Shown: positions 1-64,000 of the stretch, in pieces
Layout: each line of letters opens with the position of its first letter
Position numbering within the stretch: the first letter of the stretch is position 1
NCBI RefSeq assembly: GCF_900101965.1
Contig: NZ_FNAP01000005.1
Location: forward strand, 124,001 to 188,000
Direction of reading: 5' to 3'
DNA from: Rhodospira trueperi
Lineage (GTDB): Bacteria > Pseudomonadota > Alphaproteobacteria > Rhodospirillales > Rhodospirillaceae
Length of the DNA: 64,000 nt
Notes under the pieces: generated by a model
The model's input: only the letters and a program-made list of their open reading frames with translations
Told to the model about the DNA's origin: nothing
Databases searched by the model: none
Made by a program: the position numbers and the translations under genes

Positions 1-170
1 TCGTGCGGCTGTTCTCGAACGACATCGCGCCGTTGCGGCTGGCCCGCACCGCCGGGCTGGCGGTGGTGGACCGTATGGGGCCGCTGAAGCGCTTCTTCAT
101 GCAGACCGCCATGGGCACCACGGGGGTTCTGGGGGGCGTCCCGCGCCTGATGCGGGGCCGGGCGATATGA
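1..170 (+). CDS. UbiH/UbiF/COQ6-family FAD-dependent hydroxylase, C-terminal end only
   Basis: The reading frame is open from the window edge to TGA at 168-170 and encodes about 55 residues. The segment [17 protein letters not shown], followed by a Gly/Met-rich amphipathic tail ending in RLMRGRAI, matches the conserved C-terminus of the ubiquinone-biosynthesis hydroxylase family (UbiH, UbiF, VisC, COQ6), which hydroxylates the polyprenyl-phenol ring at the membrane. The FAD-binding part lies upstream of the window, so the particular hydroxylation step cannot be decided. Its stop overlaps the start of the next gene (ATGA), so the two are probably translated together. Confidence 0.8.
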
Positions 171-655
171 CGGGTCCGTCCTCTGCCCAGACGTTGACCG
201 TGCGCTTCGCCAGATCTCAGGACGAGGACGGGTGGCGGGTGCTGTGGCGCGGCTATTGTCGGTTCTACGAGGCCGACATCCCCGAGGCCGTTACCGCCGA
301 AACGTGGCGGCGCTGTCTCGATCCGGCGGTGCCGGCCCTGCGTTGCCTGGTCGCCGACAGCCAGGGACCTGAGGGCTGGGGTCTGGTTGGCTTCGCCATT
401 CTGGTCGAGCATCCCGGCACCTGGTCCGTCGAGCCGGTCGGATACCTGGAGGATCTGTTCGTGGCCGAGGCGGCTCGCCGACGCGGCGCCGGGTCCGCCC
501 TGATGAGTGCCTGCGCGGCCATTGGCCGACAGGCAGGGTGGCGCAAGCTTTATTGGCGCACACAGGCCGACAATGCCACGGCGCGTTCGCTCTATGACCG
601 GGTGGGCCAGAAGACGGACTGGGTGGTCTACGAGTGGCCGTTGATCGAGGGATGA
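167..655 (+). CDS. GNAT-family N-acetyltransferase
   Basis: The 162-residue protein has the single-domain length of the GNAT fold. The acetyl-CoA-binding motif A is visible around residues 95-125: a beta strand (YLEDLFV), then [11 protein letters not shown], which fits the R-x-x-G-x-G/A pyrophosphate loop. The C-terminal [19 protein letters not shown] is the usual motif B with the N-x-x-A-x-x-L-Y signature. The acceptor substrate cannot be inferred. The start ATG overlaps the stop of the upstream ubiquinone hydroxylase, and its own stop overlaps the next start, so the three genes form a tightly coupled operon. Confidence 0.85.
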
Positions 656-1086
656 GCGACATGCCGCGATCGGGATCGAACGCGCCGCGCCGATGGATCG
701 TGACCGGTGCCGTGATGGGGCTGCTGTCCGTGGCGCTCGGCGCCTTTGGGGCGCATGGACTGGAGGCACGGGGTGACCCGCGCGCCGTGGAGCTGGTCCG
801 CACCGCGGCGCACTATCAGGGTGTTCATGCCCTGGCGCTGGTGCTGAGCGGCGTGCTCTCCGGGCTTGCGGGGGCGGGATCGGCGGGCTCGGTCTGGGCC
901 GACCGCGCCGGTTGGCTGTTCGCGGCCGGCATCGTGCTGTTTTGCGGCGCGCTGTACGGCATCGCCCTGGCCGATTGGCCCCTGGGGCCGGTGGCTCCCT
1001 TCGGCGGCGTGTCCTTCATGGCCGGGTGGGGGCTGCTGGCGGTGGCCGGTTGGCGCCTGAACGCAACGTTGAAAGGAAAATGCTGA
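652..1086 (+). CDS. DUF423 (YgdD-type) small integral membrane protein
   Basis: The 144-residue hydrophobic protein has four predicted membrane segments and the family hallmark GALSVALGAFGAHGL-like stretch near the N-terminus (here LLSVALGAFGAHGLEARG), followed by AAHYQGVHALALVLSG. This identifies the DUF423 inner-membrane family, whose biochemical role is unknown. The start at 652 is chosen because it overlaps the upstream TGA (ATGA). An upstream in-frame ATG at 634 would only extend the gene into the GNAT gene. The last residues (NATLKGKC) end just before a spacer of about 100 bp leading to divK. Confidence 0.85.
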   Translation: MSDMPRSGSNAPRRWIVTGAVMGLLSVALGAFGAHGLEARGDPRAVELVRTAAHYQGVHALALVLSGVLSGLAGAGSAGSVWADRAGWLFAAGIVLFCGALYGIALADWPLGPVAPFGGVSFMAGWGLLAVAGWRLNATLKGKC

Positions 1087-1191
1087 GCCAACTCCCACCA
1101 ACCTGTTGGATTTTGGCCTGAGTCCGGTTACAAGCGATGAACGGCGGAGCAGGGAGCTTCCGGGGCGGCTAAGCAAGGTAGGCAGGCAGGC

Positions 1192-1557
1192 ATGTCAAAA
1201 ACAATCCTGATCGTTGAAGACAACGAGTTGAACATGAAACTGTTCAACGATCTTTTGCAGGCGCATGGTTACACGACCCTGCAAACCAGCGATGGTCGCG
1301 AGGTCATGGGCATGGCCCGGGACCATAGGCCCGATCTGATCCTTATGGATATTCAGTTGCCCGAGATTTCCGGTCTGGAAATCACCAAGATGCTGAAGGA
1401 AGACGATGACCTGAAGGCCATTCCGGTGGTCGCGGTCACGGCCTTTGCCATGAAGGGTGACGAGGAAAAGATCCGCGAAGGCGGATGCGAAGGCTATATC
1501 GCCAAGCCGATTTCGGTGGCCAACTTCCTCCAGACGGTCGCCAAGTTCCTGAACTGA
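1192..1557 (+). CDS. divK: DivK-type single-domain response regulator
   Basis: A stand-alone receiver domain of 121 residues. All phospho-signalling residues are present: the acidic pair in VEDNELN (residues 9-10), the phospho-acceptor Asp in ILMDIQLP (about residue 53), the Thr of [13 protein letters not shown] and the Lys of YIAKPIS. The sequence [20 protein letters not shown] and the motif [11 protein letters not shown] are typical of DivK, which in alphaproteobacteria modulates the PleC/DivJ kinases and so the DivL-CckA-CtrA cell-cycle relay. No pleD or kinase gene is adjacent. A CtrA box elsewhere in the window (17480-17495) suggests the relay it feeds is present. Function is assigned from family knowledge. 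Confidence 0.9.
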
Positions 1558-1661
1558 TCCGGTCGCGGTCGGTCGGTTCGACTCGGCCGGCCGGGGCGTC
1601 TGGAAGAACCCCGGCGACGTTGCGCATGTGCCTTCCATGGCCCGGGCGCAGAGCCACGCCG

Positions 1662-1698
1662 AAAAGGCCACCGACAGCGACCGTCGGTGGCCTTTTTC
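1662..1698. terminator. Strong bidirectional intrinsic terminator between divK and rpmG
   Basis: A perfect 14-bp stem (AAAAGGCCACCGAC at 1662-1675 with its complement at 1683-1696) closes a 7-nt loop. It is followed by T's on the plus strand and has A's on the left arm, so it can act in both directions. It sits between the convergent divK and rpmG genes. Confidence 0.9.
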
Positions 1699-1761
1699 GT
1701 GTGTCGGCTGATGTCTGACGGCGCGTGCGCCGCGCGACCGCCCGGGGGGGCGGCCACCGTC

Positions 1762-1929
1762 CTACTTCAGCTTGGTTTCCTTGAAGGCGACGTGCTTGCG
1801 CGCCTTCGGATCGTACTTGCGGAACTCAAGCTTTTCGGTGGTCTTGCGCGGGTTCTTCTTGGCCACGTAGAAGTAGCCCGTTCCCGCCGTGCTTTCGAGC
1901 TTGACCTGGATGGTTGCCGGCTTCGCCAT
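1762..1929 (-). CDS. rpmG: 50S ribosomal protein L33
   Basis: The reverse strand encodes 55 residues, beginning [13 protein letters not shown] and ending FKETKLK, with the typical [23 protein letters not shown] core. This is bacterial L33 of the cysteine-free, zinc-independent form, a component of the large subunit near the E site. The length is exactly that of alphaproteobacterial L33. It is the last gene of a minus-strand series RNase R, S41 protease, L33, and it ends just before the shared terminator. The longer antisense and alternative-frame ORFs across this spot are shadows. Confidence 0.95.
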
Positions 1930-2019
1930 GAATCGAATTCCGTTGTGTCAGTCATGTTCGGGACAGGCGGCGCACAATACGCGGATCGGCCGCAGTGTCA
2001 AGATCCCACGCGGCCGGTA

Positions 2020-3627
2020 TCAGAGCCGTGCGGCGTCGGCGCCGATCAGGCCGATGGCCCGCCCGTACAGGGTCGGGTCGCGCAGCAGGTGCCGGGCCAC
2101 GATCTCATCAAGACCATTCGGCTCGTGGTGTTCGGCCGGGCACAGCGCCCGCAGGCGCTGGCGTCGGTCCTTGTCCTCGAAGGCGGTGTGGCGCCACGAG
2201 GCGAGACGCCGAGCGATGGGCGCCGCCTGTTGGCGCAGGTCGTTGAGCACGCGCTCGACCTCGGCGGGTTCGGTGCGGCCGCCGCGCCCGCTGGTGCAGG
2301 CCACCGGTGGCACGCCCAAGCCATGCAGGACATACCCGGACGGGCTGTAGAAGCGCGACCAGGTCAGCGTAAGCTCACCCCGGTTTGGCAGTTGCACCAC
2401 CGTTTGCACGGTACCCTTGCCGTAGCTCGTGGTGCCGATGACCACGGCGCGGGCGTCGTCCTGGAGGGCGGCGGCGACAATCTCGGCGGCCGACGCGGAG
2501 TCGCCGTCCATCAGGACGACGATGGGCAGGCCGTCGGCGATGTCGCCGTCGGCGGCGCTGTAGAACTGGCGCGCCTCTGGGTGGCGTCCGCGCGTCGAAA
2601 CGATGGTGCCGTCGTTCAGGAACAGGTCGGCGGTCGCCACGGCCTGATCCAGCAGACCGCCGGGATTGCCGCGCATGTCCAGGATCAGACCCCGCAGGTC
2701 ACCCCGGGTCCGGGCCGCCGTGACGGCAACGGCGACGGCCTCCGCCGTGGCTTGGTTGAAGCTGCTCACGCGCAGAATGCCGATGCCGTCCTCCCGGCTC
2801 CACTCCACCGTCGGCAACACAATCAGGCCCCGGTCCAGGGTCACTTGGACCAGGGCGTCCCGCCGGATGGTCAGGCGGACAGGGGCGCCGACCGGACCGC
2901 GCAACCGCTCGCGGACATCCCGGTTGGTCGGCTGGGCGGGAAAAGGCTCGCCGTCGACGGCGACGATCCGGTCTCCGACCCGCAGGCCGGCGTCATCGGC
3001 GGGGCCGTCGGCGATGACCTCCCGCACCAGAATGGCGCCGGCGTCGGTGATCTCGAAGACGATTCCGATGCCGCCGAACCCGTTGCGGGAACCGCGATTG
3101 AGCCGAGCCTCCTCGGCGCCGGCATAGCGTGAAAAGGGATCCAGGCTGGCCAGGGCGGCGTCGAACAGGGCGTCGTAGACGGCCTCCGAATCGGCCTCGG
3201 TCAACGTCGGCGAGACGGCGCGTGCGGCCTGGATGACATCAATGCTCAGGCGGGCCCAGTCGCTGCCGTGTCCGCTGCTCGGCATCGGAAAACCGGCGAC
3301 GGGTCGCCCGGTCCGCGCCACCGTGAAACTGCCGCCAAGGCGCCGGAACGTCAGATCCGGGTCGATCCGGGACAGGCCGCGCAGTCCGGCGAGGACGAAA
3401 TCGGCCATATCCACCGGCTCAATGTAACGGCTGGAGACCGCGACATAGCTTTGGGTGAGCATGTTCTGGGCGTTCTGTCGCGTGAACGGTTGCGACGGGA
3501 TACGGCCGCTCTCGGTCGCCGGGTCGTAGGGCGACGGCCCCGACCCCGGCATGGGGGCACAGGCGGCCAGCGACAAGCCGACCAGCAGCGCAAACAGCCA
3601 GGACCATGGGCGAACGATACGCATCAT
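2020..3627 (-). CDS. S41-family carboxyl-terminal processing protease, lipoprotein
   Basis: A C-terminal-processing (Tsp/CtpA-like) serine protease. With the start at 3627 the protein opens MMRIVRPWSW, then a hydrophobic stretch and the lipobox LAAC, so it should be exported and lipidated. A PDZ domain follows (GFGGIGIVFEI...AGLRVGDRIVAVDGEP). The S41 catalytic domain contains LDMRGNPGGLL, the nucleophile Ser within DGDSASAAEIV and the general-base Lys in TTSYGKGTVQ, so the Ser/Lys dyad is intact. The open frame runs upstream to 3723, but that start would put about 32 residues before the signal peptide. The C-terminal 100 residues beyond the protease core are unassigned. It lies between rnr and rpmG; substrates are unknown. 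Confidence 0.88.
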   Translation of the reverse strand: MMRIVRPWSWLFALLVGLSLAACAPMPGSGPSPYDPATESGRIPSQPFTRQNAQNMLTQSYVAVSSRYIEPVDMADFVLAGLRGLSRIDPDLTFRRLGGSFTVARTGRPVAGFPMPSSGHGSDWARLSIDVIQAARAVSPTLTEADSEAVYDALFDAALASLDPFSRYAGAEEARLNRGSRNGFGGIGIVFEITDAGAILVREVIADGPADDAGLRVGDRIVAVDGEPFPAQPTNRDVRERLRGPVGAPVRLTIRRDALVQVTLDRGLIVLPTVEWSREDGIGILRVSSFNQATAEAVAVAVTAARTRGDLRGLILDMRGNPGGLLDQAVATADLFLNDGTIVSTRGRHPEARQFYSAADGDIADGLPIVVLMDGDSASAAEIVAAALQDDARAVVIGTTSYGKGTVQTVVQLPNRGELTLTWSRFYSPSGYVLHGLGVPPVACTSGRGGRTEPAEVERVLNDLRQQAAPIARRLASWRHTAFEDKDRRQRLRALCPAEHHEPNGLDEIVARHLLRDPTLYGRAIGLIGADAARL

Positions 3628-3856
3628 TAGCGACAGGGCTTTTCTCTCAATGATGGAAAGAAGAAGCGGAGGCATGGGAATCAAGACGCGCCCCTTGAGC
3701 CGCGACACCATCGCGCGCGCCATTGCGTCCCTGATGCGGACTGTACGGGAAAAGCGTTAGGAAATCACTACAGGCCCGGGCGCGGATGATGTGTTCGGGT
3801 CACACCGTTACCGAACAGTCACGGGTGGGGCGTCCCTCGGGCTCCGTCTCTCCGCC

Positions 3857-6151
3857 CTACCGCCGTCCGCCCGAGCGCCGACCGGGACCGCGCCGAACGC
3901 CCGGCGGACGACCGCCGCGCCGGCTGCGGCCGGGGCCGGACGGAGCGCTGTCTTCGTCCTCCAGCAGTTCGAACAGCAGCCCGCCGGCGATGGGGTCGGC
4001 CTCGCGCAGGCGCACGGTAACCGGCTGGCCCAGGCGGTAGACGCGGCCGAAGTCGCGCCCTTCCAAGCAGCGGGCCTCCTCGTTGTGCCAGTAGAAATCG
4101 GCCGGCAGCGTGCTGATGGGGATCAGCCCGTCGGCGCTGGTTTCGTCCAGGGTGACGAACAGGCCCGCGCGGGTCACGCCATTGACTCGCCCCGAGAACG
4201 TCGCCCCCACCTTGCCGGCGAGGAAGGCGACGGTGAACCGGTTGACGGCGTCGCGCTCGGCGGCGGCGGCGCGGCGCTCGGTCGAGGAGATGTGGCCGCC
4301 GATCTGGGCGAATTCGTCGATCTGGTCGTCCTCCAGCCCGCCGTCGCCCAGCGACAGACCTCGGATCAGTGCCCGATGCACCATCAAATCGGCGTAGCGT
4401 CGGATGGGCGAGGTGAAATGGGCATAGCGCCGCAGCCCCAACCCGAAATGGCCGATGTTGTCGGGGGTGTATTCCGCCTGGGCCTGGGCGCGCAGCACCA
4501 CCTCGTTGACCAGGTGCTCGTGTTCGGTGTCGCGGGCGTGCTCCAGCACCCGGTTGAACAGGTGCGGGGTCAGGACCTGCCCGGGGGCCAGCTTGATGTC
4601 CAGCGTGCGCAGGAAGTCGCGCAACGCCGTCAGCTTTTCCTGGGAGGGCTCGTCGTGGACCCGGTACATGCAGGGTTGGCGGACTTTCTCCAGTTCCTCG
4701 GCGGCGCACACATTCGCCGCGACCATCAGTTCCTCGATCAGCCGGTGGCTGTCGTAGCGGGGACGCGGCTGGATGCCGGCCACCGTACCGTCCTCGGCGA
4801 CGATCACGCGCCGTTCCGGCAGGTCGAGGTCCAGGCTGCCGCGCGTGCGTCGCGCGCCGTCGAGCGCCCGGAACACGCCGTAGAGTGGGGTCAGGAGCGG
4901 CTCGACCAGGGGCGCGGTGGCCTCGTCCGCCCCGCCGTCCATGGCCATCTGCACCTGCGTATACGTCAGTCGCGCCGCCGAGCGCATGACCCCGCGCAGG
5001 AACCGATGCCGCAGCTTCTCACCGACGGCGTCGAACCACATCTCCACCGCCAGACAGCCCCGGTCCTCGTTGGGGCGCAGCGAGCACCAGCCGTTGGACA
5101 GCGCCTCCGGCAGCATCGGCACCACCCGATCCGGGAAGTACACCGAGTTGCCGCGCCGCACCGCCTCGTCGTCGAGCGCATCGCCCGGGCGCACGTACCA
5201 GGCCACGTCGGCGATGGCCACCAGGGCATGCCAGCCGCCGGAGTTGGCGGGGTCCGGGTCGGCCTCGGCCCACACCGCGTCGTCGAAGTCCCGCGCGTCC
5301 TCGCCGTCGATGGTGACCAGGGGCACCGACCGGATGTCCTCGCGGCCCTCGGGCGGAACGGGGCCGGCGGCCCGGGCCTGATCCTCGGCCTCCGGCGGCC
5401 ATTCAGTGGGAATGCCGTGGCTGTGGATGCAGATCAGGCTGACCGCGCGCGGATTGGCGGTGTCGCCCAGGCGGTCCAGGACCTTCGCCATGCGCAGGCC
5501 GTAGGTGCGGCCGGGGACGACCTCGGCCTCGACCAGTTCGCCGGCCTCGGCGCCGCCACGATCCCCGGATCGCACGATGTATTCGTTGCGGTCGCGCCGG
5601 TTGGTGGGGCGCAGGCGCCAGCCGTCCGGTCCCTCGGCCAGCACCCCCAGCAGGCGGGCCGGAGCGGAGGACAGGCGTTTGATCGGCTTGGCGGTGTATC
5701 TCGTCTCGCCCTCGCGGGTCAGGCGGGCCAGCACGCGGTCGCCGACGCCGATGGCGGCGGCCTGACGGCCTTTCATCGGCAGCACCAGCACGCGCGGGGG
5801 CGGCCCCAGTTCTTCCGTGTCCCAGGTGTCCGGGCGGGCCAGCAACTCGCCGTCCGAATCGGTGGCGTGGACGGTCAGCACCGTCACCTCGGGCAGCGTG
5901 CCCGGCGGCGCGAAGCGGCGCTTGCGTCCACGCTGGATGTGGCCCTCATCCTCAAGCTGCTTGAGCATCTGGCGCAATTGCGGTCGCTGCTCGGCGTCAA
6001 GCTGGAAGGCGCGCGAAATCTCCCGCTTGCCCACGTGCTCGGGGTTGTCGCGGATGTAGTCCAGCAGCTGAGCCCGGGTGGGAAAGGGCGTCTGTTTAGG
6101 GGGGTTGGTGGGGGGCACGGGCATATCCCAAAGCGGGTGAGGGCGCGGCAT
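3857..6151 (-). CDS. rnr: Ribonuclease R, 3'-5' exoribonuclease
   Basis: A 764-residue RNB-family hydrolytic exonuclease that degrades structured RNA. In order: an N-terminal winged helix (TRAQLLDYIRDNPEHVGKRE, about 25-90), cold-shock-like OB regions, the RNB domain with the metal-binding aspartates in DGEDARDFDDAVW (about 282-294), the conserved YAHFTSPIRRYADL (near 585), an S1 domain (about 655-735) and a short Arg/Gly-rich basic tail that probably binds RNA. An alternative ATG at 6124 (protein starting MPVPPTNPP) is equally possible; neither start has a strong Shine-Dalgarno sequence. The S41 protease gene follows after about 230 bp. Confidence 0.95.
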   Translation of the reverse strand: MPRPHPLWDMPVPPTNPPKQTPFPTRAQLLDYIRDNPEHVGKREISRAFQLDAEQRPQLRQMLKQLEDEGHIQRGRKRRFAPPGTLPEVTVLTVHATDSDGELLARPDTWDTEELGPPPRVLVLPMKGRQAAAIGVGDRVLARLTREGETRYTAKPIKRLSSAPARLLGVLAEGPDGWRLRPTNRRDRNEYIVRSGDRGGAEAGELVEAEVVPGRTYGLRMAKVLDRLGDTANPRAVSLICIHSHGIPTEWPPEAEDQARAAGPVPPEGREDIRSVPLVTIDGEDARDFDDAVWAEADPDPANSGGWHALVAIADVAWYVRPGDALDDEAVRRGNSVYFPDRVVPMLPEALSNGWCSLRPNEDRGCLAVEMWFDAVGEKLRHRFLRGVMRSAARLTYTQVQMAMDGGADEATAPLVEPLLTPLYGVFRALDGARRTRGSLDLDLPERRVIVAEDGTVAGIQPRPRYDSHRLIEELMVAANVCAAEELEKVRQPCMYRVHDEPSQEKLTALRDFLRTLDIKLAPGQVLTPHLFNRVLEHARDTEHEHLVNEVVLRAQAQAEYTPDNIGHFGLGLRRYAHFTSPIRRYADLMVHRALIRGLSLGDGGLEDDQIDEFAQIGGHISSTERRAAAAERDAVNRFTVAFLAGKVGATFSGRVNGVTRAGLFVTLDETSADGLIPISTLPADFYWHNEEARCLEGRDFGRVYRLGQPVTVRLREADPIAGGLLFELLEDEDSAPSGPGRSRRGGRPPGVRRGPGRRSGGRR

Positions 6152-6213
6152 TGCGCCACGATCACACCATGGGGAGCGGCCGGAGGCGGGTCAAGGCGGC
6201 CGGCGCCGGCGCC

Positions 6214-6852
6214 TCACCGCAGGAACGGATTGGCGACCCGCTCCTGGCCGAACGTGGAGGCCGGGCCGTGGCCGGGCACGAAGGTAACGTCGTCGCCCAG
6301 AGGCAGCAGGGTTTCCTTGATGGAGCGGATCAGCGCGTCGGGATCGGACTTCGGGAAGTCCGTGCGGCCCACAGAGCCGGCGAACAGCACGTCGCCGACG
6401 AAGGCAACGCGGGCCTGGGGTTCGACGAACACCACATGCCCGGGGGTGTGGCCGGGGCAGAGGTAGACGTCCAGCGTCAGGCCGCCGACGGTGACCGTGT
6501 CGCCGGCCTCCAGCCAGCGGGCGGGCTCGACAGGGGCCGGGGTCTCCGGCCAGCCGAACATGCGGGTCTGCTCGGTGAGTTGGTCGATCCAGAACGCCTC
6601 GTCGCGGTGCGGTCCCTCGATGGGCACGCCAAGGCGTTGGGCCACGTCGCCAGCGCCGGCGATGTGGTCGAGGTGGCCGTGGGTCAGGAGGACTTTCTCG
6701 ACGGTCACGCCCTTTTCGGCGGCGACCGCCAGCACGCGGTCGATGTCGCCGCCGGGGTCGATCAGGGCGCCGGTCATGGTGGCGTCGTCCCAGATCAGGG
6801 AACAGTTTTGCTGGAACGCGGTCACGGGAATGACAACGACGGACAGCGCCAT
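6214..6852 (-). CDS. Metallo-beta-lactamase-fold hydrolase, glyoxalase II-like
   Basis: A 212-residue protein with the complete MBL metal-site series: THGHLDH (about residues 57-63), the third His in CPGHTPGHVV, the bridging Asp in FVGDVLF and the last His in FVPGHGPAST. The compact length and the GSVGRTDFP motif fit the YcbL/GloB-like branch, which hydrolyses thioesters such as S-lactoylglutathione. It lacks the C-terminal domain of classical glyoxalase II, so the substrate is uncertain. A good ribosome-binding site (GGAGG) precedes the ATG. It stands alone, downstream of a dispersed repeat. Confidence 0.88.
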   Translation of the reverse strand: MALSVVVIPVTAFQQNCSLIWDDATMTGALIDPGGDIDRVLAVAAEKGVTVEKVLLTHGHLDHIAGAGDVAQRLGVPIEGPHRDEAFWIDQLTEQTRMFGWPETPAPVEPARWLEAGDTVTVGGLTLDVYLCPGHTPGHVVFVEPQARVAFVGDVLFAGSVGRTDFPKSDPDALIRSIKETLLPLGDDVTFVPGHGPASTFGQERVANPFLR

Positions 6853-6992
6853 GGCGCGGAGCCTCCGAGTTTGAGCGGTCAGCCCGGCACACCGAGCCGA
6901 GAGTGCGTCGCCAGCCGGGCTCGGTGCCTGACCTGCCGCCGGCCACCCGACCTTTGATGGATGTCTGACAAGTCCCCCAGGCGCGAACCGGA

Positions 6993-7099
6993 CTCCCTCC
7001 CCTGGACAGGGGAGGGCTGGGGTGGGGTTGATGCGGAAGGCGAGGCCAGCGCAATCACAAACGCGCCCCCCCTCCCAGCCTCCCCCCGACGGGGAGAGG
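6993..7099. repeat. Dispersed-type GC-rich imperfect inverted repeat element
   Basis: The left part holds CTCCCTCCCC-tggac-AGGGGAGGG followed by CTGGGGTGGGG (6993-7027). The right part (7065-7099) holds a C-tract, CCCAGCCTCC and CCCCGACGGGGAGAGG. The two ends are roughly complementary and could fold over a central loop of about 35 nt. This is the look of the short interspersed palindromes of proteobacterial intergenic regions. The rest of the 6853-7152 gap holds no gene; an additional stem (ACCGAGCC 6891-6898 with GGCTCGGT 6918-6925) may terminate the lipoprotein transcript. Confidence 0.6.
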
Positions 7100-7152
7100 A
7101 GAATAGGTCGGCACCGACCGCAACCGGTCCCTCTATCCTGAGAATTCCTGCC

Positions 7153-8256
7153 CTATTGCAGCAGGACGTGAACCTCGGGGTACTGGGCGGCCGGGCTGGA
7201 GGTGGCCGACAGGCCGATGCGGTTGGGGTCGACGCCCATGCCCTGGAGCGACCGGACAACCCGCTCGGCGTAGAGGCGGGCCTGCGCGGTGTTGGGCGAC
7301 GCCTGTCCGACCGCGTTGATGGCCGGTCCCACGGCAACGACCTGGAAGCTGGCATTGGGGTAGCGCGCCAGGGCGTTGTTGACCGCTTCGTACAGCGCCG
7401 TCTCGTAGTCCACCGAGCCCCGATCAAAACGGATCATGACCAACGGCTGGCCGCCGGCCTGGAATCCGCCGGGTCCCGGCAGGCCATAGGCGGCCATGTT
7501 GCCGGCGTTGGCATTGCCCAGGATGGGGCGGTTGGCGAAGCTGGTGCCGTACAACTGCCCGTTCTTGATGGCCAGGGCGAGAGTGTTGAGGTTCTGCTTT
7601 TCGTTGCTGACGTACTGTTGCTGGCGGGCGACGTCCTGCGACAGTTCCTTCAGCAGGCGCTCGATCAGCACGACGGTTTGCTGGGTCTCGTCCTCCAGAA
7701 CGCGAAGCTGGCGATGATCCTCGTCCACCGCGCCCGACAGCGAGAAGGCGGCCCGCACCGAATCCAGCAGGTAATTGGCCATCGCCGAGTTGGTCGTGAT
7801 CTGCGCCGACAACTGGTTCATCAGAATGATGTCGTCGTTGATCGTGTTCAACTGCGCTTGCGCCTGCTCCCAGCGGTTCATCAGCACGGGGTTGCCCGGT
7901 GTGGTGCCCACCTGCAGGCGCGCGTTCATGCCGGCGACGTTCTCGTGGTAGGCCTGGGAGTCCTGGATGGTCTTGTTGCGGATGTTCTGAAGCTGTTCGT
8001 TCTGGGTGCGGATCGCGGTTTGCAACGCGCCCAGTTCCTGTCGGAACCCGACGACCTTCTGGCCGACGAACGTGCCGGTGGGCTCGCCGGGCGACACGCC
8101 TGACGGCTCGAAATAGGTCGACCCCAGTTCGGGCGGCTGATTGCCGGAGTAGGAAGAAGGCCCGCTCAGGGAGGGAAACGGGGAGCCGACGGAGTCACAT
8201 CCGGCCAGGGCCAGCACCGCCGCCACAAGGACCAGTCGAGGCTTCCGAAGGGGCAT
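7153..8256 (-). CDS. Lipoprotein with central coiled coil and degenerate OmpA-like C-terminal domain
   Basis: A 367-residue protein. Residues 1-20 form a signal peptide ending in the lipobox LAGC, so lipidation at Cys20 is predicted. A Ser/Gly/Pro-rich linker is followed by a long Gln/Asn-rich helical region (about 65-225) with heptad-like spacing. The final 110 residues (LVMIRFDRGSVDYETALYEAV, SPNTAQARLYAERVVRSL, GLSATSSP) resemble the OmpA/MotB peptidoglycan-binding fold, but the usual N-x-x-L-S-x-x-R-A-x-x-V motif is poorly kept. A structural envelope role is inferred. It is transcribed divergently from addA across a 569-bp gap. No specific family name is recognised. Confidence 0.7.
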   Translation of the reverse strand: MPLRKPRLVLVAAVLALAGCDSVGSPFPSLSGPSSYSGNQPPELGSTYFEPSGVSPGEPTGTFVGQKVVGFRQELGALQTAIRTQNEQLQNIRNKTIQDSQAYHENVAGMNARLQVGTTPGNPVLMNRWEQAQAQLNTINDDIILMNQLSAQITTNSAMANYLLDSVRAAFSLSGAVDEDHRQLRVLEDETQQTVVLIERLLKELSQDVARQQQYVSNEKQNLNTLALAIKNGQLYGTSFANRPILGNANAGNMAAYGLPGPGGFQAGGQPLVMIRFDRGSVDYETALYEAVNNALARYPNASFQVVAVGPAINAVGQASPNTAQARLYAERVVRSLQGMGVDPNRIGLSATSSPAAQYPEVHVLLQ

Positions 8257-8825
8257 GAGCGAGACCTTTTCGCGTTCATATCATTGTCAGTTGCCGGCCG
8301 TCATCAACCGGATTCCCGCTGGCCCGATGTCGTTCCGGTCCGAGAGCCGCGATGCGACGCACAACTCCCGGCCTCTCTGACAGAAGCGGGTCATGTCGCG
8401 CCGTCGACATCGCATCGGATCGCGAGGTCGATCACCGGTCTCCCAATTGTCCGCCAGATGACCAGGGGTATGCAACCGACTCATAACAACCCACCGGCCC
8501 AGGCTTCCGCGCGGGACCCCAAACCGGGCTCACGCCCCGCACCATCGCCTCGACACAGCGCCAGTCAAGAGACTTTGTACATGGCGCGCGGAGTGTACGT
8601 AAAGTGCCGAACCGGAACAAGTCGCTTTTCGCGACTGCACGTTGACGGCCGTGGGTGGTTTTGTCGGCGTGTTTCCAGTAGTTTCCCGCTTATGGGTGTG
8701 CTCTGTCCGGGCGTTGTCCGGAACGCCTTGCTGAGAGCCCGCATCGTCCGTGGAGGTCGGCCAGTCATGGGAGTCGTCGGTTCCGCCTGTTCCGGTGGTG
8801 TGATCGCGGGCGTGGAGACCGGCCG
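8257..8825. other. 569-bp divergent intergenic region with two dyads, no gene recognised
   Basis: No convincing coding frame was found. Visible structures are an imperfect dyad at 8572-8605 (ACTTTGTAC and GTAC-gt-AAAGT around a 14-nt centre) and a perfect hairpin AGTCGC-TTTTC-GCGACT at 8620-8636. These presumably lie in the promoters of addA and/or the divergent lipoprotein gene. addB, which normally lies immediately upstream of addA in alphaproteobacteria, is not here. Confidence 0.55.
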
Positions 8826-11800
8826 ATGACCGTGCCCAATCCGGCACCGCTCGATCCCGTGGCCCTGGCCGGGCGGGAGCAGCGCCGCGCCGCCGACCCG
8901 GCCGTCTCGGCCTGGGTGGCGGCCAGTGCGGGCTCGGGAAAGACGAAGGTGCTGACCGACCGGGTGCTCAACCTGCTGCTGGAGGGGACGGCGCCTGAGC
9001 GCATCCTGTGCCTGACCTTCACCAAGGCGGCGGCGGCGGAGATGGCCAACCGCCTCGCTCGACGACTGGCCGACTGGGCGGTGACCGACGACCCGTCTTT
9101 GGCGAAGGCGCTGGCGGACCTGTCGGGAGCCCGCCCCGATGCCGAACGGATGGCCGGCGCGCGGCGCCTGTTCGCCCGCGTGCTCGATACGCCGGGCGGC
9201 CTGCGCATCCAGACCATCCATGCTTTCTGTCAGTCGGTGCTGCGCCGCTTCCCGCTGGAGGCCGGCCTCTCCCCCGGTTTTCGCGTGATGGACGAGCGGC
9301 AGGCCGCCGAGGCCGCCGAGACCGCGCTGCGCACGGTCCTGGAGGCGGCGCGGCTGGGCGATCCGACGGACGATCCGCTGGCGGCGGGCCTGGAGGCGGT
9401 GAGCGCGCGCGTGTCCGAGGACCGCTTTCCCAAGCTGATGGCGGCAATGAAGGGCGCGGGGGCGCGTCTGCGCCGCATGTTCGCGGCGCGCGGTGGGCTC
9501 GCCGGCGCCCGCGCCGCCACATATGCCCGCCTGGGTGTGGCCGAGGGCGAGACGCCGGAGGGGCTGACCCGGGCCGCCTGCATGGATACAGCGTTCGACG
9601 GCGCCGGTCTGCGGACGGCGGTCGAGGCGCTGGCCGGTGGCGCCAAGACCGACCAGGGCCGGGCCGAGGCACTGGCGGCATTTCTCGCTGCGCCGCCGGA
9701 TCAGCGACCGGGCCTGATGCCGGATTACGAGAAGGTGTTCTTCGACAGCAAGGGCGCGCCGCGTCCGGTCGAGAAGCTCTCCGCCACCAAAGCCGTGCGG
9801 GAGGGGTGCCCGGACGCGCTGGACGCCCTGGGCGCCGAGCAGACGCGTCTAATTCGCCTGTCGGAGCGCCGCCGTGCCGCCGCCGTCGCCGAGGCCACGC
9901 GCGCCCTGCTGACCGTCGCGGACGCCTATCTTCGGGCCCTGTCGGAGCTGAAAGACGCCCGCGCCCTGCTCGACTTCGACGACCTGATCCACCACACCCG
10001 CGCCCTGCTGGAACGCTCGGACGGCGCCGCCTGGGTGCTGTTCAAGCTGGACGGCGGCATCGACCACCTGCTCATCGACGAGGCCCAGGACACCAGCCCG
10101 GATCAGTGGGCGGTCGCTCGCATGCTGACCGAGGAGTTTCACGCCGGGATGGGGCGCGAGGGACCGCGCGGCGATACCGTGCCGCCGCGTCGCACCGTGT
10201 TCGCCGTGGGCGACCGCAAGCAGTCCATCTACAGCTTTCAGGGCGCTGATCCGGCGGGGTTCGAGGCCATGCGCGGCCGCGTCGCCGACCGTGTCCGGGC
10301 CACCGGCGCGCGCTTCGAGGACGTCGGCCTGCACGTCTCCTTCCGTTCCACCGCGGCGGTGCTGGAGGCGGTCAACCGGGTCTTCGTTCAGGCCGACGCT
10401 CGCGACGGCGTGGCGGCGGGTGACGAGGACATCACTCACATTCCGTCCCGCGTCGGGCAGGCCGGTAGTGTTGAGGTGTGGCCGCCCATCGACCCGCCCG
10501 AAGTTCCCGAGCCCGAGCCCTGGAAGCCGCCGGTCGAGCGCCTGCGGGTGGAAAGCGCGCCGACGCGGCTGGCCGGTGTGCTGGCCCGGCGCATCCACGG
10601 CATGATCGATGGCGGCGAACGGCTGGAGGGACGGGACCGGCCGATCCGGGCCGACGATATCATGGTTCTGGTGCGCCGCCGCACCGCCTTCGTCAACGAT
10701 CTGTCGCGAGCGCTGAAGGGGCTGGGGGTGCCGGTGGCCGGCGCCGACCGCATGGTGCTGACGGACCAGTTGGCGGTGATGGATCTGATGGCGCTGGGGC
10801 AGGTGCTGCTGTTGCCCGAGGATGATTTGACGTTGGCTGCGGTCCTGAAGGGGCCGCTGATCGGCCTGACGGAGGAGCAGCTTTTCGAACTGGCCCACGG
10901 CCGTGCGCCGGGCGAACGGCTGTGGCACCGGCTTGAGGCGCGCGCCGGCGCCGATGATGCGTTCGGCGCCGCCTGGGATTATCTCTCCCGCCTGATGGCG
11001 CGGGCCGACCTGATTCCGCCACACGAGCTGTTCGCCCATGTGCTGGAGACCCGCGACGGGCGGCGGCGCCTGCTGGCGCGGCTGGGGCCGGAGGCCGATG
11101 ATCCCATCGACGAGTTCATGGCCCTGGCGCTGGCGCACGACCGCGACCGTCCGCCGTCGCTGGGCGGGTTCCTGCGGGCGCTGTCCGTCGCCGGGACCGA
11201 GATCAAGCGCGACCTGGAACACGGCGGGCAGGCGGTTCGGGTGATGACCGTCCACGGCTCCAAGGGGCTTCAGGCACCGGTGGTCATCCTGCCCGACACG
11301 CGCGGGATGCCGCCGACCGGCGACACTCACGTCTATTTCGACGGCGACGGCGACGACGCCCTGCTGCTGTGGCCGCCGCGCGCCGCCGACCGTGAGCCGG
11401 TCACCCAGGCGCTGGAGGACGCGCGCCGCGCCGGGCTGGAGCGGGAATACCGCCGCCTGCTGTATGTGGCCATGACCCGCGCTGAGGACCGGCTGATCGT
11501 GTGCGGCTGGAACACTCGCCGCGCGGCGTCCGGGGGATGCTGGCACGAGATGGTCGCGCGGGGCCTTCAGGGGTTCGCCGTGGCGGAGGAGGACGCCGAC
11601 CTGATCGCCTGCGGCATGGACGAGGACGAGGCCCTGGTGCTGCGCCACCGCTCGGATCAGACCCGTCCGCCCCGGCGTGAGGAGGGTGCGGCGGAGGCCG
11701 GCCCGTCGGTTCCGGAGCCGCCGGCGTGGCTTTTGCGGAACGCGCCGACCGAGCCCAGGCCCTCACGCCCGTTGGCGCCGTCCCGGGCGCCGTCCGACCC

Positions 11801-12368
11801 GCCGCCGGTCTCGCCGGTGGCCCGGGAGAAGCGGGCCCGTTTCCAGCGCGGGATCCTCGTCCACCGGCTGCTTCAGGATCTGCCGGCTCTGCCGGCCGAC
11901 CGTCGTGCGGAGGTCGCGCGGTCCTGGCTGGCGCGGCCGGTCCACGGCCTTGACGCAGGGACGGTGGACGCGTTGGCCGAAGAGGTTCTGGCGGTGCTGG
12001 ATCACCCGGATCTGGCTGCCGTGTTCGGTCCCGGCTCCCGGGCCGAGGTGCCGCTCGCCGGCGTGATCGGCGAGACCGTGGTGTCGGGGCAGGTGGACCG
12101 CCTCCTGGTCGCGGATGACCGCTTCGTGGTGGTCGATTTCAAGACCAGTCGCCCGGTGCCGGCCGATGCGGCCGCGATTCCGGATGCCTATGTGCGCCAG
12201 ATGGCGCTTTACCGGGCGGTGCTCCGGCGGATTGACCCGGATCGGGAGGTTCTGTGCGCCCTGGTTTGGACCGCCGGCCCGGGGGTGGTGATGCTCGACC
12301 CGGTCTCGATGGACCGGGTGTTGGGCGGCATCACTCCACACCCCGGACGAACGCCAGTTTTTTCGTAG
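8826..12368 (+). CDS. addA: AddA, helicase-nuclease subunit of the double-strand break repair complex
   Basis: A 1180-residue UvrD-like superfamily 1 helicase of the alphaproteobacterial AddA type. It has Walker A (ASAGSGKTKVL, about residues 33-43), motif Ia (CLTFTKAAAAEMANR), the Walker B region (DHLLIDEAQDTSPDQW), motif III (FAVGDRKQSIYSFQGADP), motif V (VMTVHGSKGLQAPVV), motif VI (RLLYVAMTRAEDRL) and the C-terminal RecB-like nuclease motif (GQVDRLLVADDRFVVVDFKTSR). With AddB it would resect DNA ends to a Chi-like site for RecA loading. The last three residues (VFS) and the stop codon come from an inserted REP element; the duplicated 3' segment shows that the original C-terminus was different (…PDERPGR). 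addB is not linked. Confidence 0.95.
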   Translation: MTVPNPAPLDPVALAGREQRRAADPAVSAWVAASAGSGKTKVLTDRVLNLLLEGTAPERILCLTFTKAAAAEMANRLARRLADWAVTDDPSLAKALADLSGARPDAERMAGARRLFARVLDTPGGLRIQTIHAFCQSVLRRFPLEAGLSPGFRVMDERQAAEAAETALRTVLEAARLGDPTDDPLAAGLEAVSARVSEDRFPKLMAAMKGAGARLRRMFAARGGLAGARAATYARLGVAEGETPEGLTRAACMDTAFDGAGLRTAVEALAGGAKTDQGRAEALAAFLAAPPDQRPGLMPDYEKVFFDSKGAPRPVEKLSATKAVREGCPDALDALGAEQTRLIRLSERRRAAAVAEATRALLTVADAYLRALSELKDARALLDFDDLIHHTRALLERSDGAAWVLFKLDGGIDHLLIDEAQDTSPDQWAVARMLTEEFHAGMGREGPRGDTVPPRRTVFAVGDRKQSIYSFQGADPAGFEAMRGRVADRVRATGARFEDVGLHVSFRSTAAVLEAVNRVFVQADARDGVAAGDEDITHIPSRVGQAGSVEVWPPIDPPEVPEPEPWKPPVERLRVESAPTRLAGVLARRIHGMIDGGERLEGRDRPIRADDIMVLVRRRTAFVNDLSRALKGLGVPVAGADRMVLTDQLAVMDLMALGQVLLLPEDDLTLAAVLKGPLIGLTEEQLFELAHGRAPGERLWHRLEARAGADDAFGAAWDYLSRLMARADLIPPHELFAHVLETRDGRRRLLARLGPEADDPIDEFMALALAHDRDRPPSLGGFLRALSVAGTEIKRDLEHGGQAVRVMTVHGSKGLQAPVVILPDTRGMPPTGDTHVYFDGDGDDALLLWPPRAADREPVTQALEDARRAGLEREYRRLLYVAMTRAEDRLIVCGWNTRRAASGGCWHEMVARGLQGFAVAEEDADLIACGMDEDEALVLRHRSDQTRPPRREEGAAEAGPSVPEPPAWLLRNAPTEPRPSRPLAPSRAPSDPPPVSPVAREKRARFQRGILVHRLLQDLPALPADRRAEVARSWLARPVHGLDAGTVDALAEEVLAVLDHPDLAAVFGPGSRAEVPLAGVIGETVVSGQVDRLLVADDRFVVVDFKTSRPVPADAAAIPDAYVRQMALYRAVLRRIDPDREVLCALVWTAGPGVVMLDPVSMDRVLGGITPHPGRTPVFS
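12267..12357. repeat. Left copy of a 91-bp exact direct duplication (addA 3' end)
   Basis: These 91 bases, starting TGGACCGCCGGCC and ending GGACGAACGCCAG, recur without a mismatch at 13193-13283. The copy lies inside the addA coding frame (WTAGPGVVMLDPVSM...). The two copies flank the REP/RAYT cassette exactly. Confidence 0.97.
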
Positions 12369-12474
12369 GTTGGGGTGAGGCCCAACGGGCCGAACCCCAA
12401 CGAAACCACCCCAACGAAACCACCCCAACGAAACCACAGCGCGTTGGGGTTCGCTTCGCTCACCCCAACCTACG
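12364..12474. repeat. REP pair (BIME-like), copy 1
   Basis: The element is bounded by a perfect 16-bp inverted repeat CGTAGGTTGGGGTGAG / CTCACCCCAACCTACG, with a nested inner inverted repeat (CGAACCCCAACG / CGTTGGGGTTCG). The centre carries three tandem 14-bp units CCCCAACGAAACCA. The addA stop codon is the TAG inside the terminal CGTAGG (12366-12368). Confidence 0.93.
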
Positions 12475-12551
12475 ACTGCATGTGTTCGTCTCTAAACGCG
12501 ATTAATCATGATATTGTTGTTGTCATGGCCTGAACAGAGAAGAGAGTCTCA

Positions 12552-13082
12552 ATGCGGTATCGACGCGCCTTGGTTGCGGGGGCGACTTGGTTCTTCACCG
12601 TGAACCTTGAAGATCGTGCCTCCCGCCTCCTTGTAGACCGTATCGACGTCCTTCGGGGTTCCGTTCATCATGTTCGCCGAAACCATCCTTTCGAGATTGT
12701 GGCATTTGTCGTGCTGCCCGATCATATTCATGCCATTTTGCGACTACCGGAGAACGATGCCAGTTATTCAATGCTATGGAGTTTGATCAAGGCAGGTTTT
12801 TCACGAAACATCACCCCAATTGAGCACATCGGGCAAAGCCGAAAACGAAAAGGGGAACGTGGCCTTTGGCAACGCCGTTTCTGGGAGCACATGATTCGGG
12901 ACGAAGATGATCTTCTCACCCACATAGACTACATCCATTTCAACCCCGTAAAACACGGGCATGTAGCGCGCGCCAGTGACTGGCCGCATTCGACCTTTCA
13001 TCGATATGTTGCTGACGGCCTGTTACCGGAAGACTGGGGGTGTGCCGATCCACCGGATGGGCGGTTCGGAGAACCACAATGA
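12552..13082 (+). CDS. REP-associated tyrosine transposase (RAYT, Y1 family)
   Basis: A 176-residue single-domain HUH/Y1 transposase. The HUH-like motif is LPDHIHAILR (about residues 56-65) and the catalytic tyrosine lies in the family signature HIDYIHFNPVKHG (about residues 131-143). WQRRFWEHMIRDEDD is also typical. RAYTs are single-copy relatives of IS200/IS605 TnpA that recognise and nick REP hairpins; matching REP pairs lie on both sides. The reading frame is complete, so the enzyme may be active. Its base composition is clearly lower in GC than its neighbours, which fits acquisition. A purine-rich AGAAGAGAG precedes the ATG. Confidence 0.93.
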   Translation: MRYRRALVAGATWFFTVNLEDRASRLLVDRIDVLRGSVHHVRRNHPFEIVAFVVLPDHIHAILRLPENDASYSMLWSLIKAGFSRNITPIEHIGQSRKRKGERGLWQRRFWEHMIRDEDDLLTHIDYIHFNPVKHGHVARASDWPHSTFHRYVADGLLPEDWGCADPPDGRFGEPQ

Positions 13083-13093
13083 TGTCGTGGCAA

Positions 13094-13190
13094 CGTAGGT
13101 TGGGGTGAGGCCCAACGGGCCGAACCCCAACGAAATCACCCCAACGAAACCACAGCGTGTTGGGGTTCGCTTCGCTCACCCCAACCTACG
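13094..13190. repeat. REP pair (BIME-like), copy 2
   Basis: Same 16-bp terminal inverted repeat and same orientation as copy 1, lying 12 bp after the RAYT stop. It differs by having two rather than three of the 14-bp internal units and a few substitutions (GAAATCACC for GAAACCACC; GCGTGTTGG for GCGCGTTGG). Confidence 0.92.
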
Positions 13191-13192
13191 AC

Positions 13193-13283
13193 TGGACCGC
13201 CGGCCCGGGGGTGGTGATGCTCGACCCGGTCTCGATGGACCGGGTGTTGGGCGGCATCACTCCACACCCCGGACGAACGCCAG
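13193..13283. repeat. Right copy of the 91-bp exact duplication (addA/lysE junction)
   Basis: Identical to 12267-12357. This copy continues into the lysE 3' end (lysE stop at 13257-13259 lies within it), so it represents the original chromosomal junction on the lysE side. Its addA frame stays open past the copy to TGA at 13301-13303. Confidence 0.97.
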
Positions 13284-13916
13284 ACGAACGCCCAGGCCGA
13301 TGAACACGGTGCCCAGCGCGCGTTCGATCCAGTGTGCCGACCGCTGGTAGGCGCGGCGCATCGGCGGCTGGCCGACCAGGACCGCGACCGTGGAGAAGAC
13401 CAGGAAGGTCTCGGCCATCATGGTCAGGCCGTACAGTCCCTTTTCGGGCAATGAGGTGTCTGGGTCGATCACCTGAGTGAACAGGGCGAGGAAGTACAGC
13501 GCCACCTTGGGGTTGAGGACATTGGTCAGGAAGCCCGCGATGAAGGCGGTGTGGCCGCGTGCGGCCGGCGGCCGGGCCGGTTCATCGCCCGAGGGCTCCG
13601 CGTGGGGCCGGGCACGCAATGCCTGGATGCCGATCCAGATCAGATACGCCGCCCCCATCAGCTTGATGATCGAGAACAACACCACGGATTGCGCGATCAG
13701 TACCGACAGCCCGGCCAATGTATAGATCACATGCACCGACAGGCCGGTGGCGATGCCGGCCGCCGTCAAAACGCCCGCCCGGATGCCCCGGGCCAGGGTG
13801 TTGCGCAGGGTGATGGCGAAATCCGGCCCGGGGCTGAGGATCGCCAGGATGTTGATCCCGGCCACCATGGCCCACGCGGCCCAGTCGATGGCAATGGGCT
13901 CCGCTGCTCCGGTCAT
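13257..13916 (-). CDS. LysE-family amino acid/metabolite exporter
   Basis: A 219-residue inner-membrane protein with about six hydrophobic segments. The family signature is seen near the N-terminus: INILAILSPGPDFAITLRNTLARG, followed by GIATGLSVHVIYTLAG and, mid-protein, AFIAGFLTNVLNPKVALYFLALF. These place it in the LysE/RhtB superfamily of homoserine/threonine-type exporters; the substrate is not predictable. Its start overlaps the acylphosphatase stop (ATG 13914-13916, stop from 13913), so the two are co-transcribed. Its 3' end was spared by the REP/RAYT insertion because it lies in the right 91-bp copy. Confidence 0.9.
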   Translation of the reverse strand: MTGAAEPIAIDWAAWAMVAGINILAILSPGPDFAITLRNTLARGIRAGVLTAAGIATGLSVHVIYTLAGLSVLIAQSVVLFSIIKLMGAAYLIWIGIQALRARPHAEPSGDEPARPPAARGHTAFIAGFLTNVLNPKVALYFLALFTQVIDPDTSLPEKGLYGLTMMAETFLVFSTVAVLVGQPPMRRAYQRSAHWIERALGTVFIGLGVRLAFVRGVE

Positions 13917-14206
13917 AGTGTACCTTTTTGATGAAAACCGGGATCGGCCACGGGCGGCGTTCCCTCGGCCGTGACGGCGGAGACCCGCGCCGCTGTGGGG
14001 CCGTCATGGCAGGCTTCGATCATGCGGTCGACGGCGGCGGGCGGTCCCTGGAACACGGCTTCGACCGAGCCGTCCGACCGGTTGCGGACCCAGCCGTCCA
14101 GACCGAGGGCGCGGGCCGTCTCGACGGTCCAGCCCCGGTACCAGACACCCTGGACCCGGCCCTTGATGCGGACACGCACGGTGGTGATGTCGCGGTCTGC
14201 GGTCAT
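13913..14206 (-). CDS. Acylphosphatase
   Basis: A 97-residue protein with the acylphosphatase fold signature VRIKGRVQGVWYRGWTVETARALGLDGWVRNRSDGSVEAVFQG. The catalytic Arg lies in the phosphate loop GRVQGVWYR and the catalytic Asn in WVRNRSDGSVE. The enzyme hydrolyses carboxyl-phosphate bonds such as in acetyl or carbamoyl phosphate. Length and motif order are complete. It is the first gene of a two-gene minus-strand operon with the LysE exporter, with a 4-bp overlap. Confidence 0.93.
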   Translation of the reverse strand: MTADRDITTVRVRIKGRVQGVWYRGWTVETARALGLDGWVRNRSDGSVEAVFQGPPAAVDRMIEACHDGPTAARVSAVTAEGTPPVADPGFHQKGTL

Positions 14207-14339
14207 GCCTCTTCACCAGTTCAGCACTTCAGATTTTCGCCGGTCTTCCCTGTCCTCCCTGGACGCGCCCATGCAAAACGCATACATGGCGGGTGCGTTC
14301 CGCGCTGTTGTTTCGCCGCGTCCAGGAGTCCTGCCCACC

Positions 14340-14984
14340 ATGTCCGCCGATGCCACCGAAGACAAGCCCCTGTCCACTGCCGCATCCGAGGGCGCGGCGT
14401 GCGAGGGCAATCCGCGCCAGTGGCTGAAGCTGTTGCTGGAGGCTGGCCCCCTGCTGGTGTTCTTTCTGACCAACGCTTGGTTCGGCCTCATCACCGGCAC
14501 CGCCGTCTTCGTCGGAGCGACGGCGGTCTCGCTGGTCGCCTCGCGGGTGCTGATGGGTCGGATCCCGGTCATGCCGCTGGTGGGGGGCGTGTTCGTGCTG
14601 GTCTTCGGCGGACTGACCGTGCTGCTTGAGGACGACCTGTTCATTAAGATCAAGCCGACCATCGTCAACCTGCTGTTTTCCGCCATTCTGTTCGCCGGTC
14701 TGGTCAGCGGGCGGCATTTCCTGAAGCTGATCTTCGACGGGGCGTTCCACCTGACCGAACGCGGCTGGACCGTGCTGACGCTGCGCTGGGGTCTGTTCTT
14801 CATCGCGTTGGCGGTGCTCAACGAGGTCGTCTGGCGCGGCTTTTCCAGCGATACCTGGGTGGCGTTCAAGGTGTTCGGCATCCTGCCTCTGACCCTGCTG
14901 TTCAGCGTGGCGCAGATTCCCCTGCTGATGCGCCATCAGGTGGCGGAGGCGGGGGCAACGGGCGACGGATCGGGAACGATGTGA
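14340..14984 (+). CDS. YciB/IspZ-family inner membrane protein (septation protein A)
   Basis: A 214-residue protein with five to six membrane helices and the conserved segments LLLEAGPLLVFFLTNAWFG, KPTIVNLLFSAILFAGLVSG and LNEVVWRGFSSDTWVAFKVFG, diagnostic of the YciB family, which is linked to cell-envelope synthesis and septation. The start at 14340 is chosen because AGGAG lies about nine bases upstream. The open frame extends further upstream only through the acylphosphatase region on the other strand. It is divergent from the acylphosphatase gene and followed by radC. Confidence 0.9.
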   Translation: MSADATEDKPLSTAASEGAACEGNPRQWLKLLLEAGPLLVFFLTNAWFGLITGTAVFVGATAVSLVASRVLMGRIPVMPLVGGVFVLVFGGLTVLLEDDLFIKIKPTIVNLLFSAILFAGLVSGRHFLKLIFDGAFHLTERGWTVLTLRWGLFFIALAVLNEVVWRGFSSDTWVAFKVFGILPLTLLFSVAQIPLLMRHQVAEAGATGDGSGTM

Positions 14985-15103
14985 TCTCGCGCCTTGGCTG
15001 TACGGGCGCGGGTGGATGTGCCACAGTGAAGATCGGGTTGGGGATGCGGAACGGGGGCCGTTGACCGTGTCCGACCCCACGTGAACAGTTGAAATCACGG
15101 GCC

Positions 15104-15877
15104 ATGTCTCCGACGCGACGTCGTTCCCCGTCCGATGATCCCGGCTTGCCCCTGGGCGACCGGCCGGAAGCGGACGCCCCGGGTGGCGACGGGACATCGG
15201 GCGTCGGCAAGCCGCACTACACCGGCCACAGAGCCCGGCTGCGGGAGCGGTTTCTGGCCGACCCGGAAGCCATGCCGGATTACGAGCTTCTGGAACTGCT
15301 GCTCTGTCTGGCGCAGCCGCGCGGCGATGTGAAGCCGCTGGCCAAGGCGCTGCTGGCCCGGTTCGGCGGTTTCGCCGAGGTGGTCAGCGCCGAGCCCGAG
15401 AAGCTCCGCTGCGTTAAGGGTCTGGGGGAAACTGGCGTGGCCGCGCTGAAAACGGCCCAGGCGACGGCGGTGCGGCTGTTGCGCGACCGGGTGCGGAACC
15501 AGCCCGTGCTGTCCTCGTGGGACCAACTGCTCGATTACTGCCGGGCGGCCATGGCGTATGGAGCGGTCGAGCAGTTCCGCCTGCTGTTCCTGGACACCAG
15601 AAACCGTCTGATCGCGGACGAGCCGCAACAGAAGGGGACGATCAACCATACCCCCGTCTATCCGCGCGAGGTGGTTCGCAGGGCGCTGGACCTGCATGCC
15701 AGCGCCATTATTCTGGTGCATAACCATCCGTCGGGCGATCCCACCCCGAGCAAGGCGGACATTCAGATGACCCTGCAGATCCGGAACGCCGCCCATGCGG
15801 TCGGGGTTTCGCTGCACGATCACGTCATCGTCGGTCGGGACGGTCATGTCTCGTTCAAGGCACAGGGATTGCTATGA
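15104..15877 (+). CDS. radC: RadC-family JAB/MPN domain protein
   Basis: About 257 residues: a disordered N-terminus, a helix-hairpin-helix part (LLARFGGFAEVVSAEPEKLRCVKGLGETGVAALK) and a C-terminal MPN domain with the JAMM metal motif, the Glu upstream and HNHPSGDPTPSKAD for the H-x-H...D ligands (about residues 210-225). Despite the historical name, a role in DNA repair is not established. ATG 15104 is preferred; an in-frame TTG at 15089 is possible. It is followed by an AT-rich operator region and the MarR-type gene. Confidence 0.93.
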   Translation: MSPTRRRSPSDDPGLPLGDRPEADAPGGDGTSGVGKPHYTGHRARLRERFLADPEAMPDYELLELLLCLAQPRGDVKPLAKALLARFGGFAEVVSAEPEKLRCVKGLGETGVAALKTAQATAVRLLRDRVRNQPVLSSWDQLLDYCRAAMAYGAVEQFRLLFLDTRNRLIADEPQQKGTINHTPVYPREVVRRALDLHASAIILVHNHPSGDPTPSKADIQMTLQIRNAAHAVGVSLHDHVIVGRDGHVSFKAQGLL

Positions 15878-15906
15878 TATTCGGAGGAAGCGCCAGATTT
15901 TGCTTG

Positions 15907-15934
15907 AATTGTTGGTTTATTTGGATCAACAATT
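15907..15934. promoter_or_regulatory. Palindromic operator upstream of the MarR-type regulator
   Basis: A perfect inverted repeat AATTGTTG-N12-CAACAATT sits in an unusually AT-rich patch between radC and the regulator gene. A possible promoter (TTGAAT at 15905, 17-nt spacing, AACAAT at 15928) overlaps it. Position and symmetry suggest autoregulation by the downstream winged-helix protein; this is inference. Confidence 0.6.
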
Positions 15935-15980
15935 TAGGCGTTCAGGGGCAGGAACAGACCATATATGGAGTGGGGCGCGC

Positions 15981-16436
15981 GTGCTTGAGGAATATGCTAC
16001 CGTCGTCCAGTTGATCGAACGACTGCACCGCCATTTTCTGGATGTCCTGCGGACCGAACTACGTCGCGTCGGGAACGAGGACATCAACGCGGTGCAGGCG
16101 CTTCTATTGTTCAACATCGGCGAGGACGATGTCGTGATCCGCGATCTACGGGATCGCGGCTACTATCACGGATCAAACGTCTCCTACAACATCAAGAAAT
16201 TGACGGAGATGGGGTATCTGACGCAGGAGCGCAGTCCGCACGACCGGCGGGCCACGCGGCTGCAACTGACGGATCGGGGCTTCGAGGTGCGGCGCGTCGT
16301 CAAGGAGCTTCAGGGCGTCCTGGTTGATCGTATGGGGCGCAACGGCGTGACGCCCGATGTGTTGCGCGGTGGTGCCAAGGCCCTTGAGCAGATCGAACGG
16401 ACCTGGACGGACTACGTCCGCTACGGGCCGGACTGA
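15981..16436 (+). CDS. MarR-type winged-helix regulator, LdtR-like
   Basis: A 151-residue winged-helix protein. LIERLHRHFLDVLRTEL leads into DINAVQALLLFNIGEDDVVIRDL, the recognition region RGYYHGSNVSYNIKKLTEMGYL and the wing QERSPHDRRATRLQLTDRG. This resembles the rhizobial LdtR group, MarR-like regulators of L,D-transpeptidase and osmotic-stress genes. The start at GTG 15981 is chosen because GGAG lies 10 bases upstream; the longer open frame has no good start and crosses the palindromic operator. An L,D-transpeptidase gene lies 2 kb away (18159-18716), which may be coincidence. Confidence 0.8.
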   Translation: MLEEYATVVQLIERLHRHFLDVLRTELRRVGNEDINAVQALLLFNIGEDDVVIRDLRDRGYYHGSNVSYNIKKLTEMGYLTQERSPHDRRATRLQLTDRGFEVRRVVKELQGVLVDRMGRNGVTPDVLRGGAKALEQIERTWTDYVRYGPD

Positions 16437-16493
16437 GCCGGACCTGTCCGCTCGGTTCCGAAACCCTGTCGGGACCCTCGCGGGCCTGGGCTG

Positions 16494-16868
16494 TTACTCG
16501 ACGATGTCGAGCAGAGTATCCTGCATCTCGTCCGCGGTGCGGATGATGGCGGCGGCGCTTTCATAGGCGCGGCTGGCGCTGTTCAACTCGACGATCTCTC
16601 CGGCCAGGAACACGTTGGGTATCGCCTCGTCACCGCCCTGCGGGGCGGGAACCGTGACGTAGGCCGGATCCACCGGCTGAACGGTGGGGCGCACGCCTCC
16701 TGTTCCCTCCGAGATCGGCACCACTTGACGCGGGGTGTACCCCGTGTATCCGGATGCCGGGTCATGGGGGACGCGGTTGCTGGCGTTGACGATGTTATCC
16801 GCCGCCACGGCCACGCGCGTTTCGGACAGTCTCAAGGCGGAAACGCCGATGGACAGGGCGCCGATCAT
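16494..16868 (-). CDS. Small flagellar rod/FlgC-type basal body protein
   Basis: A 124-residue protein with both conserved ends of the flagellar rod/hook family: the N-terminal SALRLSETRVAVAADNIVNASN (Flg_bb_rod, residues 10-31) and the C-terminal NVFLAGEIVELNSASRAYESAAAIIRTADEM (Flg_bbr_C). It is shorter than most FlgC/FlgG proteins, with a Pro-rich middle, and lies outside any flagellar cluster. AAAGGA precedes the ATG. It is the second gene of a minus-strand pair whose promoter carries a CtrA box. It could be a rod component or a FlgC paralogue. Confidence 0.8.
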   Translation of the reverse strand: MIGALSIGVSALRLSETRVAVAADNIVNASNRVPHDPASGYTGYTPRQVVPISEGTGGVRPTVQPVDPAYVTVPAPQGGDEAIPNVFLAGEIVELNSASRAYESAAAIIRTADEMQDTLLDIVE

Positions 16869-16912
16869 GCCGTGTGTGTCCTTTCGTCTCAGAGCGTTTG
16901 GCCGTCACGCCG

Positions 16913-17353
16913 TTAAAGGCTGAGGTCGAGATTCTGACCTATCAGGTCGCTTGGCAGGGATCGCGTGATGGCGCGGATGGATCTCTCGTAGACCTCCGCC
17001 CCATGAATGATGACACTGCGGATGGGCGTTCTGCCCCGCACCTCACCATTGCCGTGGCGGGTGTTGGGTGCGGTGAACTGGTCCGGCGCCGGTGACCTGA
17101 CGGTCCTGGATGTCGGGGTCGAGAGGTCCGGACGGGCATCACGGCCGCGTCGTCTGTCCGCCGGGAAGTCCTCCATCGGCGGCCGGTCGCCGTTCGAGCG
17201 GGCCTGGGCGGCGGATGCGTCTGGAATCGCGGCGACGAACCCGGTCTGGTCTTCTTCCTCCGCCTTGCCGCCCGTTCCGGCACGCGCCACCGCCGCCCGC
17301 GTTGCCGAGGGTGAGGAGGGTGCTGTCCCGATGGTCGGCGTTGTGGGGGTCAC
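16913..17353 (-). CDS. Hypothetical protein co-transcribed with the rod protein
   Basis: A 146-residue protein from a GTG at 17353, preceded by a strong GGGAGG. The promoter at 17442-17470 would place the transcript start near 17435, so the longer ORF start at 17437 is not usable, which supports the GTG. The sequence is Pro/Ser/Arg-rich and probably disordered for about 100 residues, with a conserved-looking helical end (VIIHGAEVYERSIRAITRSLPSDL). The gap to the rod gene is 44 bp. A flagellum-related accessory role is inferred only from the shared CtrA-type promoter; no family is recognised. Confidence 0.6.
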   Translation of the reverse strand: MTPTTPTIGTAPSSPSATRAAVARAGTGGKAEEEDQTGFVAAIPDASAAQARSNGDRPPMEDFPADRRRGRDARPDLSTPTSRTVRSPAPDQFTAPNTRHGNGEVRGRTPIRSVIIHGAEVYERSIRAITRSLPSDLIGQNLDLSL

Positions 17354-17441
17354 CGTGGCCTCCCGTCGTACCTTACCGCCCCGCTCAGCCGAGTCTGATT
17401 GGCGACAAGGGGCGACAAGGCCTACGTTTCCATACATACCG

Positions 17442-17470
17442 AATATGGGCCGATTCTATTCGACCGTCAA
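17442..17470 (-). promoter_or_regulatory. Sigma-70-type promoter for the flagellar-rod operon
   Basis: On the minus strand: TTGACG at 17470-17465, 17-bp spacing, CATATT at 17447-17442. It reads toward the GTG at 17353 with a leader of about 80 nt. It lies just downstream of a full CtrA box. Confidence 0.65.
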
Positions 17471-17479
17471 TTGCACGAC

Positions 17480-17495
17480 GTTAACAATGCCTTAA
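17480..17495 (-). promoter_or_regulatory. CtrA-binding box (TTAA-N7-TTAAC)
   Basis: The minus strand reads TTAAGGCATTGTTAAC, an exact match to the consensus TTAA-N7-TTAAC. It ends nine bases upstream of the -35 hexamer of the flagellar-rod operon promoter, a normal position for CtrA activation. It also lies within a 14-bp perfect palindrome context (ATGCCTTAAGGCAT at 17487-17500). It is the only full match I found in the window. Confidence 0.75.
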
Positions 17496-17624
17496 GGCAT
17501 AGTCAGTGACGCCGGTCACAGAACGGCCCGCCGGTCGCGTTCGTCAGGTCCCTTGCGGAGAGCGGATGTCTCTGTAGGATGGCCGCGCACCGCCCGAGAA
17601 AACCGGTTTTGTGGGAGATCCGAA

Positions 17625-18167
17625 ATGCCACACACCCTTCACGTTCAGGTGTTCTGTCCCGACCGCACCGGCTTGGTTTCGGGCCTGACGGCCGCGCTGT
17701 TCGATCTGGGCGCCAATCTGGGCGACACTCGGTTCGCGGTCCTGGGGCAGCGGGCGGAATTCTCGGCCGTGGTCTCGGTGGCGGACGACATTACCGCCGA
17801 GCAGGTGGGCGCCGCGATGCGGGACTGCCCGGAGGCGGTCGAGGCGGATGTTTCCGTCATGCCCTATGACGCCTGGGTGAATCCCGAGGGCGGCCCCAAC
17901 ATCACCCATCATGTGTACGTGACGGGCGGCGACAGGCCCGGTCTTGTGACGCGTCTGGCCGAGGTGTTCGGCGATTTTGACGCCAACATCGCCACCATGA
18001 ACGCTCAGGCCATGCCGCAGGACAGCAGTCAGTACATCATCCGGTTCGCTGTCGCCATCCCGTCGGGCCGCGAGTCCGCCTGTCTGGCGACCGTGTCCAA
18101 TACGGCCCAGTCCATGGGGATGACCTATCGCGTCGAACCTGTGCTGGCGCAACACCCGTCACCGTAG
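17625..18167 (+). CDS. Tandem ACT-domain protein, GcvR-like regulator
   Basis: A 180-residue protein of two ACT domains: residues 1-75 (HVQVFCPDRTGLVSGLTAALFDLGANLGDTRFAVLGQRAEF) and about 88-170 (HHVYVTGGDRPGLVTRLAEVFGDFDANIATMNAQ). This is the architecture of GcvR, the glycine-cleavage repressor accessory protein, which lacks a DNA-binding domain and senses amino acids. The start at 17625 is supported by GGGAG. It reads divergently from the flagellar-rod operon and overlaps the convergent L,D-transpeptidase gene by 9 bp. Confidence 0.85.
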   Translation: MPHTLHVQVFCPDRTGLVSGLTAALFDLGANLGDTRFAVLGQRAEFSAVVSVADDITAEQVGAAMRDCPEAVEADVSVMPYDAWVNPEGGPNITHHVYVTGGDRPGLVTRLAEVFGDFDANIATMNAQAMPQDSSQYIIRFAVAIPSGRESACLATVSNTAQSMGMTYRVEPVLAQHPSP

Positions 18168-18716
18168 CCGAACCTCCAGCGTCGGCCGTTCCGGCAGGTC
18201 GGCCAGCACCGCCAGAAGGTCTGACTGTCGCAAGGCGACACATCCGGCCGTGGGTCGCAGTCCGTGGCGCGCCGACGGATCGGGGCGGGCGCAATGCAGG
18301 AAGATGGCGCTGCCCCGTCCCGGCTCGGGCGGGCTGTCGTTGTGCCCCAGCACCACCACGATGTCGTACAGATGGTCCGTTCGCCACAGCATTTCGTGCC
18401 CGGCGGGATGGGGCAGGGTGACGAGGCGGTTATAGTCGGCGTGGCCGGGATCGTCGCACCATCCCATGTCCGGCGTCAGCGCCGTCAGGGGTAACCCCGA
18501 ACGACCGAGACCCGGCGGCGCCGTCAGCCGATCCGGGCGCCAGAATACCCGCCTGAGCGGCCATGCGCCGAGCGGTGTGGCGCCGTCGCCTTCCTGTTTC
18601 AGCGTGGTGGTGCCGAAGCGGCCCAGCGCGCAGGGCAGGCACCGCGCCCCGCGTCGGAGCCAGCCGTCGGCGGTTGCCGCCAGGGCGGGCGGGACGGATG
18701 GGGGCGGGGCGGTCAC
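18159..18716 (-). CDS. L,D-transpeptidase (YkuD) domain protein
   Basis: A 185-residue protein consisting of little more than the YkuD catalytic domain. The conserved features are GDGATPLGAWPLRRVFWRPDR at the start, VVLGHNDSPP and FLHCARPDPSARHGLRPTAGCVALRQSDL near the end, which contains the catalytic His and the nucleophilic Cys in T-A-G-C-V-A. Such enzymes cross-link peptidoglycan or attach lipoproteins. No signal peptide is visible, so export is unclear. The gene converges on the ACT-domain gene and is followed upstream by a large unknown gene on the same strand. Confidence 0.88.
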   Translation of the reverse strand: MTAPPPSVPPALAATADGWLRRGARCLPCALGRFGTTTLKQEGDGATPLGAWPLRRVFWRPDRLTAPPGLGRSGLPLTALTPDMGWCDDPGHADYNRLVTLPHPAGHEMLWRTDHLYDIVVVLGHNDSPPEPGRGSAIFLHCARPDPSARHGLRPTAGCVALRQSDLLAVLADLPERPTLEVRLR

Positions 18717-18736
18717 GGCGGATGGTCCCGTCGGCC

Positions 18737-20191
18737 TTAGGTCAGTGGCGCACCGTTCGCATCGGCTTGCCGTTCCGCGTCATACCGACGCATGGCGTCG
18801 AAAACCCTCTGCGAGAACCAGGGCTGGGAAACCACCGGAGAAGACGGGTCGCTGTCGCCGATTGCCGGCGCCTGTTCGGTGGATCCGTCGACCGGCAGGG
18901 CGCGGAAACCCGGTGTCTCGGAGACCGAAGTGCCGCCGGCCGTCAGGGGGGGGGCGCTCCCGTCGGCGATCCGTCGGGCGCGTTCGGCGGCAGCCGCCGC
19001 CACATGTTGTCCGCGTGCCTGGAGACCGGCCATGGCGGCCGGTTGAGGTAGCAGGCTTTCCAGGCGGGCCGCGTTGGCGCTGTTGATGGCCGGGTTGGAT
19101 TGAGGCGCGCTCGCCCGGCGGGGTGACCGGCTCCCATCCTCGCCCCGGCGGTTCGGGTTAGCCCGGTAGTCGGCCAGGGTCATGCCGGTGGGACGGCCGG
19201 TCGGCACGGATGCGGTCGGTCGGGCGGCGGCCAGCCGTTCGCGCAGAGCCTCGCGACCGCGTTGGATGTCGGCGGGCATGGCCATGGCCGGGCCGGCGTC
19301 CGGAGGGGTTGTTGCGCCGGATCGGTTCGAGGATTGGGGCTGCTCCATCGTCGGCGCGTTGCGGTCCTGTCCGGCGGGGGTCTGGGAATCGTGGCTCATG
19401 TTGTGCTGGCTCTGCTGATCGGGACTGGTGGGAAGGGGGGCGCTGACCATACCGCGCGGCGCGCCGTCGGGCATGGCAAGGGGGGAGACGCCGGGCCCGG
19501 GCCGGGCCGGGCCTTCGGGGCGTGGCCCGCCGCCGGCATGCGCGGCATAGGCCGAGAGCGCCGCCGACTGGGCGCTGTCCAGGGTGATGATCCCCTCCCG
19601 CAGCCCCTGCGCGGCCGCCTGTTCGGCGGCCAGCCGACCGGACTCCGACGCCAGAAGCATGGCCCCGAGGGGCGCGGTGGTCGGCGGCTCCATCGCCATC
19701 GCGGCTTGGCCGGGGATCATGGTTTGGGGCGCGTTGCTGGCAATGGCGAGCGTCGAGGCGCCATTTCCCAGCAGGTTGCCGCCGAGCGGGGTGGTGCCGG
19801 CCAGGGTTTCCGCCGCAGCGGGCGTGGCGGGGTCACTCGTCGGCGCGGTGTCTTCGGTAAAGGCCGCCAGAACCAATTCGCCGGGATCCTTGCCCGTGGT
19901 TTCGTAGACCACGGCGCTGGCGATGCCCGCGACCGCGCCCATGCCGCCCCCGAACAGAGCGCCGCCGGCCACGCGGGCGAAGGAGCCGATTTCGTCCCCC
20001 GTCAGTTCCCGGTAAACCATGTTCACCAAAGGGATATGCTGAAGCGGATTGAAGATGTCGAGCACGTCCCAGAAGCTGAACTGCTCGACCACCTCGTCAA
20101 ATGTATAGTAGGGCTGGCCCTCGTAGACGGGGCGGGGTGCTACACGGTAGGGGTATGTCTGGGTGTCGGCGGTGACGGCATCGGGGGTCAT
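18737..20191 (-). CDS. Large hypothetical protein with Gly-rich hydrophobic segment and disordered tail
   Basis: A 484-residue protein from the ATG at 20191, chosen for its AGGAGG; the open frame extends upstream to 20458 without support. Residues 15-110 look folded (QTYPYRVAPRPVYEGQPYYT, WDVLDIFNPLQHIPLVNMVY) with a Gly-rich membrane-like helix FARVAGGALFGGGMGAVAGIASAVVYETTG. The remaining 370 residues are low-complexity Ala/Pro/Gly/Ser, ending in a short helix WFSQRVFDAMRRYDAERQ. I recognise no named family. It is 20 bp from the L,D-transpeptidase gene, so an envelope role is possible but unproven. Confidence 0.7.
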   Translation of the reverse strand: MTPDAVTADTQTYPYRVAPRPVYEGQPYYTFDEVVEQFSFWDVLDIFNPLQHIPLVNMVYRELTGDEIGSFARVAGGALFGGGMGAVAGIASAVVYETTGKDPGELVLAAFTEDTAPTSDPATPAAAETLAGTTPLGGNLLGNGASTLAIASNAPQTMIPGQAAMAMEPPTTAPLGAMLLASESGRLAAEQAAAQGLREGIITLDSAQSAALSAYAAHAGGGPRPEGPARPGPGVSPLAMPDGAPRGMVSAPLPTSPDQQSQHNMSHDSQTPAGQDRNAPTMEQPQSSNRSGATTPPDAGPAMAMPADIQRGREALRERLAAARPTASVPTGRPTGMTLADYRANPNRRGEDGSRSPRRASAPQSNPAINSANAARLESLLPQPAAMAGLQARGQHVAAAAAERARRIADGSAPPLTAGGTSVSETPGFRALPVDGSTEQAPAIGDSDPSSPVVSQPWFSQRVFDAMRRYDAERQADANGAPLT

Positions 20192-20457
20192 GGGCGCGTC
20201 CTCCTGACCGGCGGGCAGCAAGGAACGTGCCACGCCGGGAGGCCCGAGCCGCAACATGGCGCGGTTTGTTGCGTGGCTCATCGGCGGGCAGGAACGCGCT
20301 GTCGAGGCGTTCACCCCGGCAATACTTGCCGGGTCTGTCCGTTCCGGAAGCGCTCCGGGCGGCCCATGATCGCGCCACATTCGGCGTGTAGTTATCGGAC
20401 GGTATCGGGCGGGGTGTCGTTGCCGCCGTCCGGTTCGTATCATCGCGAGGAGATTCA

Positions 20458-21141
20458 ATGGTCCGACACCGTCACCGTGTCCGGGTTCCGGCCATCGCCG
20501 TGGCCCTGATGGTCATGACCTTCAGCCCCGTTGGCCTGACCGGGCCGGGGATCGTTTCGGCGTGGGCCCAGGCGCCGCAACCGTATCTGATGACAACCCA
20601 GGAAGCGGTGCAGTTGAAGCAGGCCGCCGCCTATCTCAACAGTGTGGGCACCATGCGGTCCCGGTTCGCGCAGACCTCGTCAACAGGCAACTACGCGGAG
20701 GGGACCGTCTACATGAAGCGTCCGGGGCGGCTGCGGATCGAGTATGATCCTCCGGCCGACGTGCTGGTCGTGGCCAATGGCTCCAGCCTGATTTACGAGG
20801 ACGGGGAACTCGATCAGGTCAGCTATATCGGGTTGGGCGATACGCCCCTCGGTATTCTGCTGCGGGAGTCCGTCGAGTTCACGGATCCGGCGATCACGGT
20901 CATCGGCATGCGGGAAGCGAACGGACTGCTCGACATTGACATGGTCGAGACCGACGATCCCGGGCAGGGGACCCTGACCCTGCGCTTCGCGTTGAACCCC
21001 ATGGAACTGCGCCAGTGGAAGGTGCGCGATGCCCAGAACGTCGAGGTGGTCGTGACCCTGCTTGCGGCCCGGTTCGGCGTCGATCTGGACGACGACCTGT
21101 TTTTCTACGCGCGACCGCCGGGGTTCAGTCAGACGGATTGA
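20458..21141 (+). CDS. lolA: LolA-like outer-membrane lipoprotein carrier
   Basis: A 227-residue periplasmic protein. Residues 1-38 form a signal peptide ending in AWAQA. The mature part shows the LolA fold pattern: AAAYLNSVGTMRSRFAQTSSTGNYAEGTVYMKRPGRLRIEYDPP, then VVANGSSLIYED and the conserved C-terminal half. LolA ferries lipoproteins from LolCDE to LolB. AGGAG precedes the ATG. It is divergent from the large hypothetical gene across 266 bp and followed by a terminator at 21374-21411. Confidence 0.9.
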   Translation: MVRHRHRVRVPAIAVALMVMTFSPVGLTGPGIVSAWAQAPQPYLMTTQEAVQLKQAAAYLNSVGTMRSRFAQTSSTGNYAEGTVYMKRPGRLRIEYDPPADVLVVANGSSLIYEDGELDQVSYIGLGDTPLGILLRESVEFTDPAITVIGMREANGLLDIDMVETDDPGQGTLTLRFALNPMELRQWKVRDAQNVEVVVTLLAARFGVDLDDDLFFYARPPGFSQTD

Positions 21142-21447
21142 CCCCATGTCGTGCGGGCAGATCGCCCCAGCGCGGGGTCCCGATCCGAGCGTTCCGGCGG
21201 CGAATGGGCGGTATGAACAAGATGCATGCGGGTCATGCATCGGTTGAGGTTTAAAAGTCGCCGGCCCGTTCTATGTAAGACTCATGCGACGGCGGGGTCT
21301 TGACCGCGCCGTCCAGGCGAGGATACCGGCATTCCCCCCCGGCCGGCCCTCGCGCTCCCATGACGGAGCCTCTGGCGCCCGGCCTCTCCCCCCATTGGCC
21401 GGGCGCCTTTTCCGTTCTGGACCGCCGCCGTTTTCTGGAGATACCCC
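21142..21447 (+). other. 306-bp intergenic region with a small palindrome
   Basis: No gene was seen. A perfect hairpin GATGCATG-CGGGT-CATGCATC lies at 21221-21241 and is followed by a short AT-rich stretch (GAGGTTTAAAAG). It could be an operator or promoter element for the small lipoprotein gene. The lolA terminator lies further on in this gap. Confidence 0.5.
21374..21411 (+). terminator. Intrinsic terminator after lolA
   Basis: An 11-bp perfect GC stem (GGCGCCCGGCC 21374-21384 / GGCCGGGCGCC 21397-21407) with a 12-nt loop, followed by TTTT. Confidence 0.85.
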
Positions 21448-21759
21448 ATGAGGATGGTTTCGCAGCGGGGTCTTGTGATCGTCGGTCTGGTGTCAGGGCT
21501 GTTGGCGGGATGCGCCGACAGCCGGGAGGATCACTGGACCCGGGCCGGAACCACCCCCGCACAATCGGAGTCCGATAGCCGTGCTTGCAAGCGCGCGGCC
21601 GACGAGCACGCCATGCGCCGGGTCCATCAACCGGATCGGGCCGCCCCGGGCGGGGGCTTCGGGGTTGATCCGATGGCCCAGGTGGACCAGGCCGAGGCCC
21701 GCCGTGCCTACCGCGCCTACTACGATGCCTGCATGGAGGCGCGGGGCTATCAACCCTGA
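21448..21759 (+). CDS. Small hypothetical lipoprotein
   Basis: A 103-residue protein with a signal peptide (MRMVSQRGLVIVGLVSGLLAGC) ending in the lipobox LAGC at about Cys22. The mature part is hydrophilic, with the pattern SDSRACKRAADEHAM and a C-terminal ARRAYRAYYDACMEARGYQP. The two Cys-containing segments resemble the short lipoproteins that end in an ACMEAKGY-like motif, common in alphaproteobacteria and of unknown role. It follows the lolA terminator and is monocistronic. Confidence 0.75.
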   Translation: MRMVSQRGLVIVGLVSGLLAGCADSREDHWTRAGTTPAQSESDSRACKRAADEHAMRRVHQPDRAAPGGGFGVDPMAQVDQAEARRAYRAYYDACMEARGYQP

Positions 21760-21951
21760 TCGCGGGGCCGCAGCCCTCCGGCCCTCACCTCCTGCCCAAG
21801 CCCGGCTTATCCCCGCCATGAGAAAAGCGGTCTTGTGAGGTCCGCATCGGTTCGGCAAGGTGGCCCGCTGTCCAGACGCTGGCGTATGGAACGGGCCGGA
21901 TCGGCGTGCTCCACGCGCCACATGACCGGCTCGTCACCGAGGAGAACCGTG

Positions 21952-22728
21952 ATGTCCGCGAGTCCGCCGTTGTCCTCGCCGTGCCCCGAAAGCCTCGCGT
22001 CGGATACCCGGCCGGGCCCGAGAGGCAGTTTCCTGGCCGGCGCGCGAAGCATCATGCCGATGATTCCCGCCATTATTCCCTTTGCCCTGGTGTCCGCCTA
22101 CGCGGCCCGGGAAGCCGGCCTGTCGATGGCGGAGGCTCTGGGCCTGTCCACCATCGTGTTCGCTGGCGCCGCGCAGATGGCGTTCGTTTCGCTGATCGCC
22201 TCGGGCGCCGTGGCGCCGGTGATTCTGGCGACGGTGTTGGTGATCAACCTTCGCATGGTGATGTATTCGGCGTCTTTGGCGCCGCACTTTCGCGCCGAGC
22301 CGGTTTGGCGGCGTCTGCTGATGGGCTATGTTCTGACCGACCAAGCCTTCGCCATCTCCATCACGCGTTTCAACGAATCCGGCAACGGCGTACACAAGGG
22401 CTGGTTCTATCTCGGCACCGCGTTGCCGCTGTGGGCCGTCTGGCAGATCTTCACCCTGGTGGGGCTGTTGCTGGGGGCGCGGTTGCCGGCGGACTGGGGT
22501 CTGGAGTTCACCGTGCCGCTGGTCTTTCTGGTTCTGCTGGTGCCCGCGATCCGCGACCGCCCGAGCGCCGAGGCGGCGCTGGTCGGGGGCGGGGTCGCGG
22601 TGATGCTGGCCGGTCTGCCGTACAATCTGGGCCTGATGGTGGGGGCCGTGTCGGGCATCGTCTGGGGTGTGCTGGCAGAGCAGCGCCGCGACCGGCGGGG
22701 CGGAGCACCGGCGGAGACCGTGTCATGA
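21952..22728 (+). CDS. azlC: AzlC-family branched-chain amino acid export permease subunit
   Basis: A 258-residue membrane protein with the AzlC signature: FLAGARSIMPMIPAIIPFALVSAYAAREAGLSMAEALGLSTIVFAGAAQMA, then VLVINLRMVMYSASLAPHF and LMGYVLTDQAFAI. AzlC and AzlD together export branched-chain amino acids and analogues. The start at 21952 is chosen for GAGGAG nine bases upstream; upstream in-frame ATGs have no ribosome-binding site. The stop overlaps the azlD start (ATGA). Confidence 0.92.
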   Translation: MSASPPLSSPCPESLASDTRPGPRGSFLAGARSIMPMIPAIIPFALVSAYAAREAGLSMAEALGLSTIVFAGAAQMAFVSLIASGAVAPVILATVLVINLRMVMYSASLAPHFRAEPVWRRLLMGYVLTDQAFAISITRFNESGNGVHKGWFYLGTALPLWAVWQIFTLVGLLLGARLPADWGLEFTVPLVFLVLLVPAIRDRPSAEAALVGGGVAVMLAGLPYNLGLMVGAVSGIVWGVLAEQRRDRRGGAPAETVS

Positions 22729-23069
22729 GCGACCTTCTCGAACAGCCCTTCTCGTCGCCCGTCCTGTGGGGCCTGATCATCGCCTGTGGCCTGGGCACCT
22801 GGATGCTGCGCCTGTCGTTCATCCAACTCGCTGGCGTCTGGAGCCTGCCGCGCTGGTTCTCGCGCGGGCTGCGCTATGTGCCGCCGGCGGTTCTGGCGGC
22901 GCTGGTTGTGCCGGCGGTGTTGCAGGCGGACGCGCTGTTCACGCCGGAGTGGGACTGGACCCGTCCGGCCGCCGGTCTGGTCGCGGCGGCGGTGGCCCTG
23001 ACCCGGCGGGTCGTTCTCACCCTGGTTGTCGGCATGGTGGCGTTGTGGATCTTCATGGGGTTGGGATGA
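22725..23069 (+). CDS. azlD: AzlD-family branched-chain amino acid export subunit
   Basis: A 114-residue protein with four membrane helices and the AzlD pattern GLGTWMLRLSFIQLAGVWSLPRWFSRGLRYVPPAVLAALVVPAVL. It is the small partner of AzlC. Its ATG overlaps the azlC stop, and its own TGA overlaps the start of the hydrolase gene, so three genes are translationally coupled. Confidence 0.92.
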   Translation: MSDLLEQPFSSPVLWGLIIACGLGTWMLRLSFIQLAGVWSLPRWFSRGLRYVPPAVLAALVVPAVLQADALFTPEWDWTRPAAGLVAAAVALTRRVVLTLVVGMVALWIFMGLG

Positions 23070-23872
23070 TCGCGGAAGACTTGGGTGTTCTTGTCGACGG
23101 CGTCCGGTTGCCGGCGTGCCGGCTGCGTCCCGACGGCGCCGCCGCCGATGCCCCCGTGCTGGTGTTCCTGCACGAAGGCCTGGGCAGCATCCGGCTGTGG
23201 AAGGATTTTCCGGAAGCCCTGTGCCGGGCAACGGGCCTCCCGGGTTTTGTGTACGAACGTCAGGGGCACGGCGACGCCGACTCGTTGAACCACTGGCCGC
23301 GTCCGGTGCAATACCTGGAGCATGAGGCGGAGCATGTGTTGCCGCGCGTGCTGGAGGCGGCGGGGATCGAGCGTATGGTGCATGTCGGCCATTCCGACGG
23401 CGGCTCCATCGCGCTCCTTCACGCGGCGCTGCGGCCGTCGGGGCTGCTGGGTGTGGTGACCGAGGCCGCCCATGTCTTCGTCGAGGAGATCACCCTGGCC
23501 AGTATCCGCGCCGCCCGCGACGCCTACCGGCATGGCGACTTGCGGGAGAAGCTGAAGCGTTGGCACGGCGTCAACACCGACGGCGTGTTCTGGGGCTGGA
23601 ACACCACATGGCTGGAGCCCGCGTTCGCGGCGTGGGACATGACCGACCGGCTGTCGGCGATCCGCTGTCCGCTGCTGGTGCTGCAAGGCGACAAGGACGA
23701 GTACGGCACGCTGGCACAGGTCGAGGCCATCTGTCGCGGGAGCGGCGGGCCGGCACGGCCCGTGTTCGTGCCGGGGTGTGGACACGTTCTGCATCACCAG
23801 GGGCGCGCGGCGGTTCTTGACGCCATGGTCCCGGCCATCCAGGAATGGACAACCCCGGCGGCGGCGTCCTGA
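23066..23872 (+). CDS. Alpha/beta hydrolase
   Basis: A 268-residue alpha/beta-hydrolase fold enzyme. The oxyanion region is VFLHEGLGSIRLWKDFPE (about residues 33-50), the nucleophile elbow is GHSDGG (about 108-113), the acid lies in LQGDKDEYGT and the catalytic His in GCGHVLHHQ. The insertion between strands 6 and 7 carries WHGVNTDGVFWGWNTTWL. Its place directly after azlCD, with an ATGA overlap, suggests a link to amino-acid or acyl metabolism, but the substrate is unknown. Confidence 0.88.
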   Translation: MIAEDLGVLVDGVRLPACRLRPDGAAADAPVLVFLHEGLGSIRLWKDFPEALCRATGLPGFVYERQGHGDADSLNHWPRPVQYLEHEAEHVLPRVLEAAGIERMVHVGHSDGGSIALLHAALRPSGLLGVVTEAAHVFVEEITLASIRAARDAYRHGDLREKLKRWHGVNTDGVFWGWNTTWLEPAFAAWDMTDRLSAIRCPLLVLQGDKDEYGTLAQVEAICRGSGGPARPVFVPGCGHVLHHQGRAAVLDAMVPAIQEWTTPAAAS

Positions 23873-23919
23873 TCGCGTCGGCCTCCGGATGCGTGCCGTG
23901 ACCCAAGGACGGGAGCCCC

Positions 23920-25161
23920 GTGCGGACCATGACAGAAGCCTCGCAGCCTGCCGGCCCCCTGGCCGGTGTTCGTGTTCTTGACCTCAGCCGCGTGCTGGCG
24001 GGGCCGTTCTGCACCCAGCTTCTGGGCGACCTCGGCGCCGACATCGTCAAGGTGGAACGCCCCGGCAGCGGCGATGATACCCGCGCCTGGGGGCCGCCGT
24101 TCCTGACAGACCGTGACGGCCGCTCGACCCGGGAAAGCGCCTACTACGTCTCCATCAACCGCAACAAGCGCTCGCTGGCGCTGGACATCGCCAAGCCGGA
24201 GGGACAGGCCATCGTGCGGCGACTGGCGCGGCGGTCGGACATCCTGGTGGAGAACTTCAAGGTCGGCGGGCTGGCCAAGTACGGACTCGCGTACGAGGAT
24301 CTCAAGGGCGAGTGTCCACGCCTGATCTACTGCTCGATCACCGGCTTCGGGCAGAGCGGCCCCTATGCCGCGCGCGCCGGTTACGATTATCTGGCCCAGG
24401 GCATGGGCGGCATGATGAGCCTGACCGGCCCGCCGGACGGTGACCCGGTCAAGGTGGGCAACGCCAACGCCGACCAGTTGACCGGGATGTATGCCGCCGT
24501 GGCGATCCTGGCGGCGCTGCACCGCCGCGCGGAAACCGGCCGGGGCCAGCATATCGACGCCAACCTGCTCGACTCCCAGATCGCGTGGCTGACCTATCAG
24601 GCGCAGAACTGGCTGGTCTCGGGAGAGGCCCCGAAGCGGCACGGTAACGCGCACCCCAACATCGTGCCCTACGACACCTTTCCCGCCGCCGACGGGCACC
24701 TGATCCTGGCCGTGGGCAACGACCGCCAGTTTCGGCGTTTCTGCGAGGTGGCGGGCCGGCCGGAGATGGCCGACGACCCGCGCTTCGTCACCAACGCGGA
24801 TCGGATCGCCCACCGCGAGGCTCTGACCGCCATTCTGCGGCCGCTGATCGCCACCCGGTCGCGCGACGACTGGCTGGCGGAGCTGGAGGCGGTCGGCGTG
24901 CCCAGCGGACCGGTCAACAGCATCCCGGATGTGTTCGCCGACCCACACGTTCAGTCGCGCGGCATGACGGTCGACATGGCCCGCCCGGATAGCGACGATC
25001 CGTTGACCCTGATCGCCAATCCGCTGCGGTTCTCGGAGACCCCCGCGACCTACCGCCGTCCGCCACCCAGCGTGGGCGGGGATACCGCCTCGGTGCTCGA
25101 TGAGCTTGGGGTGTCGCGCGAGGAACAGGCGGCGTTGCGGGCGGCCGGCGCGATTGCGTGA
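23920..25161 (+). CDS. CaiB/BaiF family (class III) CoA-transferase
   Basis: A 413-residue family III CoA-transferase. Typical segments are GVRVLDLSRVLAGPFCTQLLGDLGADIVKVERPGSGDDTR at the N-terminus, SINRNKRSLALDIAKPEGQ, and the active-site Asp in HIDANLLDSQIAWLTYQ (about residue 180). The C-terminus has GVPSGPVNSIPDVFADPHVQSRGM. It moves CoA between carboxylic acids; formyl-CoA, succinyl-CoA or carnitine-type substrates cannot be told apart here. The start is either GTG 23920 (GGGAG nearby) or ATG 23929. It lies 47 bp after the hydrolase and probably belongs to that operon. Confidence 0.92.
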   Translation: MRTMTEASQPAGPLAGVRVLDLSRVLAGPFCTQLLGDLGADIVKVERPGSGDDTRAWGPPFLTDRDGRSTRESAYYVSINRNKRSLALDIAKPEGQAIVRRLARRSDILVENFKVGGLAKYGLAYEDLKGECPRLIYCSITGFGQSGPYAARAGYDYLAQGMGGMMSLTGPPDGDPVKVGNANADQLTGMYAAVAILAALHRRAETGRGQHIDANLLDSQIAWLTYQAQNWLVSGEAPKRHGNAHPNIVPYDTFPAADGHLILAVGNDRQFRRFCEVAGRPEMADDPRFVTNADRIAHREALTAILRPLIATRSRDDWLAELEAVGVPSGPVNSIPDVFADPHVQSRGMTVDMARPDSDDPLTLIANPLRFSETPATYRRPPPSVGGDTASVLDELGVSREEQAALRAAGAIA

Positions 25162-25186
25162 TCCCGCCCGGCGCGGTGATGAAGAA

Positions 25187-25219
25187 ACATCAACGGCCGG
25201 AATCTCCGGCCGTTGATGT
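25187..25219. terminator. Perfect 14-bp hairpin between the CoA-transferase and katG genes
   Basis: ACATCAACGGCCGG pairs exactly with CCGGCCGTTGATGT around a 5-nt loop. On the minus strand it is followed by TTTCTTC, so it should terminate katG; it can also block the plus-strand CoA-transferase transcript. Confidence 0.8.
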
Positions 25220-25265
25220 CCGCGCGGTCGTCCTGTTCGGAGGACTTGGTGTCTCCCCTCTGCCC

Positions 25266-25310
25266 CGTTCGGTCACGCGACGACAGACGCTGTCAGCCGG
25301 TGACCGAACG
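25266..25310. terminator. Second hairpin just past the katG stop
   Basis: An 11-bp perfect stem CGTTCGGTCAC (25266-25276) / GTGACCGAACG (25300-25310) with a long loop, 18 bp beyond the katG stop on the minus strand. It has no T-tract and may protect the katG mRNA 3' end rather than terminate. Confidence 0.6.
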
Positions 25311-25327
25311 AGGTTCGGGGATCAGGG

Positions 25328-27660
<2,333 letters not shown>

Positions 27661-27796
27661 GAGTGTCAAGCGGCGCTGAATGATGAAAACCATCGAGAGG
27701 CGATCGTGCCGTGGGTTCGGGAGCGGGCGTGATGGGTTCGGCCTACCGGGCCTCGGCGCCGATCTCACCTGGATGAAGACCGCGATCGACGAGCCG

Positions 27797-28337
27797 TCAA
27801 CGGACACCCGCGCGTATGAACGACTGCACGAACTGGCGTTGGAACAGCAGGAAGGCCAGCATCGACGGGGCCACGGAGAGCAGCGTCGCCGCCGAGACCA
27901 CCGACCAGTCGACGCCTGTTTCCGGCGCCCCGAACACCCCCAGGCCGACGGTCAGGGGCCGCGTCTCGACCGAGTGCGTGACCACCAGCGGCCACAGGCA
28001 AAGTGTTCCAGTGGTGACTGACCGACACCAGCCCATAGGCGAGGTACGTTGGTCAGGCGAGCGGCACATGGACCCGCCACAACACCCCAACTGTGCTGCA
28101 GCCCTCCAGCCGGGCGGCCTCCTCCAGTTCCTTCTGCGTGGACTTGAAGGCCTGTCGCAACAGGAAAATGCCGAACGCGCTGGCCATGTAGGGCAGGCCG
28201 ATGCCCAGAATGGTACCGACAAGGCCCAGGTGGGCCAGCGTGGCGTCGTTTTCCACGATCAGGATTTCCGGTGCGATCATCAACTGCACCAGCACCAGCG
28301 CAAAGGCGATGTCGGCCTGACGCTGGCTCAATTCCAT
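27797..28337 (-). pseudogene. Decayed carbohydrate ABC transporter permease (UgpE/MalG family)
   Basis: Two adjoining frames give the C-terminal two thirds of a sugar ABC permease. The first has ALVLVQLMIAPEILIVEN, LGIGLPYMASAFGIFLLRQAF and KELEEAARLEGCS (the EAA loop). The second ends LLFQRQFVQSFIRAGVR. Between them are an in-frame TGA right after HVPLA (28053-28055) and a one-base insertion: the bases after HHWNT read TTTGCCTGTGG where TTTCCTGTGG would keep the frame into LWPLVVTHS. The N-terminal 100 or so residues are missing. No other subunit of the transporter is nearby, so this is a relic. Confidence 0.88.
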
Positions 28338-28790
28338 GGGGGTGCCTCTCCCGTCGGCGTTGCCATGAACGCGCGAACACCGCCGGTCACCTGATCACGC
28401 GCCAGATGAGTCATCAAATGAAAATCCGGTGACTGTTGTGTTGCAGCGCGAGTGCTCGAATGAACAGGCGGGGCCGTGTGACAACGGTGGCGCCGGGCAC
28501 GCGGCGGATGCGCGCGAGATTTCCGGGGACGGGTTCGGTTGCGATCCGTGACCCGCCGTGTCGTGCTGGCGGCGAACCCGGCGCGGTTTGGGTCGCGCCA
28601 AGGGTTCCTGTCAGACATTCTTCAACCGCCGCGTGGCCGGTGAAGGGCCATCCTGGGACCTGTTGGGGAATCCCCTCTTGACACGCGTCCCGGCATGCGT
28701 AGAGTACCGCGCTCCCGAGGCGGCGCCGTGATGGTGCCGCCCGGTCAGGTTTTGTCTTCTCATCCCCTTCCTGTCCGTGCGAGTGAGACC
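28338..28790 (+). promoter_or_regulatory. rplU upstream region with promoter and leader hairpin
   Basis: No gene was seen in this 453-bp gap. A good promoter, TTGACA (28678-28683), 16-bp spacing, TAGAGT (28700-28705), drives rplU. It is followed in the leader by a 9-bp hairpin GGCGGCGCC-GTGAT-GGTGCCGCC (28719-28741) that could serve leader control. The part before 28600 is featureless. Confidence 0.7.
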
Positions 28791-29090
28791 ATGTTCGCAG
28801 TGATCAAGACCGGCGGCAAACAGTACAAGGTCGCCGAAAACGATGTGATCAACATCGAGAAGCTGGAGGCCGAGGACGGCGCCAGCATCACCTTCGATGA
28901 AGTGCTGATGGTCGGCGACAAGGTCGGCACGCCCACCGTGTCCGGCGCCAGCGTCTCCGCCACTGTGGAGAGCACCTTCAAGGACAGGAAGGTGATCGTG
29001 TTCAAGAAGCAGCGGCGCCAGAACCACCGCCGCAAGAAGGGCCATCGCCAGACCCTGACCCGGGTGCGGATCACCGCCATCTCCGGATAG
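28791..29090 (+). CDS. rplU: 50S ribosomal protein L21
   Basis: A 99-residue L21 with the canonical start [20 protein letters not shown] and the basic end [23 protein letters not shown] that contacts 23S rRNA. The start at 28791 is fixed by homology; the open frame upstream has no similarity. It heads the conserved order rplU-rpmA-obgE-proB-proA. Confidence 0.97.
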
Positions 29091-29137
29091 GGATCCGGGC
29101 AGCGGGCCGACAAGGCAAGCGAGAAACGGAGAGCATC

Positions 29138-29416
29138 ATGGCTCACAAGAAGGCAGGCGGCTCGTCCCGGAACGGCCGCGACTCAGCGGGACGCCGTCTC
29201 GGCGTCAAGAAGTACGGCGGCGAGGTCGTGCTCGCCGGCAACATCATTATCCGCCAGCGCGGCACCAAGTGGCATCCGGGCGACAACGTCGGCATGGGCA
29301 AGGACCATACCCTGTTCGCCCTGAAGGACGGCAATGTGGCGTTCCGCAAGGGCTTCAAGCGCCGCACCTACGTCTGCGTCGAACCGGCCCAGCCGGTCGC
29401 CGAGGCGGCGGAGTAG
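29138..29416 (+). CDS. rpmA: 50S ribosomal protein L27
   Basis: A 92-residue L27 with the standard [21 protein letters not shown]-terminus, whose tail reaches the peptidyl-transferase centre, and [29 protein letters not shown]. It lacks the cleaved N-terminal extension known from Firmicutes. It is 47 bp from rplU with a good ribosome-binding site, and a terminator follows. Confidence 0.97.
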
Positions 29417-31771
<2,355 letters not shown>

Positions 31772-31776
<5 letters not shown>

Positions 31777-31860
31777 GTTGGGGTGAGGCCCAGAGGGCCG
31801 AACCCCAACGGCAGCACAGCCGAGGGGTGTTGGGGTTCACTCCGCTCACCCCAACCTACG
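31772..31860. repeat. REP pair (BIME-like), copy 3, between proB and proA
   Basis: Same 16-bp terminal inverted repeat (CGTAGGTTGGGGTGAG / CTCACCCCAACCTACG) as the two copies around the RAYT gene, and the same orientation. The centre differs (CAACGGCAGCACAGCC) and lacks the 14-bp tandem units. It provides the proB stop codon and separates proB from proA within the operon. No flanking duplication was seen. Confidence 0.92.
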
Positions 31861-31878
31861 CATAGAGAAGGCTTGACC

Positions 31879-33156
31879 ATGGACGCGCTCGATCAGACCA
31901 CCGACATCGACGCCCTGATGCACGACATCGGCCGGCGCGCCCGCGCCGCCGGGCGGGTGCTGGGCACGGCGCCGACCGAGGCCAAGAACCGTGCGCTGAC
32001 CGCCGCCGCCGCCGCCCTTCGCGCCCAGGCCGAGGCCATCAAGGCCGCGAACGCCCAGGACATGGCGGCCGGTGAGGCCAAGGGGTTGTCGAAGGCGATG
32101 CTCGACCGGCTGTTGCTCAACGATGCCCGCATCAAGGCCATGGCCAAGGGGCTGGAGGACGTCGCCGCGCTGCCCGATCCGGTCGGCACGGTACTGGCGG
32201 ATTGGGACCGCCCGAACGGCCTGCGCATCGCCCGCGTGCGCGTGCCGCTGGGGGTGATCGGCGTGATCTACGAGAGCCGGCCGAACGTCACCGCCGACGC
32301 CGCCGCCTTGTGCCTGAAGGCCGGCAACGCGGTGATCCTGCGCGGCGGCTCGGAGTCGTTTCACTCGTCCCACGCCATCCTGGCCGCCGTTCACGCCGGT
32401 CTGGCCGAGGCCGGCTTGCCCGCCGACGCCTGCCAGATGATCCCCACCACCGACCGCGCCGCCGTGGGGGCGATGCTGCGGCTGTCGGACTTCATCGACG
32501 TCATCGTCCCGCGCGGCGGCAAATCGCTGATCGAGCGCGTCACCGCCGAAAGCCGGGTGCCTCTGTTCAAGCACCTGGAGGGCATCTGCCACACCTACAT
32601 CCATGCCGCCGCCGACCCGGGCAAGGCGCGGGCGATCACGGTCAACGCCAAGATGCGCCGCACCGGCATCTGTGGCGCCACCGAAACGGTGCTGGTGGAC
32701 CGCGCCGTCGCCGCCGCCATGGTCCCCGCGTTGGTGGAGGACCTGACGGCGGTTGGCTGCGCGGTGCGCGGCTGTGCCGAAACCCAGGCGTTGGATGCGC
32801 GGGTGCAGCCGGCGACGGACGCTGACTGGGACACGGAATACCTGGACGCCATCGTCTCCATGAAAGTGGTGGAGGGGCTCGACGAGGCCATCGCCCACAT
32901 CGCCGCGCACGGCTCCGACCACACCGACGCCATCCTCACCGAGGATCCGGCCGCCGCCGAGACGTTCCTGAACGCCGTGGACAGCGCCATCGTCATGGTC
33001 AACGCCTCCACCCAGTTCGCCGACGGCGGCGAGTTCGGCATGGGCGCCGAGATCGGCATCGCCACCGGCAAGCTGCACGCGCGCGGCCCGGTGGGCGTCG
33101 AGCAGCTCACCAGCTTCAAGTATCAGGTGCGCGGGTCCGGCCAGACGCGGCCGTAA
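31879..33156 (+). CDS. proA: Gamma-glutamyl phosphate reductase
   Basis: A 425-residue NADPH-dependent reductase for the second step of proline synthesis. Conserved blocks are [48 protein letters not shown], the catalytic Cys in [15 protein letters not shown] and [18 protein letters not shown]. The start at 31879 is preferred for AGAAGG and homology; the longer frame reads through the REP element. It lies 19 bp past the REP and 16 bp before the GNAT gene. Confidence 0.97.
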
Positions 33157-33172
33157 GAATGGCGAGGGCAAG

Positions 33173-33748
33173 ATGCCCGACACAGCCACCGTTCATCCCC
33201 TCACGCCCGACCGCTTCCCCGACCTGGAGGCGCTGTTCGCCACGGGGGGCGAGGCCCGGGACTGCTGGTGCATGTACTGGCGGGTGACGCCGAAAGGCTG
33301 GGATGCCGGCAGCGGCGAGACGCGCCGCGCGGCGTTCCGCGACCGTGTCGCGGCCGGGCCGCCACCGGGCCTGCTCGCTTATCGCGGCGCGGAGGCCGTG
33401 GGCTGGGTGCAGGTGACGCCGCGCGCCGAGGTGCCGCGCTTCAACCGCGCGCGCTCGGCGAAGCCCAGCCCGCCGGACGCCGATCTGAACAGCGTCTGGG
33501 CTCTGTCCTGCTTCTACCTGCGCAAGGACGCGCGCCGCCGGGGACTGATGACGGTGCTGGCCCGCGAGGCCTGCGCCTTCGCCGCCCGCCATGGTGCGGC
33601 GGCCGTCGAGGCCGCGCCCATCACCCCGCGTCGACCCCTGATGTGGGGCGAGGGATACGTGGGCATTGCCTCCGCCCTGGAGCGCGCTGGGTTCTTGGTG
33701 GTCGAGACGCGCACCGACCTGCGCAGCCTCATGCGCTGGGTACCGTGA
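33173..33748 (+). CDS. GNAT-family N-acetyltransferase
   Basis: A 191-residue protein with the acetyl-CoA motif in WALSCFYLRKDARRRGLMTVLAREACAFAARHG (about residues 108-140). The N-terminal CWCMYWRVTPKGW is typical of a GNAT subgroup of unknown substrate. It follows proA closely and is probably co-transcribed. The order differs from the common proA-nadD arrangement. No function beyond acyl transfer can be named. Confidence 0.85.
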   Translation: MPDTATVHPLTPDRFPDLEALFATGGEARDCWCMYWRVTPKGWDAGSGETRRAAFRDRVAAGPPPGLLAYRGAEAVGWVQVTPRAEVPRFNRARSAKPSPPDADLNSVWALSCFYLRKDARRRGLMTVLAREACAFAARHGAAAVEAAPITPRRPLMWGEGYVGIASALERAGFLVVETRTDLRSLMRWVP

Positions 33749-33866
33749 GTCCCGTCCAGCGCGCGATCGCGCTGGGCACCGTTGACGGGGTGTGGACCGC
33801 TCCCTAGATTTCGGCTCACCCTGGGCCGCTCGGCCCGGGAGATCGACATGTGGATGGCACCGCCCG

Positions 33867-34919
33867 ATGGTCACCCCGGTTTCGCCCCTGACGGATCTGG
33901 ACGCGCGCTCGCGCGAGGTCTTCCAGCGGCTGGTTGACACGTTTGTGGAGACCGGCGAGCCGGTGGGCTCGCGCACGCTGTCGCGCAAGATGTCGGTCGG
34001 CGTCTCGCCGGCCACCATCCGCAACGTCATGGCCGACCTGGAACAGGGCGGCCTGCTGTATGCGCCGCATGCGTCGGCGGGGCGGTTGCCGACAGAACTG
34101 GGCCTGCGCATGTTCGTCAACGGCCTGCTGGAGGTGGGCGCGCTGGATACCACGGAGCGCACCCGGATCGAGACCATGTGCCAGGCCGCCGGGCGCAGTC
34201 TGGAGGGCATGCTGGAGGAGGCGACGACCCTGCTGTCCGGCCTGTCCCAGTGCGCCGGGCTGGTGATCGCGCCGAAGACGGACGCGCCGCTGAAGCATAT
34301 CGAACTGGTCCACCTGGGGCCGGGGCGGGCGCTGGTGGTGATGGTGGCTGCCAACGGCACGGTCGAGAACCGGGTGTTGGAGGTGCCCCGCGGTCTGCCG
34401 CCGTCGGCCCTGGTGGAGGCCACCAACTATCTCAATGCGCGGTTGGCGGAGCGTACCCTGGACGAGTCGCGAGAGGCCATCCTGGCCGACCTGGAGACGG
34501 ATCGCAGCCTGCTCGATGACCTGTCGCGCAAGGTGGTGGCCGCCGGTCTGGCCACGTGGTCGGACGACAAGCCGGGCGCTGCCCTGATCGTGCGCGGGCA
34601 GGGCAACCTGCTCAACGACGTCAGCGCGGTGCAGGACCTGGAACGGATCCGCGCCCTGTTCGACGTGCTGGAGACCAAGGAACAGGTCCTTCGCATGCTC
34701 GATCTGGTGATTGACGCCGAAGGGGTGCAAATCTTTATTGGGGCGGAGAACGACCTGTTCACGCTGGCCGGGTGCTCGCTGATCGTGGCGCCCTATCAGA
34801 ACAGCCGCGAAGAGATCGTTGGCGCCATCGGCGTCGTCGGCCCCACGCGCCTGAATTACCGGCGCATCGTGCCGCTGGTGGACTACACCGCGAAGGTGAT
34901 CGGCCGCCTGATCGGTTGA
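33867..34919 (+). CDS. hrcA: Heat-shock repressor HrcA
   Basis: A 350-residue repressor that binds CIRCE elements. The N-terminal winged helix is visible (REVFQRLVDTFVETGEPVGSRTLSR...SPATIRNVMADLEQGGLLYAPHASAGRLPTELG), then the dimer and regulatory domains ending VPLVDYTAKVIGRLIG. ATG 33867 is the only ATG consistent with the family. A better ribosome-binding site (GGGAG) serves an overlapping out-of-frame ATG at 33848 that would encode a 29-residue peptide. No CIRCE repeat was found upstream. grpE follows after 41 bp, as in other alphaproteobacteria. Confidence 0.94.
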   Translation: MVTPVSPLTDLDARSREVFQRLVDTFVETGEPVGSRTLSRKMSVGVSPATIRNVMADLEQGGLLYAPHASAGRLPTELGLRMFVNGLLEVGALDTTERTRIETMCQAAGRSLEGMLEEATTLLSGLSQCAGLVIAPKTDAPLKHIELVHLGPGRALVVMVAANGTVENRVLEVPRGLPPSALVEATNYLNARLAERTLDESREAILADLETDRSLLDDLSRKVVAAGLATWSDDKPGAALIVRGQGNLLNDVSAVQDLERIRALFDVLETKEQVLRMLDLVIDAEGVQIFIGAENDLFTLAGCSLIVAPYQNSREEIVGAIGVVGPTRLNYRRIVPLVDYTAKVIGRLIG

Positions 34920-34960
34920 GCCTCGTGTTTTCGACCTTCTGAAACGGATATGGACCCGCG

Positions 34961-35659
34961 ATGACTCAGACCCATGCGAAGGATCAGCCCCGGGACGAGG
35001 CGCCGGACGCCACGCCGGAGGCCGAGGAAACCGTCGAGGACACCACCACTGGCGCCGAGGACGCCCAATCTTCGGACGGCGCCGACGCGCCGGCCGTCGA
35101 GGATGATCCGGGGGCGCGCATCGCCGAACTGGAGGCCGAGGTGGCGCGCCTGAACCGCGAGTACCTGGGCGCCCTGGCCGAGGCGCAGAACACCAAACGC
35201 ATGGCCGACAAGCGCATCCAGGACAATTCCAAGTACGCGGTCTCCAATCTGGCCAAGGCCATCCTGCCGGTGGCCGACAACATGGACCGCGCGCTGGCCG
35301 CGGCCCCCCAGGAAGCGCGCGAGGCCGACCCGCACCTGAAGAACCTCGCCGTCGGCGTGGAGATGACGGCCAAGGAACTGCTGAACGCCCTGGGCCAGTA
35401 TGGGGTGAAGCGCATCGAGGCGATGAACCAGCCGTTCGATCCCAACCTGCATCAGGCCATGCAGGAAATGGAGAATCAGGACGTGCCGGCCGGCACGGTG
35501 GTGCAGGTCTTCCAGGACGGCTATGTTATCCACGACCGCCTGCTGCGCCCGGCCATGGTGGTGGTCTCCAAGGGCGGGCCGAAGCGGCAGGCCCCGGTGG
35601 CGGATGCATCCCAAGCGGAGGGTGGCGCCGGCGGTCAGGGTTTGGACACGAGCGTCTAA
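34961..35659 (+). CDS. grpE: GrpE nucleotide exchange factor for DnaK
   Basis: A 232-residue protein with a long acidic, disordered N-terminus (about 50 residues), the coiled coil (IAELEAEVARLNREYLGALAEAQNTKRMADKRIQD) and the C-terminal beta domain (YGVKRIEAMNQPFDPNLHQAM...GTVVQVFQDGYVIHDRLLRPAMVVVSKG). The long paired helices also act as a thermosensor in the family. dnaK and dnaJ are not in the window. It is paired with hrcA. Confidence 0.96.
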   Translation: MTQTHAKDQPRDEAPDATPEAEETVEDTTTGAEDAQSSDGADAPAVEDDPGARIAELEAEVARLNREYLGALAEAQNTKRMADKRIQDNSKYAVSNLAKAILPVADNMDRALAAAPQEAREADPHLKNLAVGVEMTAKELLNALGQYGVKRIEAMNQPFDPNLHQAMQEMENQDVPAGTVVQVFQDGYVIHDRLLRPAMVVVSKGGPKRQAPVADASQAEGGAGGQGLDTSV

Positions 35660-36023
35660 GCCCGGCGGGCGCGCCGTCGGTTTTCGGTGCGGATGAGAAA
35701 GAAACAGGGACCCGTTGTAGGGCGGCTGGTTAGGGCTATCGGAAATACGCGTTTCCGCCAGCGTCCGCGATACCCGTTGGGACGGGACACGGCGCCGCCC
35801 CAACTGGCTCCGGAAACGGGGAAAAGCCAGAGCACGCCCGTTTTGCGGTCAGATCTCCTGCTGGCTGGACGGCGCGGGCCGGGCCTGTAAACTCCCGGGT
35901 GTGGATCGCCCTCCAGACCCGGGCCCAGGCGGGAATCGGCGGTGGAAAAGCGACCCCTGTGTTTCCGTGTGCTCAGCGGCCTGCTCCTGATCGGAACGGA
36001 TCAATCGGACATCGTACGACGCC
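35660..36023 (+). other. 364-bp intergenic region, nothing recognised
   Basis: No coding frame, tRNA or clear terminator was found between grpE and the CinA-like gene. The part 35700-35800 has a few short complementary segments, but nothing I can name. A promoter for the downstream gene presumably lies near its end. Confidence 0.4.
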
Positions 36024-36782
36024 ATGACTGCCGACACGCCGCCCACCGCCGCTCTGATCGTCATCGGCAACGAGATCCTGTCGGGGCGCACTCAGGACGC
36101 CAACGTCAAGTACATCGCTGGACGGCTCTCGGCCATGGGCATTCCGTTGCGCGAGGTTCGCGTCGTGCCGGACGAAGAGGCGGCCATCATCAAGGCCGTC
36201 AACACGCTCCGTGCCCGCGAGACCTATGTCTTCACGACCGGTGGTATCGGTCCCACCCACGATGACATCACGGCCGCCAGCATCGGCGCCGCCTTCGGCC
36301 TGCCGGTATTGCGTCATCCGGAGGCGGAGCGCGTCATGCGTGACGCCTATGGCGATGACATCACCGAGGTCCGCTTGCGCATGGCATCCATGCCGGAGGG
36401 CGCCGCGCTGATCGAGAACCCGGCCAGCGGTGCGCCGGGGTTCCGGGTCGGGAGCGTGTTCGTGCTGGCCGGCGTGCCCTCCATCATGCGGGCCATGTTC
36501 GAAAGCCTGGCGCCGGGCCTGACCGGTGGGCCGCCCATCCTGTCGCGCGCGGTGACCGCCACGGTGCGCGAAAGCGAGGTGGCCGAGGCCCTGTCCGCCA
36601 TCCAGGACCGCTGGCCGGACGTGGACCTGGGCAGCTATCCCTGGGCGCGCGGCGGCCAGATCGGCACCACGCTGGTGGCGCGCGGCACCGACAAGGCGGT
36701 GCTGGAGGCGGTGGTCACCGACCTGTGCGCCCTGATCGACGGCCTGGGCCTGGACGCGACGATTCAGGAGGGCGGCGGGTGA
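36024..36782 (+). CDS. CinA N-terminal (molybdopterin-binding) domain protein
   Basis: A 252-residue protein made of a single MoCF-like domain: ALIVIGNEILSGRTQDANVKYIAGRL, VVPDEEAAIIKAVNTL and TYVFTTGGIGPTHDDITAASIGAAFGLP, the CinA/MoaB signature. It lacks the C-terminal deamidase (PncC) domain of full CinA. The function of such short forms is uncertain (nucleotide pyrophosphatase activity is known in some CinA proteins). It seems monocistronic. Confidence 0.88.
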   Translation: MTADTPPTAALIVIGNEILSGRTQDANVKYIAGRLSAMGIPLREVRVVPDEEAAIIKAVNTLRARETYVFTTGGIGPTHDDITAASIGAAFGLPVLRHPEAERVMRDAYGDDITEVRLRMASMPEGAALIENPASGAPGFRVGSVFVLAGVPSIMRAMFESLAPGLTGGPPILSRAVTATVRESEVAEALSAIQDRWPDVDLGSYPWARGGQIGTTLVARGTDKAVLEAVVTDLCALIDGLGLDATIQEGGG

Positions 36783-36876
36783 CGCGTTCCGCTCGGATCC
36801 AGATCAATGCGCGGAGACGGTCGGCGGGCGCAGCCTGACGCGGAACAGGCGAACCGACTTAGCGGAGACGCACGCC

Positions 36877-37125
36877 ATGCCCCTCACCCGGCACGAACGC
36901 AACGCCATCGCCTTCATGGCGCGTCATGTCGTGTACGGCCTGACCGGCGCCGTCACCTTCGGCGTCGGCCTGCTTTGGACCGATATCGGCGGGTTGGGCA
37001 CATTGGTGCTAAATTCGGATCACTGGCCCCTGAACCTTCTGATGCTGTTCGCCGGGCTGTTCGTCACCTTCGGGGGCGTGGCCATCGGTGTTGGCGTCAT
37101 GACCCTGGGCGAGGATCGCTATTGA
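36877..37125 (+). CDS. Small two-helix membrane protein, function unknown
   Basis: An 82-residue protein with two predicted membrane helices (VVYGLTGAVTFGVGLLWTDI and LNLLMLFAGLFVTFGGVAIGVGVM) and short polar ends. GGAG lies about 10 bases before the ATG. No named family is recognised. It converges on the Hpt-REC gene. Confidence 0.65.
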   Translation: MPLTRHERNAIAFMARHVVYGLTGAVTFGVGLLWTDIGGLGTLVLNSDHWPLNLLMLFAGLFVTFGGVAIGVGVMTLGEDRY

Positions 37126-37152
37126 TCCGAGAACGCGCCGATCCTCAAGGCG

Positions 37153-37938
37153 TCAGATCAGAAACAGGGTGTCCAGGGCCGAGAAAAGGTCGTCGCCGAA
37201 CGCGGGGCCCTTGTGGATGATCGGTACCTGCTTGGGGATCAGGGCGAGTTGTTCGCACTCCGGGTCCAGACTGGTGATGAGCGCGACCGGCACATTGCGC
37301 GTTTCGGGCATTGCCGTCAGGCCGATGGTCAGGTCGATGCCGCTCAGGCCGGGCATGACGGCGGAGATGATGACCATGTCCGGCTTGGTGCGCACGATCA
37401 GGGGCAGGGCCTCGAACGTCGCGCTGATCTGGACCGTGCGGTAGCCGCACTGCTGCAACTCCCGCTCGACGAAGTGAGTCTGCGCGCCCGGTTCCATGAC
37501 CAGCATGATCTCGACATCGCGCGCCTTGATGTCGCCGATGGCGAAACCGCGCTTGGCCGGCAGCCGGCGGACCAGGGGGGCTTGTTCGGCGTCGGGGGCG
37601 ATCCGGCCTTCGGTGACGTCCAGCACGACCTCAAGGAACCGTTCCAAATCGCCGAGGATGAGTTCGGGCGAAACGTTGCGGGTTTCGGAGAGATAATCCC
37701 CCAGACGCAGTCCGAGCGCCGTCAAGGGACTGAGTCCCAGCGTGTCGCCTTGGCCGCGTAGCGAAAGCCCCAGGCGGTGGCCCGTTCGGATGGTCTCGGG
37801 CAGGCCTGCCTCGTCGTGGCGGGAGGCTTCGACGGCCATCATCAGGTCGCGGGCGGCATCGCCGACTTCCTCCAGGAACTCCTGACGCATTTCGGCCAGC
37901 ACGGCCGCCGCACCGCTTGCTTCCGCGCTTTTTCCCAT
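37153..37938 (-). CDS. Hpt-like plus degenerate receiver domain protein
   Basis: A 261-residue two-domain signalling protein from ATG 37938. Residues 20-110 form a helical region with RTGHRLGLSLRGQGDTLGL, reminiscent of an Hpt domain and its phospho-His. The second half is receiver-like (VEIMLVMEPGAQTHFVERELQQCGYRTVQISATFEALPLI), but the phospho-acceptor position reads VIISAVMPGLSG, with Ser in place of Asp, and the acidic pocket is not kept. The Lys in IIHKG is present. It probably signals by binding rather than by phosphorylation. It follows the hemerythrin gene after 58 bp, so the two likely share a transcript. Confidence 0.78.
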   Translation of the reverse strand: MGKSAEASGAAAVLAEMRQEFLEEVGDAARDLMMAVEASRHDEAGLPETIRTGHRLGLSLRGQGDTLGLSPLTALGLRLGDYLSETRNVSPELILGDLERFLEVVLDVTEGRIAPDAEQAPLVRRLPAKRGFAIGDIKARDVEIMLVMEPGAQTHFVERELQQCGYRTVQISATFEALPLIVRTKPDMVIISAVMPGLSGIDLTIGLTAMPETRNVPVALITSLDPECEQLALIPKQVPIIHKGPAFGDDLFSALDTLFLI

Positions 37939-37996
37939 GGCCTTGGTCCGTGTCCGGTGAGTGTGGGCTGGCAAGGGGCTGGCGCGGGTGCTCACG

Positions 37997-39205
37997 TCAG
38001 GTCGGCGGCTCGGCCGCATCGTCGAGGCCGGCCAAGTCGTCGAGACCCGCCACGTCGCGCAGACTGTCCAGAAGCTCCGGGTCCACGGTTATGGACGCGG
38101 CGATGGCCTGGGCGTCGGTGTTGTGCTCGACATAGGGACGGTAGCGCATGTCCTCGCCAAGGACATGATTCATCAACCATCCGCGCAATGATACCTGAAG
38201 CTCGTGGGGATCCACCGAGTCCGGATCGTTCTGGTAGGAATCCAGCCACTCCCGGACCTGTGTTTTCAGCGAGACATGACGACCTGCGTGTTCGGACGCG
38301 CCCGGGAAGTTGGCGGCCCGCAGCAGCGCTTCCTCACGATTGAAGTGATAGGTCGTATAATCCCAAAGACTGTTGAGGACGCTGCCGACCACCCAGTTGC
38401 TTTCGGGGGCGCTGAAGGCGTGGGTCAACTGGTTGATCAGACTGATCAGGATCCGATGGTCCTTGTCCATCTCCGGAACACCGACCGACCATCGCTCGGT
38501 CCATGTCAGAAGCGGCGTGTCATTCTCGGTCCCGCCGGCCTTCTCCGCCGCCTCAGCCTTCACCTCCACGCCGATGACGTCAAGGTCCGCGTCTTCTTGG
38601 CCATCGGGGTCGCCCTTGGGGCCGGGGTCCAGCGCGACGGTTTCCTCCAAGACCGGGAGGGTGGTCTCCGGCAGGGCTTCCTCGAACACAAGGTCGTCAA
38701 CATCGCTGAGGCCGCTCTCGGTATCCGATTCGACCGGCTCCAGAACCTCGAGGTCCTCGATCTCGCCGTCGTGGTCCTCCAGGACGTCCGTTGCCGGGTC
38801 TGGTTCCGGCACGGGCGGGGTGTCGGGCGGCTGAGTCGGATTGGCGTTGCCGCCGGTTCCGAAGGCAGTGGAGACCAGGGCCTCCGACCGGCTGATCGCG
38901 GTCGCCAGGTCCACATCGCCGGATTCCATGGCCTGGACACTGTCCTGAATGTGGTCGGTCAGTGTCCGCAGTGTGGCGACCAACTGCTCATTGGTCCGTT
39001 CCAGGGATTCGATCCGCTGATCTTTCTGGTGCAGGTCCTGCAGCATGGCCGTGTAGCGCTGCTCGACGACCGTGAACAACTCGTTTAGCTTGTGGAGGTG
39101 AGCCCGCCGTTGGCTCTGGTGTCCATCCAGACTGGACACGGCTTCCTGTGCCGCCGCGATGACGCCATTGGCGATTTCGCTTTCATTGTGGTCTTGTCCG
39201 CCCAT
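37997..39205 (-). CDS. Hemerythrin-domain protein with coiled-coil N-terminus
   Basis: A 402-residue protein from ATG 39205 (AGGAGG nine bases upstream). Residues 10-105 form a coiled coil, 110-230 are acidic and disordered, and 235-370 form a bacteriohemerythrin domain: SVGVPEMDKDHRILISLINQL, YTTYHFNREEALLRAANFPGASEHAGRH and LRGWLMNHVLGEDMRY, supplying the His/Glu/Asp di-iron ligands. It should bind oxygen or NO and may act as a sensor or carrier. It is the first gene of a minus-strand pair with the degenerate Hpt-REC protein and lies divergent from the glycosyltransferase operon. Confidence 0.85.
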   Translation of the reverse strand: MGGQDHNESEIANGVIAAAQEAVSSLDGHQSQRRAHLHKLNELFTVVEQRYTAMLQDLHQKDQRIESLERTNEQLVATLRTLTDHIQDSVQAMESGDVDLATAISRSEALVSTAFGTGGNANPTQPPDTPPVPEPDPATDVLEDHDGEIEDLEVLEPVESDTESGLSDVDDLVFEEALPETTLPVLEETVALDPGPKGDPDGQEDADLDVIGVEVKAEAAEKAGGTENDTPLLTWTERWSVGVPEMDKDHRILISLINQLTHAFSAPESNWVVGSVLNSLWDYTTYHFNREEALLRAANFPGASEHAGRHVSLKTQVREWLDSYQNDPDSVDPHELQVSLRGWLMNHVLGEDMRYRPYVEHNTDAQAIAASITVDPELLDSLRDVAGLDDLAGLDDAAEPPT

Positions 39206-39359
39206 GCCCGCGCGACCTCCTGCCGAGACCCTGATCACGAGGGCCAAATACTATCATGGAGAATTCGGGGGGACAAAGCGCCCATGCGCTGACGCGGGCG
39301 ATCATTCGGCGGTCCCGCCGATCCTAGCGGTTTTGACGGCGGGGGGTGGACGGACGGCG

Positions 39360-40517
39360 TTGACGAATAGGTTGGTTAATGCAGGGGGCGTCGTCCTTGA
39401 CCTGTCTTTCCAGGAGCTTCAGGGCGAGCCTGAAGGCGGGGTGGCTGAAACCGCGCGCTTGGTGGCCGAGCGATTGCACCGTCTCGCGCCGGTCGATGCC
39501 CTCCTGGCCGTGGGGCCGCCGTGGTGGCTGGGGATCGCCGCGCGGATTCGGGCGGCGGCTCTCGATCCGGATCCCCCGCGCTGGCTGGTGTGTCCCGAAG
39601 CGGACCCCGTGGCGCGGGACGGCCGGGACGATGCGCACATCCTTGCGGATTTGGATGCCCTTGCGCGGGCGGAGGCGGATTGGATCGGGCGGCCCGGGGC
39701 GCTGCTGGCGGACGTCCGGACCGCGCGGGACCTGACCGCTTGGCTGGAGAGCCTGTCCCACGCCGCCCGGCACCGCCGACGGTGCGCCGACGCGCGGCGG
39801 GTGAGCGTGGGTGTGGTCCTGGTCCACCATGACCGGCCGCGCTGGCTGGGGGCGGCGTTGGACTCGCTGCGGGCGCAGACCCGCCCGCCGGATCAGGTCG
39901 TGGTGGTGGACGCGGCCAGTTCTTGCCCGCGCGCCCGGGCGGCGCTGGATGCGCTCGCCGCGCGTGAGGACGCCTTCCCGATGCGGGTGCTGTGGCGCGC
40001 CGAGTCCAGCCTTGGGGCGGCCCGGGGCGTCGGCGTGGACGCTCTGGACATGGACTGGGTCCTGTTCATGGATGACGACAACATCGCGCCGCCCGGCGCG
40101 GTGGAGGATTTCGCGCGCGCCGCCGCGACCGAGAGCGCCGACATCTGGACATGCTGGGCGGCCCTGTTCGCGGGGGAGGCGCCGCCGAGCGGCGGTTCCG
40201 GGGCCGACGGGTGGTATCGGCCCCTGGGTCCGGTACCTGGCCTGCTGGCGCGGGGCAACAACCTGGGCGACGCCAACATGCTGGTCCGGCGTGCCGCGTT
40301 CCGGGCGTTGGGCGGCTTCGACCCCGATCCGACCGTCGGTGCGGAGGACTGGGATTTCCTCGTCCGGGCGTGGCTTGCCGGCGTGCGACAGGGTGTCATC
40401 CCGCGCCCGCTGGTGTGGAAGCGGCTCTCGCCGGATTCGATGTCGCGGACCATGGACCATGACCGGGCGCGGACCCGCGTTGTGGGGCGACTGCGGGCGG
40501 GGGGCCTGCCGGTGTGA
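39360..40517 (+). CDS. GT2-family glycosyltransferase with an extra N-terminal region
   Basis: About 385 residues from a likely TTG start at 39360 with a G-rich leader; another in-frame TTG lies at 39333, so the start is uncertain. The first 140 residues (VDALLAVGPPWWLGIAARIRAA) are not a standard domain. From about residue 145 a GT-A fold follows: VSVGVVLVHHDRPRWLGAALDSLRAQTRPPDQVVVVDA, the metal site WVLFMDDDNIAPPGAV, and FRALGGFDPDPTVGAEDWDFLVRAWLAG with the catalytic acid. The stop overlaps the next gene's GTG start. A role in surface glycan synthesis is inferred. Confidence 0.8.
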   Translation: MTNRLVNAGGVVLDLSFQELQGEPEGGVAETARLVAERLHRLAPVDALLAVGPPWWLGIAARIRAAALDPDPPRWLVCPEADPVARDGRDDAHILADLDALARAEADWIGRPGALLADVRTARDLTAWLESLSHAARHRRRCADARRVSVGVVLVHHDRPRWLGAALDSLRAQTRPPDQVVVVDAASSCPRARAALDALAAREDAFPMRVLWRAESSLGAARGVGVDALDMDWVLFMDDDNIAPPGAVEDFARAAATESADIWTCWAALFAGEAPPSGGSGADGWYRPLGPVPGLLARGNNLGDANMLVRRAAFRALGGFDPDPTVGAEDWDFLVRAWLAGVRQGVIPRPLVWKRLSPDSMSRTMDHDRARTRVVGRLRAGGLPV

Positions 40518-42658
40518 CCCGATCCGGCGAGATCCCGCGACAAGCGGACCGCGCGCGGGTCTGCCTGGTGACCACCGAAATCCTGGGCGTGACGCGCACA
40601 GGCGGCATCGGCACCGTCATGACCGCGCTGGCCGACCTGCTGGTGGGCGAGGGCCACGACGTCACCGTTCTGTGTCTCAATGGACGGCGGGTCATGGACG
40701 GTGACTTCGACGGTTGGGCGCGGCACTACCGGAACCGGGGCGTGACTCTGGAGCCGCTGCCGCCGGTCGGCGCCGATGCTGTCACGCCGCCGATGGCCGG
40801 CGTCTGGGCGCGGGGCACGCTGGCGCGGCGCTGGCATGTTCTGCGCTGGCTGGACGGGCGGGCTTTCGATCTGGTGCATTTCAACGACTGGGGCGGTGAG
40901 GCCGCCCTGTGCGGGCAGGCCCGGGCGCTGGGAGTGGCGCTTCGGCGGACGCGGCTGGTCCTGGGGCTGCACGGGGCCTCGGACTGGACCATGGCCGGCA
41001 ACGCGGCGGGGTTCGCCGAACTGGAACGACTGGTCCAGATGGACCTGGAAAGGGTCGCGTTGTCGGTCATGGACGCGGTGTGGGCGCCGGGCCGGTTCAT
41101 GCCGGACTGGCTGGCCGGGCGGGGCGTGGCGCTGCCGCCCGTCCGGATTATGCCGCAGCTCATGCCGGGTCCCGGGCCGTCGCGGCCGTTCGATGGTGAT
41201 GGACCCATTGAGGATCTCGTGCTGTTCGGTCGCCTGGAGGATCGCAAGGGTGTGGCGGTGTTCCTCGACGCGCTCGATCTGCTGGCGGCGCGGGGTGGCG
41301 CGGGACCCCGCCGGGTTACGTTTCTCGGCCGCGCGGGCACCGTGGAGGGGGAGCCCGCCGGGCGGGTCATCGCGCGTCGGGCGCGGGAGTGGCCGTGGTC
41401 GGTGGCGGTGCTGGATACGTTGGATCGGGCGGGCGCGCTCGAATACCTGCGCGGGGCGGGGCGGCTGGCCCTGGTGCTGGCGCCGATGGAGAACTGTCCC
41501 TTGACGCTGCACGAATGCTTGGCCTTACGGGTGCCGGTGCTGGCCAGCGACACGGGCGGGATCCCGGCGTTGATCGCGGAAGGGGATCGGGCGCGGGTCC
41601 TGGTTCCTCATGAGGCCATGGCGCTGGCGGATCGGCTTGGCGCTGTCCTGGGCCGGCCGTTCGCGGCGGCGCGCCCAGCGTTCGATCCCGATACGGCGGC
41701 GGCGCGGTGGCGGGGGTGGCACCGGGACCTGCTGGCGCGGCCGGCGGACCCGCCAAGCACAAGCATCGGTTCCCGGGCGGAGGGGGCGACCATTGTGCGT
41801 CTGACGGCGCCTGATGGGCGGCCGTGCCCGGTGTGGAAGCATCTGCTTGAGGCGTCCGACCCTGAGGAGGGCGCGGTGTGCCTGCTGACCGACGCCGACG
41901 AACTGCGATCCGACGCGCTGTCGGATCTGGCCGCCGTCATGGCCCGCACTGGGGCGGATGTCCTGGCGCCCGGCTGGCGCGAGGGCGGGAACGGCGGCGG
42001 CGGTCGCGCGCGGTTGTGTCTGGACGGTGCGCCGGCGAGCGCCTGTGTGGTCAACGTGGTCGCCGGCCCCGGACTGGTTCTTGGTCCCCGGGCGCGGGCG
42101 GTGGCGGCCCGGGACTGGGACCCGGCGAGCGGGCTGTGGGGTTTGGTGGCACACTGCGAGGCGGCTGGATTGGTCTGTCGCGCCGTTCCCCTGGTCGCGG
42201 TGGAGCGGGCGCCGCCCTGGCGTGATCCGGGAACGGCCCGGGCGTTGGCGCCCCGTCTCTGGGCGGGCTTGGCGCGGGCGGATCGGGCCGAGTTGATCGC
42301 CCTGTTCGCCAGCGGGCTGTCGGCCCGTTGCGACTCGGATGGGGGGATGGGCGTTGGCGCGGCCGCCCGCCGGGTCGCGCGGCGTGACCGGCGTCGCGCG
42401 CGGGTGTTGTGGCGGTCGTGGCCATGGCGCTGGACGCGGCCGTTACGGAACATCACCCGGGCGCGCCATGGCTTGGCGCCGGAACCGCCCGAGCCGCCGC
42501 TTCTGACTGCGTCTGGCGATGCCAGCGCGGTCCTGTACGGCATGCTTGTGTCCACGTCCTGGGCGCTGATGGCCGGGCCGCGTTTGGTCGTGACCATGGC
42601 GCGCGGGGCGCGGCGCCGCCTCTTCGGTTGCGTCCGGCGCCCGCGCGTGGATAGTTGA
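40514..42658 (+). CDS. GT-B (GT4-type) glycosyltransferase with long C-terminal extension
   Basis: A 714-residue protein. Residues 15-400 have the GT-B pattern: VCLVTTEILGVTRTGGIGTVMTALADLL (glycogen-synthase-like N-domain), FDLVHFNDWGGEAAL, and the C-domain motifs VLFGRLEDRKGVAVFLDAL and APMENCPLTLHECLALRVPVLASDTGGIPALI, the E-x7-E nucleotide-sugar site. Residues 420-600 resemble part of a second, GT2-like domain (VCLLTDADELRSDAL), and the last 100 residues are basic. GTG start, overlapping the GT2 gene by 4 bp. The acceptor is unknown. Confidence 0.82.
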   Translation: MTRSGEIPRQADRARVCLVTTEILGVTRTGGIGTVMTALADLLVGEGHDVTVLCLNGRRVMDGDFDGWARHYRNRGVTLEPLPPVGADAVTPPMAGVWARGTLARRWHVLRWLDGRAFDLVHFNDWGGEAALCGQARALGVALRRTRLVLGLHGASDWTMAGNAAGFAELERLVQMDLERVALSVMDAVWAPGRFMPDWLAGRGVALPPVRIMPQLMPGPGPSRPFDGDGPIEDLVLFGRLEDRKGVAVFLDALDLLAARGGAGPRRVTFLGRAGTVEGEPAGRVIARRAREWPWSVAVLDTLDRAGALEYLRGAGRLALVLAPMENCPLTLHECLALRVPVLASDTGGIPALIAEGDRARVLVPHEAMALADRLGAVLGRPFAAARPAFDPDTAAARWRGWHRDLLARPADPPSTSIGSRAEGATIVRLTAPDGRPCPVWKHLLEASDPEEGAVCLLTDADELRSDALSDLAAVMARTGADVLAPGWREGGNGGGGRARLCLDGAPASACVVNVVAGPGLVLGPRARAVAARDWDPASGLWGLVAHCEAAGLVCRAVPLVAVERAPPWRDPGTARALAPRLWAGLARADRAELIALFASGLSARCDSDGGMGVGAAARRVARRDRRRARVLWRSWPWRWTRPLRNITRARHGLAPEPPEPPLLTASGDASAVLYGMLVSTSWALMAGPRLVVTMARGARRRLFGCVRRPRVDS

Positions 42659-42715
42659 ATCGGGGGACGAACGGGGGTGGTTCAAGGCCGGTTGCACAGC
42701 GGATGGGCGTGACGG

Positions 42716-43141
42716 ATGGTCGGAACCGGACGGGACAGCGACGGAAACGGTCTGAGGCGGGTCCTGGTGGTGGAGGACGACCCGGCCGTGCGGGGGCTTG
42801 CCGAGGTTGCGCTGCGCGATCTCGGTGGTTTTGAGGTTCTGTCGTGCGGTTGCGCGGTCGAGGCGCTTCGTCTGGGGCCCGCGTTCGATCCACAGCTCTT
42901 AGTGCTGGACATGCAACTTTCGGACCTTGAGGGGCCTGCGCTGTCGCGGGCCTATCGGGACGCTTTGACCGGCGACGCGCCGGCGACGATCCTGCTGACC
43001 GGCCGTCCCGATCTGGGAGAAAAGGTGCGTCGAACCGATCCCGGGATTATCGGCGTTCTGGGCAAGCCGTTCGATCCGCTGTCTCTGGCGGATCGGGTTC
43101 GGGACGTGTGGAGACACTGGCGCAAGGAGAGCCTTTCATGA
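42716..43141 (+). CDS. Single-domain response regulator
   Basis: A 141-residue receiver domain with all key residues: the acidic pair in VVEDDPAVRG, the phospho-acceptor Asp in LLVLDMQLSDLEG (about residue 64), the Thr in ILLTGRPD and the Lys in GVLGKPFDP. It has a 15-residue polar N-terminal leader and no output domain. It lies 57 bp after the glycosyltransferase gene, and its stop overlaps the start of the multi-domain protein (ATGA), so it likely works with that protein. Confidence 0.88.
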   Translation: MVGTGRDSDGNGLRRVLVVEDDPAVRGLAEVALRDLGGFEVLSCGCAVEALRLGPAFDPQLLVLDMQLSDLEGPALSRAYRDALTGDAPATILLTGRPDLGEKVRRTDPGIIGVLGKPFDPLSLADRVRDVWRHWRKESLS

Positions 43142-44766
43142 CCCAATCCCCCGGGACCGGTCGCGCGCGGGGGCAGGAACTGCTGCTGGAGAGCCTCGCG
43201 CAGTTCGTCAATGGTGTGGACGAGTACCGCCGGGACTTGGAGGCCGAGAGGCGGGCGCTGGAGGACGACGGCGGTGACCCCGGGGCGCGACTGGCGGCGG
43301 TGCGGCGCGCCTCTCGCACCGTTCACCGGCTGGCTGGGGCGGCGGGGTCCTTCGGGTTCGCGGCGGTCGGACGTCAGGCGTCGGCGCTGGAACTGCTGCT
43401 TGAGGGCGTGCTGGCGGCGAACGCGGCCCCGTCTCCGGCCGTTCTGGCACAGATCGACCTGATGGCGCGGCGGTTGACGGCCAGTGCGGCGGGGCTGACC
43501 AGGGAGCAGTCCAGCCTTCTGTCCGGCTCGGCGTCCGGAGACCGGGGGCCGGGCGACCTCGCGGGGGAGTCGCGCCGCCATCTGGTTCTTGTCGGCGCCA
43601 TCGGCGGGAGCCCGTGGTCGGCGATGGCCGAGCGTCTGCGCGGCTATGGCTGGCGGGTGGACGCGGTGCCCGATGCGCGCGCGGTGGAGGATGCCGCGAT
43701 GGCGGGCGATGGCCCCGCGCCCGGAATGGTTTTGGTGGATCTTGAAACCGTGCCGGACGATGCGCCCGTGATCGGGCGGTTGGTCTCGGCGGAGGGACCA
43801 TGGGCCGGTGTGCCGTGGTATTGGACTGAGGCGCAGCCGTCGGCCCAGGTCAGGGCCGGGGCCGTCGGCGCCGGGTGCGCCGGCGTCATGGCCAAGCCGG
43901 TGGTGGCCGAAGCCCTTCTGGATCATCACGCGGCGGTTCGCGAGGCGGCGCGCGACGACATGCCGAGGGTCCTGATCCTCGACCCGGAACCGGCGGTGGC
44001 GGGGATGCTGGCCCATGTGCTGGAAGGGGGCGGCGCCGTGGCCGAGGTGGCCGCCGGTCCAGACGGACTGTTGCGGGCTGCCACCGGAAACGCGGAGGAG
44101 GGTGGGGTCGACGCCGTCATCATGGTGGCCAGGGAGGACGGTGCGGGGGGCGTCAACATCGTCGATCTGGCCATGGCGATGCGGCAGGACCCCGTCTACG
44201 ACATTCCCGGACTGGTTCTGGTGGTGCCGACGGTCGATCTGGATCCGGTGGCCAGCGTTCTCGCACGGGGGGGCGACGTGGTGGCGGCGGCCCCGTTCGA
44301 TCCGGACCTGCTGGCGGCGACGGTTCTTGGCCAGGCGGTTCGGGCACGGGGGCGGCGTCGGCGCTGCCAGCGTGAGGGACAGGGGCCGGTTCTGGTGCGT
44401 AAGGCACTTGAGCGCGTGTTGCGGCGCTGGCTTGATCGGGCGGAACGGCTTCAATCGCCGCTGGTCGTGGCCTGGGTGGCGCCCGAGTCGTCCGCCCGTG
44501 GGAAGGCGGCGGACGCCACCCTGGTGCGGTTGCTGCGCGAGACACTGCGTTCGTCGGACGTTTTCGGGCGTGGGCCGGACAACGGGTTGGCCGTGATCCT
44601 GCCCTACCTGTCCGAAGACAAGGCACTGTCGCGTCTGTCGGTGGTGTCCGACGGTCTGGCGAGACTGGAGGGCGGATGCCGCCTTGATGTCGGCGTGGCC
44701 GTCGCGGCGTCAGGCGAGTCGGTGGCCACGCTGCTGCAACGGGCGCGGCTTTACGCGCGCGGCTGA
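43138..44766 (+). CDS. Hpt - receiver-like - receiver-like - degenerate GGDEF protein
   Basis: A 542-residue signalling protein. An N-terminal Hpt domain (residues 15-120) keeps TVHRLAGAAGSFGFAAVG with the phospho-His. Two receiver-like domains follow (about 140-265 and 275-405); the second reads VDAVIMVAREDG where the phospho-Asp should be, so it is degenerate, and both lack the acidic pocket. The end (ERVLRRWLDRAERLQSPLVVAWVA...SSDVFGRGPDNGLAVILPYLS) is a diguanylate-cyclase-like fold with no GGDEF motif. It may be a phosphotransfer and scaffold protein. It is coupled to the intact receiver gene and overlaps the convergent ROK gene by 16 bp. Confidence 0.8.
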   Translation: MTQSPGTGRARGQELLLESLAQFVNGVDEYRRDLEAERRALEDDGGDPGARLAAVRRASRTVHRLAGAAGSFGFAAVGRQASALELLLEGVLAANAAPSPAVLAQIDLMARRLTASAAGLTREQSSLLSGSASGDRGPGDLAGESRRHLVLVGAIGGSPWSAMAERLRGYGWRVDAVPDARAVEDAAMAGDGPAPGMVLVDLETVPDDAPVIGRLVSAEGPWAGVPWYWTEAQPSAQVRAGAVGAGCAGVMAKPVVAEALLDHHAAVREAARDDMPRVLILDPEPAVAGMLAHVLEGGGAVAEVAAGPDGLLRAATGNAEEGGVDAVIMVAREDGAGGVNIVDLAMAMRQDPVYDIPGLVLVVPTVDLDPVASVLARGGDVVAAAPFDPDLLAATVLGQAVRARGRRRRCQREGQGPVLVRKALERVLRRWLDRAERLQSPLVVAWVAPESSARGKAADATLVRLLRETLRSSDVFGRGPDNGLAVILPYLSEDKALSRLSVVSDGLARLEGGCRLDVGVAVAASGESVATLLQRARLYARG

Positions 44767-45713
44767 TCGGGCTTCTCTTGATCGGGCCAGAGCCATGCCG
44801 CGCCGCGCACGCCGCTGGAATCGCCGTGACGCGGTGGGCGTAGACGGGTCGTGACCGTGTCGGAGAACACCCAGCGCGGCCATGCCTTCGGGACGAGGTC
44901 GTACAGCGCGTCGATGTTGGACAGGCCGCCGCCCAGGACGACGATCTCGGGATCAAGGATGTTCAGCACCGTGGCCGTGGCCCGGGCCAGCCGGTCCGCA
45001 TGGCGCTCCAGGCTCGCCCAGGCGGCTGGATCGCCGGCCTGCGCCCGCTCGGCGATCTCCGTGGCGTCGAGGAGATCGCCACCGGCGCGGGCGTGATCGG
45101 CGGACAGGCCAGGGCCGCTCAGGAACGTCTCGATGCAGCCCGACAGACCACAATAGCAGGGCGGACCCGGGCGCTCGTCGTCGTCGGGCCAGGGCAGGGG
45201 ATTGTGCCCCCATTCGCCGCCGATGGCATTGGGCCCGGAGACCACCCGTCCATCAACCACGATCCCGCCTCCGACACCGGTTCCAAGAATGATGCCGAAC
45301 ACGATTTGGGCGCCCGCGCCGGCGCCGTCCGTGGCTTCGGACAGCGCAAAACAGTCGGCATCGTTGGCTATGCGCACCGGCCGGCCCAGGACCTGTTCCA
45401 GGTCCTGATGAAGGGGGTTGCCGATCAGCCAGGTTGAGTTGGCGTTCTTGACCAGACCGCTCGCCGGCGAGATCGTTCCGGGAATCCCGATCCCGACCCG
45501 TGGGGCGGTGGCGCCGGCCTCGTGTTCCAGGGTGGCGACCAGATCGGCGACGGCCGACACGGTCGCCGCATAGTTCCCGCGCGGCGTGGGGATGCGACGC
45601 CGCGCCCGCTCAGTGCCGGCTCCGTCCAGGACGAGGCCCTCGATCTTGGTGCCGCCCAGGTCGATGCCCAGGCGGACGCATGGCTGGGTGGGGTCGGTCG
45701 CGGATGCCGTCAT
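44751..45713 (-). CDS. ROK-family sugar kinase
   Basis: A 320-residue kinase. The ATP phosphate-binding start is RLGIDLGGTKIEGLVLD (about residues 14-30). The sugar site has PGTISPASGLVKNANSTWL and the catalytic Asp in IANDADCFALSEA. The ROK zinc motif is complete (CYCGLSGCIETFLSGP), and the second nucleotide site is GIILGTGVGGGIV. Such enzymes phosphorylate glucose, fructose or N-acetylhexosamines; the substrate is not decided here. The start at 45713 matches the family. Its neighbourhood to the glycosyltransferases may mean sugar activation. Confidence 0.9.
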   Translation of the reverse strand: MTASATDPTQPCVRLGIDLGGTKIEGLVLDGAGTERARRRIPTPRGNYAATVSAVADLVATLEHEAGATAPRVGIGIPGTISPASGLVKNANSTWLIGNPLHQDLEQVLGRPVRIANDADCFALSEATDGAGAGAQIVFGIILGTGVGGGIVVDGRVVSGPNAIGGEWGHNPLPWPDDDERPGPPCYCGLSGCIETFLSGPGLSADHARAGGDLLDATEIAERAQAGDPAAWASLERHADRLARATATVLNILDPEIVVLGGGLSNIDALYDLVPKAWPRWVFSDTVTTRLRPPRHGDSSGVRGAAWLWPDQEKPDQPRA

Positions 45714-45801
45714 GAGGCTCTGATCCCGGTGTTGGAAAGGTACGCCGGCGGTGCGGAGCCGCTTGCGTCGCGGCGGAAAGCAGGCTACCACCCGGAGCAT
45801 G

Positions 45802-46875
45802 ATGACGCATGGTCCAGGCGATTCGCCAGAGCCGCGCTCCGTCGGGGCCGGCGGTCTTCACTTTCCATACAGCGAGCCGCCGGCGCCAGGAACCGCTCTG
45901 CCGGTTGCGCCGGGTGTGCTGTGGCTGCGCATGCCGTTGCCGTTCGCGCTGGACCATATCAACCTCTGGGTCCTTGAGGACGGCGACGGCTGGACGCTTG
46001 TGGACACCGGAATTGCCACCGACGAGACCCGGGCGTTGTGGGATCAGCTGCTGGCGGGACCGCTGCGGGGTCGTCCGGCGCGGCGACTGATCTGCACGCA
46101 TTTCCATCCGGATCACATGGGGCTGTCGGGCTGGCTGACGGAGCGCCTGGGGGTGACACTGTGGGCCTCGCTGACGGAATGGGCGTTCGGGCGCCAACTG
46201 GCCGCCATGTCCGATCCGGAGTTCGCCGCCATCTCGCGGGGGCTGTATGCCCGGGCCGGCTGCGGAGACGACCTGCTGGATCTGGTGGAGCGGCGCGGAA
46301 ATCCCTACCGGAGCCGTGTCGTGCCGCATCCCCTTTCGGTGCGGCGACTCATGAACGGCACGGATGTGCGCATTGGCGAGGCGGACTGGCGTGTGGTGAC
46401 AGGGCACGGGCACTCCCCGGATCATGTCGGGTTGTGGTGTCCGCATCGCCGGTTGCTGATCTCTGGGGACCAGGTGCTGCCGCGCATCAGTCCGAACGTC
46501 AGCGTCTGGCCGACGGAGCCGGACGCCGATCCCCTGTCGCTGTTTCTCTCCAGCCTGCATCACTGGCGCGCCAGCATCGACGATGATGTGCTGGTGTTGC
46601 CCTCGCACGGCCTGCCGTTCCGGGGACTGCACGCGCGCCTGGGCGTGCTGCTGCATCATCACGACAGCCGTCTGGATGAGACGGTGGACCTGTGCCGGGA
46701 GGGACCGCGCAGCGCCATGGACCTGCTGCCCCATCTGTTCCGGCGGGAGTTGGACGATCATCAGTTGTTTTTTGCCCTGGGGGAAACGCTGGCGCATCTT
46801 CACCATCTGGCGTCTCAGGACCGGCTGTCTCGCGCGGTCGGGGCGGATGGCGTGGAGCGCTTCCGGGCCTGCTGA
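45802..46875 (+). CDS. Metallo-beta-lactamase-fold hydrolase
   Basis: About 357 residues with a full metal site: THFHPDHMG (about residues 105-113), TGHGHSPDHVGLW, LISGDQVLPRISPNVS and a final LPSHGLPFRG. The long C-terminal helical region (DLLPHLFRRELDDHQLFFALGETLAHLHHL) is typical of the MBL proteins that carry a winged-helix-like C-domain and act on thioesters or nucleotides. The start at 45802 has GGAG close upstream; ATG 45799 is an alternative. Divergent from the ROK gene. Confidence 0.85.
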   Translation: MTHGPGDSPEPRSVGAGGLHFPYSEPPAPGTALPVAPGVLWLRMPLPFALDHINLWVLEDGDGWTLVDTGIATDETRALWDQLLAGPLRGRPARRLICTHFHPDHMGLSGWLTERLGVTLWASLTEWAFGRQLAAMSDPEFAAISRGLYARAGCGDDLLDLVERRGNPYRSRVVPHPLSVRRLMNGTDVRIGEADWRVVTGHGHSPDHVGLWCPHRRLLISGDQVLPRISPNVSVWPTEPDADPLSLFLSSLHHWRASIDDDVLVLPSHGLPFRGLHARLGVLLHHHDSRLDETVDLCREGPRSAMDLLPHLFRRELDDHQLFFALGETLAHLHHLASQDRLSRAVGADGVERFRAC

Positions 46876-46979
46876 CGATGTCCGGCCATGGACGTATCGG
46901 CGTGTCTTGGCCGGTTGCTTCGGCGGGGGTATGGTCAAGGCGATGGGCCGGGAACGGCGTGTCAGTGGAGACGGTCGCG

Positions 46980-47936
46980 ATGTGGGGCGAAGACATGGAC
47001 GAGATGGCTGGGGAGGCTCTGTTTCGACTGGTCACACGGGCCGATTTCGACGGCATCGTCTCGGCCGTGTTGCTGCGTGAGCGCGGGCTGATCGACGAGG
47101 TGGATTTTGCGCGTCCGAACGACATGCAGGCCGGCCGGGTGCCGGTGACGGATCGGGACATCACCTCCAACCTGCCGTATGTCGAGGGCGTTCATCTGGC
47201 GTTCGATCACCATGTCTCCGAGGTGACTCGGGTCGGTGCGCGTGACAATCTGGTGATCGACGGCAAGGCCCCGTCGGCGGCGCGTGTCATCTATGAGTAT
47301 TATGGTGGGCGCGGGGGATTTCCGGACATAAACCCGGAGATGATCGAGGCGGTCGATAAGGCCGACAGTGCCGATTACGACGAGATGGACATTCTGGCGC
47401 CGGACCGCTGGACGATGCTGAACTTCGTCGTCGATCCGCGAACCGGACTGCATCGCTTCGCGGAGTTCGCCATCTCCAATGAACAGTTGATGCGGGACCT
47501 GACGCACTACTGCCGGCGCCACTCCATCGACGAGATTTTGCATATCCCCGATGTCGAGGAGCGGGTTCACCTCTACCTCGCCCACAAGGAAAAGGCCGAG
47601 CATCAGGCGCGTCGGCACGCACAGGTGCGGGACAATCTGGTGATCGTGGATTTCCGCTCCGAGGCCTTTCTGTATGCCTGCAACCGATTTATGATCTATG
47701 CGCTGTTCCCGGAGGCGAACATCTCCCTTTACCTGTTGCCGGGTTCGCGAGAGGGGCTGATCGAGATTGCCGTCGGCCGGTCGATCATCAACCGCTCCTC
47801 CCGCACCGATGTCGGGCATCTGATGCTGGAATACGGGGGCGGGGGACACGCCACCGCCGGCACCTGTCAGGTTCCGGCCTCCGACGCGGACGAGGTCGTG
47901 GCCGTTCTGGCCGACCGCATCGTCGCCGCCGGCTGA
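46980..47936 (+). CDS. DHH-family phosphoesterase
   Basis: A 318-residue protein. The N-terminal DHH domain has [30 protein letters not shown] (the DHH motif itself) and [12 protein letters not shown] for metal binding. The C-terminal DHHA1 domain ends [17 protein letters not shown]. The family includes exopolyphosphatases, NrnA-type oligoribonucleases and c-di-AMP phosphodiesterases; it cannot be narrowed here. ATG 46980 is preferred (GGAG nine bases upstream); 46995 and 47004 are alternatives. It precedes purA by 44 bp. Confidence 0.85.
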
Positions 47937-47980
47937 GGGGCGGCGTCGCGCAGTTCCTTTTTCAATATGCGGAGTCATCA

Positions 47981-49270
47981 ATGACCAACGTCGCCGTGGT
48001 CGGCGCCCAGTGGGGTGACGAGGGCAAGGGCAAGGTGGTGGACTGGCTGTCGGAACGGGCCGACGTGGTGGTCCGCTTTCAGGGCGGGCACAACGCCGGG
48101 CATACTCTGGTGGTCGACGGTGAGGTCTACAAACTGAGCCTGCTGCCGTCCGGTGTGGTGCGCGGCAAACTGTCGGTCATCGGCAACGGTGTGGTGATCG
48201 ACCCCTGGGCGCTGTTCAGCGAGATCGACCGGCTGTCGGCCCAGGGCATATCTGTTTCCCCCGATGTGCTGAAGATCGCGGACAATGCCTGTCTGATCCT
48301 GCCCATCCATGGAGAACTCGACCGGGCCCGGGAAGAGGCCGCCGGCGGCGGTCGCATCGGCACCACGGGGCGCGGCATCGGCCCGGCCTATGAGGACAAG
48401 GTCGCGCGCCGGGCGGTTCGGGTGTGCGATCTGGCCGAGCCGGAGACGCTGCAGTTCAAGCTGGACCGCCTGTTGACCCACCACAACGCCCTGCGCAAGG
48501 GCTTGGGCGCCGACCCTCTCGACGGAACGGCGCTGCTGGATCAGCTTCGCGAGGTGGCCGAGCGCTTCGGGCCGTACGTGGCGCCGGTCTGGCAGATTCT
48601 GGACGAGGCGCGGCGCACCGGGAAACGCATCCTGTTCGAGGGGGCCCAGGGCGCGATGCTGGATGTGGAGCATGGCACGTATCCCTATGTGACATCCTCC
48701 AACACCGTTTCGGGGCAGGCGGCGGCTGGCTCCGGCATGGGGCCGGGCGCGGTGGCCTACGTGCTGGGCATCACCAAGGCCTATACCACACGAGTCGGCA
48801 GCGGCCCTTTTCCGACGGAACTCCAAGACGCGGTCGGCGAGCGCCTGGGGCAGCGCGGCAACGAGTTCGGCACCGTGACCGGTCGGCGGCGTCGCTGTGG
48901 CTGGTTCGATGCGGTCATGGTTCGTCAGGCCCTGAAGGTCGGCGGTGTGGACGGCATCGTGCTGACCAAGCTGGACGTGCTGGACGACATGGACGAATTG
49001 AAGGTGTGTGTCGGGTATGAGCTGGATGGTCGGCACATCGACCATTTTCCATCCGGGATGGCCGCCCAGGCGCGGGTGCGGCCGATCTACGAAACCCTCG
49101 ACGGGTGGCGGGACAGCACCAAGGGCGCCCGGTCGTGGGCCGATCTGCCGGCCAGCGCCGTCAAATACGTCCGGCGAATCGAGGAACTGATCGAGACCCC
49201 CGTGGCCATCCTCTCGACCGGCCCGGATCGCGAGGAAACCATTCTGGTGCACGATCCCTTCGCCGACTGA
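47981..49270 (+). CDS. purA: Adenylosuccinate synthetase
   Basis: A 429-residue enzyme that makes adenylosuccinate from IMP and aspartate with GTP. Motifs: the P-loop [18 protein letters not shown] with its catalytic Asp, [24 protein letters not shown] with the catalytic His, [45 protein letters not shown] and [12 protein letters not shown]. The length is standard. It probably shares a transcript with the DHH gene. Confidence 0.98.
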
Positions 49271-49393
49271 TGCCCGGTTTTGCCGTGACGACCGATGATC
49301 GGGACGCCCGTTAGTCAGTTCGTAATGATATTGGCTGAAGAATTGTTCCGACACCGCGCGGCCCGACGGTCGTGCGTCCGTGGAGCGGTGGCG

Positions 49394-49434
49394 CGCATGC
49401 CCCGACGGCATGCGGGCGAGCGGGTTTTCGCTCG
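49394..49434 (+). repeat. Two tandem hairpins upstream of the pseudokinase gene
   Basis: CGCATGCC-CCGAC-GGCATGCG (49394-49414) is followed at once by CGAGCG-GGTTTT-CGCTCG (49417-49434). They sit in the 239-bp gap after purA and could form the purA terminator region or a structured leader. An AT-richer stretch before them (49315-49350) may hold the promoter. Confidence 0.55.
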
Positions 49435-49509
49435 TCCATGGGGCGGGTGCTGGCTCGCGGCTCGTAGGCGCCGACGGCGGCTAGCGTGCTCCTTGAGAAG
49501 GGCGGGCGG

Positions 49510-51573
49510 ATGGCGGCGGAAAAGGACAGTGTGAAAGAGGGGGCTGCCCTGGCCGGCATGGCGGCCACGGGAACCGGCCCGACGGTCGCGCTGAAGGATC
49601 GCTTCGATATCTTTTACGAAACCCCGTTGCCGTCTCTGGATACTCCGAACGCGACGGCTTATGCCGCGGAGGACAAACGCCAGAAGGGACGGGCGCTGTT
49701 CGCACTGGTGGTCACGGGCAAAATGCCGGCCCGTGTTCAGGTGATGAAGCACCTGCGTGGTGTCCGCACACCGGGATTAATGGGACTGGTGGAATGGGGC
49801 GTGGTCGAGTGGCCGCCTCTGGATGCCGTGCGCGTGGCGCTGATCTACGAGCAGCCGCTGGGCGGGCGGGTGATGACCAGCCTGACCGAGACCATCAGGC
49901 CCATCACCGATCAGCACTTCGTCAAGAATATCCTGCGTCCTCTTTGCGTCGCTCTTGGTGAGATGCACAATCACGGTGTGACGCATCGCGCCATTCGTCC
50001 CACCAATATGTACTGGACCGACGCCAGCCAGAGCCGGATCGTCTTGGGCGATTGCACCACCGGGCCGGCGGCGATGGATCAACCCGTCGTGTGCGAGCCG
50101 ATCGAATCCGCGATGTGCAATCCGGAAGGACGGGGCGTTGGCGGGTACGATGACGATTTTTATGCTCTCGGGGTCACCATGGTCATGCTTCTCGTCGGGC
50201 GGGACCCGACGGCGGGGCTCGGCGAGTTGGAGATCGTCACGCGAAAGCTGCACCATGGCTCGTATCCGACGCTAGCCAGCGATCTGCGCCTTCCCCTGAA
50301 CATGATCGAGGTTTTGCGCGGCCTGCTGGCGGATGATGTGGGCCAGCGCTGGGACTTCGAACAGGCCGACCTGTGGTTCAACGGGCGGCGGATGTCGCCG
50401 GTTCAGGCCCGGCCCTTCAAACGGGCGCAGCGGGCGTTCGTGTTCATGAACCAGGAGTATTTGGCGCCGCGCCATCTGGCGCATGCGATGGCCAACAACT
50501 GGGACAGGGCCATCCCGGTGGTGCTGGAGGGCAAGCTCGAAATCTGGCTGCGGCGCGGGCTGGAGGACAACCAGTTGGCCGATCAGGTGGCGATGGGGAT
50601 CCGGAACGCCACGGCCTTCGGGGAAGGAAACACGTCCGCAGTGAAGGACGTTGCGTTGGCCAACGTCCTGATCGTTTTGGATCGGGACGCGCCCATCCGA
50701 TATCGGGAGTTGCGGGCGCACCTGGACGGCATTGGCGGTGTTCTGTCCGCGCAGATGATCCGTGGCAAGGATACCCGGCTCGTGACGGATTTGATTATGC
50801 GCGACATTCCCAAGATGTGGCTAGGTGTCCGCGAGAAGTTTTCCCCAGAATTCGTGCAACTGACAAGCACATACAAGGAATTGAGGGAGCACCTACAGGA
50901 CGGAATGAGAAAAGGTTTTGGATTGGAGCGATGCCTTTATGAAATGAACGACAACCAGTACTGTCTTAGTCCGTTGGTGTCCAGAGAATTCGTGCTGGAG
51001 ATCCGGGACGTCCTCCCGGTCCTTGACAAGCTCGCCGCCCGCATGGACTCCAAGGGCAATCCCCTTGACCGGCATATGACGGCGTTCATTGCCGCTCGGT
51101 TTCCGAAGGATATCGGGCCGCAGTTGTTGGCGTTGAACGAGGATGCCCCGAAACGGTCCACGCTTGGGATGCTCAGTTTGCTGGCGGTTCTGCAATGGCG
51201 CCTGGGGCCTGAGGCGGTGCATGGGCTGTGCGGTTGGGTCGGCGGCCTGATCGGGCCTGTCATCAACAGCTATCAAAGCCGCGAGCGGCGCCGGTCACTG
51301 GAGCAGGAAGTGCCCCGACTCGTGCGTAAGGGAAGCCTTCCCGAGCTTTACAACTTCGTCGATGACGCCGACGAGCGGAAGGCCGACTTCGACGAGTTTC
51401 AGCGCGCTCGGGCCGAATGGGCCATGACGCAGCAGCAGATCCACGCCATGCAGGCCGGAAAGGTCGGCGCGGACAAGAATGCGGAACGCAATGGCCAGCG
51501 TGTCGCGGCCACCGGTTCGGTGGGGGTGGGCATCGTGACCACTGTGATTGTTCTGATGGGCTATCTGCTCTGA
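49510..51573 (+). CDS. Membrane-anchored protein-kinase-like protein (pseudokinase)
   Basis: About 687 residues from ATG 49510 (GAGAAGG upstream; GTG 49486 possible). Residues 30-300 follow a protein kinase fold: an N-lobe with ALFALVVTGKMPARVQVMKHL, then GEMHNHGVTHRAIRPTNMYW and RIVLGDCTTGPAAM, and DDDFYALGVTMVMLLVGRDP. The catalytic-loop Asp is replaced (HRA for HRD) and DFG reads DCT, so phosphotransfer is doubtful. Residues 320-560 are helical and unassigned, with a Gly-rich hydrophobic segment near 575. The C-terminus has a charged helix and one membrane anchor (VGVGIVTTVIVLMGYLL). Followed by a small membrane protein. Confidence 0.78.
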   Translation: MAAEKDSVKEGAALAGMAATGTGPTVALKDRFDIFYETPLPSLDTPNATAYAAEDKRQKGRALFALVVTGKMPARVQVMKHLRGVRTPGLMGLVEWGVVEWPPLDAVRVALIYEQPLGGRVMTSLTETIRPITDQHFVKNILRPLCVALGEMHNHGVTHRAIRPTNMYWTDASQSRIVLGDCTTGPAAMDQPVVCEPIESAMCNPEGRGVGGYDDDFYALGVTMVMLLVGRDPTAGLGELEIVTRKLHHGSYPTLASDLRLPLNMIEVLRGLLADDVGQRWDFEQADLWFNGRRMSPVQARPFKRAQRAFVFMNQEYLAPRHLAHAMANNWDRAIPVVLEGKLEIWLRRGLEDNQLADQVAMGIRNATAFGEGNTSAVKDVALANVLIVLDRDAPIRYRELRAHLDGIGGVLSAQMIRGKDTRLVTDLIMRDIPKMWLGVREKFSPEFVQLTSTYKELREHLQDGMRKGFGLERCLYEMNDNQYCLSPLVSREFVLEIRDVLPVLDKLAARMDSKGNPLDRHMTAFIAARFPKDIGPQLLALNEDAPKRSTLGMLSLLAVLQWRLGPEAVHGLCGWVGGLIGPVINSYQSRERRRSLEQEVPRLVRKGSLPELYNFVDDADERKADFDEFQRARAEWAMTQQQIHAMQAGKVGADKNAERNGQRVAATGSVGVGIVTTVIVLMGYLL

Positions 51574-51635
51574 AGACGGTCGCCGGCTGGGACGAACACA
51601 AGGGTGAAACCGTCGTAGCAGAGGGAGCACAAGGT

Positions 51636-52073
51636 ATGGGAGTTGGGTTCTCCGCCAAGATCGGCGGTGTGCTTCTGTTCGCGGTCGGACTGTTTCTGTT
51701 CTTGCCGACGGTCCTGTATCTGGTGGTGACCATGTTGCCGACCGCCGTGGCGCTGGTGGTGGACCGGTCGGCCAGCCGCGCCGGCTGGCTGTGCGTGGGC
51801 GGCCTGAATTTCGCGGCGGGGTGTCCCGGTCTGTTCGAACTGTGGTTCGAGGACGGGTCGTTGGAGCATGCCACGGCCATGATCAGCGACGTTTTCGCGC
51901 TGATGATGATTTACGGCGCGGCGGCGCTCGGCTGGTTGATCTACATGACCACACCGCAGATCATCGGGACCTTCATGCAGATGACGTCTGATCGCCGCAT
52001 CGCCCGGCTGAAGGCGCAGCAGAAGAAACTGACGGAAGACTGGGGTCCGGAAGTGGGCCACGACGTGGACTGA
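51636..52073 (+). CDS. Four-helix membrane protein next to the pseudokinase
   Basis: A 145-residue protein. ATG 51636 follows GAGGGAGCACAAGGT. Hydrophobic segments at about residues 9-42 (a helical hairpin), 50-68 and 84-105 are followed by a basic, charged C-terminal helix (DRRIARLKAQQKKLTEDW). No family is recognised. The 62-bp spacing to the pseudokinase gene suggests the two form a membrane complex; this is inference. Confidence 0.7.
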   Translation: MGVGFSAKIGGVLLFAVGLFLFLPTVLYLVVTMLPTAVALVVDRSASRAGWLCVGGLNFAAGCPGLFELWFEDGSLEHATAMISDVFALMMIYGAAALGWLIYMTTPQIIGTFMQMTSDRRIARLKAQQKKLTEDWGPEVGHDVD

Positions 52074-52081
52074 GGACCGCC

Positions 52082-52657
52082 ATGGCACGCCAATACGAGA
52101 CCCTGACAGGGACACACCGGGCCTTCGTCGAACGACAGCAGATGTTCTTCGTGGCGTCGGCCGCTGCCACGGGCCGCGTGAATGTTTCGCCGCGCGGCAC
52201 CGACTGTTTCCGGATCGTCGACGACCGCACCGTCACGTATCTCGACCGCACCGGCAGCGGCAACGAAACCGCCGCCCACCTGTGCGCGGACGGACGGTTG
52301 ACCGTGATGTTCTGTGCGTTCGAGGGTGCCCCCATGATCCTGCGCCTGTACGGTCGCGGCCGGGTCCTGCGGCGCGGCGGAGCGGACTATGCGGCGATGC
52401 TGGCCCGGCACTTCGACGGCCGGGAACCGATTGGACCGCGCCAGATCGTCGTGCTGGACGTTGATCTGGTGCAGACCTCCTGCGGCTTCGGCGTGCCCTT
52501 GTATGATCATCGCGGGTCGCGCGATGCGTTGGACCGGTGGGCCGAGGCGAAGGGCGAAGAGGGTCTTTTGGTCTACCAGCGCGAGAAGAACGTCCGCAGC
52601 ATGGATGGATTTCCAACCGGTCTGTTCGATGACACGAACATCGAATCGTCCCATTAG
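52082..52657 (+). CDS. Pyridoxamine 5'-phosphate oxidase-fold (split-barrel flavin) protein
   Basis: A 191-residue protein with the family pattern RQQMFFVASAAATGRVNVSPRGTDCFRIVDDRTVTYLDRTGSGNETAAHL, the FMN-binding split barrel, and QTSCGFGVPLYDHRG near the end. Such proteins bind FMN or F420 and reduce or oxidise small molecules; true PdxH has additional C-terminal residues not seen here. It lies 8 bp after the membrane protein gene. Confidence 0.87.
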   Translation: MARQYETLTGTHRAFVERQQMFFVASAAATGRVNVSPRGTDCFRIVDDRTVTYLDRTGSGNETAAHLCADGRLTVMFCAFEGAPMILRLYGRGRVLRRGGADYAAMLARHFDGREPIGPRQIVVLDVDLVQTSCGFGVPLYDHRGSRDALDRWAEAKGEEGLLVYQREKNVRSMDGFPTGLFDDTNIESSH

Positions 52658-52772
52658 GGCGCATTGCGGGCGTTTGGTCTCACACAACGCGGTTCGCCCC
52701 CCGCCATTCCGAAGGGGCCGTGCGGCTGACGCTGTGTTTCCAATTCGTGCCGATCTCCACTAGGCTCATGCC

Positions 52773-53402
52773 ATGTTCATCGTTGCCGTCGCCAACAGCA
52801 AGGGTGGGTGCGGAAAGACCACCGTGGCCACCCATATCGCCGCGCACTTCGCCGGGCGCGGATTTCGCACGGGTCTCGCTGATCTGGACCGTCAGCAGAG
52901 CGCGCGCGCCTGGTTGGGCCGTCGCCCCCAGGGTCTGTCGGCGATTTTGGCGGTGGACCTGGACGTCGAGGACGGCAAGCTGCCGAAGAAGCTGGACCGG
53001 TTGGTGGTGGACTGCCCGGCGGCCATGACCAAACAGACGGTCAAGGATGTGGTCGCACAGGCCGATACGATCATCGTGCCGGTGCTGCCCTCCGCCTTCG
53101 ACGAGGACGGGACGCGCCGTTTCCTGGGTCAGCTTCTGAAACTCAAGCCGGTGCGCAAGAACCGCCGCGATGTGGCGTTCCTGGCCAATCGCGTGCGGGC
53201 GCGGACCCGCGCGGCGGATCGGCTCGACGCGTTCCTGGCCGACCTTGAGTTTCCGGTCGTGGCGCGTCTGCGTGATACGCAGCAATACGCCAATGCCGCC
53301 GCGGAAGGGTTGACGCTGTTCGATACGGCCGGCGCGCGGGTTCAGTCTCATCGCGACGAGTGGGGGCCGCTGCTCGACTTCCTGGAACGGTGCGTGGATT
53401 AA
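52773..53402 (+). CDS. Orphan ParA/MinD-family ATPase
   Basis: A 209-residue ATPase. The deviant Walker A is NSKGGCGKTTVATHIAAH (residues 9-26) with the signature Lys. Walker A' is LADLDRQQSARAWLG, and the Walker B region is LDRLVVDCPAAMT. It is shorter than chromosomal ParA, lacks an N-terminal DNA-binding domain and has no parB next to it. It may position some cargo or regulate assembly. It converges on the alpha-E gene, 8 bp away. Confidence 0.88.
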   Translation: MFIVAVANSKGGCGKTTVATHIAAHFAGRGFRTGLADLDRQQSARAWLGRRPQGLSAILAVDLDVEDGKLPKKLDRLVVDCPAAMTKQTVKDVVAQADTIIVPVLPSAFDEDGTRRFLGQLLKLKPVRKNRRDVAFLANRVRARTRAADRLDAFLADLEFPVVARLRDTQQYANAAAEGLTLFDTAGARVQSHRDEWGPLLDFLERCVD

Positions 53403-53409
53403 GCGGTCC

Positions 53410-54348
53410 TTACCGCGTTGTCTCGAACAGGAATGTCCGCGCGATTTCATTCGAAAGCTGATCGTTGCGGGTGATGACGTCCGTCAGGTAGCGGTGCAGG
53501 CCACGCCGGGTGATGTCCTGGGGCCGGCCATAGCGCAGGCGGGCGTGCATCTCGCCGGCCAGCCGGGTGCATTCCGAATTGGTGCGCAGCGTCTCCAGGA
53601 TCGGCGCCGCCTCGGCGTAGCAGGCGTGCAGCGAGCGCGGGAACTCGCGCCGCAGCACCAGCAGTTCCACCACCTGACGCGGCTTGATGGTGTCGCGGAA
53701 AATGGTGCGGTAAGCCTTGAACGCGCTCATCGCCCGCAGCACCGCGCCCCACTGATAGTAGTCCACGGCCTCGTCGGCCTCGCCGTCGTCGGGCACCAGC
53801 ACATGATACTTCACGTCGAGCAGTCGCGCGGTGTTGTCGGCGCGCTCCAGCATGCTGCCCAGGCGAGTGAAGTAGTAGGCGTCCGTGGTCAGCATGGTGC
53901 CGGCGACGATGCCGGTGAACAGTTGGCAGCGCTCCTTGACCCAGTCGAAGAATTCGCGAAATCCCCGTTCCACCAGCCGCGAATATTGGATGTCCTGCAT
54001 CTCTAGCCACGTCGTGTTCAGGCACTCGAACACCTCGGTCGGCAACATGTTGCGTTCGGCGCGGCCGTTTTCCCGCGCGGCGAGCAGGGTGGCGCGGATG
54101 GAGGACGGATTGTCGCCGCCCAGCGCCATGTAGGCGATGACGTGTCCGGCGTTGACCTCGTCATGGCGGGCCGCGTAGGCGTCGTCCTGGCCGGAAATGA
54201 TCAGCGCGGGCAGCCATTCGCGTGTCTGGTCCTGGCCGCCGGGCAACTGCGACATGCGGTGGCTGACGTCGAGGATGCGGGCCATGTTCTCGGCCCGCTC
54301 CATGTAACGGGCCATCCAGTAGAGGTTATCGGCGGTGCGACTCAGCAT
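53410..54348 (-). CDS. Alpha-E domain protein
   Basis: A 312-residue all-helical protein with the DUF403/alpha-E signature MLSRTADNLYWMARYMERAENMARILDVSHRM at the start and ADNTARLLDVKYHVL, QWGAVLRAMSAFKAYR and FPRSLHACY further on. Proteins of this family are encoded next to circularly permuted ATP-grasp ligases, as here (5 bp downstream of that gene). They are thought to be part of a peptide-modification or degradation pathway whose product is unknown. Confidence 0.9.
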   Translation of the reverse strand: MLSRTADNLYWMARYMERAENMARILDVSHRMSQLPGGQDQTREWLPALIISGQDDAYAARHDEVNAGHVIAYMALGGDNPSSIRATLLAARENGRAERNMLPTEVFECLNTTWLEMQDIQYSRLVERGFREFFDWVKERCQLFTGIVAGTMLTTDAYYFTRLGSMLERADNTARLLDVKYHVLVPDDGEADEAVDYYQWGAVLRAMSAFKAYRTIFRDTIKPRQVVELLVLRREFPRSLHACYAEAAPILETLRTNSECTRLAGEMHARLRYGRPQDITRRGLHRYLTDVITRNDQLSNEIARTFLFETTR

Positions 54349-54353
54349 GGCGG

Positions 54354-55775
54354 TCAGCGCTCCAGCACCCAGGTGTCCTTGGTGCCGCCGCCCTGGGAAG
54401 AGTTCACCACCAGCGAGCCCTCCCGGAGCGCCACGCGGGTCAGCCCCCCCGGAACGACGGTGGTGGTCTGGCCCGTCAGAACGAACGGGCGCAGGTCCAC
54501 ATGGCGCGGCGCGATGCCCTGGTCAACGAACGTCGGACAGGTGGACAGCGCCAGCGTCGGTTGGGCGATGAAGTTGGCCGGATCGGCGATGATGCGCTCG
54601 CGGTAGGCGCTGATCTCCTGCGTGCTGGCCTTGGGGCCGATCAGCATGCCATAGCCGCCGGAGCCGTGAACCTCCTTGACCACCAATTCCGACAGGTGCT
54701 CCAGCACGTAGGCCCGGTCGTCGTCATGCTTCAGGAACCAGGTGGGGACGTTGGCCAACACGGGTTCCTCGCCCAGATAGAAGCGGATCATATCGGGGAC
54801 GTGGTGATAGATGGCCTTGTCGTCGGCCACGCCGGTGCCGATGGCGTTGGCGAGGGTCACCCGGCCTTTGCGGTAGGCCTCGAACAACCCCGGCACGCCG
54901 AGCATGCTGTCGGCCCGGAAGGCCTTGGGGTCGAGGAAGTCGTCATCGATGCGCCGGTAGATCACGTCCACCCTGCGCGGCCCCTCGATGGTGCGCATGA
55001 AGACGACGTCGTCCTCGACGAACAGGTCATGCCCCTGCACCAGTTCGACGCCCATTTCCTCGGCCAGGAAGGCGTGCTCGAAATAGGCGCTGTTGAATTG
55101 GCCCGGCGTCAGCAGCACCACGGTCGGGGAGTCGCGGCCGGCCGGCGCGACGTGGCACAGGTTGGCCAGCAGCGCCTGCGGATAGTGGTTGACCGGCGCC
55201 ACCGAGTAGGCATCGAACAGGTCCGGGAACAGGCGCATCATGATGTCCCGGTCCTCCAGCATGTAGGACACGCCGGACGGGGTGCGCAGATTGTCCTCCA
55301 GGACGTGGAAATCGTTCTCGCCGGTGCGCACGACGTCGATGCCGCCGATGTGGACATAGACCCCGCCGGGCGGCGTGAAGCCCTTCATTTCCTCGCGGTA
55401 GAACTCGTTGCCGAGCACGAGATCGCCGGGCACGATGCCGGCCTTCAGAATCTCCTGGTCGTGATAGACGTCATGCAGAAACCGGTTCAGGGCCTGGATG
55501 CGCTGGCAGACGCCTCGCGACAGCATCTTCCATTCGTCGCGGCTGAGGATGCGGGGGATGACGTCGAACGGGATCAGTCGTTCGGCCCCGGCGGCTTCGC
55601 CGTACACCGCGAAGGTAATCCCGATGCGCCGGAACAGCATGTCGGCCTGGGCATGGCGGCGCGACAGCAGGTCGGGGGCGGCGGTGTCGAGCCATGCGCG
55701 ATAGGTCTGGTAAGGCGCGCGAACCGTCGCGCCCGTGTCACTCATTTCATCGAACGGTGGGGCGGTTTCCCCCAT
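54354..55775 (-). CDS. Circularly permuted ATP-grasp protein
   Basis: A 473-residue protein of the CP-ATP-grasp type (DUF404/DUF407). Blocks include FDVIPRILSRDEWKMLSRGVCQRIQALNRFLHDVYHDQEIL, FHVLEDNLRTPSGVSYMLEDR, FVEDDVVFMRTIEGPRRVDVIYRRIDDDFLDP and VHGSGGYGMLIGPKAS. The ATP-grasp fold suggests amide-bond ligation. AAGGGGA precedes the start. Partner genes often include a transglutaminase and an Ntn-type protease, not present here; only the alpha-E partner is. Confidence 0.92.
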   Translation of the reverse strand: MGETAPPFDEMSDTGATVRAPYQTYRAWLDTAAPDLLSRRHAQADMLFRRIGITFAVYGEAAGAERLIPFDVIPRILSRDEWKMLSRGVCQRIQALNRFLHDVYHDQEILKAGIVPGDLVLGNEFYREEMKGFTPPGGVYVHIGGIDVVRTGENDFHVLEDNLRTPSGVSYMLEDRDIMMRLFPDLFDAYSVAPVNHYPQALLANLCHVAPAGRDSPTVVLLTPGQFNSAYFEHAFLAEEMGVELVQGHDLFVEDDVVFMRTIEGPRRVDVIYRRIDDDFLDPKAFRADSMLGVPGLFEAYRKGRVTLANAIGTGVADDKAIYHHVPDMIRFYLGEEPVLANVPTWFLKHDDDRAYVLEHLSELVVKEVHGSGGYGMLIGPKASTQEISAYRERIIADPANFIAQPTLALSTCPTFVDQGIAPRHVDLRPFVLTGQTTTVVPGGLTRVALREGSLVVNSSQGGGTKDTWVLER

Positions 55776-55997
55776 TACAAGTCCCCTTGGTCCCGGGCCG
55801 GTTTCGGCGTCGCGCGGGTTTCTGTCGCGCGAGGCGGCGTGCCTGTTTCGAAAAGCTGCCCCAGTGATGAACGAACCGTCAACGGAAAAGCGTCGGCGAA
55901 ATTTTGGGCAGGGCCGCGGCGGTCAGGTTTTTCTGGACCTTTCCGGCTCGGCCCCCATCATTCCGCAGTGTCTGTTCACCCGTGCTCCGGCCCGCCC

Positions 55998-57035
55998 ATG
56001 AAGATTCAAGCCAATAAAGCTGCCGCCTTTGTCGCCTCGCCCGATCCGTCGATGCGGGCCGTGCTGGTCTACGGCCCCGACCGGGGGTTGGCGCGCGAGC
56101 GCCTGGACGCGCTGACCGTCGCGGTCGCGGGCGACGTCAACGATCCGTTTCGGGTCACCGAGATGGCGGCCGGCGCGCTGAAGGACGATCCGGCCCGGCT
56201 GGCGGACGAGGCGGCGGCGCAGTCCCTGATGGGGGGGCGCCGGGTGGTGCGTCTGATGGACGCCGGCGACGCCGTGGCCGGCGCCGTGGAGTCGGTGCTC
56301 AGCGGCGCCGGGGACGCGCTGGTTCTGGTGCTGGCCGGCGAACTCGGGCCGCGCTCCGCCCTGCGCAAGGTGTTCGAGGGCGCCCAGGCGGCTGCCGCGT
56401 TGCCCTGCTATGTCGATGACGGACTGGCGCTGGAGCAGGTGGTGCGCCAGACCCTGCAGCCCCACGGCATGAGCGTCGGGCGCGACGCCATGGACTGGCT
56501 GCTGGGCCATCTGGGGGGCGACCGGCTGCTGACACGGGCGGAACTCGACAAGCTGGTGACGTACAAGGGCGAGGGTGGGGAAATCTCCCTGGCCGAGGTC
56601 GTCGCCTGCATCGGCGACACGGCGGCCTTGGGCATGGATGACCTCGCCCTTGCGGTGGCCGACGGCGACGACGCCACGGCGCAACGGGTGCTGGACCGGC
56701 TGTTGCGCTCCGGGACCGGCCCGGTTCAGGTCCTGCGTGGGGTGTCCCGCCACTTCCTGCGGCTGCATGTCGCGGCTGGCGCGGTGGCCGAGGGCAAGTC
56801 GCCCGATCAGGCGGTCTCGGCCCTGAAGCCGCCGGTGATGTTCAAGATCCGCTCCCGCGTGGTGGCCCAGGTGGACCGCTGGCGCGGCGCGCGGCTGGGG
56901 CAGGCGCTGGACGTGCTGCTGGAGGCCGAGGCGGACTGCAAGGGCTTCGGCCCGTCGCCGGACGTGGTGTGCGCCCGCGCCCTGCTGCGGCTGGCCCAAG
57001 GGGCGCGTTCGGGCGCGCGGGCGGGGCGGCGGTAG
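55998..57035 (+). CDS. holA: DNA polymerase III delta subunit
   Basis: A 345-residue clamp-loader subunit. The family pattern is seen in FVASPDPSMRAVLVYGPDRGLARERLDAL, AQSLMGGRRVVRLMDAGD and ALRKVFEGAQAAAALPCY, then the helical C-terminus LGMDDLALAVADGDDATAQRVLDRLLRSGTGPVQVLRGVSRHFLRLH. Delta opens the beta clamp. ATG 55998 is fixed by homology (MKIQANKAAAFV); the open frame upstream is antisense to the ATP-grasp gene. lptE and leuS are not upstream. Confidence 0.93.
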   Translation: MKIQANKAAAFVASPDPSMRAVLVYGPDRGLARERLDALTVAVAGDVNDPFRVTEMAAGALKDDPARLADEAAAQSLMGGRRVVRLMDAGDAVAGAVESVLSGAGDALVLVLAGELGPRSALRKVFEGAQAAAALPCYVDDGLALEQVVRQTLQPHGMSVGRDAMDWLLGHLGGDRLLTRAELDKLVTYKGEGGEISLAEVVACIGDTAALGMDDLALAVADGDDATAQRVLDRLLRSGTGPVQVLRGVSRHFLRLHVAAGAVAEGKSPDQAVSALKPPVMFKIRSRVVAQVDRWRGARLGQALDVLLEAEADCKGFGPSPDVVCARALLRLAQGARSGARAGRR

Positions 57036-57056
57036 GTCGGCGGTGATCCGCCGTTC

Positions 57057-59219
57057 CTAAAGCAGCTGGGCCACGGCCGCCTGGAAAGGATCGTCGGGGG
57101 AAAGGCACTCCCGCAGGGCGTCCAGGACCTGTTCGGTGAACTCGTCCACCACGCCGTCGGCTTCCTCCTCCGGTGTGATTTCCTTGTCCACCATCGTCGC
57201 CATGTCCTCCGCGACGAGCGCCGCGAACCGCTCTGGGCTCATCATCGCGCTCACCCGTTCCCAGTATCCGGGCTCGAACCAGGGACCGGACGGGCCCCGG
57301 TGGCCGCCCGCCATCAGATCGACCATCAGCGCGGTGCCGGCGCGGATCGTCGCCTCGTCCCGCCATCCGAACCGCTCCAGGTAGGCCGGGAACGCCACCT
57401 GATGCGCCGAGCATTCGTGCTCGGTGTCGCGCCACTTCAGGTACAGCCGGAACACGTCCAGGGAGTCGGGATCGAGGCACATCAGGGTCTGCAGCGCCCG
57501 TCCGAAGCCGCCGGTGAGATCGTCGGCGTAGGCTTCTTGAAGCCGGTTCGCCTCGGGATGTCGGACCCAGGCCAGCAGCAGGCGCCGCAGGGCCGGTGCC
57601 GCATCGACGAGGTTGGCCTCGATCAGGCCCCGGAAGAACCTCTCTTCGTCCCACACCGCGCCGCCCACGTCGAAATTGAGGTGTGTCGTGAGTGCCAGAT
57701 CGTTGCCCCACAACAGACTGTCGACGTCGGTCTCGATCCGGTGGGTCAGCGCATCGAGGGTTTCGATCACGGCCGGCGCGGTGAAGGCGGGCAAGGCGGC
57801 GATCGGTGTCTTCGTCACGCGTTCCACGGCCTCGGAGTTCAGCCGGTCGTCGCAGGGGGGCAGGACGGTGTCGGGGGTATCGGGCACGAGCACGGTGGCG
57901 CGCGAGTCTGGCGCTCCGCCGTCCTCGGGCGGCGCCCATTCGATCCCGTCCACGTGCAAGAGGGTCCAGCCGAACGACGGATGCCCGAGCGCCAGCGTGT
58001 TGTCATTCCGCCACGAGAGGGAAAGCTTGTCGTGCCACGACGTTTGGGTCCGGGTGCCGTCGTGGGGCCAGTGTTCGAAGCGGAACAGGGGCGTGACATG
58101 CCCGTCCAGACGCACACCCCGCACGTCCGACGACGCGAACTTCACCCAGAACGCGTCGCCCGATGGCGCCCACAGAACGTCGTCCAGAAAACCATGCAGG
58201 GCGCGCAAGGGGGCCAGCGTTTCCTCCAGCGCCGAGAGGGCCTCGGGGTCGCTCGGAAGTACGAGCGGCTGTTTCTGGAACTCGCGACCCAGGGTGTGGA
58301 GACGGGGCAACAAACCCTCAAAGGCCGGGGTTTGTCGCACCCAACCCAGATCCGCCTCCGAGAGCATGCGGACGACTAGCGAGCGCTCCGCCACCGGCGA
58401 GCCGCCGTCGATCCGCCACAACTCCAATGTCAGGCCGACACGCGGCGGGCCGTGGTCGTCGGACGGCTTGGACACGCCCCGCCGTCCGAAGGCGCGGAGC
58501 GTCCCGCCCAGTCGGCCGCCCGGAGCGCCCTTCGGAGTTCCGGCGACGGGAAGCGTGGCGTAGTCGGAGCGGAGCGCGAAACGGCCATCAGGGCTGAGCC
58601 AGCGCAGGCGGCGCTGGTTCCTGTTCCGGTCCCGGAAGGACGGGTCCTTGATGGCATGAAAGGTGGCGCGCCAGGGATCGGTGGCGATCCGCCAGATCCC
58701 CTGGTCCGGCTGGCCCAGCCGCGCGTGCCCGGAGAAGACACCGACCAGCTCCCGCCCCGTGCCCGCAAGGGTCCCGAGGTTCAGCGGCAGGCCCTCCGGC
58801 GGCGCGGTGTCCGGGTCGACCGGCCCGTCGGCCTCGGTCACCGGGCCCCACAGATCGCCGTCCCGCCGGCGGAAGCTGGAGAACGCCACCTCCTGCTCCA
58901 GCGTGTCCAGCCGCCAGACCGAAATGCAGTCGAGGCCGAACGTCACGGCGCGGCCGGCGTCCATGCGGACCAGGGAGGTGCCCCACGGCGCCAGGAACCG
59001 CGTACGGCGGGTCACGCGACGCTCGGTCAGGTCATATACGGCCAGACCGGCGTTGGGCGCGAACACGAGCACCTCGGTTCCGCTCAGGACCAGGACCTGG
59101 CGGATCGTCCCTGTCTGAAACGGGACCGCCACCTGGGGCTCCGACCCGTCGGCCGGGTGAATCTGGACGCAGGAGATGCTCTGGGTCGAGCAGATGGCGG
59201 CACGCGGCAGGGCGGGCAT
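57057..59219 (-). CDS. Large hypothetical protein with beta-propeller-like N-terminal half
   Basis: A 720-residue protein with no signal peptide. The first half has repeated short beta-strand patterns ending in WRL/YDL (VLVFAPNAGLAVYDLTERRV, FGLDCISVWRLDTLEQEVAF, WRNDNTLALGHPSFGWTLL), which look like a WD40-type propeller. The second half is helical and acidic (MMSPERFAALVAEDMATMVDKEITPEEEADGVVDEFTEQVLDAL). No family is recognised. It converges on holA and diverges from the MaoC gene. Confidence 0.7.
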   Translation of the reverse strand: MPALPRAAICSTQSISCVQIHPADGSEPQVAVPFQTGTIRQVLVLSGTEVLVFAPNAGLAVYDLTERRVTRRTRFLAPWGTSLVRMDAGRAVTFGLDCISVWRLDTLEQEVAFSSFRRRDGDLWGPVTEADGPVDPDTAPPEGLPLNLGTLAGTGRELVGVFSGHARLGQPDQGIWRIATDPWRATFHAIKDPSFRDRNRNQRRLRWLSPDGRFALRSDYATLPVAGTPKGAPGGRLGGTLRAFGRRGVSKPSDDHGPPRVGLTLELWRIDGGSPVAERSLVVRMLSEADLGWVRQTPAFEGLLPRLHTLGREFQKQPLVLPSDPEALSALEETLAPLRALHGFLDDVLWAPSGDAFWVKFASSDVRGVRLDGHVTPLFRFEHWPHDGTRTQTSWHDKLSLSWRNDNTLALGHPSFGWTLLHVDGIEWAPPEDGGAPDSRATVLVPDTPDTVLPPCDDRLNSEAVERVTKTPIAALPAFTAPAVIETLDALTHRIETDVDSLLWGNDLALTTHLNFDVGGAVWDEERFFRGLIEANLVDAAPALRRLLLAWVRHPEANRLQEAYADDLTGGFGRALQTLMCLDPDSLDVFRLYLKWRDTEHECSAHQVAFPAYLERFGWRDEATIRAGTALMVDLMAGGHRGPSGPWFEPGYWERVSAMMSPERFAALVAEDMATMVDKEITPEEEADGVVDEFTEQVLDALRECLSPDDPFQAAVAQLL

Positions 59220-59489
59220 GGCGACGGCTCCCGTTGGTGGAGATGTGCGGACAGCGGTGAACGAGGATCACGCGGGATCGGGACAGGGACTCCGATCCGG
59301 CCCGCGCCCGACGAACCGAGGGGATCACGGTGCGGGCACCAGACATACCGAACCGGTCCCGAATACTACAAAGAGTGTGGAGAGTCAGTCGCAACGAGCG
59401 GATGACGTCCGACGGCGGACGCCTTGCGTGACCCTCCGTGTCACTCTACCGTGAGCGGCGATCCCACACCGGAGCCGGAGGCACGGACC

Positions 59490-59918
59490 ATGGAAGGCAT
59501 CGTCCACACCTATTTCGAGGATCTGGCGGTCGGCCAGTCCGCGAGCTTGGGCAAGACCATCAGCGAGGCCGATATCCTGATGTTCGCCGGGGTTTCTGGC
59601 GACACGAACCCGGCGCACATGGACGAGGAGTACGCCGCCGGCACCATGTTCAAGGGCCGCATCGCCCACGGTATGCTCAGTGCCGCGATCATCTCCGCCC
59701 TGTTCGGCACCAAGTTCCCGGGGCCGGGCTGCATCTATGTCAGCCAGTCGCTACGCTTCAAGGCGCCGGTGCGGATCGGCGATACCGTGCGCGCCCGCGT
59801 CGAGGTGACCGAACTGATGCCGGACAAAAAGTTCGCAGTGCTCAAGACGACGGCGACGGTGCGGGATAAGGTTGTCGTGGACGGCGAGGCGACGTTGATG
59901 GTGCCGTCGCGCGGGTGA
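59490..59918 (+). CDS. MaoC-family (R)-enoyl-CoA hydratase
   Basis: A 142-residue single hot-dog domain. The hydratase-2 motif is ISEADILMFAGVSGDTNPAHMDEEYAAGTMF (about residues 22-53) with the catalytic Asp and His, followed by RIAHGMLSAAIISALFGTKFPGPG. This is the PhaJ type, which hydrates crotonyl-type CoA esters, for example to supply polyhydroxyalkanoate synthesis. ATG 59490 has GGAGG nine bases upstream. The SCO1 gene follows after 15 bp. Confidence 0.9.
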   Translation: MEGIVHTYFEDLAVGQSASLGKTISEADILMFAGVSGDTNPAHMDEEYAAGTMFKGRIAHGMLSAAIISALFGTKFPGPGCIYVSQSLRFKAPVRIGDTVRARVEVTELMPDKKFAVLKTTATVRDKVVVDGEATLMVPSRG

Positions 59919-59933
59919 TGGAGAGATAGAGCG

Positions 59934-60584
59934 GTGTCCCGAAACCTGATCTCGATCCTGGGCGGAGTCGGTATCGTCCTGGTGGTGCTCGCGGTGGGTC
60001 TGCTGCCGCGCCTGGAGTTCCTGGTGGGCGAGGAGCCGGCGGAGACCCACGCCGGCGGGCTGTCGGTCGAGATCGACGCCGACACGCCCATCGGCGGGCC
60101 GTTCACCCTGGTCAACGGAGCGGGCGAGACCGTCACCGACTCCTCGTTCCCCGGCCAGTATCTCCTGGTCTACTTCGGCTATACGTATTGCCCGGACGTC
60201 TGTCCGACCAGCCTTCAGACCATGGCCGACGCCTTGAACGCGCTCGATCCGGCCATTGTCGAGCGGATCCAGCCGCTGTTCGTCACCGTGGATCCGGAGC
60301 GTGACCGTCCGGCAGACGTGGCCGAGTATGCCGGTTTTTTTCATCCCAAGCTGATGGGTCTGACCGGCACCGTGGAGCAGGTCACGGCGGCGGCCCGGGC
60401 CTACAAGGTGTACTTCGCCAAGGTCGAACAGCCCGACAGCGCCGCGCCCTATCTGCTGGACCACAGCGCGATCACCTACCTGATGGCGCCGGACGGGACG
60501 CTGGCCGCGTTCTTCCGCCACGGCGAGCCGGCCGCCGATATGGCGGCGCGCCTGCGCGAAATCGTGGGCGAGGGCGGATCCTGA
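59934..60584 (+). CDS. SCO1/SenC-family copper chaperone
   Basis: A 216-residue thioredoxin-fold protein anchored by an N-terminal membrane helix (ILGGVGIVLVVLAVGLLP). The copper motif is complete: YFGYTYCPDVCPTSL gives the two Cys spaced by three, and the distal His lies in YLLDHSAITYLM. It delivers copper to the Cu-A site of cytochrome oxidase. GTG start with GAGAGA upstream. It lies next to the cytochrome c maturation genes, which fits a respiratory role. Confidence 0.92.
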   Translation: MSRNLISILGGVGIVLVVLAVGLLPRLEFLVGEEPAETHAGGLSVEIDADTPIGGPFTLVNGAGETVTDSSFPGQYLLVYFGYTYCPDVCPTSLQTMADALNALDPAIVERIQPLFVTVDPERDRPADVAEYAGFFHPKLMGLTGTVEQVTAAARAYKVYFAKVEQPDSAAPYLLDHSAITYLMAPDGTLAAFFRHGEPAADMAARLREIVGEGGS

Positions 60585-60677
60585 CCACAGCGTGCCGGTT
60601 CGACTGGAAATCCAGCGCTGCAGGGGCTAAGGTCCCGTCACGAAATCGACATGCCCGCGCCTGGGCCGGAAGGGATC

Positions 60678-61403
60678 ATGCACCGCTACGCCAACCCCAC
60701 CCGTTTTCTTCGCATCGCCAATGCCGTCCTGCCCTGGAGCACCGGGGTGATGGTGCTGGCGTTCGCGGTCGGCCTGTCCTATGCCCTGGTGTTCTCGCCG
60801 CCCGACTATCAGCAGAGCGAGACCGTGCGCATCATGTATGTGCATGTGCCGTCGGCCTGGATGGGTCTGTTCGTTTACACCTGCATGGCCATCGCCAGCG
60901 GTGTCGCGCTGATCTGGCGTCATCCGGTGGCCGATCTGGCGGCGCGCTGCTCGGCGCCGGTGGGCGCGGTGTTCACCTTCATCTGCCTTGTTTCGGGTGC
61001 CCTGTGGGGCAAGCCCATGTGGGGCACGTGGTGGGTGTGGGACGCGCGCCTGACCTCCATGCTGGTCCTGCTGTTCCTGTACCTGGGCTACATGGCGCTG
61101 GCGGGCGCCTTCGATGACCGCCAGCGCGGCGCCAAGGCGGCGGCGGTGCTGGCGCTGGTGGGCTGGGTGAACATTCCCATCATCAAGTTCTCGGTGGATT
61201 GGTGGAACACCCTGCATCAGCCGGCCAGCGTCAACCCGGTCGGCGAAAGCGGTATCGCCATCGACGGGTCCATGCTGATTCCGCTGTTCGCCATGGCCAT
61301 CGCCTTCAAGGCGTATTATGTCACCACCCTGTTGCTGGGCATCCGCCGCGAGATCGCGGCGGCGAAGGTCCGGTCGCTACGCTTGGCCGAGGTTCAAGGG
61401 TAG
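60678..61403 (+). CDS. ccmC: Haem exporter protein CcmC
   Basis: A 241-residue membrane protein with six helices. The tryptophan-rich WWD motif is GKPMWGTWWVWDARLTSML (about residues 118-136), with conserved His residues on both sides (for example MYVHVPSAWMG). CcmC loads haem onto CcmE. ATG 60678 is preferred, with GGAAGG upstream; the frame opens at 60651. ccmA and ccmB are not upstream here. Confidence 0.95.
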   Translation: MHRYANPTRFLRIANAVLPWSTGVMVLAFAVGLSYALVFSPPDYQQSETVRIMYVHVPSAWMGLFVYTCMAIASGVALIWRHPVADLAARCSAPVGAVFTFICLVSGALWGKPMWGTWWVWDARLTSMLVLLFLYLGYMALAGAFDDRQRGAKAAAVLALVGWVNIPIIKFSVDWWNTLHQPASVNPVGESGIAIDGSMLIPLFAMAIAFKAYYVTTLLLGIRREIAAAKVRSLRLAEVQG

Positions 61404-61451
61404 GCCGACAATGTGGTGGGCAACGGAACGTGGGATGCGGCGGGGACTGTT

Positions 61452-61763
61452 GTGGACAGCCTGATCACCTATCTGAACATGGACGGCTATGCGGGCTTCG
61501 TCTGGCCGTCCTATGGCATCGCGGCCGTGGTTATGGTCGGACTGTATGTGTCTGTCCGGGCAGGTCTGCGCCGCGACGAGCGGACACTGAGTCAGTTGCA
61601 GGCGGCCGGCGCCAGCCGACGCCGGCGCGGGACGGAGACTCCGGACCAGGGGGAACGGGACGGAGACTCGACGATGGACACGAGGGACGGACAACGCGAC
61701 GGGACCGAAGACGGGGACGCTTTCAACGCAATCACACTCCCCGATGACGGAGGTCGCGCGTGA
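61452..61763 (+). CDS. ccmD: CcmD with long charged C-terminal tail
   Basis: Starts at GTG 61452 (VDSLITYLNMDGYAGFVWPSYGIA), matching the conserved CcmD opening; an upstream GTG at 61413 is possible. A single membrane helix (YGIAAVVMVGLYVSVRAGLRRDE) is followed by a polar tail of more than 50 residues, rich in Asp, Arg and Gly. Usual CcmD proteins are about 50-70 residues, so the 103-residue length is unusual. It helps release haem-loaded CcmE from CcmC. The stop overlaps ccmE. Confidence 0.85.
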   Translation: MDSLITYLNMDGYAGFVWPSYGIAAVVMVGLYVSVRAGLRRDERTLSQLQAAGASRRRRGTETPDQGERDGDSTMDTRDGQRDGTEDGDAFNAITLPDDGGRA

Positions 61764-62248
61764 CACGTAAGAAGCGCAGACTGTATTTTGTGGGCCTGGG
61801 CATGCTCGCGTTGGGCGGAGCGACCGCTCTTGTCCTGACGGCCATCGGCGACAACCTGCTGTATTTCTACAGTCCGACCGACCTGACCGAGCGCGAGGTG
61901 GCGCCCGGCCAGCGTTTCCGGCTGGGCGGACTGGTCGAGGAAGGCAGCGTCGAGAAGGACGGGGAAACCGTCCGCTTTGTTGTCACGGATTTGGTTCACA
62001 CCATCCCGGTGACCTTCACCGGTATTCTGCCCGATCTGTTCCGGGAAGGGCAGGGCGTGGTGACCGAGGGTCAGCTTGGTCCGGACGGTCTGTTCACGGC
62101 GGCCAGCGTGCTGGCCAAGCATGACGAGAACTACATGCCGCCGGAGGTGGCCGACTCCCTGAAGGAGAGCGGCTACTGGGAAGAAGGGCTGGAAGGCGCC
62201 GAGGCCGCTGTGCGGTCGACCGGCGGCGCTGAACAGACGTCCCACTGA
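61760..62248 (+). CDS. ccmE: Haem chaperone CcmE
   Basis: A 162-residue protein with an N-terminal membrane anchor (LYFVGLGMLALGGATALVLTAI) and the beta-barrel domain: LYFYSPTDLTERE, FRLGGLVEEGSVEKDGETVRFVVTD. The covalent haem-binding His sits in VLAKHDENYMPPEV (H-x-x-x-Y). GTG start overlapping ccmD by 4 bp. The C-terminal tail after about residue 145 is variable. Confidence 0.96.
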   Translation: MTRKKRRLYFVGLGMLALGGATALVLTAIGDNLLYFYSPTDLTEREVAPGQRFRLGGLVEEGSVEKDGETVRFVVTDLVHTIPVTFTGILPDLFREGQGVVTEGQLGPDGLFTAASVLAKHDENYMPPEVADSLKESGYWEEGLEGAEAAVRSTGGAEQTSH

Positions 62249-62273
62249 GCCCCGGAGCGCGAGGAGTCCGGCG

Positions 62274-64000
62274 ATGATCCCCGAAATCGGCCATTACGCG
62301 CTGGCGCTGGGCCTGTGTGTTGCCCTGGTGCAGGCCATCGTGCCCTTGATCGGCGCGCAGCGGAACAATCTGGCGCTGATGGAGCTGTCGCGCCCGGCGG
62401 CGGTGGCGCAGTTCCTGACCATCGGCGTGGCGTTTGCGGCGTTGACCCACAGCTTTATCGTGTCTGACTTCTCTGTCAGCAACGTGTTCCAGAACTCTCA
62501 CACCGACAAGCCGCTGCTCTACAAGATCAGCGGTGTGTGGGGGAACCACGAGGGTTCCCTGCTGTTGTGGATTATGATCCTGGCCGTGTTCAGCCTCGCG
62601 GTGGCGGTGTTCGGGCGCAACCTGCCTCCGACGCTGCGGGCGCGGGCGCTGTCGGTCCAGGCCATGATTACGGTCGGGTTTCTGCTGTTCATTCTGTTTA
62701 CGTCCAATCCGTTCGAGCGCATCGATCCCGCGCCTCTGAACGGGCGCGGTTTGAACCCGCTGTTGCAGGACCCGGGACTGGCCTTCCATCCGCCCATGCT
62801 CTACCTGGGCTACGTCGGCTTTTCGATGGCCTTTTCCTTCGCTGTCGCCGCCCTGATCGAGGGCCGGGTGGACGCCGCCTGGGCGCGCTGGGTGCGGCCG
62901 TGGACCCTGCTGGCCTGGATCTTCCTGACCCTGGGCATCGCCCTGGGAAGCTGGTGGGCCTACTACGAACTCGGCTGGGGCGGCTGGTGGTACTGGGATC
63001 CGGTCGAGAACGCCTCGTTCATTCCCTGGCTGTCGGGGACCGCGCTGCTGCACTCGGCCATCGTGGTGGAGAAGCGCGACACTCTGAAAAGCTGGACCAT
63101 CCTGCTGGCCATCGTCACCTTCTCGCTGTCGCTGCTGGGGACATTCCTGGTGCGCTCTGGTGTGCTGACGAGCGTGCACGCCTTCGCCACCGATCCCACG
63201 CGCGGCGTGTTCATCCTGCTGCTGTTGGCGGTAACGGTGGTGGGGTCGCTGTCGCTGTACGCGTGGCGGGCGCCGCAACTGAAGGCGGGGGGCGTGTTCG
63301 CCCCGATCTCGCGCGAGGGCTCGCTTCTGCTCAACAACGTGCTGCTCAGCACGGCATCGGCCACGGTGCTGCTGGGCACGCTGTATCCGCTGTTCGCCGA
63401 CGCTTTGAACCTGGGCAAGGTCTCGGTGGGGCCGCCGTTCTTCAATGCCGTGTTCGTGCCGTTGATGGTGCCCATGGTTCTGGTGATGGCTCTCGGTCCC
63501 ATGCTGGCTTGGAAGCGCGGCGATGCCTATGGCGCGGCGCGGCGTCTGTGGCTGGCTCTGGTGGCCGCCGCCGTGGTGTTCGCCGGAACCTACGTGGCGG
63601 CCGGCGGTGCTTTGACCGACGTCGGCGCGGCCTTCGGCATGGGGCTGGGCGCTTGGCTGCTCATCGGTACGCTTGTGGAGTGGGCCGAGCGCGTTCATCT
63701 GTTTCGCGTCGACCCCGTGACCAGCCTGAAGCGCGCCGCCGGCCTGCCGCGCGCCGCCTATGGCATGACCCTGGCGCACGCCGGGATGGCGATTCTGGTC
63801 ATGGGCGTGGTCGGCAACACGGCCTGGAAGGGCGAGTCCATCCAGGTCATGTCGCCGGGCGAGGTGGTGGAGATCGGCGGGGTCGCTTACGAGTTCAGGG
63901 GCGCTGAACGCGTGGAGGGGCCAAACTATGATGCCGTGCAGGGCCGCTTCATTCTGCGTCGGGATGACGGCGCGGTGCTGGCGGTCATGGAACCTCAGAA
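62274..64000 (+). CDS. ccmF: Cytochrome c-haem lyase subunit CcmF (5' part, runs off the window)
   Basis: The frame is open from ATG 62274 (GAGGAG upstream) to the window end, 575 codons. It starts MIPEIGHYALALGLCVALV and shows SGVWGNHEGSLLLWIMILA, FHPPMLYLGYVGFSMAFSFA and the WWD domain GSWWAYYELGWGGWWYWDPVENAS (about residues 223-246). These identify CcmF, the membrane core of the haem lyase that joins haem to apocytochrome c. It is the fourth gene of ccmC-D-E-F; ccmH and ccmG would be expected beyond the edge. Confidence 0.96.
   Translation, partial: MIPEIGHYALALGLCVALVQAIVPLIGAQRNNLALMELSRPAAVAQFLTIGVAFAALTHSFIVSDFSVSNVFQNSHTDKPLLYKISGVWGNHEGSLLLWIMILAVFSLAVAVFGRNLPPTLRARALSVQAMITVGFLLFILFTSNPFERIDPAPLNGRGLNPLLQDPGLAFHPPMLYLGYVGFSMAFSFAVAALIEGRVDAAWARWVRPWTLLAWIFLTLGIALGSWWAYYELGWGGWWYWDPVENASFIPWLSGTALLHSAIVVEKRDTLKSWTILLAIVTFSLSLLGTFLVRSGVLTSVHAFATDPTRGVFILLLLAVTVVGSLSLYAWRAPQLKAGGVFAPISREGSLLLNNVLLSTASATVLLGTLYPLFADALNLGKVSVGPPFFNAVFVPLMVPMVLVMALGPMLAWKRGDAYGAARRLWLALVAAAVVFAGTYVAAGGALTDVGAAFGMGLGAWLLIGTLVEWAERVHLFRVDPVTSLKRAAGLPRAAYGMTLAHAGMAILVMGVVGNTAWKGESIQVMSPGEVVEIGGVAYEFRGAERVEGPNYDAVQGRFILRRDDGAVLAVMEPQ

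Follow-up and report, generated by a model that had tools for sequence, protein, structure and literature searches.

Within a 64,000-nucleotide stretch of the Rhodospira trueperi genome (the window; positions 124001-188000 of contig 10 in a 4.2-Mb draft genome of 50 contigs), an exact direct duplication brackets a cassette that carries a gene for a REP-associated tyrosine transposase (RAYT, or TnpA-REP). In window coordinates, the features are as follows.

8826-12368, + strand: addA-like helicase-nuclease gene, whose frame now stops 11 bases (stop included) into the cassette
12267-12357, + strand: copy 1 of the 91-bp duplication, made up of the 3' end of addA together with 27 bp from the lysE tail (gene ends compared with relatives in the genus)
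12358-13192, + strand: inserted REP-RAYT-REP cassette, 835 bp
about 12363-12475: left REP pair, with 17-nt arms (TCGTAGGTTGGGGTGAG and its complement)
12552-13082, + strand: RAYT/TnpA-REP gene, 176 aa, open
about 13094-13190: right REP pair
13193-13283, + strand: copy 2 of the 91-bp duplication, containing the native lysE 3' end
13257-13916, - strand: transporter gene, open, which we take from its likeness to be LysE-like; its last 27 bp lie within copy 2

As the preliminary description had stated, the two copies are identical (91/91 bases, start-to-start spacing 926) and enclose an intact RAYT with a REP pair on each side, the two pairs being 97-98% identical over 60-71 nt. The length of the repeat excludes chance: when left flanks were paired with right flanks of other REP loci in this genome (1,482 pairings), the longest common exact word was 27 bases, seen once, and in 1,478 it was shorter than 15 bases. 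When the genome was searched with the whole 1,017-bp unit, the other matches were parts of REPs, and none covered more than about 11 bases of either 91-bp copy (40 of 64 candidates scored). An assembly error, conceivable in a draft genome of 50 contigs, is a very improbable source of the repeat, which sits within a 268-kb contig and whose architecture recurs in other assemblies.

The duplicated piece had been described as the 3' end of addA. The addA end is indeed present, but the last 27 bp of the repeat are, in antisense, the 3' terminus of the convergent lysE-like gene, whose stop lies at 13257. The repeat starts at a Trp-Thr pair close to the addA end; in three relatives of the genus that were read (L012, L013, L018), addA ends 25-26 residues beyond the matching Trp, and lysE in relatives (L016, L017) ends in line with the stop at 13257. 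Both copies hold both tails, copy 1 carrying also that of lysE and copy 2 also that of addA, and thus one earlier addA-lysE junction was duplicated. On the simplest reading of these gene ends, a single 91-bp meeting point of the two genes would have been doubled when the cassette arrived, both reading frames being kept open. Among five other members of the genus, addA and lysE lie on different contigs in three, and one gene alone was matched in two; the insertion event in the window is inferred by analogy with homologous loci.

The RAYT matches the model for REP-associated tyrosine transposases (NF047646; 191.5 bits, cut-off 80), the family PF01797 and the solved TnpA-REP chain 4er8_A (E 8.5e-45). 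In the alignment with that chain, its H58-I-H60 and Y127 (residue numbers counted by hand) fall on the HUH motif and on Tyr115 of E. coli TnpA-REP; Y115F is the catalytic mutant of TnpA-REP in the available part of PMC8266576. The gene lies between two inverted REPs with GTAG heads and has cognate REPs scattered across the genome, the arrangement by which a RAYT is recognized. From these sequence features, the protein is predicted to be a Y1 HUH nuclease, with predicted REP cleavage and strand transfer activities. In all these respects the unit resembles known RAYT/TnpA-REP cassettes (REPtrons), a kind regarded as a settled part of the bacterial chromosome, from which it differs in being bounded by an exact 91-bp target duplication. 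Against the IS200 model (NF033573) the protein scores 20.6 bits, below the cut-off of 55. The RAYT gene has a G+C content of 53%, compared with 68% for the window and 73% for addA. The ten best RAYT loci among the matches listed are 57-65% identical to it, and nine of them are, going by their names, presumably gammaproteobacterial. Given the low G+C and these best matches, the gene probably came from outside the lineage. At the threshold used, only one other genome of 73 in the family has a RAYT (54% identical). The preliminary description had proposed a search for further cassettes of the same RAYT in the genome; none was found, this being the sole RAYT found there, so no donor copy is visible.

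Flanking duplications were sought at RAYT loci from three samples: (a) the best 80 of at least 584 RAYT relatives found; (b) 398 genomes of the phylum, searched with NF047646 (30 loci, the window among them, and 58 more); and (c) 369 genomes of one class (30 loci and 60 more). With 5 plasmid loci these make 263, in 252 of which tblastn recovered the RAYT; 238 had 600 bp on both sides and were tested (233 distinct loci, given five redundant pairs). The criterion was a direct repeat of at least 40 bp and at least 89% identity bracketing the RAYT, the control consisted of 308 positions in the same loci, and repeats that were REP sequence or RAYT remnants were removed by eye from both. Twelve of the 238 loci gave raw matches (L158, which is the window, L030, L032, L354, L091, L089, L103, L374, L349, L386, L160 and L319). 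Four were dropped as REP sequence (L032, L089, L160, L319) and L386 as a RAYT remnant; the two raw control matches, L353 (RAYT remnant) and L356 (REP), were dropped likewise. Long repeats thus remained at 7/238 RAYT loci, window included, versus 0/308 controls. With the window left out the contrast is 6/237 versus 0/308 (one-sided Fisher p 0.0065); it is 6/232 versus 0/306 when redundant loci are merged (p 0.0062), 11/237 versus 2/308 without any removals (p 0.0027), and 4/237 versus 0/308 when only REP-adjacent gene-end cases are taken (p 0.035).

These four REP-adjacent cases (46-212 bp) are L103 (54 bp), L349 (99 bp), L354 (46 bp, with a greater length when synonymous differences are tolerated) and L091 (212 bp). 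Each of these repeats, like that of the window, is the 3' end of a neighbouring gene; this bias may be a survivor effect, insertion at a gene end being tolerated when the end is doubled. The other two cases were kept but are weak, L030 (41 bp) lying away from the REPs and L374 (67 bp) adjoining the RAYT and running into a REP. A further repeat that brackets a cassette, L324 (129 bp, 89%), lies beyond the 600-bp limit and was not counted. Earlier, looser scans gave more repeats, also in a control (8/146, mostly weak, one of them a near-identical RAYT piece, L072); in that of sample (b), 20 loci were listed, which apart from the window were judged REP-like by eye, and L157 and L173 were artefacts of coordinates on truncated loci. 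A later set of 29 loci (20 loci and 9 plasmid loci) contained no new duplication among its 23 new members, 4 plasmid loci having been tested before and 2 being too short. Long flanking duplications are a recurrent but rare pattern around RAYT cassettes. Among viral contigs, a single RAYT-bearing contig turned up three times, alongside one short match, and a phage search gave no RAYT; in the E. coli plasmid-collection matches examined, rayT stands among chromosome-type neighbours where annotated. RAYT clusters were also seen, at L353 and L384, and in one genome four RAYT genes lie within about 5 kb (G1033:C4:213820-219056).

With the site of L103, from Bradyrhizobium tropiciagri, as query, 146 Bradyrhizobium genomes were searched and 12 loci retrieved, of which eight lack a cassette and four have one. 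In all eight cassette-free relatives the 54-bp repeat is single, with no tandem pair, and continues into the sequence found after copy 2 of L103; its 50-bp core shows 0-1 substitutions in seven and a small deletion in one, and copy 1 of L103 equals the sequence of cassette-free relatives. Similarly, G617, which has no cassette, contains the 212-bp repeat of L091 once, continuing into the sequence that follows copy 2. Gain of a cassette with duplication and its loss by recombination between the repeats would each be consistent with these alignments; in both scenarios the repeat accompanies the cassette. The preliminary suggestion that a RAYT cassette can act as a unit thus gains from the recurrent flanking duplications and from the single copy in cassette-free relatives of one homologue. 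The same loci bear on a prior tandem duplication of the 91 bp with a cassette later landing exactly at the joint. The window locus offers no cassette-free relative to set against this sequence of events, which nevertheless demands a base-exact coincidence and a tandem state that none of the eight L103 relatives displays; it is highly unlikely. In the four cassette-bearing relatives (L296-L299, from G474, G561, G502 and G558), diverged RAYTs directly follow the transporter gene of L103, and a second copy was not seen. Of the seven nearest other Bradyrhizobium RAYTs, four or more lie at this gene end without a visible second copy, which free transposition would not predict. Compared with the RAYT-free relatives, L296-L299 are suggestive of gain and loss at a fixed address. 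At the gene of L091, a RAYT occurs without a visible second copy in G622; in G618 the RAYT is accompanied by a second copy of 60 bp that has decayed.

In L091 the two copies differ at 22 coding positions, 19 of them synonymous and 3 other (neutral share 0.23, p 6e-10, a pooled value in which changes in the working copy are counted too); using five relatives, 13 changes were assigned to the orphan copy, 9 of them at third codon positions. All six differences between the L354 copies are synonymous (p 2e-4; assigned to neither copy), and the nearest L354 relative, 76% identical, does not show which copy is native. L349, with two synonymous changes and one non-synonymous, is too small for a codon test. 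In L091 and L354 divergence reaches right up to the cassette, and the copies have diverged as working genes do, so that the two sides come from different lineages. By this codon pattern, L091 and L354 would have needed recombination between lineages, which argues against one mechanism for all cases. Such recombination is the core of the main rival reading, in which DNA of a cassette-bearing relative recombines by homology on one side while its REP end joins the recipient gene tens to 200 bases off (homology-facilitated illegitimate recombination), the native gene end remaining as the second copy. The process has been described for transformation and for E. coli conjugation (PMC3240628, as far as the available text goes), and relatives with a RAYT at the same gene exist for L091 (G618, G622) and L103 (G474, G561, G502, G558). 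Next to the imported DNA, the process would leave a gene end in duplicate, the two copies being diverged alleles, as L091 and L354 show. However, the copies are identical in the window and nearly so in L103, and copy 1 of L103 equals cassette-free relatives, which would make the donor almost the same strain; homologous import therefore explains these two less well than L091 and L354. Moreover, no RAYT adjoins addA or lysE in the genus-member loci examined, and import by itself does not predict the C|T dinucleotides found at both ends of the cleanest cases, described below; identical copies with such ends would not be expected of it. Overall we consider it rather unlikely, though a serious contender.

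About 40 REP pairs in the host genome belong to the family of the window REPs. Of the REP loci, 39 were examined for flanking repeats by exact matching and 38, without the triple repeat L132, by alignment. A long flanking repeat was found only at L130 (G000:C22:33079; 1/39 by exact search, 1/38 by alignment), a REP pair without a RAYT that has one MITE-like arm and an exact 38-bp flanking direct repeat, one end of which lies 44 nt from the REP, beyond the MITE-like arm. L130 suggests that insertion of a REP pair can also leave a duplication of this kind. L126, with a 14-bp flanking repeat (null p 0.009 among 38 tests), was left out of the count.

According to the portion of PMC8266576 available, TnpA-REP cuts single-stranded DNA at C|T on either the 5' or the 3' side of a REP, and the attacking 3' end must be C. 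The boundaries of the duplications were compared with this dinucleotide, on either the target or the element side. In a clean group, consisting of the REP-adjacent duplications whose copies are 95% or more identical (window, L103, L349 and the REP pair L130), a grouping chosen after the cases had been viewed, 7/8 ends fit C|T, compared with 1.2 expected from local sequence (p 7e-6); minus the window, 5/6 ends fit (p 2e-4). Read inward from the ends, the clean four start with CTG at 5/8. Both target sites of L103 read C|T in the eight cassette-free relatives; the top-strand target site of the window is T|T, with C|T on the element side only. In the automatic test none of the 8 ends of L030, L374, L091 and L354 fits, leaving 7/16 for all eight duplications (p 0.009); if synonymous changes are allowed, the L354 boundary shifts to C|T by eye, a shift left out of the count. 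Many junctions lie 2-14 nt outside the REPs, exceptions being the left end of L103 (about 40 nt), the right end of L130 (44 nt) and L030, which is not REP-adjacent. The staggered break envisaged in the preliminary description holds in outline, in that the clean-case boundaries fit C|T cuts on opposite strands, but the C|T excess weakens once the four less clean cases are included.

Such boundaries also bear on generic break repair or template switching, whereby a REP-RAYT-REP fragment would be placed, through 1-2 nt of microhomology, into a break with staggered ends or a stalled fork, with the RAYT uninvolved. Common bases of that length are possible at the window ends, and the duplications vary widely in length (38-212 bp), unlike those of ordinary transposases; further, an IS481 that lies at a REP cluster, between two duplicate segments of 60 kb, has been explained by insertion into a break (PMC11708052, in the part available). 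Generic repair accounts poorly for the many junctions 2-14 nt outside the REPs, for a C|T excess at the clean ones that matches the known site of the nuclease, and for the finding of such repeats at 0/308 control positions after exclusions. We regard it as quite unlikely.

The reading we prefer, to which we give about an even chance, is that the RAYT inserts its own cassette through C|T nicks lying tens of bases apart on opposite strands, with gap filling producing the duplication. The transposition unit would be the RAYT gene bounded by REP pairs. Acting as a Y1 HUH nuclease, the RAYT would cut single-stranded DNA at C|T just beyond the outer REPs of the cassette and would likewise cut the target at C|T, once per strand, with tens of bases between the two cuts. 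The 3'-OH ends of the element, both terminating in C, would then each be joined to a 5'-T of the target, and filling of the two long single-stranded target stretches would yield a long target duplication (91 bp in the window). The duplication, the intact RAYT, the recurrence, the single-copy sites of homologues and the C|T fit in the cleanest cases support this proposal; we infer from them the RAYT as agent of the cuts and joins, the order of steps and the passage of the window event along this path. Of the readings weighed, C|T-directed insertion is the one that best brings together the duplication, junctions lying outside the REPs and what is known of the chemistry, with homologous import as its main rival, and as such it is about as probable as not. 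Several findings count against it. Boundaries like these could also arise through microhomology of one or two bases; cuts are needed in targets that lack a REP (window, L103), although the L349 site does adjoin one; a long flanking repeat occurs at just 1/39 REP loci of the host genome; and the 23 further loci brought no new case. In the published assay, by contrast with the cuts in REP-free targets that the model needs, a 3'-C end of arbitrary sequence becomes attached to DNA that has been cut next to a REP (PMC8266576, available portion).

Conventional insertion sequences that form target site duplications create a short duplication of fixed length, which differs from the 91 bp of the window and the 38, 46, 54, 99 and 212 bp of the other cases. 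With IS200/IS605 elements (IS608, ISDra2) the unit shares a Y1 HUH transposase, palindromic ends and cleavage, here predicted, at a short motif; those elements, by contrast, do not generate larger target duplications (PMC2817692, as far as the accessible text goes). The outer units are REP pairs, as in REPINs or BIMEs, and the RAYT-free L130 has a flanking duplication too, but the window unit carries the RAYT gene itself. Movement of RAYTs as such has been suggested before, RAYTs having been found at novel chromosomal sites in three Pseudomonas strains (PMC3686654, in excerpt). REP-doublet excisions and unconfirmed insertions have been seen in sequencing reads (PMC3116915), and the spread of REPs and RAYTs is called unresolved or poorly understood in the available parts of PMC3116915 and PMC8266576. 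Long flanking duplications of RAYT cassettes are not described in the accessible portions of PMC2817692, PMC11708052, PMC3686654, PMC8266576, PMC3116915, PMC6006769 and PMC3733652. The broader proposition that RAYT cassettes are self-mobile, by HUH two-strand insertion with widely spaced C|T nicks and a long, variable target duplication, is tentative, its likelihood falling somewhat short of even. If true, it would be a mode of transposition undescribed for HUH transposases in the available text of the literature cited here, and could also spread REP pairs. Long duplications with C|T ends would be a footprint searchable in any genome, with a product that could be scored in vivo. They could also explain precise cassette loss, since recombination between the long repeats would restore the empty site.

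The window contains one further REP pair of the same family (31772-31860; G000:C10:155772-155860). Many REP pairs of the host genome lie centrally in a MITE-like element of about 170 bp with imperfect inverted ends (ATACGAA...CGCTTGAT..GTTCGC), as in L107, L113, L115, L117, L120, L131, L137-L139 and others; given this position, part of the REP spread in this genome may be that of the composite element. L132 (G000:C22:184695-186806) consists of three tandem copies with a period of 208 bases, the unit being a REP pair plus 112 bp of flank, and in the REP pair L124 (G000:C14:256371) the inner part has expanded into a long CCCAAC run.
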